A DNA stretch of 31,024 bases from a virus: positions 1 through 31,024 of the IMG/VR virus record IMGVR_UViG_3300042987_000690; one strand, 5' to 3'. Every line of letters begins with the position of its first letter. The stretch's first letter is position 1. This document shows, piece after piece, positions 1 to 31,024 of the stretch. The notes under the pieces were generated by a model that ran no database searches, had not been told where the DNA came from, and saw only the letters and a program-made list of their open reading frames with translations. The position numbers and the translations under genes are program-made.

Positions 1-102
1 TTTATGATTGCACTTGAAGATGAGCGCGTGGAAGCGATGAAAAAAGTGTATGGTCGAGCGGGTTTTAGGCCGCTGGAAAGAACGTTTATCAAGGAGTTAT
101 GA
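1..102 (+). CDS. 3' end of GNAT acetyltransferase gene (duplicate of the gene at the window's end)
   Basis: Reading frame 1 is open from the first base to TGA at 100-102 and gives the last 33 residues of the acetyltransferase that is complete near the other end of the window. The two copies differ at two bases: one synonymous (Val codon) and one changing Ala to Thr. This is the same locus seen twice because a circular genome was written out linearly, not a second gene. Confidence 0.9.
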   Translation, partial: FMIALEDERVEAMKKVYGRAGFRPLERTFIKEL

Positions 103-144
103 CATGGCAATAGGGACAGGAACCGCGCTATTGCTAGGCGCTGG
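1..144. repeat. Terminal direct repeat, left copy
   Basis: These 144 bases match 30881-31024 except at positions 30 (g here, t at 30910) and 34 (g here, a at 30914). This is overlap from a circular or circularly permuted genome, which fits P22-like headful packaging better than a fixed terminal repeat, because the repeat starts and ends inside genes. Confidence 0.93.
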
Positions 145-850
145 TGCTGGATTGATTGGGGCGGGCATGCAATCGAGCGCTGCGCGATCAGCTGCAGCAA
201 CGCAAGCACAAGCCGCACGCGAAGCGCAAGACATCCAAGCACAGCTAGGCCGTGAAAGTTTGGGCTTTCAGCGTGAAGTCTATGGCAAAGGCTTGGAACT
301 TAGCGAGCCATATCGTCAAGCAGGCTATGGAGCGCTGACACGGATTGGTGAGCTGCTGCCTGGTCTAACGTCACCGGTAAGCCGCCAGGAAATCATGGGC
401 TTGCCTGGCTATCAATTTGCCATTGAGCAGGGCACGGGCGCTGCAAGACAAATGGCCAATGTAGGAGGCGGTGGATCAAATGTGGATCGAGCAGCGCAAA
501 AGTTTGCGATTGATTACACGGTAGGCACGGCGATGCCGCAAGTGTTGGCGCAGCGGTCAAATATTTACAACACGTTGGCAGGCATTGCAGGATTAGGGCA
601 AACGGGGTCGGGACAAGGGATTACGGCAGGCACGGCTGCGGGCACGAACATCGGCAACATTTATGGAAACCTTGCGGGTGGTTTAGGACAAACGGCCATT
701 GGTGCGGGCAGTGCGTTAGCAGCCGGTCAAATTGGATCGGCTAATGCCTTAGCCGGTGGTTTGGGCAATATCGGCAATACAGCACTCATGTATCAATTGT
801 TGCAACGACAGCCGCCGCCGCCAGTACCAACAATACCCACGCCAGGTTAG
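104..850 (+). CDS. Putative ejection (DNA transfer) protein, gp7-like position
   Basis: This encodes 248 residues from ATG 104, with AAGGAG at 91-96 as ribosome binding site. A longer frame from 50 would run inside the acetyltransferase gene and is less likely. The protein opens with a small-residue, glycine-zipper-like hydrophobic stretch (residues about 7-21). An Ala/Gln-rich helical part follows, then a long Gly/Ala/Ile-rich half (about 160-230), and a Pro-rich end. P22 gp7 is of similar size and is ejected with DNA to form part of the trans-envelope conduit. The assignment rests on composition and on being the first of three large genes after the tail genes, not on a recognised motif. Confidence 0.65.
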   Translation: MAIGTGTALLLGAGAGLIGAGMQSSAARSAAATQAQAAREAQDIQAQLGRESLGFQREVYGKGLELSEPYRQAGYGALTRIGELLPGLTSPVSRQEIMGLPGYQFAIEQGTGAARQMANVGGGGSNVDRAAQKFAIDYTVGTAMPQVLAQRSNIYNTLAGIAGLGQTGSGQGITAGTAAGTNIGNIYGNLAGGLGQTAIGAGSALAAGQIGSANALAGGLGNIGNTALMYQLLQRQPPPPVPTIPTPG

Positions 851-858
851 GAAGGGCC

Positions 859-2508
859 ATGACTACATCACTAACTGTCAATCCTGTAGCCACGCAAATC
901 AAGCCAATGCCCACGATGAGTTTGGGCGAGATGATGAACTTTGCCCGTGGCGCACAGCAGTATCAGCAAGAACAAATTGCGTTGACCCTGGAGCAACAGA
1001 AAGAACAGGAACGCGCACGCATTCAGGAATTGATGCGTGATCCAGCGTTGTTTCAAACGCCTGAAGGCCGCATGGACATCGAAAGGTTGAATCAATTGGT
1101 GCCGCGGATTGCACCGCTGACAGGGCCAGCCTTGGTACAACAGTTGACAACTTTAGATACCAATCAAACCGCAGCCGCGCAAGCCGCGCAAAATCTAACC
1201 CAAGATCAGCGCACGATGATTGCGTCACGATTGGCCATCATGGGTCGGTTAGGGGTTAAAGATCCACGCGCTTATATGGCCGAATTAGATCAATTACGCG
1301 CAGAAAACCCCAACAATCCGCAATTACATCGGTTGACCGAGGCATACAAAAACACGCTTAAAGTCTTGCCGCCTGGAGCAGATTTGCCGTCACTAGCTAT
1401 TTCAGGGGCAAATTCATTGCTATCACCGCAAACGCAACAACAAATGTTCACGCCACAGATAGGAACTATCGGCACGGGCGCAGCGACATTTCAAACAACA
1501 ACACGGCCATCGATTGCAGGTGAAGTGCCGACAGTTCAAGTTGCACAACAACCTATGGTCACGGCGCAATTACCACCAAGTGCGAGAGAAGTGCCGACCG
1601 GCCAAGTCGATGTGCAAAATCGTCCGATTGTCAACGTGTTTGATGCGAATGGGCGTTTTGTGGGACAACGCGTTGCAGTAGAAACGCCGACCGCAGGACA
1701 ACTACCAGGTGCAACACAGCTCACGCCTACGGGGCAACCGCCGATGCAGCCGCCGATGATGCAGCCTAGAATGCAACAACCGATGCAGCCAGGCGTGCAA
1801 GTGGGCGTGGTGCGACCGCCAGACATCATACAAAGACCAGGACAAGAACCTACGCCGGTAACACGTTTGCGTCCAGGCGAAACACCGCAAACAAGCCAAG
1901 CGGCAGATCAAATACGTATGGGCGCAGCAAATGCTGCAGCGCAAGTGCCATTGCAAACGTTCAATAACAATCAGATCATCAAACTGGCCGATGATGTCAT
2001 TCTAGGCCGTGGCGCACAATTTATTGGCGCGTTGACCGGTGGCTATGCAGCGCTGCCGTTTACGACAGACAATGCTACAAACTTGAATCAGTTAGGGCAT
2101 TACATGGCGCTGCAGACCGCATCACTGGCGCAGTCATCAGGATTGGCGGGCACGGATGCAGCACGAAATATTGCGGGTGAAGTTGCGGGAACAACGAATT
2201 GGACAGCACCGGCAATCAAACAAACCGCACGGGTCAATCGTTCGTTATCGACAGCCACAGACTTGTTCAATCAAGGCGTGCAAAACGCATTCAATCGAAC
2301 CAAAGATCCCATATCAGCGCGAGACTTTCAAAATCAGTGGTCGCAAACGGTAGACATGAATGCGGTGCGATTATTTGATGCCATGCGAAACAATGACAAG
2401 GAAGCCATTAGGGAAGTGGTGACGGCAGCGGGCGGGCCTAACTCGCCTGGTTACAAGCGATTGGTGACAAACATCGGAGCGATGCAACGACTGATTCAGG
2501 GGCGATGA
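859..2508 (+). CDS. Putative ejection protein, gp20-like position
   Basis: This encodes 549 residues from ATG 859 with a GGAAGGG site just upstream. Residues about 35-60 are a Gln/Glu-rich predicted helix. The middle (about 225-370) is low-complexity and rich in Pro, Gln, Met and Thr, including a run of QPPM/QPM repeats. The C-terminal 180 residues look folded and helical. There is no enzymatic motif. It lies second in the three-gene block, and its size is near that of P22 gp20 (471 residues). It overlaps the next gene by 4 bases (ATGA). The role as an internal virion protein delivered with the genome is inferred from synteny and composition. Confidence 0.65.
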   Translation: MTTSLTVNPVATQIKPMPTMSLGEMMNFARGAQQYQQEQIALTLEQQKEQERARIQELMRDPALFQTPEGRMDIERLNQLVPRIAPLTGPALVQQLTTLDTNQTAAAQAAQNLTQDQRTMIASRLAIMGRLGVKDPRAYMAELDQLRAENPNNPQLHRLTEAYKNTLKVLPPGADLPSLAISGANSLLSPQTQQQMFTPQIGTIGTGAATFQTTTRPSIAGEVPTVQVAQQPMVTAQLPPSAREVPTGQVDVQNRPIVNVFDANGRFVGQRVAVETPTAGQLPGATQLTPTGQPPMQPPMMQPRMQQPMQPGVQVGVVRPPDIIQRPGQEPTPVTRLRPGETPQTSQAADQIRMGAANAAAQVPLQTFNNNQIIKLADDVILGRGAQFIGALTGGYAALPFTTDNATNLNQLGHYMALQTASLAQSSGLAGTDAARNIAGEVAGTTNWTAPAIKQTARVNRSLSTATDLFNQGVQNAFNRTKDPISARDFQNQWSQTVDMNAVRLFDAMRNNDKEAIREVVTAAGGPNSPGYKRLVTNIGAMQRLIQGR

Positions 2509-5108
2509 TGGCCACAGAACTTTACGATCCAGCAAGCATCGATGCCGCTGTTAATGACGCGTTTGGTGTAAAGCCGCCAAAGCAACAACCGCTGCCAAAA
2601 CAACAACCGGCACCGCTGCGAACCAACAATCCAGGCGCGTTGATGCCTGGTGGCAAGATGGCGCAGTACGGCAGCATGGAAGAAGGGCTGCAAGCACTTG
2701 ATCGCAATTTGCAATCCTATGGCAAGCAAGGCATCAATACGCTGGCTGGAGTCATTAACAAATGGTCGCCAGGCAACGCACCAGGCAACACGCCGCAAGC
2801 CACGCAAAACTACATCAACCATGTAGCCAAGGTCACAGGCTTAAAGCCAGACCAACCCATCGATTTATCCAATCCATTGGTGCGGCTGCAGCTGACCGCT
2901 GGCATTACGCAATTTGAGAGCGGGCCTGGTGCGATTTATGGGACACCACCAAGACAAGCGGCCACAGCAAAACCGCCGAGTTTGCCGCGGAGCATGCAAC
3001 CGAGAGAAGAAACAAACATACCGCGAGTAGAAGTATCCGGTGTTAGCGAAGAATCCATGCGGGCAGCGGAGAAAACGCCAAGTCAATTGACCGTCGAAGA
3101 CTTGATGAAACCGGAAGCCATTGATGCAGCAGTGGCTGAAGCCTTTAGTACACCGCCGCCGCCGACTAAAACCGAAAAAGTCGCCAGTGCTGTGGGCGAA
3201 AAAGTGCGATCCTTTTTGCGCGGCAGCGCAGCATTGGCTGACACGCTTTATAGTCCAGTGCCCGCGGTGGCTGGCATGGTGACCTATGCCGGAGCAAGAG
3301 CGGCAGGCGAAACACCGGAGCAAGCTGCAGCACGCCAGGCGAGTGTGGTGGGCACGCTGGAAAGGCCAGTAGGCAAGGCAGCAGGCGTGACAGAAACGCC
3401 GGAATACAAGGGCGAAGCATCACAGCGTTTGATGGAATTTATTGGTGAAAACGTTGCCAAGGGCGCAGATTGGATCAGTGAAAAAACAGGCATGCCCAAG
3501 GCCGATGTTGAGTATTACTTAAACCTTGGAATGACGGCAGCGCCGTTTTCACGCACCGGTCAACGTGTTGGGCAGGCAGTTAGAACGGAGGCGGGCTACG
3601 CAGCTGAAGCAGCGCTTACAGGCGCAAGGGCAGTTACACCGCAAGTGATACAGCGGCCCATCGCACGAGCTGCGGAAGCGGTTGCACCAGGTGTAACCCA
3701 ACGACCGATACAGCCAACACCGATTACACCACCGGTTACACCATCAGTCACACCAAGAGTTGAACCGCAAGTGCCCGCATTTGGCAGTGTGGGTGCGGCA
3801 GCTGTGCCGGATGTCGTAACCATTCGCCAGGCATTGCAATCAGCTACGCCGGAATTTCAGCAGCTGTACGGCAATATGCCTTTGGACAAAGCAAATAGGC
3901 CGGTAGTCATGCGGCATTTAGAAGCGGATTCATTGCCAGTGCCGGTGCGTTTAAGTGAAGGCCAAGCAACAGGCGATCCGGTAAAGTTATCAAGAGAGCA
4001 AAACTTACGCGGCAGTCAACCCGCGTATGCACAACGTTTTAATAAGCAAAACGAGCAGTTGGTAGAAAACGTTCCATTGATCCGCGAACGCGCAGCGCCG
4101 GATGTTTATGCCACAAAAACAATAGAATCAAGCCAAGCGTTGATTGATGCTTACAAAGCCTTGGATGAAAAAAAAGTACAAGCAATTGAAGATGCAAGCA
4201 CAAGATTAAAAGACGCGGCGGGCGGTGAACTTCCGCTTGATTCAAAAATTATATTGGAAAATGTAAATAACAAACTAAAAAAAGAATTGATGTTGTCTGA
4301 AGCGGAAAAAAACGTCAGTCAGTACAAAGAACTTCAAAGGTTGGCCGCAGAAGGTCAAATGACGTTTGATGAATATTTATCGTTGTACCGAAACACTAGC
4401 AAAATAGCGGGAACCGCTGCTGATGGAAATATTCGTCATGCTGCGGGGGTAATGCTTAGAGAATTGGATAATATTCCTTTAACCAAGGAAACCGCTCATC
4501 TAAAACCTTTGGCAGATCAACGTCGAGCTTTAGCGCGGGAAAGATTTGACGCATTGAAAAAAGATCCAGCCTACAAAGCCGCAGTCGATGATACGGTGCC
4601 AGCAGATAAGTATTTTGATAAGTTTGTCATTAACGGCATCAACAAAAACATCAACACCATGGTCAACACGTTGGGCCGCGATTCAGTGTCACATCAACAC
4701 ATGAAAGCTGGCACGATCAATTGGTTGTCTGACAAAGCAGGCATCATTGATGGGCGCGGCAATTTTAGCCAGGCCAACTATAACAAGGCCGTAAAAAAAT
4801 TAGATGATGTGAAAAACTTTCAGGCTATTTTTGATCCTGAAAGTCAGCTGCAGCTGCGTACTTTGGGCAATGTGGCGGCCTACACGCAATTCCAGCCACG
4901 CGGATCATTTGTCAATAATTCCAATACCTTAGTGGCATACCTTGCAAGCAAGGGTGCGGGGGCACTAGAGCAGGCGGGCAATATCTTAGGGGTGAAAACT
5001 TTAGGCTATCCTTTAGGATCAGAAGCCAGGCGCGTGATTCGCAGCGCACGAGAAAGGCAAGAGGTCGAAAAATCGTTGAAACCTGGTGCGGGAAGTTTTG
5101 CGGAATAA
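2505..5108 (+). CDS. Putative ejection protein with N-terminal NNPG-type domain, gp16-like position
   Basis: This encodes 867 residues. ATG 2505 overlaps the previous stop as ATGA, and a second in-frame ATG at 2508 is equally possible. Residues about 38-145 hold a domain starting RTNNPGAL with a conserved-looking pattern (GLQALDRNLQSYGKQG, then INKWSP and YINHVA). This type of domain occurs in phage virion proteins suspected of cell-wall activity. A Pro-rich linker, a small-residue hydrophobic region (about 235-275) and a long helical C-terminal half follow. The short motif IDAAV-x-x-AF occurs twice (about 11-19 and 205-213). As the last and largest of the three ejection genes it matches P22 gp16 in position. 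Cell-wall activity is a guess. Confidence 0.65.
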   Translation: MMATELYDPASIDAAVNDAFGVKPPKQQPLPKQQPAPLRTNNPGALMPGGKMAQYGSMEEGLQALDRNLQSYGKQGINTLAGVINKWSPGNAPGNTPQATQNYINHVAKVTGLKPDQPIDLSNPLVRLQLTAGITQFESGPGAIYGTPPRQAATAKPPSLPRSMQPREETNIPRVEVSGVSEESMRAAEKTPSQLTVEDLMKPEAIDAAVAEAFSTPPPPTKTEKVASAVGEKVRSFLRGSAALADTLYSPVPAVAGMVTYAGARAAGETPEQAAARQASVVGTLERPVGKAAGVTETPEYKGEASQRLMEFIGENVAKGADWISEKTGMPKADVEYYLNLGMTAAPFSRTGQRVGQAVRTEAGYAAEAALTGARAVTPQVIQRPIARAAEAVAPGVTQRPIQPTPITPPVTPSVTPRVEPQVPAFGSVGAAAVPDVVTIRQALQSATPEFQQLYGNMPLDKANRPVVMRHLEADSLPVPVRLSEGQATGDPVKLSREQNLRGSQPAYAQRFNKQNEQLVENVPLIRERAAPDVYATKTIESSQALIDAYKALDEKKVQAIEDASTRLKDAAGGELPLDSKIILENVNNKLKKELMLSEAEKNVSQYKELQRLAAEGQMTFDEYLSLYRNTSKIAGTAADGNIRHAAGVMLRELDNIPLTKETAHLKPLADQRRALARERFDALKKDPAYKAAVDDTVPADKYFDKFVINGINKNINTMVNTLGRDSVSHQHMKAGTINWLSDKAGIIDGRGNFSQANYNKAVKKLDDVKNFQAIFDPESQLQLRTLGNVAAYTQFQPRGSFVNNSNTLVAYLASKGAGALEQAGNILGVKTLGYPLGSEARRVIRSARERQEVEKSLKPGAGSFAE

Positions 5109-5117
5109 GGGCCAATC

Positions 5118-5354
5118 ATGTTTGATGACACGAATTTTGATCCGGTCAAGTACGGCGTACTGTGGCAAAAAGTGCAGGATTACGAGCGCCGATTTGATGA
5201 CATGGACAAAAAAATGGACAAAATGGAAGACAACCTAGAGAAGTTGGTTGCGCTTGCCAATCAGGGTCGAGGTGGTTTTTGGATGGGTATGGCCATTGTG
5301 TCGTTTGTATCGACGGGCATGGGTTGGCTGATGTCTTGGATCAATAGACACTGA
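5118..5354 (+). CDS. Small coiled-coil membrane protein of the lysis cassette
   Basis: This encodes 78 residues. Residues about 15-48 form a heptad-like charged helix (DDMDKKMDKMEDNLEKLV), followed by one membrane segment at about 53-73 (FWMGMAIVSFVSTGMGWLM) and a short basic tail. This resembles XhlA-type holin accessory proteins, which have a coiled coil followed by a single C-terminal membrane helix. Its stop overlaps the start of the holin gene by one base, so the two are probably translated together. It could also act as an antiholin or regulator; the sequence does not decide. Confidence 0.6.
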   Translation: MFDDTNFDPVKYGVLWQKVQDYERRFDDMDKKMDKMEDNLEKLVALANQGRGGFWMGMAIVSFVSTGMGWLMSWINRH

Positions 5355-5743
5355 TGTTGCAAAACCTGATTCCGGCGCTGTTACCTGTGCTCGGAAGAGT
5401 CGTTGGAAACCTGTTTCCTGATCCAGCCGAAAAAGCCAAGGCCGAAGCAGAAATGCTGCGCCAGCTGCTGGCCGCACAATCCGAGCTTGAGCAAGCCGCA
5501 TCAAGAATCATACAAACTGAAGCAGCGAGCCAGCATTGGCTAGCGGCCAACTGGCGACCGCTCACCATGTTGACTTTTGTGGTGTTGATTGTGGCCAGGT
5601 GGTTTGGTTGGGCAGCGCCGAATTTGTCGGAGGCCGAATACATCAAACTGTGGTCAATTGTTGAATTTGGGCTTGGTGGCTACGTTGTTGGCCGGTCAGT
5701 CGAAAAGATTGCGCCAAGCATTGCCCAGGCGATGAAGCGATGA
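5354..5743 (+). CDS. Holin of the 3TM type
   Basis: This encodes 129 residues. It has an N-terminal hydrophobic amphipathic helix (about 3-20), a charged Ala/Glu helix (about 24-60), then the motif NWRPLTMLTFVV and a membrane segment at about 69-87. A second hydrophobic segment lies at about 100-118 (WSIVEFGLGGYVVG). The WRPL entry to the first membrane helix and the GLGGYVVGRS end are typical of the Holin_3TMs family. It would make the inner-membrane lesion that lets the endolysin reach the wall. The gene overlaps both neighbours and lies directly before the endolysin. No spanin gene is visible in the cassette. Confidence 0.8.
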   Translation: MLQNLIPALLPVLGRVVGNLFPDPAEKAKAEAEMLRQLLAAQSELEQAASRIIQTEAASQHWLAANWRPLTMLTFVVLIVARWFGWAAPNLSEAEYIKLWSIVEFGLGGYVVGRSVEKIAPSIAQAMKR

Positions 5744-6192
5744 GCTTTCAACTATCCGCACGATCTTTGGCAACTTTGGATGGTGTGGATGACCGCCTGG
5801 TGCGTGTCGTCTTGCAAGCTATTAAAGAAACCAAAGTAGACTTTGGCGTAATTGAAGGATTGCGAACCATGGAGCGGCAGCGGGAGCTGGTCGCAGCGGG
5901 CGCAAGCCACACCATGACGAGCAAACACCTCGAAGGCAAGGCAGTCGATCTGATGGCTTATATCGGGCCTAGAGCGTCTTGGGAGTTGAACCTATACGAT
6001 GACATTGCCGAGGCCATGCGAGCGGCTGCAATCGCGCAAAACGTGCCTTTACGGTGGGGTGCTGCCTGGACAGTAAGAGACATCGGCAAGTGGCAGGGCA
6101 CGATGGAATCGGCCATGAATGCCTACATTGATGAGCGGCGTGCCGAAGGTCAAAGACCTTTTATCGACGCGCCGCATTTCGAGTTACTTTAG
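5740..6192 (+). CDS. Endolysin, M15-family peptidase (L-alanyl-D-glutamate peptidase-like)
   Basis: This encodes 150 residues and starts within an ATGA overlap with the holin. The zinc site is clear: SKHLEGKAVD at 61-70 (His63 and Asp70 as ligands) and DAPHFEL near the end (His146 as third ligand, Asp143 nearby). This is the SxHxxGxAxD...HFE pattern of VanY/Peptidase_M15 endolysins, which cut the stem peptide of peptidoglycan. There is no signal peptide, so release depends on the holin. The 3' end overlaps the convergent minus-strand gene by 9 bases, with no terminator between them. Confidence 0.9.
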   Translation: MSFQLSARSLATLDGVDDRLVRVVLQAIKETKVDFGVIEGLRTMERQRELVAAGASHTMTSKHLEGKAVDLMAYIGPRASWELNLYDDIAEAMRAAAIAQNVPLRWGAAWTVRDIGKWQGTMESAMNAYIDERRAEGQRPFIDAPHFELL

Positions 6193-6387
6193 CCGATAGA
6201 ACCATTTGTGACCGCGGCGTTGACAGGTGATGTGGTGCCCGTGTTGCCGCAGTTCAGCCACGATACTATTGACCGCGCAGACTTGCGCCTGGTTGATGAT
6301 GTCGAGGGTTGTAAATTCGCCTCCGCGTTTGAGTAACTTATAAACGCGCTGAAGGCGGTCTGATTTGTCAAAATCCGCGGCGTTCAT
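6184..6387 (-). CDS. Small winged-helix-like protein
   Basis: This encodes 67 residues. Residues about 10-50 (RLQRVYKLLKRGGEFTTLDI, then the VNSIVAELRQHGHHI block) match the layout of the small HTH domain often found in phage early operons: a first helix, a 'TTLDI' turn, a recognition helix with 'IVAELR', then a wing with 'GHKWFYRL'. It is the last gene of the leftward operon, 2 bases after the SSB-like gene. It is probably a DNA-binding regulator; the target is unknown. Confidence 0.65.
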   Translation of the reverse strand: MNAADFDKSDRLQRVYKLLKRGGEFTTLDIINQAQVCAVNSIVAELRQHGHHITCQRRGHKWFYRLK

Positions 6388-6389
6388 GG

Positions 6390-6605
6390 TTAGAACGGAA
6401 CGTCTTCATCGCGAGGTTTTGGATCGTTGAGATAGGCCCAACCATCCCAGCCGCCTTCGCGCAGCGGAATCACGTCAAGTTTGAGCATTTCGCCGTTTTT
6501 AGTGTTGATGATTGAACCGATACGTTGGTAGCGGTTTTTTTGTTGACCGGCGGCGTTCACGTATTGGCCGACAACACAGGAAATTTCTTTGACAATTTTC
6601 GACAT
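6390..6605 (-). CDS. Small single-stranded-DNA-binding-like protein with acidic tail
   Basis: This encodes 71 residues. The body reads like a short OB-type beta barrel (strands around ISCVVGQYV, NRYQRIGSII, MLKLDVIPL, GWAYLN). The C-terminus is PRDEDVPF, very like the acidic DDDIPF tip with which bacterial SSB recruits partners. It sits 1 base after the exonuclease and in the same operon as the ERF annealase, where a phage SSB would be expected. A good AGGGG site lies 6 bases before the ATG. Function is inferred from tail, fold pattern and context. It lacks the length of a standard SSB. Confidence 0.6.
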   Translation of the reverse strand: MSKIVKEISCVVGQYVNAAGQQKNRYQRIGSIINTKNGEMLKLDVIPLREGGWDGWAYLNDPKPRDEDVPF

Positions 6606-6606
6606 G

Positions 6607-7227
6607 TTATGCCCCTATGATTTTGTTGAGTGCTGCAACTTTGGCATCGACATCAGCCAAAAACTTCATAACTTCATCTTCCGCGACTTTTAGCCACAGA
6701 TCATCGCGTTTAACGCGGGCAATAAAGAGCTGTGCTTTAGCGGGCATGCGTGGATCAAAGACCACGTAATCGCACCAAGCGCGATCAGCGCAGCGCATCT
6801 GCCATTGCATCTGTGCAAAGTATTTGCCCTCGATGGGATTGTCAGATAGCCAGCATTCAAGGGCGGTTTTGCTGTCAGGGCATTTGATTTCAACCATGCC
6901 ATCTTGACCGACAAGGCCATCAGGAGACGCCCCAGCCATTTCAATCGTCGGGTGCGGTACAAAACCCACTTCATCCACAAAAATGCCCGTGTGGGCTTCG
7001 TATGCCGCCCGCGCAAAGGGTTCCTGGTCAAGACCCCATTGCATGGCAGCGTTGGTGTACGAGTCAGCCTTCGTGCCGGTGATGCGTTCGAGCACAAGCT
7101 GCGTCATGTAGTTGGCGCGATCAGCGCCATAGCCGGTCTTGGTTTTGGCCAACACTTTGTGCAAGCTGCTGGCCGTGACTTTGCCCAGGCGAGCGGCAAA
7201 CCATTGGTCAGTGCGTTGTTCATCCAT
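6607..7227 (-). CDS. YqaJ/lambda-Exo-type recombination exonuclease
   Basis: This encodes 206 residues from ATG at 7227, preceded by AAGGA with good spacing and overlapping the ERF stop by 8 bases. A longer frame upstream lies inside the ERF gene and is not used. Motifs: TDQWFAARLGKVTAS at 6-20 (N-terminal YqaJ signature), GASPDGLVG with Asp103, VEIKCP with Glu113 and Lys115, then FAQMQWQM. These form the PD-(D/E)xK core of the lambda exonuclease family, which resects one strand from double-strand ends. With the adjacent annealase it makes a Red-like recombination pair. Confidence 0.9.
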   Translation of the reverse strand: MDEQRTDQWFAARLGKVTASSLHKVLAKTKTGYGADRANYMTQLVLERITGTKADSYTNAAMQWGLDQEPFARAAYEAHTGIFVDEVGFVPHPTIEMAGASPDGLVGQDGMVEIKCPDSKTALECWLSDNPIEGKYFAQMQWQMRCADRAWCDYVVFDPRMPAKAQLFIARVKRDDLWLKVAEDEVMKFLADVDAKVAALNKIIGA

Positions 7228-7843
7228 TTGTTTTTTCCTTTTCTTTTTTAGCGCGTTCGATGCGAGATTTTTTAGCTGCGATGACTTTGATTTGCAGTTC
7301 AGGATTGCCGCCACAGGCTTCATAAGCCGCTTTATAAGCTGCAGTCATTTCATCCGAGTTAGTGCTGGCTTCGATGGCTGCAAGATGGCTAGAGATGTCG
7401 GCAGCCGGTGCAGACCGTTTGGTTGCGGCGTTGCCGTCATCGTCTTCCGGTGCAATACCACATGCTGCCATGAGACTGTAGCGGCGGGCATAAGTCAGTG
7501 CTGATCCGTAGCCTTGAGCGTCTTGTTTGCTGGCGGGCACGTGCAGCTGGCCGCAATCAAGCATTTCACCGGATTCATGTAAAAACACGGTGCTGACACT
7601 TACGCCGGTATCGCAGGGATTGACGCGTTGCATCAGCGCAATCCCGTTTGCGTTAAGCGCATCGATGACCGCTTCGACGCAGGCCGACAGGTCAGCATAG
7701 CGGCTGCGGAAGTGCGGATTGGTGGATGACTTGAGCGCAGGGCCAAAAGCCTTTTGTGCTCGCACGAAAGCAAAAGCGATTTTAGATTGCATGTCGTATT
7801 CCTCTTGCCGTTGGACGGTTTCGTAGAATTCTTGATGACTCAT
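7220..7843 (-). CDS. erf: ERF-family single-strand annealing protein
   Basis: This encodes 207 residues. ATG 7843 is chosen because it overlaps the upstream stop as ATGA and has GAGGTG 6 bases before it; a GTG two codons upstream is possible. Residues 42-60 (TNPHFRSRYADLSACVEAV) and 106-130 (KQDAQGYGSA, then LTYARRYSLMAACGI, then EDDDGN) are the diagnostic ERF blocks, as in P22 Erf. The tail is Lys/Glu-rich. The protein would anneal single strands produced by the neighbouring exonuclease, supporting genome circularisation or recombination after headful packaging. Confidence 0.9.
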   Translation of the reverse strand: MSHQEFYETVQRQEEYDMQSKIAFAFVRAQKAFGPALKSSTNPHFRSRYADLSACVEAVIDALNANGIALMQRVNPCDTGVSVSTVFLHESGEMLDCGQLHVPASKQDAQGYGSALTYARRYSLMAACGIAPEDDDGNAATKRSAPAADISSHLAAIEASTNSDEMTAAYKAAYEACGGNPELQIKVIAAKKSRIERAKKEKEKTNG

Positions 7844-8016
7844 TCGCACACCTCGACTTGTAAGTTACGAAGCGCGAGCTTGAGCGTGAGCGCGGCGCAA
7901 AACGCGTTAGCGCAAAGTTGTCCCATCAAGACAGGGTTGTGAAATTGCTCCATGTCGTAATTAACAACACGGTCGAGCAGTGAAATAACTTCCGAAAGGT
8001 CTTTAGCTGTCAGCAT
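7840..8016 (-). CDS. Small protein of unknown function
   Basis: This encodes 58 residues from ATG 8016, preceded by TGGAGA at 5 bases. Longer in-frame starts would run through the 59-residue gene just upstream, whose end it overlaps by 14 bases. The product appears entirely helical (LTAKDLSEVISLLDRVV..., then ALTLKLALRNLQVEV) with two cysteines in the second half. It is not recognised. It is translationally coupled to ERF through ATGA. Confidence 0.7.
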   Translation of the reverse strand: MLTAKDLSEVISLLDRVVNYDMEQFHNPVLMGQLCANAFCAALTLKLALRNLQVEVCE

Positions 8017-8182
8017 GATGTCTCCAGGTACGAAAGGTTTTGTGTTTGGCCATGGTGTCGGCGCATTCAGTGGACGGTGGAACCCATCCATGTTTGCGCC
8101 ACACCAATTCGACGGGAATGCACCAGTTTTCAGGTTTGTGCTGTTGGTTAAACAGCACAAGCCATTTTGGGATGTTGTTCAC
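8003..8182 (-). CDS. Small Trp- and His-rich protein (short GTG-start gene)
   Basis: A GTG at 8182 with GAGGTG 5 bases upstream opens a 59-residue frame ending TAA at 8003-8005. It begins MNNIPKWLVLFNQQHKPENW and contains five Trp and several His/Lys residues (VELVWRKHGWVPP, RTWRHH). It starts 8 bases after the stop of the 25-residue membrane peptide and overlaps the next gene, so it fits the tight operon. It is not recognised. Confidence 0.65.
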   Translation of the reverse strand: MNNIPKWLVLFNQQHKPENWCIPVELVWRKHGWVPPSTECADTMAKHKTFRTWRHHADS

Positions 8183-8190
8183 GAGTCACC

Positions 8191-8268
8191 TCACAGATTG
8201 AAAAAAACAGCGCAGCCGAGGGCCACGCCGAACACAAGGGCAATCAACCAATCAATCAGCGTTTTCAT
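8191..8268 (-). CDS. 25-residue membrane peptide
   Basis: ATG 8268 overlaps the upstream stop as ATGA and is preceded by AAGGT. The frame gives MKTLIDWLIALVFGVALGCA followed by VFFNL and TGA at 8191-8193. This is a single hydrophobic helix with one charged N-terminal segment, so a one-pass membrane peptide. The next gene's ribosome binding site begins at its stop. Start, stop and spacing all fit a real gene; the function is unknown. Confidence 0.6.
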   Translation of the reverse strand: MKTLIDWLIALVFGVALGCAVFFNL

Positions 8269-8843
8269 GCTGCAACCTTGCCTACGCTGTTGTAGCCGTA
8301 ACCGTCATCACCAAGAAACGTCACGCGGTTGAAAGTTTTGCTTTCTGCGGCATCGTTTTCGCTATAAGCAAAACAAGCATCGTTCATCATGTTGCCGATG
8401 TACCGGTTGTCGAAGCCACGTTTTTGTGCGTCATAGCTGATGTTGATGGTGCTGACGTAAGCGCCGAATTTGTCATCGTTGATTTGGATGGCATTGCCGA
8501 GATCGTATTTGTCGCAGACGTACTTAGCGATGGCCGTCAAAGCACGATAAGAAAACGACCGGTTGACAAAGATGTAGTCAGCGCCGAAAGACACGGGTTG
8601 GCCGTCAAGGGCGCTGTAGTTGGTGCCTTTGTAGTCGGTCATGCCGCAAAAGTAAGAACCTTCGAACACGCCGACGATGGCTTTGACTTGCGCGGAAGAC
8701 GGGCCATCGGTGTAGGACACGTTGATGCTTGCGCCACCAGCGTAAACGCTAGATTTGACGCTGAACTTGACACCAGGGAATGCCTCTTTGAGTGCAGCGC
8801 GAACAAGTTTGGCGGTGTCGGCGCAACTGAGATACTGTTTCAT
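8265..8843 (-). CDS. LPD29-domain protein
   Basis: This encodes 192 residues with AAGGA 9 bases before ATG 8843. The N-terminus (MKQYLSCADTAKLVRAALKE followed by AFPGVKFSVKSSVYAGGASI) is the pattern of LPD29, a domain first described as a part of very large phage and plasmid polyvalent proteins. Here it stands alone with a C-terminal extension containing YDAQKRGFDNRY. LPD proteins are thought to act early in infection, but no biochemical role is established. The gene has its own near-consensus promoter and a leader shared with the gene upstream. Confidence 0.75.
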   Translation of the reverse strand: MKQYLSCADTAKLVRAALKEAFPGVKFSVKSSVYAGGASINVSYTDGPSSAQVKAIVGVFEGSYFCGMTDYKGTNYSALDGQPVSFGADYIFVNRSFSYRALTAIAKYVCDKYDLGNAIQINDDKFGAYVSTINISYDAQKRGFDNRYIGNMMNDACFAYSENDAAESKTFNRVTFLGDDGYGYNSVGKVAA

Positions 8844-8847
8844 GTCT

Positions 8848-8878
8848 ATTTCCTTTCTTAAGAGACCCGTTAGGGCAT
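8848..8878 (-). promoter_or_regulatory. 5' leader with CCC-N4-GGG hairpin, copy 2
   Basis: The predicted transcript from the promoter at 8885-8914 starts near 8878. It immediately contains CCC-TAAC-GGG (8875-8866) followed by TCTCTTAAGAAAGGA, the ribosome binding site. Positions 8848-8868 are identical to 9094-9114 upstream of the 56-residue gene. A small 5'-end hairpin of this kind can protect an mRNA; that role is inferred. Confidence 0.5.
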
Positions 8879-8884
8879 GAATCC

Positions 8885-8914
8885 ATTGTAAGCCCGCTTG
8901 ACGCGGGCTGTCAA
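8885..8914 (-). promoter_or_regulatory. Near-consensus sigma70 promoter for the LPD29 gene, with palindromic spacer
   Basis: On the minus strand TTGACA (8914-8909) and TACAAT (8890-8885) are 18 bases apart. The spacer consists almost entirely of a perfect inverted repeat: AGCCCGC at 8891-8897 and GCGGGCT at 8903-8909 with five bases between. A palindrome filling a promoter spacer is a likely operator. Half of it recurs at the main control region (9169-9185). Confidence 0.7.
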
Positions 8915-8918
8915 CAAA

Positions 8919-9089
8919 TTATTTGTTTTTGAACGGTGAATTTGTTTTGAAATCGTAACCAAGCAGTTTTAATTCTTTGGTGGTTTCTGCAAGGCTCATG
9001 GCATTAACTTGTTGAACGGTGTAACCATATCCAAGCAAAGCCTTTTGTTGGGCAATCGCCAAAGTGACCATCCAATTGCAATTCATCAT
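8919..9089 (-). CDS. 56-residue protein, first gene of the leftward operon
   Basis: ATG 9089 (or the adjacent ATG 9086) is preceded by AAGGAAATCAAA; the frame ends TAA at 8919-8921. The product begins MMNCNWMVTLAIAQQKALLG and later has a YGYTVQQVNAMS segment and a basic end (SPFKNK). The helical pattern recalls small phage DNA-binding or host-takeover proteins, but nothing is recognised. It is transcribed from the leftward early promoter. Confidence 0.65.
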   Translation of the reverse strand: MMNCNWMVTLAIAQQKALLGYGYTVQQVNAMSLAETTKELKLLGYDFKTNSPFKNK

Positions 9090-9093
9090 TTTG

Positions 9094-9121
9094 ATTTCCT
9101 TTCTTAAGAGACCCCGAAGGG
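9094..9121 (-). promoter_or_regulatory. 5' leader with CCC-UUCG-GGG hairpin, copy 1
   Basis: On the minus strand CCCTTCGGGG (9121-9112), a UUCG-capped hairpin, is followed by TCTCTTAAGAAAGGA and the start of the 56-residue gene. Positions 9094-9114 are identical to 8848-8868. The hairpin arms are kept in both copies while the loop differs, which suggests the structure matters. Confidence 0.5.
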
Positions 9122-9144
9122 CGTTGTCATCTACTACAGTTCTA

Positions 9145-9173
9145 AGGGTAAGCTAGCTTGTACATCATGTCAA
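9145..9173 (-). promoter_or_regulatory. Leftward early promoter (PL-like)
   Basis: The minus strand carries TTGACA (9173-9168), a 17-base spacer and TACCCT (9150-9145). The transcript would start near 9138 and reach the 56-residue gene after about 50 bases. The -35 box overlaps the 17-base sequence that also lies in the promoter spacer at 8886-8902, so both may be controlled by the same protein. Confidence 0.7.
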
Positions 9174-9186
9174 GCGGGCTTACAAC
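9158..9186 (+). promoter_or_regulatory. Candidate rightward early promoter (PR-like)
   Basis: TTGTAC at 9158-9163 and TACAAC at 9181-9186 are 17 bases apart. The -10 and spacer sequence GTCAAGCGGGCTTACAA (9169-9185) is identical to the -10 side of the minus-strand promoter at 8885-8914. A second option is TTGCAA 9201-9206, 17 bases, TACCAT 9224-9229, which would start a leaderless transcript at the cro ATG. The sequence does not settle which is used. Confidence 0.5.
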
Positions 9187-9193
9187 AAAAACA

Positions 9194-9203
9194 CAACATG
9201 TTG
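9194..9203. promoter_or_regulatory. Palindrome CAACATGTTG, candidate operator
   Basis: This perfect 10-base palindrome lies between the divergent promoters and the cro gene and overlaps the -35 of the second rightward promoter candidate. Another perfect palindrome, AAGCTAGCTT, lies at 9150-9159 at the edge of the leftward -10. Either could bind Cro; this is an inference from position. Confidence 0.35.
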
Positions 9204-9235
9204 CAAAAAAGCGAAAGGTGGCTTACCATTGAAAC

Positions 9236-9394
9236 ATGGACAAACAAACTGCAATTCAGAAAGCGGGATCGGCCATGGCGCTGGCGAAGTTGTTAGGCAT
9301 CAAGCGCCAAGCGATCAGTCAATGGGGTGAAGCGCTGCCGCCAGCCAGAGTGTGGCAGCTGAAGGCGTTGAAGCCCGAGTGGTTTAAGAATTAA
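9236..9394 (+). CDS. cro: Cro-like transcriptional regulator
   Basis: This encodes 52 residues: MDKQTAIQKAGSAMALAKLL, then GIKRQAISQWGEALPPARVW and a short basic end. The helix-turn-helix spans about 13-31 (ALAKLLGIKRQAISQW), and 'LPPARVWQL' is the usual continuation in the small Cro/YdaS-like family. It is the first rightward gene beside a divergent promoter pair, the position of cro in lambdoid phages. No CI-like partner gene is visible. The only upstream purine-rich site (AAAGGTGG) is 14 bases from the ATG, so translation may be leaderless or inefficient. Confidence 0.8.
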   Translation: MDKQTAIQKAGSAMALAKLLGIKRQAISQWGEALPPARVWQLKALKPEWFKN

Positions 9395-9396
9395 GG

Positions 9397-9458
9397 AAAC
9401 ACGGCTAGGTTGGAAGTCATGAGCCAACTGAAAGGCGTACCGCCCGCTTGCCGTGTTT
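9397..9458 (+). other. Three-armed RNA fold after cro, possible terminator or attenuator
   Basis: AAACACGGC (9397-9405) pairs with GCCGTGTTT (9450-9458). Inside are two arms: GGTTGG 9408-9413 with CCAACT 9424-9429, and GGCG 9434-9437 with CGCC 9441-9444. The outer stem ends in TTTTCTTT. It starts 2 bases after the cro stop, where lambda has tR1. It may be an attenuator controlling entry into the replication genes; a three-way fold is unusual for a plain terminator. Confidence 0.45.
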
Positions 9459-9488
9459 TCTTTCCTCAGGCGGTGGAAAGGCGCGTTA

Positions 9489-10253
9489 ATGCATTACTAC
9501 CAGCATCACATCGGTGACTTTATAAAGGCTACGGCTAGGCTATCAGATAGCCAAACGATGGCCTATTTACGATTGTTGTGGATGTATTACGACAGCGAAA
9601 AACCGCTACCAAACAACACAAAAGTGCTTGCATTTCAAGTTGGCGCAAGCGTGGAAGATGTGGATTTGCTGTTGATAAGTTTTTTTACATTAGCAGATGA
9701 TGGTTGGCACCAAGCGCGATGTGATCGAGAAATTGAAGACTATCGCGTTTTTTTGTCTAAAAAAGCTAACGCTGGTCGAGCATCTGCTGAACGTCGGAAG
9801 AACATTAGTTCAACAGGTGTTGAACAGGTGTTCAACGGGCGTTCAACGGACGTTCAACTAACCAATAACCATAAACCAATAACCATTAACCATAAACCAA
9901 TAAAAAATACTAAGGCGACTGTCGTCGCCGCGCCTGACGGCGTTAGTAGTGACACATGGGATGCGTTTGTTGTTTTGAGGCAAGCCAAAAAAGCGCCAGT
10001 GACAAAACGCGCCTTGGATGGCATACAAGCGGAAGCAACCAAGGCTGGCTGGACGTTGGATGCAGCCATGGCTGAGATGGCTGCGCGAGGTTGGACAGGG
10101 TTTAAGGCGAAATGGGTTCAGGAACGTCTTACAGCCTCTCAGGAGCGACGAAACACGATGGATGCACTTACCCGTGGTCTAGCCACGCCAAAGCCGCAGA
10201 AGCCGTTTTGGAGCGTTACAGAGGCATTGGGGGTGAACGATGTGGAAGGCTGA
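9489..10253 (+). CDS. DUF1376 replication protein (lambda O-like role)
   Basis: This encodes 254 residues from ATG 9489, preceded by GGAAAGG. Residues 2-90 form a DUF1376 domain (MHYYQHHIGDFIKATARLSD, then MAYLRLLWMYYDSEKPLP and WHQARCDREIEDY). This domain is found in phage replication and primosome-like proteins. A linker at 105-140 is encoded by repeat arrays, and a C-terminal helical domain follows. As in lambda O, the probable origin lies within the gene. It overlaps the next gene by 14 bases, which may be its helicase-loading partner. Confidence 0.75.
   Translation: MHYYQHHIGDFIKATARLSDSQTMAYLRLLWMYYDSEKPLPNNTKVLAFQVGASVEDVDLLLISFFTLADDGWHQARCDREIEDYRVFLSKKANAGRASAERRKNISSTGVEQVFNGRSTDVQLTNNHKPITINHKPIKNTKATVVAAPDGVSSDTWDAFVVLRQAKKAPVTKRALDGIQAEATKAGWTLDAAMAEMAARGWTGFKAKWVQERLTASQERRNTMDALTRGLATPKPQKPFWSVTEALGVNDVEG
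9808..9858 (+). repeat. Iteron array: five 7-mers phased every 11 bases
   Basis: GTTCAAC occurs at 9808, 9830, 9841 and 9852, and its reverse complement GTTGAAC at 9819. All five starts are exactly 11 bases apart, about one helical turn, so a protein would see them on one face of the DNA. The array lies in the linker of the replication gene. It is a good candidate for the initiator binding site of the phage origin. Confidence 0.7.
9859..9908 (+). repeat. AT-rich repeats beside the iterons, candidate unwinding element
   Basis: AACCATAAACCAATAA occurs at 9867-9882 and 9888-9903, a 21-base period, with related ACCAATAA units before and between. The block has almost no G on the top strand and encodes the repeated peptide NHKPI. 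An AT-rich repeated stretch directly after iterons is the usual layout of an origin's unwinding element. Confidence 0.6.
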
Positions 10254-10629
10254 AGACTTTTGTGATCCGGATACCGGATTTGACTACGTGTTCACGAAAA
10301 TGAATGCGATCTATGGCGCGATGTTTGCAAACTTTTGGCGTGATGTCGATCCGGCGATGATTCGCCAGGTGTGGAAGGATGCCTGTGATCGTGGGTTGAC
10401 CTACCGACCAAAGATGGACTATGCCTTGCGGTATATCGATCCTGAGCGCCCACCGTCAGCGCTGGCTTTTGCGAAGTTGTTGAACGAAGGGCCGGTGATT
10501 CCTGACAAACCGAATACGCAGATTGAGCGGCAAAAGACGCAAGCGGAGCTGGCTGAAGACAAGCGCCGTGGTGACCTGGCGCGTGCCCAGCTGCGGGAGA
10601 TGTTGGCCGGTATGAGGATGCCGAAATGA
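10240..10629 (+). CDS. Possible lambda P-like replication partner
   Basis: This encodes 129 residues, with GGGGGTGAACG before ATG 10240, overlapping the DUF1376 gene. It contains a helical stretch (FTKMNAIYGAMFANFWRDVD, then IRQVWKDACDRGLTYRP) followed by 'ERPPSALAFAKLL'. This arrangement recalls phage P-type helicase loaders, whose central part has 'W...F......G' and a proline-rich turn before a final helix. The position straight after the initiator supports that. It is much shorter than lambda P (233 residues), so the call is tentative. Confidence 0.45.
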   Translation: MWKAEDFCDPDTGFDYVFTKMNAIYGAMFANFWRDVDPAMIRQVWKDACDRGLTYRPKMDYALRYIDPERPPSALAFAKLLNEGPVIPDKPNTQIERQKTQAELAEDKRRGDLARAQLREMLAGMRMPK

Positions 10630-10829
10630 AAAAAACCTTACACCAACTTTACCCAGGCCAAATGTTTGTGCTGCGGAGAACTGGGGAAACCTTTCAGTTT
10701 TTGCGGCGGCGCTGGAAAGAAAAATCGAACTACGGCAATGCCGGTACTGAGTACCTGGTTTGGAATGTAGACCGTAACGAAGAAATGATTTTGAATCCGC
10801 AAGTGCAAGTTGAGGAGAAAAAAAGATGA
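10626..10829 (+). CDS. Small basic protein of unknown function
   Basis: This encodes 67 residues and starts in an ATGA overlap with the preceding gene. It is predicted mainly beta (MFVLRRTGETFQFLRRRW, then TEYLVWNV) with an Arg/Lys-rich middle, ending VEEKKR. The DNA over its end carries GAGGAGAAAAAAAG, the ribosome binding site for the next gene. Not recognised. Confidence 0.65.
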   Translation: MKKTLHQLYPGQMFVLRRTGETFQFLRRRWKEKSNYGNAGTEYLVWNVDRNEEMILNPQVQVEEKKR

Positions 10830-11044
10830 GCAAGCCTGTAGCGTATGTGACGGGGTATTACCAAGGACATTGCGTCATCCAACCAACTGATTTTGCTGTT
10901 GTTTTACCTGTTGGCATGGCCCTGTACCGCGCACCGACAGATTGGGTTGGGCTGACGGATGTGGAGCTGAAACAAACAAATGTAGGCATAGGAGAACGAG
11001 GAATTCAGGCACACGAAGAGGCTAAAAATCGTGGAAGAACTTGA
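10826..11044 (+). CDS. Small protein of unknown function
   Basis: This encodes 72 residues, coupled to the preceding gene by ATGA. 'VLPVGMALYRAP' followed by a helical end is a pattern common in short phage early proteins (commonly 'LPVGTKLY'). No function is known for these. It overlaps the following GTG-start gene by 14 bases. Confidence 0.65.
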   Translation: MSKPVAYVTGYYQGHCVIQPTDFAVVLPVGMALYRAPTDWVGLTDVELKQTNVGIGERGIQAHEEAKNRGRT

Positions 11045-11207
11045 ACGCTTCGCCGCACTTGTCGCAGCACAGGAGCGTGAGAAGGTCGCCGCATGGATGA
11101 TGGAGCGCGGCTATGCAACAGGCCACGGCGACACGATTGAAGACCTGCTGCAAGAGCTTGCGTGGCAGATTGATGAGGACTTGGACAAAGCAAGGAGTGA
11201 ACGATGA
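11031..11207 (+). CDS. Small helical protein (GTG start)
   Basis: A GTG at 11031 with AAGAGG 9 bases upstream opens a 58-residue frame ending TGA at 11205-11207. The product starts MEELERFAALVAAQEREKVA and later has a 'TGHGDTIEDLLQELAWQ' segment. This 'ERFAALV...EREKVAAW' beginning is typical of short proteins in phage early operons. ATG of the next gene overlaps its stop. The function is unknown. Confidence 0.7.
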   Translation: MEELERFAALVAAQEREKVAAWMMERGYATGHGDTIEDLLQELAWQIDEDLDKARSER

Positions 11208-11431
11208 ATGTATTCAAACTTATCAATCGATTGGCAAAAACCGATGATTTTGTCATGTTGCACAGCGCTGAACTTGAAGCGATTCTTGAGTACATTCGAG
11301 ATTTGGAAGACAAGGTAAAGCAAGCGCGGATGCACTTAGAACAAGCGTTTGTAGACTGTCCACCATGTAACCAGCGATGTCATCAAGGAAGATTTTGTCC
11401 AGCCCATGAGAAAAGCCAAAGTAGACACTAA
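11204..11431 (+). CDS. Small protein with Cys-rich end
   Basis: This encodes 75 residues, ATGA-coupled to the preceding gene. The N-terminal part is a long helix (FVMLHSAELEAILEYIRDLE followed by DKVKQ). The end is CPPCNQRCHQGRFCPAH, with four Cys and two His that could hold a zinc ion. Its last 26 bases overlap the nuclease gene. Not recognised. Confidence 0.6.
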   Translation: MNVFKLINRLAKTDDFVMLHSAELEAILEYIRDLEDKVKQARMHLEQAFVDCPPCNQRCHQGRFCPAHEKSQSRH

Positions 11432-11699
11432 CCAAGAAGTCATTGTGCAAGCCTTAAGAGCTGCGGGAGCAACGGTGCAAAGTCTGGCTGCGGTCGGCCA
11501 TGGCGTGCCGGATCTGTTGGTTGGATTTAGGAATCAGACCGTGTTGCTTGAAGTCAAGGACGGCGCAAAACGGCCATCACAGCGACGATTGACCGAGGAT
11601 CAGATCAAGTGGCATGGCCAGTGGAATGGCGGCGTATTGGCGATTGTAGACAGTGCTGACAGCGCGTTACGCGTGTTAGGGGTCATCAATGAATCCTGA
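11406..11699 (+). CDS. VRR-NUC-like PD-(D/E)xK nuclease
   Basis: This encodes 97 residues. The core motif is VGHGVPDLLVG at about 32-42 followed by NQTVLLEVKDG at about 45-55, giving the PD...ExK active site, then 'SQRRLTEDQIKWHGQWNGG' as in VRR-NUC and phage resolvase-like nucleases. It would cut branched or structured DNA during replication or before packaging. No clear ribosome binding site precedes the ATG, so translation is probably coupled to the overlapping upstream gene. Confidence 0.8.
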   Translation: MRKAKVDTNQEVIVQALRAAGATVQSLAAVGHGVPDLLVGFRNQTVLLEVKDGAKRPSQRRLTEDQIKWHGQWNGGVLAIVDSADSALRVLGVINES

Positions 11700-12018
11700 A
11701 GAAGCTGCGGAGTTGATTCGAGAAAAAGCTGCCGCGTTTGGCAAAAGCAAAGCGCAGCGGGTGTACCTCGAAGAATTTAGGCGAAGCAAAAAAGCCATGT
11801 TGATGAAAGACAGTCTGACGATGGGTGTTGAGGCTGCAAACGCGCAAGAACGCGAGGCGTTAGCTGATCCGGAATATGTGGCGTTGCTTAAAGGTTTGAG
11901 GGAAGCTGTGCAGCAAGAAGAGACGTTGAAATGGGAGCTGGAAGCAGCTAGGCTTGACATCGAGATTTGGCGAACACGCCAGGCCACGGAACGCATGGTG
12001 ATTCGCGCCCATGAGTGA
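11689..12018 (+). CDS. Conserved-type phage helical protein
   Basis: This encodes 109 residues, rich in Glu, Arg and Ala and almost certainly all helical. It ends 'RLDIEIWRTRQATERMVIRAHE'-like (LDIEIWRTRQATERM), a pattern often found beside nuclease genes in phage early operons. It overlaps both neighbours. No enzymatic motif is seen, and the function is unknown; a partner of the flanking nucleases is possible. Confidence 0.65.
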   Translation: MNPEEAAELIREKAAAFGKSKAQRVYLEEFRRSKKAMLMKDSLTMGVEAANAQEREALADPEYVALLKGLREAVQQEETLKWELEAARLDIEIWRTRQATERMVIRAHE

Positions 12019-12358
12019 GATTGCAAAACACAAGTATGTGCGAAGCAAAAAGCTGTTGAAACTGACGGCGCAGCTGCCGTGCCAGTTATGCGGTGCCGAG
12101 CACCAGGTGCAAGCGGCGCACTGTAATTGGGGTGGCGGCAAAGGGTTTGGCATCAAGGCTGATGACAACCTGGTGGCGGCACTTTGTTATGAGTGCCATC
12201 ATGACGTAGACCAAGGGCACCGGTGGTCAAAACGCGAACGACAGCAGGCATGGTGGTATGCCCACCGCAAAACCGTTGAACGGTTAGTGGAAATGCAGTT
12301 ATGGCCTGTTGACATTCCATTTCCGAATGAGCAAGAATGGCATCGTCTCCTCACTTAG
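12011..12358 (+). CDS. YbcO-type (DUF1364) HNH-like nuclease
   Basis: This encodes 115 residues. It has CQLCG at about 24-28, VQAAHCNWGGGKGFGIKADD in the middle, then ALCYECHHDVDQG. The two CxxC pairs and the H..N..GKG.G.KADD stretch are characteristic of the YbcO/DUF1364 family found in the nin-like region of lambdoid phages. It is probably a structure-specific or nicking nuclease used in recombination. It is the last gene of the rightward early operon and is followed at once by a terminator. Confidence 0.85.
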   Translation: MSEIAKHKYVRSKKLLKLTAQLPCQLCGAEHQVQAAHCNWGGGKGFGIKADDNLVAALCYECHHDVDQGHRWSKRERQQAWWYAHRKTVERLVEMQLWPVDIPFPNEQEWHRLLT

Positions 12359-12382
12359 CGGGCTATCGGCCCGCACTTTTTT
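12358..12382 (+). terminator. Rho-independent terminator ending the rightward early operon
   Basis: GCGGGC (12358-12363), loop TATCG, GCCCGC (12369-12374), then ACTTTTTT. The first base of the stem is the last base of the YbcO-like stop codon. Confidence 0.85.
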
Positions 12383-12395
12383 GGCATATCATTCT

Positions 12396-12758
12396 ATGAT
12401 GGATGATGACGCAGCCGAATTTATCGCCGCCTTGTTGCATAGCAGCACGGTGACGCATTTCATGCATTTATCGACGGATTCCTATTCCGCGCACAAAGCA
12501 CTTCGCAAATACTATGACAAGATCATCGATCTGACGGATGATTTTGCCGAAGCCTATCAGGGTCGATACAACAAGATCAAAGCGTATCCGGAAGAATTTC
12601 ACATGAGCAAAGATCCTGTGAAATATTTGAAGACGATGCAGCAGTTTGTTGATGAAAGCCGCGACGATTTACCCCAAGACAGTGAAATCCAAAATATCAT
12701 TGATGAAATTAGTCAATTGATTGATTCAACCTTGTACCGCCTTAAATTTTTAGACTGA
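12396..12758 (+). CDS. DUF5856-like (Dps/ferritin-like) protein
   Basis: This encodes 120 residues from ATG 12396 (ATG 12399 is the alternative). The motif 'AEFIAALLHSSTVTHFMHL', then 'YSAHKALRKYYDKIIDLTDD' and 'FAEAYQGRYNKI' match DUF5856, a four-helix family related in pattern to Dps/ferritin-like proteins and seen in many environmental phages. The His and Glu/Asp residues along the helices could bind metal. Its role in the virion or in infection is unknown. No strong ribosome binding site is evident. It opens the accessory and late region after the terminator. Confidence 0.7.
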   Translation: MMDDDAAEFIAALLHSSTVTHFMHLSTDSYSAHKALRKYYDKIIDLTDDFAEAYQGRYNKIKAYPEEFHMSKDPVKYLKTMQQFVDESRDDLPQDSEIQNIIDEISQLIDSTLYRLKFLD

Positions 12759-12766
12759 AAGGAACG

Positions 12767-12997
12767 ATGATGAAAAAAGACAATGCAGAGATGCAGCCAG
12801 CGGGTTATGGTTACGGCAGCAATGCCAAGATGCCCAAGGGCGCAGACGCAGCGGATGCCAACGGTAACCGCCGTGAAAAAGTGGTCAATGGTATTGGCAT
12901 GGGCAAAGCCGATGGTGTGGGTTCTGACATGCCATTTGATGGCGGGCGCATGAAGGGCGTTTGCTATACGCATGAACGCAAGTCTTACCAAAAGTAA
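12767..12997 (+). CDS. Small Gly/Lys-rich protein of unknown function
   Basis: This encodes 76 residues from ATG 12767 (or 12770), with AAAGGA upstream. It is low in hydrophobic residues, rich in Gly, Lys, Met and Asp, and probably disordered (GYGYGSNAKMPKGADAADAN), ending CYTHERKSYQK. It is TAATG-coupled to the zeta-like gene, so it may be its partner or a small virion protein. It does not resemble the epsilon antitoxin. Confidence 0.6.
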   Translation: MMKKDNAEMQPAGYGYGSNAKMPKGADAADANGNRREKVVNGIGMGKADGVGSDMPFDGGRMKGVCYTHERKSYQK

Positions 12998-13938
12998 TGG
13001 CTACGACATCGCTAGCTGACCTGGCAGGCAGAGGCCAGCAGCCGATACAGGCTGATTTAGCGGCGATGGTGCCGCAGCCGCCGATGGCCGCACCGATGGC
13101 TGCGCCTATGGGGGGAGGTATCAACAAGCAAATCGAGCAAGAATATTTTGATCGACTTGACAACGACTTTGAGGGTTTGAAGTCTGAGTATGCCCAGTTA
13201 GTGAATGCCCGCGGTGAGAATGTAACCGATGGCGGGCGAATCTTAAACACGGATGATGCGCGGGAGCTGTCACCGCACTATCGGGCAGACCGCACCAAAT
13301 CGGCAGACGTTCACGAACCGTCATCAGCGCTTGTTAAGCAAATGTATGCCGACAAACTGGCCAATCCTACGCCGCCAGGCATGGATAACACGGTTGTGTT
13401 CACGGCTGGCGGTACGGGCGCGGGTAAGACCACAGGTTTACAGCAAGCCATGGAAGTCGATCCGCGATTGGCGCAAGCGGAAATTGTTTACGATACAAAC
13501 ATGAATAAGTTTGGCTCTGCAGACCAAAAGATACGCCAGGCGCTGGATGCCGGTCGGAATGTGAGCGTGGTTTATACATTTCGAGATCCGACTGAGGCGC
13601 TGACTGAAGGTGCGTTAACGCGAGCAAGCCGCATGGAAGCCGAGCTTGGAACCGGTCGAACCGTGCCGCTTGATGAGCACTTCAAAACCCATGTGGGCGC
13701 TTATGAAGTGATGAAACAACTTCAGGATCAATACGGTGACGATCACCGATTTTCGATGAAGATCATTGATAACAGCCGTGGTAGAAACCGCGCACGAGTG
13801 GTAAGCAGCCTTGACGAATTACCGAAGTTGGATCATACTAAAGTTAGAAAGGAGCTTGATGATGCACTCGAAAATGCCTACCGTACCGGAAAAATTAGCC
13901 AAGCCATCTACCAAGGAACGCGTGTTAACGCCCGCTGA
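12997..13938 (+). CDS. Zeta-toxin-like P-loop protein
   Basis: This encodes 313 residues. Residues 25-41 are Pro/Ala/Met-rich and disordered. A helical part contains 'ARELSPHYRADRTKSADVHE' (88-107), followed by VVFTAGGTGAGKTTG with the Walker A loop at 138-145, then YDTNM at 165-169. Zeta toxins have the same order: a helical region, a P-loop and an aspartate beside the P-loop strand. They phosphorylate cell-wall sugar precursors. The 'SPHYRADR...VHEP' lead-in is seen in zeta-like domains of phage and polymorphic-toxin proteins. No antitoxin is visible. It lies among late genes, so a virion-borne or host-attacking kinase are both possible; the substrate is unknown. Confidence 0.7.
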   Translation: MATTSLADLAGRGQQPIQADLAAMVPQPPMAAPMAAPMGGGINKQIEQEYFDRLDNDFEGLKSEYAQLVNARGENVTDGGRILNTDDARELSPHYRADRTKSADVHEPSSALVKQMYADKLANPTPPGMDNTVVFTAGGTGAGKTTGLQQAMEVDPRLAQAEIVYDTNMNKFGSADQKIRQALDAGRNVSVVYTFRDPTEALTEGALTRASRMEAELGTGRTVPLDEHFKTHVGAYEVMKQLQDQYGDDHRFSMKIIDNSRGRNRARVVSSLDELPKLDHTKVRKELDDALENAYRTGKISQAIYQGTRVNAR

Positions 13939-14032
13939 ACATCGCATGAAGCGCATGCACGACAAAAAGACGCAAGCCATGGCAGAGAGTATTGCGGCTG
14001 CGTTGAACCGAGCTGTTGTAGCGGGTAAGTAG
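13859..14032 (+). CDS. Small basic protein overlapping the end of the zeta-like gene
   Basis: AAAGGAG at 13848-13854 precedes a double ATG at 13859 and 13862. The 57-residue product (MMHSKMPTVPEKLAKPSTKE..., then LTPAEHRMKRMHDKKTQAMA) is basic and helical. Its first 80 bases lie in another frame inside the zeta-like gene. The strong start site and the one-base overlap with the next gene support it as real. The function is unknown. Confidence 0.6.
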   Translation: MMHSKMPTVPEKLAKPSTKERVLTPAEHRMKRMHDKKTQAMAESIAAALNRAVVAGK

Positions 14033-14235
14033 TGGTTAATTGCAAAAATTGTCGGTTTTTCGTGGCTGGCAATATTTTGGGGGTTTGTCGGCGTTATCCG
14101 GAAATGCACAATAAGCACGAAATGGATTGGTGCGGTGAGCACTGTCCGGTGGTGACTGTCAAAGTGTATGACATCATGACCGATACCACGTTTGAGAAGA
14201 AGAGAGGAAGGCCGCGTGTTAAGACCGTTACATGA
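14032..14235 (+). CDS. Small zinc-binding-type protein (GTG start)
   Basis: This encodes 67 residues from a GTG that overlaps the upstream stop. CKNCRFF near the start, then GVCRRYPE and DWCGEHC give six cysteines in the CxxC...C...C layout of small phage zinc-ribbon-like proteins. It ends in a basic tail (KKRGRPRVKTVT) containing an AT-hook-like GRPR. A role in DNA binding is plausible. The ribosome binding site is weak; translation is probably coupled. Confidence 0.65.
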   Translation: MVNCKNCRFFVAGNILGVCRRYPEMHNKHEMDWCGEHCPVVTVKVYDIMTDTTFEKKRGRPRVKTVT

Positions 14236-14476
14236 TCGCCTGGTGGTGCGTCCGAGCGTCCGGCAGCTGTCGGATGTATTGGTGGTTAAGAACGAGGAGC
14301 CTTTCAACGAGGGCGAGATTGTGGCGATTGGCCCGCGGGTACGCGATGCAAAACCAGGAGATCAGATCAAATATGGCAACGGTTCGTACCTGGATTGGCC
14401 GCTCCATGAAATTGACGGCCAGGTTTATCAGATCATTCAAGAGGCCGATGTAGCCTGTATTGTGGAGTCATCATGA
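14216..14476 (+). CDS. GroES-like co-chaperonin
   Basis: This encodes 86 residues from GTG 14216, with GAGGAAGG 4 bases before it. LRPLHDRLVVRP at the start is the GroES N-terminal signature. It is followed by 'SDVLVVKNEEPFNEGEIVAI' in place of the mobile loop and first strand, GPRVRDAKPGDQIKYGNGSY, and an ending EADVACIVE like GroES 'ESDILAIVE'. It would work with the host GroEL, as T4 gp31 does, perhaps to fold the coat protein. No GroEL gene is present. A longer ATG start at 14192 has no ribosome binding site and would extend the conserved N-terminus. Confidence 0.82.
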   Translation: MLRPLHDRLVVRPSVRQLSDVLVVKNEEPFNEGEIVAIGPRVRDAKPGDQIKYGNGSYLDWPLHEIDGQVYQIIQEADVACIVESS

Positions 14477-14745
14477 AAAAGCATGACAAGCCGATTCCAC
14501 ACACGACGACCGGCAAGGGCAAGAATTACAAGCCTACAGAACAAGGCGCTGGAATGACGGCCAAAGGCCGCGCAGAGTACAACGCCAAAAACAACGCCAA
14601 TCTAAAGCCACCAGCGCCGAATCCCAAAACCAAGGCTGATGCTGGTCGCAAAGCCTCATTTTGTGCGAGGATGGAAGGTGTTGTTAAACATGCTAAAGGC
14701 CCAGCGACGCGGGCCAAAGCAAGCCTAAAAAACTGGAATTGTTGA
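14473..14745 (+). CDS. DUF6321-like basic phage protein
   Basis: This encodes 90 residues, ATGA-coupled to the co-chaperonin. The pattern 'GMTAKGRAEYNAKNNANLK' and 'KASFCARMEGVVKHAKGPAT' followed by 'RAKASLKNW' is typical of DUF6321-type proteins found before terminase genes in many podoviruses. It is very basic (many Lys/Arg) and probably binds nucleic acid or is packed in the virion. No function is established. Confidence 0.7.
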   Translation: MKKHDKPIPHTTTGKGKNYKPTEQGAGMTAKGRAEYNAKNNANLKPPAPNPKTKADAGRKASFCARMEGVVKHAKGPATRAKASLKNWNC

Positions 14746-14755
14746 AAGGACAATC

Positions 14756-15349
14756 ATGCCAAATACACAAGCCATTGGTGTTGCCTACGCTGATCCATCA
14801 TTGACGAGCTTTGAAGTAGGCACATCAGCTGTGCCTATTAGTGTGACCGCAGCGGGCAACCTGACACAGATTTATGCCACGGCAAGTCACACCACGGGCG
14901 ATGCACGGGGTTTATATGCTCGCATGGACTTTGCAGCAGCAGGAGCTGGTGAGACGCTTCGTGCGTTTTCGAGGGTGACGGCAGCGCAGGGTTCAGGACA
15001 AACCACAAACGGTGCCCATGTAAGCCTATCAGTCAACACAGGCGGCACGATCAGTGGTGCGGGTAACGCGCTGCGAGCAACGATTGGCGGTTCATCGACC
15101 AATCCTGGCGGCACGTTGGCAGCGCTGCAGTTGGATTCAGATTTTGCATCCGGTGGTACGTGGTCAAACACATCGTTTTTGCGCGTGACCAACAGCGGCA
15201 CCGGTGAAGTTGGCAACTTTGCCGCCATGCCAGCAGTAAGTGCTACGGGTGTATTTCGCGCTAAGGTGGGAACACCGGCTTGTACGCACACGATTCCGGT
15301 CACTAGCGGTGGAACGACTTACTACGTGATGGTCAGTACGATTGCGTAA
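14756..15349 (+). CDS. Putative virion protein with 'IGVAYADP' N-terminus
   Basis: This encodes 197 residues with AAAGGA before the ATG. It is rich in Gly, Thr, Ser and Ala with alternating beta-strand character throughout, as in capsid-surface or fibre proteins. The start (MPNTQAIGVAYADPSL) closely parallels that of the protein at 15683 (MGNTKSIGVAYSDQDL), suggesting a shared docking segment. A head decoration or surface role is inferred from composition and place. Confidence 0.55.
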   Translation: MPNTQAIGVAYADPSLTSFEVGTSAVPISVTAAGNLTQIYATASHTTGDARGLYARMDFAAAGAGETLRAFSRVTAAQGSGQTTNGAHVSLSVNTGGTISGAGNALRATIGGSSTNPGGTLAALQLDSDFASGGTWSNTSFLRVTNSGTGEVGNFAAMPAVSATGVFRAKVGTPACTHTIPVTSGGTTYYVMVSTIA

Positions 15350-15519
15350 TGGAAATTACCCGCGAATTTATCGTTGAAGAGATGCGCCTGGTGCAGATTG
15401 AGATGGCCAAGGCGCAGACTTTCATGATTAAAGCGGAGACATCATTAGCGATTTACCGGATGTTATTGGAGCGCCTGGATCGACAGGAGAGCATTGATAA
15501 CTTTGGGGGCACTGACTAA
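15349..15519 (+). CDS. Small helical protein
   Basis: ATG 15349 overlaps the upstream stop by one base (TAATG). The frame runs 56 residues to TAA at 15517-15519, which again overlaps the next start. The product (MEITREFIVEEMRLVQIEMA, then FMIKAETSLAIYRMLLERLD) is a helical, probably coiled-coil protein, similar in style to the protein at 16321. The function is unknown. Confidence 0.65.
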   Translation: MEITREFIVEEMRLVQIEMAKAQTFMIKAETSLAIYRMLLERLDRQESIDNFGGTD

Positions 15520-15683
15520 TGGCTAAGGGACTGTACGCCAATATTCACGCTAAGCGTGAGCGAATTGAAGCGCAGAAAGCCGCGGGCAAAAAGCCTGAGC
15601 GGATGCGTAGTCCAGGTGCGCCAGGTGCGCCAACAGCCAAAGCATTCAAGGAATCAGCCAAAACTGCCAAGAAAGCAAAATAA
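15519..15683 (+). CDS. 54-residue basic phage protein ('KGLYANIHAKRERI' type)
   Basis: ATG 15519 overlaps the preceding stop and the TAA at 15681-15683 overlaps the next ATG. The product MAKGLYANIHAKRERIEAQK..., then RMRSPGAPGAPTAKAFKESA, belongs to a recognisable type of tiny basic protein repeatedly seen near podovirus terminase and portal genes. A structural or DNA-associated role is likely but not known. Confidence 0.7.
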   Translation: MAKGLYANIHAKRERIEAQKAAGKKPERMRSPGAPGAPTAKAFKESAKTAKKAK

Positions 15684-16324
15684 TGGGCAATACAAAGTCT
15701 ATTGGCGTTGCTTACAGCGACCAGGATTTAACAGGATCGACAATCACAGATCCGATCTTTGATTTTTCGGGATTGAGCGCGGTGTCAACACCGTTGAGCG
15801 GCAGCGAGACCCTTGCGCTCATTCAGAGTGGCAGCACAAAACGCGCAACGGTTGCGAATCTGTACACCGGCATGCATTACGGCATGTTTCAGGACAATCA
15901 GACACAAACCAATGGCGGCGCGACCACTGCCAATGTAATGTTGATACGCGTTACGGACTTTGCTAGCGGCATTTCTATTGCAAGCAATTCACGCATTACG
16001 ATGAGCCGCACGGGTGTATACAACATTCAGTTTTCATCGCAGTTTTCACGAGCTGGAGGCGTTGGGTTTTCGACAGTTGACGTATGGCTATCCAAAAACG
16101 GCAGCAATGTGCCTGAGACCAACACACAATTGAATGTGCCGCAAAGTGGTGGCAAAGCCGTGGCTGCGTGGAACTTTTTAGTGCAAGCCACAGCCGGTGA
16201 CTATTACCAGCTGTATTGGTCGAGTACAGATACGAGTGTGGAAATGTGGTATGCAGCAGCGGGCACCAATCCAACGCGACCTGAAACACCATCGATCATC
16301 TTGACAGTGTGTCAAGTCGGATGA
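15683..16324 (+). CDS. Putative virion protein with shared N-terminus and C1q/TNF-like beta domain
   Basis: This encodes 213 residues. Residues 1-16 resemble the start of the protein at 14756. Residues about 33-55 (STPLSGSETLALIQSGSTKR) resemble the start of the tail protein at 24789 (TTPLAGSEVLPIVQSSTTVK). The last 140 residues look like a trimeric jelly-roll: GMFQDNQTQTNGG, ITMSRTGVYNIQFSSQFSRA and YQLYWSSTDTSVEMW, as in phage fibre tips. It may be a head fibre or appendage. Confidence 0.6.
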   Translation: MGNTKSIGVAYSDQDLTGSTITDPIFDFSGLSAVSTPLSGSETLALIQSGSTKRATVANLYTGMHYGMFQDNQTQTNGGATTANVMLIRVTDFASGISIASNSRITMSRTGVYNIQFSSQFSRAGGVGFSTVDVWLSKNGSNVPETNTQLNVPQSGGKAVAAWNFLVQATAGDYYQLYWSSTDTSVEMWYAAAGTNPTRPETPSIILTVCQVG

Positions 16325-16530
16325 GAGCATTTTTAGTGCAACGCCTGGCTGAAGTTCAAGAACTGGCAAAGCAGCATGAAATCGCCTTATTTCAACTCAG
16401 CGGCGCGATCCAAGAATTGAATTTTCTACTCGCAACCTTAAAGGACGATCATGCCACTGACCAAATCCCCAACCAAGAAAGCATTCGAGAAGAACATCAA
16501 AGCGGAAGTGAAAGCAGGCAAGCCTGTTAA
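16321..16530 (+). CDS. Small helical protein
   Basis: This encodes 69 residues from ATG 16321, overlapping the upstream stop as ATGA. Residues 4-42 (FLVQRLAEVQELAKQHEIAL, then AIQELNFLLATLK) form a coiled-coil-like helix. The end overlaps the 47-residue gene by 80 bases and is less convincing. Unknown function; perhaps related in kind to the helical protein at 15349. Confidence 0.5.
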   Translation: MRAFLVQRLAEVQELAKQHEIALFQLSGAIQELNFLLATLKDDHATDQIPNQESIREEHQSGSESRQAC

Positions 16531-16594
16531 ACAAGCCGTGGCCATCGCTTACAACGTGAAGCGAGAAGCAAGTAAACCCAAGGGCAAGAAATGA
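16451..16594 (+). CDS. 47-residue basic phage protein ('KQAVAIAYNVKREA' type)
   Basis: AAAGGA lies 5 bases before ATG 16451. The product MPLTKSPTKKAFEKNIKAEV..., then KPVKQAVAIAYNVKREASKP, is a well-recognised kind of tiny protein in podovirus genomes, usually near terminase. Its stop overlaps the small terminase start as ATGA. It is highly basic, and its function is unknown. Confidence 0.7.
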   Translation: MPLTKSPTKKAFEKNIKAEVKAGKPVKQAVAIAYNVKREASKPKGKK

Positions 16595-17049
16595 AAGGCA
16601 GACCAACAAAATATAAGCCGGAGTTTGCCGATAAGATGGTGGAGTTTTTCAGCCAGCCGCCCATCAGAGAAGTCACTACGGTAGACGCTAAAGGCAACGA
16701 AACCACGCAAGTGCTGCCAGGCCATTTCCCAACCCTAGCAAGGTTTGCGACCAACATCGGGGTGACTAAAGACACCTTACACGATTGGGCAACTGCTAAA
16801 CATATTGAAACAGGCGAGCTAAAACATCCTGACTTTTCATCTGCCTACAAAAAAGCCAAAGATTTGCAAGAGGCAAACCTGGTAGAAGGCACGATTGCAG
16901 GGGCGTACAACAGCACGTTTGCGATCTTTACCGCCAAGAATGTTTTGGGTTGGCGCGATAAAGTCGAGCAAGAGATTACGGGCAAAGACGGTGGCCCATT
17001 GCAGGCCATTCAAGTGACTTTTGTGGCACCGGATGGATCAGCCAGTTGA
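16591..17049 (+). CDS. terS: Terminase small subunit
   Basis: This encodes 152 residues. GRPTKYKPEFADKMVEFF at the start, an HTH region at about 50-72 (PTLARFATNIGVTKDTLHDW), then a helical part (HPDFSSAYKKAKDLQEANLV) and 'AIFTAKNVLGWRDKVEQE' are the standard plan of small terminases that recognise the packaging site. It lies directly before the large subunit. A pac site, if present in this gene as in P22, cannot be picked out by eye. Confidence 0.85.
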   Translation: MKGRPTKYKPEFADKMVEFFSQPPIREVTTVDAKGNETTQVLPGHFPTLARFATNIGVTKDTLHDWATAKHIETGELKHPDFSSAYKKAKDLQEANLVEGTIAGAYNSTFAIFTAKNVLGWRDKVEQEITGKDGGPLQAIQVTFVAPDGSAS

Positions 17050-18304
17050 CATAGCCAAGGCAGAGTTTCCAGCCAAACTGCAAGGGCTATTTAAGAAGTC
17101 ACGCTACAAGGTCTTGTATGGAGGCCGCGGCGGTGCAAAAAGTTGGGGCATTGCACGAGCACTGCTCATCATGGGCGCACGAAAGCCCATGCGGATACTG
17201 TGTGCGCGGGAGTACCAAACCAGCATCAAGGACTCCGTGCATAAGCTGCTGTGCGATCAGATCGAAGCCTTGGGACTCATGCAGTTTTACGAGATCACGC
17301 AAGCAAGCCTACGCGGAGCAAACGGCACAGAGTTTGCATTCATTGGATTGAAGAACAATCCAGCCAATATCAAATCGTTCGAGGGCGTGGATGTATGTTG
17401 GGTGGAGGAAGCGCAGACCGTCAGCCGCTTGTCTTGGAATATCTTGATTCCAACGATTCGTAAGGAAGGATCAGAAATTTGGGTCAGCTTTAATCCGGAG
17501 CTAGAGACCGACGAGACCTACCAGCGATTTGTGGTCAAGCCGCCGCGGGATTGCATCAGCATCAAGATCAACTATTGGGATAACCCTTGGTTTCCTGAAA
17601 CCTTGCGCCTGGAGATGGAAGCGTTAAAGGGTCGAGACCATCAGTCTTATCAGCAAGTGTGGGAAGGCATTTGTCGGCAAACAGTGGACGGTGCCATCTT
17701 TGCCAATGAGCTGGCCAAAGCAGAGATGGAAGATAGGATTGGTAAAGTGCCCTATGACCCAACCAAACCTGTGCATGCAGTGTGTGACCTTGGATGGGCT
17801 GATGCGACCGCCTGGTGGTTTTTGCAGTTCATCGGCATGGAAACCAGGTTGATTCGATACTTTGAAGATACGCAGCGCACCATGACAAGCTACCTGGCGC
17901 AGCTGCAGACCTACGGTTATGTGTATGACACGATATGGCTGCCGCATGATGCACAGAACAAAACCCTAGCAGCTGCGGGCCGATCTATAGAAGATATTGT
18001 GCGATCTAGCGGCTACAAAACACGGATATTGGAGCGGGTGCCGGTTGTAGACTCGATTAACGCCGCACGCACGATATTCCCAAACTGTTACTTCGACCGA
18101 GAACACTGTGCGGATGGGCTTAATTGCTTGCGGCACTATCGGTACGAAGTCGATCCGGACACGGGGCAATTCAGCAAAACGCCGCTTCACGATCATTATT
18201 CACACGGCGCAGATGCATTTCGGTATATTGCACTTATGATTCGGGAACCGCAGCGCATGCGTAAGAAAACCATGGTGACGCACGCTGGCAGCTGGATGAG
18301 TTAA
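17033..18304 (+). CDS. terL: Terminase large subunit
   Basis: This encodes 423 residues from ATG 17033; a TTG four codons earlier is less likely. ATPase: Walker A GGRGGAKS at 30-37, Walker B VDVCWVEEA at 119-127, coupling motif WVSFNP at 150-155. Nuclease: acidic residues in HAVCDLGWAD (Asp252), YDTIWLPHDA (about 299-308) and HGADAFRY (Asp394). This is the Terminase_3/PBSX type with a C-terminal RNase H-like nuclease. It docks on the portal, pumps DNA into the prohead and cuts it. It overlaps the small subunit by 17 bases. Confidence 0.93.
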   Translation: MDQPVDIAKAEFPAKLQGLFKKSRYKVLYGGRGGAKSWGIARALLIMGARKPMRILCAREYQTSIKDSVHKLLCDQIEALGLMQFYEITQASLRGANGTEFAFIGLKNNPANIKSFEGVDVCWVEEAQTVSRLSWNILIPTIRKEGSEIWVSFNPELETDETYQRFVVKPPRDCISIKINYWDNPWFPETLRLEMEALKGRDHQSYQQVWEGICRQTVDGAIFANELAKAEMEDRIGKVPYDPTKPVHAVCDLGWADATAWWFLQFIGMETRLIRYFEDTQRTMTSYLAQLQTYGYVYDTIWLPHDAQNKTLAAAGRSIEDIVRSSGYKTRILERVPVVDSINAARTIFPNCYFDREHCADGLNCLRHYRYEVDPDTGQFSKTPLHDHYSHGADAFRYIALMIREPQRMRKKTMVTHAGSWMS

Positions 18305-18313
18305 GGACACGTT

Positions 18314-20491
18314 ATGGCACTGCAAGACATGGATTACGATTCACGCATCGGCGAGGCGATCAAGTTTCTGCGCCTGGTGGGAGAAGCCGACAGCCAAAAC
18401 CGCGCTGAAGCCCTGGGCGATCTGAAGTTTGCAGCCGGTGACCAGTGGCCGGTCGAGATCCAAAATAGCCGCAATCTGGAATCACGGCCATGCCTGACGA
18501 TCAATAAGATTGATGCTTATGTGCGCCAGGTGACGAATCAACAGCGCCAGCAGCGCCCGCGGATTAAGGTGCATCCGGTCAACAATGAAGGTGATCTCAA
18601 GATTGCCCAGGTCATTGAAGGCATCACAAGACACATTGAGGTTAACAGCAACGCCGATACAGCTTATGACACAGCGTTTGAGTACGCAGTCAAGATGGGT
18701 TGGGGCTATTGGCGAGTGAACACTAATTACGTGAGCGAAGACAGTTTCGATCAGGAGATTTACATCGACGCGGTGGACGATCCGTTTTCGGTCTACTTTG
18801 ATCCTAATTCCGTGAATCCTGATGGTTCCGATGCCGAGCGGTGCTTGATTACCAGTGTTATGTCTAAACGGGAGTTCCGGCAGCAGTATCCAGGCGCAGA
18901 CGATGGCGCAAACTTCAGTGCGCGAGCCACCGGCGACAGTGATGCGGAGTGGGTCACCAAAGAGGACATTCGGCTTGCCGAGTATTGGTATGTCGAGCGG
19001 GAAAAAGCCACCTTAGTGTTGCTGTCTGACGGCACCAAGGTTTACGAAGACGAGCTGCCGTCACCGGAGCTGCTGGACGCAGACAACATCACGATCATGG
19101 AAACGCGTTCATCGTATCGGCGCAAGGTCAAGTGGTGCAAGCTGACCGCCATGGAGGTGCTCGAGGAACGCGAATGGCCAGGCAAGTTTATTCCCATCAT
19201 TCCGTGTTACGGGGCACAGGTGGTGGTCGAGGGCAAACGCAAAAAGTACGGCCTAGTAAGATTTGCGAAAGACCCGCAGCGGATGTACAACTTTTGGCGC
19301 ACGAGCATGACCGAATCAATTGCTTTGGCACCAAAGCCAAAGTGGTTGATTGCTGAAGGTCAAGATGAGGGCCATGAATCCGAGTGGGCATTGGCCAACA
19401 TTAAATCCACGCCAATTCTGCGTTACAAGCAAAAAGACATCGAAGGAGTTCCAGCGCCGGTCCCGTCACGCATCCAACCCGAACCACCACCGGACGGCAT
19501 CATGGTGGCAGCGAGCGCGATTGCCGATGACTTAAAGACCGTGCTTGGCATTTTTGATCCAGCGCAAGCACTGCCTGGTAACTTGTCGGGCAAAGCCTTA
19601 CAAGGCCAGCAGCAGCAAGTGGATCTGTCGAACTTTCACTTTTACGACAATATGACCCGCAGCATCAAGCAAACGGGCAAGATCATTTTGGATTTGATAC
19701 CCAAAATCTACGACACGACACGCGTGCTGCGAATCATCGGGGTTGATGGAAAACCGGACTTGGTGACTATCAACGAAATGCAAGCCACCGGTGAGGTAAT
19801 GAATAACGTCACGGTGGGTTTGTATGATGTGGTGATGGAAACAGGGCCAGGGTACAACAGCAAGCGCCAGCAAGCGGTAGATATGATGATGCCGCTGATG
19901 ACTGAGCCACAAGTGTTTCAGGCTGCGGGCGATTTGCTGTTCCGCAACATGGACTTTCCTGGTGCTGATGTCATTGCAGATCGCTTGGCTGCCATGAATC
20001 CGTTGTCGCAAATCGACGATCAATCCAATGTGCCGCCGCAAGTGCAGATGCAGCTGTTACAAGCTCAAAAGACGATTGCGGACATGGAACAAAAGATGAT
20101 TGCCATGCAGTTGGAAATCAACAACCGTGGCCAGGTCGCGCAGATTAAGGAAGATGGCCAAAGCAAACGCAAGTTGATGGATGTAGTGAGTCGAGCCTAC
20201 AACACCGACACGATCAACGAGGCACGCGTCAATCAGAGTGCAATCAGAGCTGTGACGGATCAAAACCGCATGGAGCTGGATGCCATGGTGCGCCTGGTGC
20301 TCAAAGGCTTGCCCGCTGAAGCCTTACAAGAAGAAATGGCCAGGCGCGATGCCGAGCAGCAGCAAGCCACGATGTTTGCTGAAATGGAAGTCAACAAAAC
20401 GCAGAATCCATTTATTCAAGTAGCCCCATCGCAAATGGCGCCGCAAATGCCCCAAGAGCAATCGCCCATGATGGGCCAACTGATGCAATAA
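18314..20491 (+). CDS. P22-type portal protein
   Basis: This encodes 725 residues, matching P22 gp1 in length (725), with AAGGA before the ATG. The N-terminal part (ALGDLKFAAGDQWP, then RPCLTINKIDAYVRQVTNQQ and RPRIKVHPVNN) is typical of P22-like portals. 'DDPFSVYFDPNS' and 'DPQRMYNFWRTSMTE' follow. The last 150 residues are Gln/Met-rich helices (LQAQKTIADMEQKMIAMQLE), fitting the C-terminal barrel. It forms the dodecameric DNA gate at one vertex. Confidence 0.93.
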   Translation: MALQDMDYDSRIGEAIKFLRLVGEADSQNRAEALGDLKFAAGDQWPVEIQNSRNLESRPCLTINKIDAYVRQVTNQQRQQRPRIKVHPVNNEGDLKIAQVIEGITRHIEVNSNADTAYDTAFEYAVKMGWGYWRVNTNYVSEDSFDQEIYIDAVDDPFSVYFDPNSVNPDGSDAERCLITSVMSKREFRQQYPGADDGANFSARATGDSDAEWVTKEDIRLAEYWYVEREKATLVLLSDGTKVYEDELPSPELLDADNITIMETRSSYRRKVKWCKLTAMEVLEEREWPGKFIPIIPCYGAQVVVEGKRKKYGLVRFAKDPQRMYNFWRTSMTESIALAPKPKWLIAEGQDEGHESEWALANIKSTPILRYKQKDIEGVPAPVPSRIQPEPPPDGIMVAASAIADDLKTVLGIFDPAQALPGNLSGKALQGQQQQVDLSNFHFYDNMTRSIKQTGKIILDLIPKIYDTTRVLRIIGVDGKPDLVTINEMQATGEVMNNVTVGLYDVVMETGPGYNSKRQQAVDMMMPLMTEPQVFQAAGDLLFRNMDFPGADVIADRLAAMNPLSQIDDQSNVPPQVQMQLLQAQKTIADMEQKMIAMQLEINNRGQVAQIKEDGQSKRKLMDVVSRAYNTDTINEARVNQSAIRAVTDQNRMELDAMVRLVLKGLPAEALQEEMARRDAEQQQATMFAEMEVNKTQNPFIQVAPSQMAPQMPQEQSPMMGQLMQ

Positions 20492-20500
20492 GGAACCAAT

Positions 20501-20872
20501 ATGGCCACCGTGACCAGCGAAACTTTGGCAGATTACAATCAAGACAAAATGGAAAAAGACAAGCCGGAAGGCTATGTCGAAGAACCAAACAACGGCGCGT
20601 ACAACAAACACGCCAAAAAAGCGGATGAATTGAGTCAGGTTGCTGATGACCTGGAAAGCCACCGCGACGCCTACAGAGAACACCGGCTGGCGCAGCAGTT
20701 GGCGCAAATGCCTGATAACCGCGCATACCATCGCACCAAATGGCTTGAACACGAAGAAACTAGCGATAAATTGGAACGCCAAGAACGCAGGGATAGTCGC
20801 CGCGACGCTGCCAAAGTCGAAGCCGCCAAAGCCAGGGCTAGGTATGAAGCTGCCACACGAACACCTGGTTGA
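20501..20872 (+). CDS. Charged helical protein between portal and scaffold
   Basis: This encodes 123 residues with AAGGA before the ATG. It is strongly charged and helical, with no hydrophobic core (KADELSQVADDLESHRDAYR, then ERQERRDSRRDAAKVEAAKA). It may be an accessory assembly factor or small virion protein. It ends at 20872, so its stop lies in the -35 box of the promoter for scaffold and coat. Not recognised. Confidence 0.65.
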   Translation: MATVTSETLADYNQDKMEKDKPEGYVEEPNNGAYNKHAKKADELSQVADDLESHRDAYREHRLAQQLAQMPDNRAYHRTKWLEHEETSDKLERQERRDSRRDAAKVEAAKARARYEAATRTPG

Positions 20873-20899
20873 CAACTTTTGAGTTCGGACTAATATAAT
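20869..20899 (+). promoter_or_regulatory. Promoter for scaffold and coat genes
   Basis: TTGACA (20869-20874) and TATAAT (20894-20899) are both perfect sigma70 boxes, but 19 bases apart. TAATAT at 20891-20896 gives a 16-base spacing. The predicted start is near 20906, so the message begins just before a hairpin at 20910-20926. It would raise expression of the most abundant head proteins. Confidence 0.7.
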
Positions 20900-20909
20900 C
20901 TAAACCTTA

Positions 20910-20926
20910 CCTGTGAGGTACACAGG
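20910..20926 (+). promoter_or_regulatory. Hairpin in the scaffold/coat 5' leader
   Basis: CCTGTG, loop AGGTA, CACAGG. It lies within a few bases of the predicted 5' end of the message and 21 bases before the scaffold ATG. It could stabilise the transcript or bind a regulator; neither is shown. Confidence 0.4.
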
Positions 20927-20946
20927 GTTGATTCTTGGAGTAATCC

Positions 20947-21813
20947 ATGTTGGAAGTGCAAGAGCGCGTTGCTAGTAACCTAGTGACGAGTGACACATTA
21001 GCGGAATTTACAGCCCAAAAATTGGGTTTAGTTGAGGCTGCGCCCGTGGCAGAAGATGTTTCTGAGCCGGAACCGCAAGTCGAAGTGGCAGACGAAGTAA
21101 AGGATAAAAAACCAAATCCGAAGTTGGAGAGGCGGTTTTCTGATCTTACCAAGCAACGCGAACAAGCCAGGGCAGAAGCGCAGCGGGAACGCGAAGCACG
21201 AGAAGCATTAGAAAACAGGCTGAAAGAACTCGAATCAAAGATCAACCCATCACCGCAAGACACGCTTCAAGAGCCGCAGCCGGAGCAGTTTTCGGACATG
21301 TATGAGTACGCTAAAGCCTTAGCGGAATACACTGCCGATAAACGCCTGGATGAGCGGGATAAGGAAGAGAAGGCACGCAAGGCCGCAGCTGAACAGGAAG
21401 TGAAGTTCAAAACCTGGGCAGACCGCGTGAACGCAGCCAAAAATGAGCTTCCAAACTTTGAAGACATGGTGCAATCCAGCGATGTGCGCGTGAGTGATCC
21501 AGTTCGAGATGCCATCATTGAGTCGGAGCACGGGCCAAAGATTTTGTACTTCTTAGCGGAAAACGATGAGTTTGCAAGAAAACTGGCAGACATGTCGGTG
21601 GTATCTGCGGTGCGTGAAATTGGAAAAATTGAGGCGCGATTTGAGCGAGCCAAACCTGAACCTAAGTCTGTGAATGTATCAAAAGCACCAGCGCCGATTT
21701 CGCCTATTCGCGGTGCAGTGAACACGGTTGATGCCAATGTAGACGCAAACGGTGTGTTTCATGGCACGTATCAACAGTGGAAAGCAGCACGCCAGGCCAA
21801 GCGCATTCGCTGA
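20947..21813 (+). CDS. Scaffolding protein
   Basis: This encodes 288 residues (P22 gp8 is 303), with TGGAG before the ATG. It is very rich in Glu, Ala, Arg and Lys, with a coiled-coil centre (KLERRFSDLTKQREQARAEA onward to about 100) and further helices (LAEYTADKRLDERDKEEKAR). A helix-rich C-terminal part carries a basic end (QWKAARQAKRIR), like the helix-turn-helix of P22 scaffold that binds coat. Position between portal and coat fixes the role. Confidence 0.88.
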   Translation: MLEVQERVASNLVTSDTLAEFTAQKLGLVEAAPVAEDVSEPEPQVEVADEVKDKKPNPKLERRFSDLTKQREQARAEAQREREAREALENRLKELESKINPSPQDTLQEPQPEQFSDMYEYAKALAEYTADKRLDERDKEEKARKAAAEQEVKFKTWADRVNAAKNELPNFEDMVQSSDVRVSDPVRDAIIESEHGPKILYFLAENDEFARKLADMSVVSAVREIGKIEARFERAKPEPKSVNVSKAPAPISPIRGAVNTVDANVDANGVFHGTYQQWKAARQAKRIR

Positions 21814-21837
21814 ACATCCATTTTTAAGGACTAGGAC

Positions 21838-23082
21838 ATGTCAAATACACTATTAACCATCAGCAAAATCACTAATGAAGCGCTGATGGTCTTGGAAAAC
21901 GAACTGACGTTTACGTCAGAGGTCAACCGCGAGTACGACGATCAATTCGCTGTCGTAGGCGCAAAAATTGGTAACACGTTGAACGTTCGCCGGCCAGGTC
22001 GATTTATCGGCACGACAGGGCCAGCGTTGAATGTGGAAGATTTGAACGAAACCAGCGTACCGGTGACGTTATCCACACAGTTTCACGTGGATACGCAGTT
22101 CACCACGCAAGATCTAGCCTTGTCGCTTGACATGTTTAGTGACCGCGTACTCAAGCCTGCTGTGGCTGCCATCGCCAACAAGATCGACTTTGATGGCTTG
22201 ACCATGGCCAAAAACGCCACAGCGAACATCGTTGGAACAGCTGGCACACCGCCCACCGGTTTGATTACTTATTTGACCGCACAAGCCTATCTTGACGCTG
22301 AAGGTGCGCCGCGAGATGGCCGCAGATCCTGTATTGTCGAGCCGTTCACGAGTGCGACGATTGTGGATGCACTGAAGGGTTTGTTCAATCCCACAGCACA
22401 AATCAGTGCTCAGTACACCAAGGGTTTGATGGGCCGCGACAGTTCAGGCATGAACTGGAAGATGGATCAAAACGTGGTGAATCAGACGTTTGGTTCGTAT
22501 TCCGACACGCTAGCCACCAACACTTCCACGTTTACGGGTTCGCTGACCACCGGTTGGGCATCGACTTCGACGATCACGCTGGTGTCGAGCGCGGGTACGG
22601 CAGCGCTGAAGCAAGGCGATGTGATTCAGATTGATGGCGTATATGCTGTCAACCCACAGAATCGCGCAGCCTACGGTTCGGGCAAACTGCGTAACTTTGT
22701 GGTGACTGCAAACGTTACGGTGGCGAGCGGTGGCGGTACATCGGTGACGGTGTCACCGGCAATCATCACTGGCGGGCAATTCCAAAACGTCACGGTGACA
22801 ACGACCAGCGCCACGGCAGTGGTCACGCCGTTTAATAAGACCGGCAAGGTTAGCCCGCAAAACATCGTGATGCATCGCAACGCGTTTACGCTGGCCACCG
22901 CGGATCTGGAGCTGCCGGATGGCGTGCATTTTGCGGGTCGCGCATCAGATAAGGAACTTGGTTTGTCAATTCGTGTGGTGCGTCAGTACACCATCAACAA
23001 CGACAGCATTCCAACGCGTCTTGATGTGCTTTACGGTTGGGCACCGCTTTATCAAGAGCTGGCTTGCCGTGTTGCAGCTTAA
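21838..23082 (+). CDS. Major capsid protein, P22 coat (gp5) family
   Basis: This encodes 414 residues (P22 gp5 is 430), with AAGGA before the ATG. The start (ISKITNEALMVLENELTFTS, then VGAKIGNTLNVRRPGRF and PVTLSTQFHVDTQFTTQDLA) is the P22 coat pattern. A Thr/Ser/Val-rich segment (about 220-330) corresponds to the extra surface domain of the P22 fold. The end has 'MHRNAFTLATADLELPDG'. It would form the T=7-type shell. Confidence 0.93.
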   Translation: MSNTLLTISKITNEALMVLENELTFTSEVNREYDDQFAVVGAKIGNTLNVRRPGRFIGTTGPALNVEDLNETSVPVTLSTQFHVDTQFTTQDLALSLDMFSDRVLKPAVAAIANKIDFDGLTMAKNATANIVGTAGTPPTGLITYLTAQAYLDAEGAPRDGRRSCIVEPFTSATIVDALKGLFNPTAQISAQYTKGLMGRDSSGMNWKMDQNVVNQTFGSYSDTLATNTSTFTGSLTTGWASTSTITLVSSAGTAALKQGDVIQIDGVYAVNPQNRAAYGSGKLRNFVVTANVTVASGGGTSVTVSPAIITGGQFQNVTVTTTSATAVVTPFNKTGKVSPQNIVMHRNAFTLATADLELPDGVHFAGRASDKELGLSIRVVRQYTINNDSIPTRLDVLYGWAPLYQELACRVAA

Positions 23083-23099
23083 TTTAAGGGGATAGACAA

Positions 23100-23522
23100 A
23101 TGAGCAATCCAGGCCCAGCAGTAACAAGCACCAATCATCCGACGAACCTGGCTTCCAACCAGGCGCTGCGGGTGATTGCCAGCGCACAAAGCGTGAACCT
23201 TAACGCTGTTGCAGATACCGTGGCACAAATTTTTGCCGCGGGTAATGTGAGCGTGCAAAGCATCATTGTGACCAATGCAAGCATCAATTTGACCACAGCG
23301 CAGTTAGCTGTGTACACCGGTGCTGGCGCAACGGGAACTGCAGTCAAGACCGCTTATGCTTTGTCGGGTAACACCAGTTCAACGGTGGTGGTGGTCACAG
23401 CAGCAACGTCTACGGCGTTGATTACGGGTGACCAGCTGTACATTCGATGCACCACCGCGCAAGGTGCAGCCGCCACCGCGGATGTGTTTATCTACGGTTA
23501 TGATCTGTCATTCTTGTTGTAA
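23100..23522 (+). CDS. Small beta-rich head-region protein
   Basis: This encodes 140 residues, with AAGGGG before the ATG. It is Thr/Ala/Val-rich with strand-forming stretches (SVQSIIVTNASINLTTAQLA, then SSTVVVVTAATSTALITGDQ). It lies just after the coat gene and before a terminator. A decoration or head-completion role is possible from position only. Confidence 0.6.
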   Translation: MSNPGPAVTSTNHPTNLASNQALRVIASAQSVNLNAVADTVAQIFAAGNVSVQSIIVTNASINLTTAQLAVYTGAGATGTAVKTAYALSGNTSSTVVVVTAATSTALITGDQLYIRCTTAQGAAATADVFIYGYDLSFLL

Positions 23523-23544
23523 GAGACCATGACTTGAGCGAAAG

Positions 23545-23573
23545 AGCCGCCTCCACAAGAGGTGGCTTTTTTT
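23545..23573 (+). terminator. Rho-independent terminator after the head genes
   Basis: AGCCGCCTC (23545-23553), loop CACAA, GAGGTGGCT (23559-23567, one G-T pair), then a run of T to 23573. It would reduce transcription from the strong coat promoter into the tail genes. Confidence 0.85.
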
Positions 23574-23594
23574 CATCAAAACAAGGAAGAATCG

Positions 23595-23927
23595 ATGTCA
23601 ACAGTCAATGCTTTTACCCCAAGGGGATCAACGGTTTTAGTCAGCACTTCATCGGTACAAGTGTTGACCGATGACAATGTGAATGCTATTTCGTATCGGG
23701 TACGAAACATCCTAAACGTGCCAGCGTATTTTGCGTGGTCTGCAGCTGATCCTACGGGCGCAGCCGTGACAGTCGGATCGACCACCGCGCCGAGCGCCGG
23801 AACGCCAGCCTATAACGTTATTGGTATGTTTGCCGAGTCAGTTGAGGTGTTTACGCTGCCACCCAAAGTATGGATGAAAGCGGGCACAGCAAATGCCTTT
23901 GAAGTTACGCCAGGCGAAGGTCTATGA
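23595..23927 (+). CDS. Small beta-rich structural-type protein
   Basis: This encodes 110 residues from ATG 23595, with AAGGAAG before it; an earlier in-frame start lies in the terminator tail. It has strand-like stretches (TVLVSTSSVQVLTDDNVNAI, then YRVRNILNVPAYFAWS) and ends GTANAFEVTPGEGL. It is like small virion proteins of environmental podoviruses. Specific role unknown. Confidence 0.6.
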   Translation: MSTVNAFTPRGSTVLVSTSSVQVLTDDNVNAISYRVRNILNVPAYFAWSAADPTGAAVTVGSTTAPSAGTPAYNVIGMFAESVEVFTLPPKVWMKAGTANAFEVTPGEGL

Positions 23928-24058
23928 TTCGAGGATTGGGCATTCGCGCCTATCGGTTTGTGTGCACGCTAGGCATCGCGCATGTCTTTGGCATTCTTTT
24001 GCAAGAAAACGGCGATGATTTGTTGCAAGAAGACGGCGGCAAAATTGTATTGGAGTAG
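23924..24058 (+). CDS. 44-residue protein with repeated LLQE motif
   Basis: ATG 23924 overlaps the preceding stop (ATGA) and the frame ends TAG at 24056-24058. The product begins MIRGLGIRAYRFVCTLGIAH and ends with two near repeats, ILLQENGDD and LLQEDGGKIVLE. Such 'LLQE(N/D)G' tails are common at the ends of phage virion proteins. Whether it is free or a remnant of a larger virion protein is unclear. Confidence 0.55.
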   Translation: MIRGLGIRAYRFVCTLGIAHVFGILLQENGDDLLQEDGGKIVLE

Positions 24059-24062
24059 ATAA

Positions 24063-24776
24063 ATGGCTGTTTATTTATCGCCGTTTGGCGGCGTTGGAGC
24101 ACAGTTTTTTGACAATACAGGCAATCCGTTGGCTGGCGGCAAAATTTATTCGTACGCAGCCGGAACCAACACGCCGCAAGCGACATACACAACCTATCTT
24201 GGCAACGTAGCGCACAGCAATCCCATCATTTTAGACGCAGCTGGACGAACACCAGCGGGTGGCGAGATTTGGCTTGATGTAACACAAGTTTATAAATTTG
24301 TTTTACAGACCAGCACCAATGTATTGATTGGCACTTTCGACAACATCACTGGGCCAGGGCCGCTCATATTTGATGTCGATAACTTTACAGGCAACGGCGT
24401 GCAATTAACATTTACGTTAGCTGCTGCGCCATATTCGGAAGACATTACGTTTATTTATATCAACGGCGTTTACCAAAACAAAAATACCTACAGTGTAAGC
24501 GGCACAAGCGTCATATTTACGCAGGCACCGCCAAATACTTCGACCATTGAAGTTATGTACATTCCGAGTATACAAAACGTGGGGCTTAATAATTTTACGG
24601 GAGACGGAACCACCGTAGCGTATACATTGACTACAGCGCCATTTAGCGAAAATTCGACCTTTGTATTTATTAACGGCGTATACCAACAGAAAAATACATA
24701 TACCGTAGTCGGAACAACGTTGACGTTTTCAACAGCGCCGCCCAATACTTCAATCATTGAAGTGGTTTACACATAA
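24063..24776 (+). CDS. Receptor-binding-complex protein with head-binding-type N-terminus and two tandem repeats
   Basis: This encodes 237 residues, with GGAG before the ATG. Residues 15-90 (FFDNTGNPLAGGKIYSYAAG, then ILDAAGRTPAGGEIWL) match the N-terminal module that attaches podovirus spikes to the tail. Residues 106-166 and 176-237 are a duplicated beta unit (NFTG-[ND]-G, AAPYSED/TAPFSEN, INGVYQ-x-KNTY, APPNTS-x-IEV), 70 residues apart. It has no enzymatic domain, so it is likely an adaptor on which the other spike proteins sit. Confidence 0.75.
   Translation: MAVYLSPFGGVGAQFFDNTGNPLAGGKIYSYAAGTNTPQATYTTYLGNVAHSNPIILDAAGRTPAGGEIWLDVTQVYKFVLQTSTNVLIGTFDNITGPGPLIFDVDNFTGNGVQLTFTLAAAPYSEDITFIYINGVYQNKNTYSVSGTSVIFTQAPPNTSTIEVMYIPSIQNVGLNNFTGDGTTVAYTLTTAPFSENSTFVFINGVYQQKNTYTVVGTTLTFSTAPPNTSIIEVVYT
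24378..24773 (+). repeat. Tandem coding repeat, period 210 bases
   Basis: Two copies (24378-24560 and 24588-24773) encode the duplicated beta unit of the adaptor protein. The protein copies are closely similar, but the DNA has diverged at many third positions, so the duplication is not recent. Confidence 0.7.
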
Positions 24777-24788
24777 CGGAGCATTCAA

Positions 24789-25559
24789 GTGGCTGACAAA
24801 AAAATTTCGCAACTTACGGCAGCGACAACACCATTAGCGGGTAGTGAAGTGCTGCCAATTGTGCAGTCAAGCACCACGGTTAAAGTCAGCGTAACTGATG
24901 TCACCAAAGGTCGCACGATTCAGACCACGGGAATTAACGACAACAATAATAACGAAGTCATCACAATCACAACGACAGCATCAGCAGTCAACGAAATCAC
25001 GGTGGCCAACGCTGCGACAGGTGCAAACCCAGTAATTTCAGCCACGGGATCAGACACAAACATTGGGATTACGCTAACCCCAAAGGGTACCGGAAATGCA
25101 ATACTGACGAGCGGTAATTTGGTTCCGAACACCGCAGCTACAGGCATCAACTTTACTGCCAACACCCCCGCAGCGGGGATGACGAGCCAGTTGCTGAACT
25201 GGTATGAGGAAGGAACTTGGACACCTACGGATGCAAGTGGCGCGGGCCTGTCGTTGACAGTTACATCCGCACGGTACACCCGAATTGGACAACAGGTTAC
25301 CGCACAGTTTGACATTACGTTTCCCAGCACTGCCGATACCTCAGCGCAAATACTAGGTGGTTTGCCATTTGTTCCCGCCAATCAAAGTTACGGTGGTTTT
25401 GTAACGTACACCAATCACGCAAATGCGTTGAACTTCCTGGTTTATTCGTCTGGCGGCGTTGGTTACGTAAGTTTCAGACAAGCAGCAGGCGGTTCAAACA
25501 ACACAAACGCCGCGTATTCCACAGATGTAATTCGCGGCGTTCTTGTCTATTTTGTTTAA
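24789..25559 (+). CDS. Tail fibre/spike accessory protein (GTG start)
   Basis: This encodes 256 residues from GTG 24789, with GGAG before it. The N-terminus (MADKKISQLTAATTPLAGSE, then VLPIVQSSTTVKVSV) is a module widely found at the start of phage tail proteins. The middle is a Thr/Asn repeat-like stalk (ITVANAATGANPVISATG). The end (LNWYEEGTWTPTD, then ARYTRIGQQVTAQFDITF) is a trimeric-fibre-like beta domain. It probably belongs to the same appendage as its neighbours. Confidence 0.7.
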   Translation: MADKKISQLTAATTPLAGSEVLPIVQSSTTVKVSVTDVTKGRTIQTTGINDNNNNEVITITTTASAVNEITVANAATGANPVISATGSDTNIGITLTPKGTGNAILTSGNLVPNTAATGINFTANTPAAGMTSQLLNWYEEGTWTPTDASGAGLSLTVTSARYTRIGQQVTAQFDITFPSTADTSAQILGGLPFVPANQSYGGFVTYTNHANALNFLVYSSGGVGYVSFRQAAGGSNNTNAAYSTDVIRGVLVYFV

Positions 25560-25568
25560 GGATTTATC

Positions 25569-26957
25569 ATGAGCCTCACAAAAGCAACCTATTCGATGAT
25601 TGCTGGAGCACCAATAAATGTATTGGATTACGGTGCTATTGGAGATGGTACTACAGATAATACCGCAGCATTAAATGCGGCATTCGCACAAATTGGTCGG
25701 GCTGTATTTTTTCCAAAAGGAACGTATGCATATTCATCAAATTTGAATGATGTATTATGCGGTGCAATTATTGGAGAAGATCAATATTACACCATATTAA
25801 AACCTGGGGCAGCCGTAACTGTGGCGCTACCGCTAGGAAATGCAAGCGGATACCCTGCGGAAATAAAAAATTTTACTATAGACGGTAATAGTACAACAAA
25901 TGCCACAGGCATTTTTTTTGGCAAAACATCATCTATGGCGACACATGCGTCAGATATTTATGTTAAATCGTTTTCTGGCGCTAGTGGTGTTGCATATAGA
26001 TTTGGTGATGTATTAAAAAGCCAGTTTACAAGACTTACGGCATATCAATGTTATACAGGATTTTTAATACAAGGAGTTAATGGAAGTTTCCCCACAACGC
26101 TGCATTTAGATTCATGTGTTGCATCAGATATTACAGGGTATGGAGAACGAGTTAAATCGGGCTATTCAATAGAGCACACAAATTGTGCGTTTGAATCTTG
26201 TGATATTAACGGTGTACTTATTGACCCATCTGTAGCAGATACGACAGAAATAAATTATAATTCATGTTGGTTTGAGGCTAATGCAGGAAATAATCCAGCA
26301 AATTTTCACATGGTGGCAGCAACTGCGTCTCGCACAATTCGCGCTAATGTGAAAAATTGTTTTTTTGACACAAATGCAGGAGGAACTGCAGCCAGTAGTA
26401 TAAATTTCGGTACAAACAACGCTGGATTCGTTATTGATTCGCCAAGATTTGTTGGATCGTATGCTGGAGCAATTAGCATTACTGGTGGCGCGTACGGTAC
26501 AGTAACAAATTGGTGCAGTGCGTATGCGTTTAATGTTGTTTCATATACACCAGGGACAGTTGTTTGGGATCAACAGGCAATTACCGCAATAAACGCTGCT
26601 TGGACAAGTTGGACACCAAATTACGGCGGTTTTGGAAGTATGACATTTACAAGCGTCACAACGACTACAGCAAGATATAAACTTGTAGGAAAAACATTAT
26701 CAATGACGGTACTTGCAACTGGCACGGCAGGAGGCGTTGCGGATGATGCTTTAACAGTTTCATTACCATCAGGATTGTCAACAAAAAGCGATGCTTATAC
26801 GCCATGTGTAATTAGTAATGCAGGGGTCGCTACAATTGGAACAGTGCGGTTATCAGCTACCGATTCGTTCGTCAGTATATATTTGGCAGATTTGGTTACG
26901 AATTGGACATTAGGTAGCGTTACTGTAAACATAAATATTACAATGGAAGTGCAATAA
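25569..26957 (+). CDS. Tailspike with pectate-lyase-like beta-helix
   Basis: This encodes 462 residues. Residues about 15-60 (INVLDYGAIGDGTTDNTAAL, then GRAVFFPKGTY) are the classical opening of Pectate_lyase_3 tailspikes. Residues 60-320 are parallel-beta-helix rungs, with Asn and Cys stacks (HLDSCVASDIT, NSCWFEANAG, KNCFFDTNAG). The last 130 residues (WTSWTPNYGGFGSMTFTSVT) are a fibre-tip-like beta domain. It would bind and perhaps cleave surface polysaccharide. The DNA is visibly richer in A+T, with many ATA and AGA codons, than its neighbours, a sign of recent exchange. Confidence 0.85.
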   Translation: MSLTKATYSMIAGAPINVLDYGAIGDGTTDNTAALNAAFAQIGRAVFFPKGTYAYSSNLNDVLCGAIIGEDQYYTILKPGAAVTVALPLGNASGYPAEIKNFTIDGNSTTNATGIFFGKTSSMATHASDIYVKSFSGASGVAYRFGDVLKSQFTRLTAYQCYTGFLIQGVNGSFPTTLHLDSCVASDITGYGERVKSGYSIEHTNCAFESCDINGVLIDPSVADTTEINYNSCWFEANAGNNPANFHMVAATASRTIRANVKNCFFDTNAGGTAASSINFGTNNAGFVIDSPRFVGSYAGAISITGGAYGTVTNWCSAYAFNVVSYTPGTVVWDQQAITAINAAWTSWTPNYGGFGSMTFTSVTTTTARYKLVGKTLSMTVLATGTAGGVADDALTVSLPSGLSTKSDAYTPCVISNAGVATIGTVRLSATDSFVSIYLADLVTNWTLGSVTVNINITMEVQ

Positions 26958-27015
26958 AATATTCGGTGATGATTAGCATTGCGGCGTATCAATCAACACT
27001 AGAAGCTGCGCGTTT

Positions 27016-27276
27016 GTGATTTGCATTGCATCAGGCCCAATCCTTTGGTGGCTTCGTCTTACGGGCTTTAAGGGCATTGCGTTGTTTTGGGGTGTTGCGT
27101 ATGTCGTACCTGGTTGGGAAACAAACGAGCGTTTGATTAAGCATGAACTTGAGCACTTAGAGCAAATGAAACGCGATGGCAAGTGGCGGTTTGCAGTGCA
27201 ATATTTGTGGTGGAGCTTGCGGTATGGTTATCGCAACAATCCTTATGAGATAAAAGCGCGAGAGGCAGAAACGTAA
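27016..27276 (+). CDS. Small HExxH-like metallopeptidase-type protein (GTG start)
   Basis: This encodes 86 residues. GTG 27016 is the only start before the motifs. It overlaps, as GTGA, the stop of a 16-codon mini-frame from ATG 26969 that could couple its translation. After a hydrophobic N-terminal half (WWLRLTGFKGIALFWGVAYV) come 'HELEHLEQMKRDGKW' and 'YGYRNNPYEIKAREAE'. HE-x-x-H followed by an acidic 'NPYEIKA' motif is the pattern of small zinc-protease-like phage and bacterial proteins. Catalysis is not proven; it may act in tail assembly. Confidence 0.65.
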   Translation: MICIASGPILWWLRLTGFKGIALFWGVAYVVPGWETNERLIKHELEHLEQMKRDGKWRFAVQYLWWSLRYGYRNNPYEIKAREAET

Positions 27277-27277
27277 C

Positions 27278-28252
27278 ATGGCAACGCCATACGACATCAT
27301 TACCCGTGCAATGAAAGACATTGGGGCACTAGCAGCAGGCGAAATTCCCACAGCCGATGAAGCCCAAGACGGGCTTGATTTGCTTAACGATATGATCGCG
27401 CAATGGTCAAACGAAAACATGATGGTGTTTTACCGCACCGAAATCATCTTTCCGTGCGTGCAGAATCAAATTCAATACACCATCGGGCCAAGCGGTAATG
27501 TAGGAGCGGCGTTTACCGGATCAATTAGTTTGACAACGCTTACGGTTCCGGCCAACGCGGTAACATCCGGTGCCATCACCATCGGCATGACATTGACAGG
27601 CAGCGGCATCACGCCTGGCACGACGATTGTGGGATTTGGTACGGGTGCTGGTGGTAATGTCAACGAAGGCGGCACGTATACGGTGAGCATTTCGCAGACG
27701 GTGGCCAGCACAGCCATCACAGCGTATTACGAACGACCATTGACCATTGAGAGCGCGTTTGTGCGTGTCACAACAACTAGCAACGGCGTGCCGATTTATG
27801 GGGGTGGATTGGACTATCCGATCACGATTCTTAGCTTAGAAGAATACGAATCAATTGGCTTGAAATCATTGAACGGCCCGTGGCCAAAAGCCTTGTACTA
27901 CCAACCATCCGAATTATTGGGCACGATTTACCTGTGGCCAAATCCAGCGCAAGGCGAAATGCACTTGTTTACCCAAACCATCTTTCGGGAGTTTGGTGAT
28001 TTGTACGGCACGATGCAGTTCCCGCAGGGCTACAACATGGCGCTGCGCTGGTGCCTCGCCGAGCGGATGATGCCGATGTACGGCAAGATGGGCCAGCTGC
28101 AGATCCAACAGATCACAAACTATGCAGCGCAAGCCAAAGCAACCATCAAGCGAACCAACATGAAGCCGCCGCAAGTGTCCAAATATCCGGACGTATTGAT
28201 GACCGGACGGCCTAAAGATGCTGCGTTTATTCTTGATGGGGGCTTTAACTAA
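27278..28252 (+). CDS. Tail accessory factor, P22 gp4-like, with inserted beta domain
   Basis: This encodes 324 residues (P22 gp4 is 166). Residues 1-70 (PYDIITRAMKDIGALAAGEI, then DGLDLLNDMIAQWSNENMM) and about 155-324 (LPI-like LDYPITILSLEEYESIGLK, then ALRWCLAERMMPMYG) are the gp4-type connector that seals the portal. Residues about 78-150 are a Gly/Thr-rich module (GSISLTTLTVPANAVTSGAI, then GTYTVSISQTVAST), which looks like an inserted domain of a type also seen inside other phage virion proteins. It begins 2 bases after the preceding gene. Confidence 0.82.
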   Translation: MATPYDIITRAMKDIGALAAGEIPTADEAQDGLDLLNDMIAQWSNENMMVFYRTEIIFPCVQNQIQYTIGPSGNVGAAFTGSISLTTLTVPANAVTSGAITIGMTLTGSGITPGTTIVGFGTGAGGNVNEGGTYTVSISQTVASTAITAYYERPLTIESAFVRVTTTSNGVPIYGGGLDYPITILSLEEYESIGLKSLNGPWPKALYYQPSELLGTIYLWPNPAQGEMHLFTQTIFREFGDLYGTMQFPQGYNMALRWCLAERMMPMYGKMGQLQIQQITNYAAQAKATIKRTNMKPPQVSKYPDVLMTGRPKDAAFILDGGFN

Positions 28253-28263
28253 CGGGGGCTTTG

Positions 28264-29736
28264 ATGCCTGATTTTGGCTTTGTAGGCGCGTCTTATACCA
28301 CCAGGTCGATTTATCAAGACGACCAGGAGTGCATCAATTTTTATCCGGAAATAGACCCAACCAAACAGCCAGGCAGCCGCGGCATTGTGGCGTTGTATCC
28401 CACGCCTGGCTTAGTCACAGAGATTGAATTGCCAGCAGCTGCGGAAGTGCGCGGCATGCGGGCGTTGTCGGGGCTGCAATATGCGATTGTGGTTTGTGGC
28501 AATGTGGTGTATCGAATCAATCAGGGGCTGGCTTATACGCAAGTAGGAACGTTAACCACCAGTTCAGGGCCGGTGTCGATTACGGATAACGTGATGACAA
28601 GCCAAGGATTGACAGCATACATTGTTGATGGGGTCAATCGATACTATTACGTGGTTGCAACCAATACGTTTGTACAGTTATTAGCATCTGATGGTGATTG
28701 GGTAGGTGCAACTGTTGTAGATACGGTGGACAACTACATCGCTTACAACGAGCCTGGTACACAAAATTGGGCGGTCACGGATCTTGGTTCGCCGTTATCG
28801 ACAACGGGACTATATGGTGCAAAAGATGGTTCACCGGACACGTTGGTGGCGTTGATTGTCGATCACCGGCAAGTCTATTTGTTGGGGGAAGTGACATCAG
28901 AAGTATGGATTGATGTAGGCAGCCAGATTCCAGGACTAGTAACGTTTCCATTCCAACGGATTTCCGGTGCATCAAGTCAAAACGGCATTGGTGCGGCGTT
29001 TTCAATAGCGCGATTTGCAGAAACATTCATGTTTTTGTCACGGGATACCTTGGGCACTGCCACGATTGGCATGATGAAGGGTTATGAATACCAACGGGTA
29101 TCAACCCATGCGGTGGAAAACAGCCTGGTTGGATACGATGTCAGTGATGCGCGGGCATGGGCATTTCAGATTGAAGGCCATGAGTTTTACGTCATTAGTT
29201 TTCCGCAGATTGATTTGACATGGGTGTACGACCTGGCAACCCAACAATGGTTCAAATGGCTTTATTGGAATGCGCCAGCAAGTGTGTATGAGCGGCATCG
29301 GGCGCAGTGCGGGATTGCGTTTGCCAACAAAAACTTGGTTGGCGATTATGAAAACGGCAAGATTTACAGCCTAAATTTTGATACGTATACAGACGCGGGC
29401 AATCCGATACGGCGGCTGCGGCGGGCACCGCATTTGACAACAGACTTACAACGCCAGTTTTTTGAAGAATTTCAGATCCAGTTTCAACCTGGTGTGGGGC
29501 TTGTCACGGGTCAAGGCAACAATCCACAGGCTATGTTGCGGTGGTCAAACGATGGTGGATCAACCTGGTCGAATGAACACTGGACAACGATTGGAGCGAT
29601 AGGCAGTTATCAGAATCGTGCGATTTGGCGGCGATTGGGTTGGTCGCGTGATCGAATCTTTGAAGTGGCCATCAGCGATCCGGTCAAAGCGGTCATTATT
29701 TCCGCGAATTTGAAAGCCAGTGCGGGTGACAACTGA
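28264..29736 (+). CDS. Packaged-DNA stabilisation protein, P22 gp10-like
   Basis: This encodes 490 residues (P22 gp10 is 472) from ATG 28264, with GGGGG before it. The opening (GFVGASYTTRSIYQDDQECI followed by NFYPEIDP) and the propeller-like repeats (QYAIVVCGNVVYRIN, SEVWIDVGSQIPGLVTFPFQ, TWVYDLATQQWFKW) are those of the Phage_stabilise family. It forms the hub between gp4 and the tail needle and spikes. Confidence 0.9.
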   Translation: MPDFGFVGASYTTRSIYQDDQECINFYPEIDPTKQPGSRGIVALYPTPGLVTEIELPAAAEVRGMRALSGLQYAIVVCGNVVYRINQGLAYTQVGTLTTSSGPVSITDNVMTSQGLTAYIVDGVNRYYYVVATNTFVQLLASDGDWVGATVVDTVDNYIAYNEPGTQNWAVTDLGSPLSTTGLYGAKDGSPDTLVALIVDHRQVYLLGEVTSEVWIDVGSQIPGLVTFPFQRISGASSQNGIGAAFSIARFAETFMFLSRDTLGTATIGMMKGYEYQRVSTHAVENSLVGYDVSDARAWAFQIEGHEFYVISFPQIDLTWVYDLATQQWFKWLYWNAPASVYERHRAQCGIAFANKNLVGDYENGKIYSLNFDTYTDAGNPIRRLRRAPHLTTDLQRQFFEEFQIQFQPGVGLVTGQGNNPQAMLRWSNDGGSTWSNEHWTTIGAIGSYQNRAIWRRLGWSRDRIFEVAISDPVKAVIISANLKASAGDN

Positions 29737-30530
29737 TGGCAAGCATCACCAATACAAGGTTTCCAACAAGCCCATTTATTGAACCTGTCACCGGCAGGCC
29801 ATCGAGAGAATGGATTGTGTGGCTGCAAAGCCCACAATTTGTGACGTTGGATTTGACGGTCGCATTAGCCATCACATCAGGCGGCACAGGCTTAACAACC
29901 TTGCCTGCAAATGGAGAGCTGTTGATTGGTGACAATAACGCGTATTCGTTGAACACCTTGACAGCCGGAACTGGCATCTCAGTGACCAACGGGCCAGGCA
30001 CGATCACGATTGCCAACACCGGCGTGTTGTCGTTTTCTGCGGGTGCAACCGGATTAACACCAAACACGCCGACCACCGGCGCTGTGGTGTTAGGCGGGGT
30101 GTTGAATGCAGCCAGTGGCGGTACAGGGCAATCGTCTTATACAGTGGGTGATTTGTTGTTTGCATCCGGAACAACAGCGCTTTCCAAGTTGCCGGATGTG
30201 GCCACCGGAAATGCGTTGATTTCAGGGGGTGTAGGGGTCGCGCCGTCTTACGGAAAGATTGGGCTTACTACGCATGTGAACGGCATCTTGCCCGTGGCAA
30301 ACGGCGGGACAGGCGACAGCACTTATACCAATGGCCAGCTGCTGATTGGTAACACCACAGGCAACACGTTAACCAAAGCCACGCTGACAGCGGGATCTAA
30401 TATTGCGATTACAAACGGCACGGGATCGATTGCGATTGCAACAACAGGTGCAACAGGATCGTTTACATCAGCAGATATACCGCCACTGACGGTCACGGTG
30501 GTTGACGGCATCATTACAAGTATTGTATGA
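29736..30530 (+). CDS. Tail needle/fibre-like protein with GGTG repeats
   Basis: This encodes 264 residues, one-base overlap with gp10-like gene. Residues 1-32 (TNTRFPTSPFIEPVTGRPSR followed by EWIVWL) form a distinct start. The rest contains three GGTG-started repeats. The first and third are alike: GGTG, NG[EQ]LLIG, TLTAG, ITNG and IA-x-TG. It occupies the place of the P22 needle gp26 but has a fibre-like rather than coiled-coil make-up. It may plug the tail or act as a fibre. Confidence 0.65.
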   Translation: MASITNTRFPTSPFIEPVTGRPSREWIVWLQSPQFVTLDLTVALAITSGGTGLTTLPANGELLIGDNNAYSLNTLTAGTGISVTNGPGTITIANTGVLSFSAGATGLTPNTPTTGAVVLGGVLNAASGGTGQSSYTVGDLLFASGTTALSKLPDVATGNALISGGVGVAPSYGKIGLTTHVNGILPVANGGTGDSTYTNGQLLIGNTTGNTLTKATLTAGSNIAITNGTGSIAIATTGATGSFTSADIPPLTVTVVDGIITSIV

Positions 30531-30982
30531 ACGTGCGTCAAGTCACTGCGAAGGATTTGCCAAGATATTTGGAGCTGGCGGCGCAGTTCCATGAGGCATC
30601 ACCGATGCAACATGTGGCAGCGTTTGATAAAGAAGGCATGTTGGAATTTTTAACCAACGCCCTGGAGAAAGAAAACATTCTTTTGTTAGTGGGCGAGCTG
30701 AATGACGAGATTGTAGGTATCACATCATGTTTGTTGTATCCGCTTTATTTCAGCCCGAACTACCAAGTGGCGCAAGAATTGTGGTGGTGGTTAACGCCTA
30801 ACGCACGAGGTAGCGGTCTTGGCAAGGCCATGTTAAAGACGATGGAGCTTTGGGCTAAGAACAAAAATGCCAAGGCATTGTTTATGATTGCACTTGAAGA
30901 TGAGCGCGTTGAAACGATGAAAAAAGTGTATGGTCGAGCGGGTTTTAGGCCGCTGGAAAGAACGTTTATCAAGGAGTTATGA
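30527..30982 (+). CDS. GNAT-family acetyltransferase
   Basis: This encodes 151 residues and starts in an ATGA overlap. 'QELWWWLTPNARGSGLG' holds the acetyl-CoA loop (R-G-S-G-L-G), followed by 'KAMLKTMELWAKNKNAKALF' and 'KVYGRAGFRPLERTFIKE', the normal end of the fold. It would acetylate an amine, substrate unknown. It lies between the needle-like gene and the ejection genes, where P22 carries gp14. Confidence 0.85.
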   Translation: MNVRQVTAKDLPRYLELAAQFHEASPMQHVAAFDKEGMLEFLTNALEKENILLLVGELNDEIVGITSCLLYPLYFSPNYQVAQELWWWLTPNARGSGLGKAMLKTMELWAKNKNAKALFMIALEDERVETMKKVYGRAGFRPLERTFIKEL

Positions 30983-31024
30983 CATGGCAATAGGGACAGG
31001 AACCGCGCTATTGCTAGGCGCTGG
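30881..31024. repeat. Terminal direct repeat, right copy
   Basis: Same 144 bases as 1-144, with t at 30910 and a at 30914 where the left copy has g and g. It includes the end of the acetyltransferase gene and the start of the first ejection gene. Confidence 0.93.
30984..31024 (+). CDS. 5' end of the first ejection-protein gene (duplicate of the gene at 104)
   Basis: ATG 30984 with AAGGAG upstream opens the same frame as at 104; the window ends after 13 complete codons. Confidence 0.9.
   Translation, partial: MAIGTGTALLLGA

Follow-up and report, generated by a model that had tools for sequence, protein, structure and literature searches.

The gene encoding the DUF1376 protein of this phage very probably carries the phage's own replication origin within its coding sequence. 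The window, that is the whole stretch of DNA that was analysed, consists of 31,024 nt and corresponds to positions 1 to 31,024 of the IMG/VR virus record IMGVR_UViG_3300042987_000690. The DUF1376 gene is given here with its ATG start, and a GTG start at 9453 is likewise open. The features of the region are as follows.

9489..10253, + strand: DUF1376 gene, proposed replication initiator and also origin carrier (Pfam, PHROGs; ATG start)
9492..9737, + strand: DUF1376 domain, residues 2–83, a winged-helix-like fold and then the start of the long helix 76–108
9774..9803, + strand: basic segment GRASAERRKN, residues 96–105, closing the long helix and proposed to read the iteron word
9808..9858, + strand: iteron-like array, five GTTNAAC sites with the centres C, G, C, C, C, 11-bp spacing, three codon phases
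9819..9900, + strand: codons of the disordered linker, residues 111–135 below pLDDT 50 in the AF2 model
9859..9903, + strand: six AACCANN heptads, proposed unwinding element, 7-bp spacing, G-free, 73% A+T
9948..10184, + strand: C-terminal helical domain, residues 154–232, common to O-like initiators (PHROGs, AF2)
10240..10629, + strand: putative P-like helicase loader gene, with a 14 bp overlap with the 3' end of the initiator gene (family-level homology)

The array is directly visible in the DNA. An earlier sequence-only reading had placed five sites phased by 11 bp at 9808, 9819, 9830, 9841 and 9852, and all five were confirmed; they occupy codons 107–124 of the DUF1376 gene and fall in codon phases 1, 0, 2, 1 and 0. 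The copy at 9819 had been described as inverted, and GTTGAAC is indeed present there, but because GTTNAAC is palindromic around its centre the copy differs merely by a C/G switch at that position. The array is the longest 11-bp-phased run in the whole window, and outside it, near the gene, GTTNAAC is found only as single, scattered copies. A terminator-like match to a hairpin at 9808–9825 was rejected, the stretch being two of the phased palindromic sites instead. That coding alone would not produce the phasing had also been claimed, and this held: in 20,000 synonymous recodings that followed local codon usage, no 11-bp run exceeded three sites; three were reached 57 times, and four or five never. 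For any masked 7-mer at any lag of 7–24 the null likewise stayed at three or below in 2,000 synonymous recodings.

Next to the array, AACCATAAACCAATAA occurs twice, 21 bp apart, at 9867 and 9888, as had been reported. The description as a 16-mer repeat is correct but understates the structure, which has six heptads with AACCA starts at 9860, 9867, 9874, 9881, 9888 and 9895, exactly 7 bp apart. The low G content noted for this strand was borne out, with a composition of A25 C12 G0 T8 for 9859–9903, and no other G-free window of 45 nt exists on either strand of the window. The A+T content of the tract is among the higher values of the window without being the top, around 4231–4300 being higher. 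The GC skew, which is uninformative here, shows no sign change at the array.

Selection at the DNA level, on spacing as well as on the word, is observed in close relatives. When homologues are aligned, the comparison by which the origin-like reading could be checked, the 11-bp phasing is kept while the protein of the linker varies. Across 80 distinct same-class arrays, conservation of the outer bases of each site is 69–100% in every codon phase, mostly above 80% with the exception of one position of site 5, and the 4-bp spacers and the site centres are variable. Sites 2 and 3 freely accept either C or G as the centre, but site 4, at which a G would create TGA, has C in 47 of its 49 exact copies. 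Adjacent spacings in 43 distinct same-class relatives are 11 bp in 72 of 85 cases and 22 bp in the other 13, with no exception. Site orientation, and sometimes codon phase, differs among close relatives, and a diverged clade (L285, L288, L294-L305) with domains 37–43% identical has kept the array in another codon phase. When 3.1 kb was compared by blastn with 50,697 phage records, the alignments were limited to the array and the heptads, with 79–88% identity, the flanking code remaining unaligned because it is too diverged.

The periodicity extends to the family as a whole. In 38 DUF1376 genes under 70% identical, the self-identity of the linker was determined lag by lag and set against codon shuffles with unchanged protein, and the spectrum peaks at 7 and 11 bp with a combined Z of 13.2 each, with further peaks at the multiples 14, 21 and 22. 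In the 32 longest of the 38 genes the peaks at 7 and 11 are confined to the linker, the regions encoding the DUF1376 domain and the C-terminus being flat. The first scan for relatives had two linker peptides among its six patterns, and the relatives found with it are thus biased towards presence of an array; scans with domain-only patterns and genome searches are without that bias, and 36 genes from domain-only patterns replicated the result with a Z of 12.8 at 7 and 8.1 at 11. As a control, the same method recovered from lambda O the known spacings of 20, 23 and 24, with no signal at 7 or 11.

In roughly one in four of the remote DUF1376 genes no clear 11-bp signal is seen. Homologues lacking phased repeats, which were named beforehand as evidence against an origin, were encountered only in the form of some remote DUF1376 genes, located mostly in alphaproteobacterial genomes. 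That exactly 11 bp is obligatory throughout the family was rejected, since the GGRP and ERQRR classes (named after a protein segment described below) deviate: in the former most spacings are 11 and some are 10 or 12, and the sites are 7, 9–12 or 17–18 bp apart in the latter. The ERQRR arrays are a second geometry within the DUF1376 family. This class is represented by L083, L266, L292, L302, L315, L318 and L341, and its arrays contain GTCAC/GTGAC words, often as GTCACGCGTGAC pairs, about 50 codons after the segment. AACCANN-like heptads recur on the same strand behind arrays of different words in most DUF1376 linkers, and some GGRP-class genes have CCCAAT hexads in place of heptads. One DUF1376 gene (L108:1501-2104) differs from the phased arrays elsewhere in that it has perfect 24-bp coding repeats (SMDSSMHS) in a row, and a scan with the GCTNAGC-class protein L099 retrieved no relatives.

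These data also bear on the possibility that the repeats exist at the protein level, with a repetitive linker peptide whose by-product is the periodicity in the DNA. Translation of the heptads does give a 7-residue repeat (TNNHKPI TINHKPI), but neither 11 nor 7 is a multiple of the codon length, the signal stands above nulls that preserve every residue, the codon phase in which this DNA is read varies and the linker is predicted to be disordered. A protein-level repeat is rejected by the synonymous nulls and is in our opinion scarcely conceivable.

The inferred protein shows similarity to DUF1376 over residues 2–83 (Pfam, E 8e-24), to the PHROGs 'primosomal protein' over residues 1–132 and to the PHROGs 'replication initiation O-like' (phrog_678, E 4e-19) over residues 109–222. 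AlphaFold2 predicts a winged-helix-like domain, a long helix at 76–108, a disordered linker at 111–135 and a helical C-terminal domain. The part of the protein predicted to be disordered is the part encoded by the array, and if the model is right the protein is free there to follow the demands of the DNA; the disorder of the linker is established as a prediction. A Foldseek search of the PDB with the window protein had winged-helix regulators leading the list, none of them below E 0.09, and with the model of an ERQRR-class protein it gave nothing useful. No relative of the window protein was found by sequence search of the PDB.

The basic segment GRASAERRKN closes the long helix and is separated from the array by 4 bp, and the equivalent helix of the ERQRR class spans 79–122 in the predicted model. 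Across the family the segment co-varies with the word of the array: the class GKASA (GKASAxxR) pairs with GTTNAAC, GGRP (GGRPKK) with AACCC/GGGTT, SAxxRW with GCGNNCGC-like words and ERQRRxRxRR with GTNACG. The window gene, with GRASAERRKN and GTTNAAC, is itself a matching pair. The first gene set served to define the classes by eye, and for around a quarter of the classified genes no word can be called. Prediction of the word from the segment class is correct in all 45 callable genes and in all 27 held-out genes, which were found after the words had been noticed, and the maxima reached in 10,000 permutations of these two sets were 25 and 17. Tree-based tests of co-change went in the expected direction for every class, none being significant alone because there are few well-supported branches. 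The co-variation is thus observed, and as evidence from sequences that the word is read by the segment it is strong but not proof; since the segment adjoins the array, part of the association could be due to inheritance as one block.

The last point opens for another reader of the word. The origin would then be as proposed here, but the winged-helix domain would recognize the word, and the segment would follow it only through DNA swaps in one block. With the segment ending 4 bp before the array the two can travel together, and the tree contains few well-supported independent changes. Against this, none of the 218 pairs with domains at least 50% identical and different segments share the top word, whereas 144 of the 294 pairs with the same segment and domains less than 40% identical (or with no BLAST match) do. 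In addition, phiLM21, YdaU and the L285 clade keep the word of their class despite a diverged segment and another codon phase. We consider reading by the winged-helix domain to be rather unlikely, and the segment remains the preferred reader.

The arrangement had been compared to that of lambda O, and with regard to architecture the comparison is justified. In both cases the array is located mid-gene in the linker between domains (codons 107–124 in the window gene, codons 117–145 for the lambda iterons), an AT-rich tract follows directly after the repeats (9859–9903 in the window) and a helicase-loader gene overlaps the 3' end of the initiator gene. The N-terminal part of lambda O also matches the O-like PHROG found for the C-terminal part of the window protein. 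Membership in the Phage_rep_O family, in contrast, cannot be upheld: by Pfam the N-terminal domain is DUF1376 and not Phage_rep_O (PF04492), the sites are 7 bp long and 11 bp apart as opposed to lambda iterons of 18 bp, which have internal inverted symmetry and are 20, 24 and 23 bp (about two turns) apart, and the tract consists of G-free AACCANN heptads where lambda has an A-rich tract. Direct BLASTP of the window protein against lambda O was not significant. Judging from the domain assignments, DUF1376 replaces the DNA-binding domain of lambda O, and the protein falls outside the Phage_rep_O family. The suggestion that the DUF1376 protein is the likely initiator is supported, with binding and origin activity being inferred.

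Homology to P-like loaders is observed for the gene downstream of the initiator at the level of its family (A5). Six of nine members match phrog_109, the P-like helicase loaders, a PHROG that includes lambda P, and alignment of the profile of the family with lambda P by hhalign covers 87 columns, with E 1.4e-5 and a probability of 80. The window copy alone gives no match and stays below the threshold for phrog_109, and direct BLASTP of the downstream protein to lambda P is not convincing alone, so that profile comparison was needed. The homologue in MW202520 is annotated as 'replication protein P', and on this homology the gene is classified as a lambda-P-like helicase loader. At other DUF1376 loci the next gene encodes a DnaC-like, a Toprim/helicase-like or a DnaG zinc-ribbon protein.

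The gene content of the window is that of a P22-like tailed phage, with Erf, a YqaJ exonuclease, a Cro-like regulator, a terminase and a P22-type portal, and the P22-Cro-like regulator gene (9236-9394) is located 95 bp upstream of the DUF1376 ATG. The array might be an operator for the replication genes, bound by this regulator or by the DUF1376 protein, with replication starting elsewhere. Intragenic phased palindromic sites could act by repressing elongation, and it is common for an origin to serve in regulation as well. However, a search for GTTNAAC in the intergenic region upstream of the DUF1376 gene found none, and beyond the array the word is single and scattered; the word tracks the DUF1376 protein's own segment across phages, and an operator leaves the conserved heptad tract and the P-like neighbour unexplained. 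We find an operator without origin function quite improbable. A site for partition, packaging (pac) or recombination that is recognized by some other protein of the phage is very improbable: such sites can be intragenic clusters of short repeats, but this one is located in the initiator gene of the replication module and not in the terminase region (the gene for the large subunit is at 17021), and its word co-varies with the DUF1376 protein.

An intragenic origin would work as follows. Copies of the initiator would bind the GTTNAAC sites, one per turn and along one face of the helix, since the sites are one turn of 11 bp apart, and the contact would be made by the basic segment GRASAERRKN, in which the long helix beyond the winged-helix-like DUF1376 domain terminates. 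Initiators packed side by side might strain and open the adjoining G-free AACCANN tract, the C-terminal domain should then recruit the P-like loader encoded next door, and through the loader the replicative helicase of the host would reach the opened strand. Two iterons beside the AT-rich region are enough for unwinding (PMC7466680), and the denser row of initiators proposed here would be another geometry for the same job. All of these steps, from binding and unwinding to the loading of the helicase and the start of replication, are inferred, and there are no binding, footprint, plasmid-replication or read-depth data. Nevertheless, we hold a lambda-O-like initiator with an intragenic origin, including this loading mechanism, to be highly likely.

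Initiators of iteron plasmids (RepA/RepE/TrfA type) use directly repeated sites beside an AT-rich unwinding element, and plasmid iterons are usually about 20 bp and located outside the rep coding region. The window resembles these systems in having repeated initiator sites next to an AT-rich element, but Pfam finds no Rep_3-type domain and no paired winged helices of the Rep_3/RepA type in the window protein, DUF1376 being its sole match.

A related arrangement is found in the Rac prophage, whose DUF1376 gene is ydaU (E. coli K-12 ydaU; L392:7120-7977). YdaU has the DUF1376 domain, a GKASVQARR segment and a DnaC-like gene next to it, and its gene contains five GTTNAAC sites with one mismatch each, spaced by 22, 11, 12 and 12 bp; nine of 5,000 synonymous shuffles reach five sites. 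It differs from the window gene by the degenerate sites, the 12-bp steps and the absence of clear heptads. The Rac prophage is reported to have an active origin, oriJ (PMC3945230), and the position of oriJ within Rac was not found in the open literature searched. The ydaU array is a candidate for its location.

The C-terminal half of YdaU is 50% identical (62/125) to that of Gifsy-2 O and 81% identical (101/125) to that of O of phage vB_EcoS-673R7. Gifsy-2 O and related lambdoid O proteins, about 50% identical to YdaU in this half, also have intragenic iterons and a DnaC-like gene next door, but the N-terminus of Gifsy-2 O is Phage_rep_O (PF04492 scored in the same Pfam test) and its six lambda-type iterons lie in two groups with 22 bp spacing. 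A shared C-terminus with a different N-terminus and a different array indicates that the DNA-binding domain and the array were exchanged together, and hence that DUF1376 and its array hold the place of the domain and iterons of lambda O. The O protein of vB_EcoS-673R7 (L393:754-1542) is O-like without a Pfam match at the N-terminus, and its linker contains the GTNAC-like words GGTTACAA, GTAACA and CGTTACA. It possibly has a third DNA-binding domain on the same C-terminus.

The origin type proposed for DUF1376 has short pseudo-palindromic words, one turn apart, in the codons of the linker, followed in most cases by AACCANN-like heptads. It is fairly likely, in our view, that DUF1376 defines a large and unrecognised class of phage initiators with its own origin type, with specificity residing in the ten-residue basic end of the helix, with segment and array swapped together and with a readable code from protein to DNA. 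The domain is at present annotated as of unknown function or as 'primosomal protein'; it is rarely mentioned in the open literature, where we found no mention linking it to an origin. If the proposal is true, the origins of many environmental and prophage genomes could be read directly from sequence, the origin word could be predicted from ten residues, and the long-known oriJ of the E. coli Rac prophage, unplaced as far as we could find, would have a concrete candidate. The paired segment and array would also constitute a natural experiment on joint change of initiator and origin specificity, since a stretch of about 80 bp in a single gene holds both.

Judged by its sequence, the contig probably represents a nearly complete genome of about 30.9 kb in circularly permuted form. 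The ends of the window (1-144 and 30881-31024) match at 98.6% over 144 bp, and IMG/VR classes the record as linear because this end repeat is inexact. Elsewhere in the window, an LPD29 protein is encoded on the minus strand at 8265-8843, and a 313-aa protein with a zeta-toxin-like kinase domain is encoded in the late region at 12997-13938.
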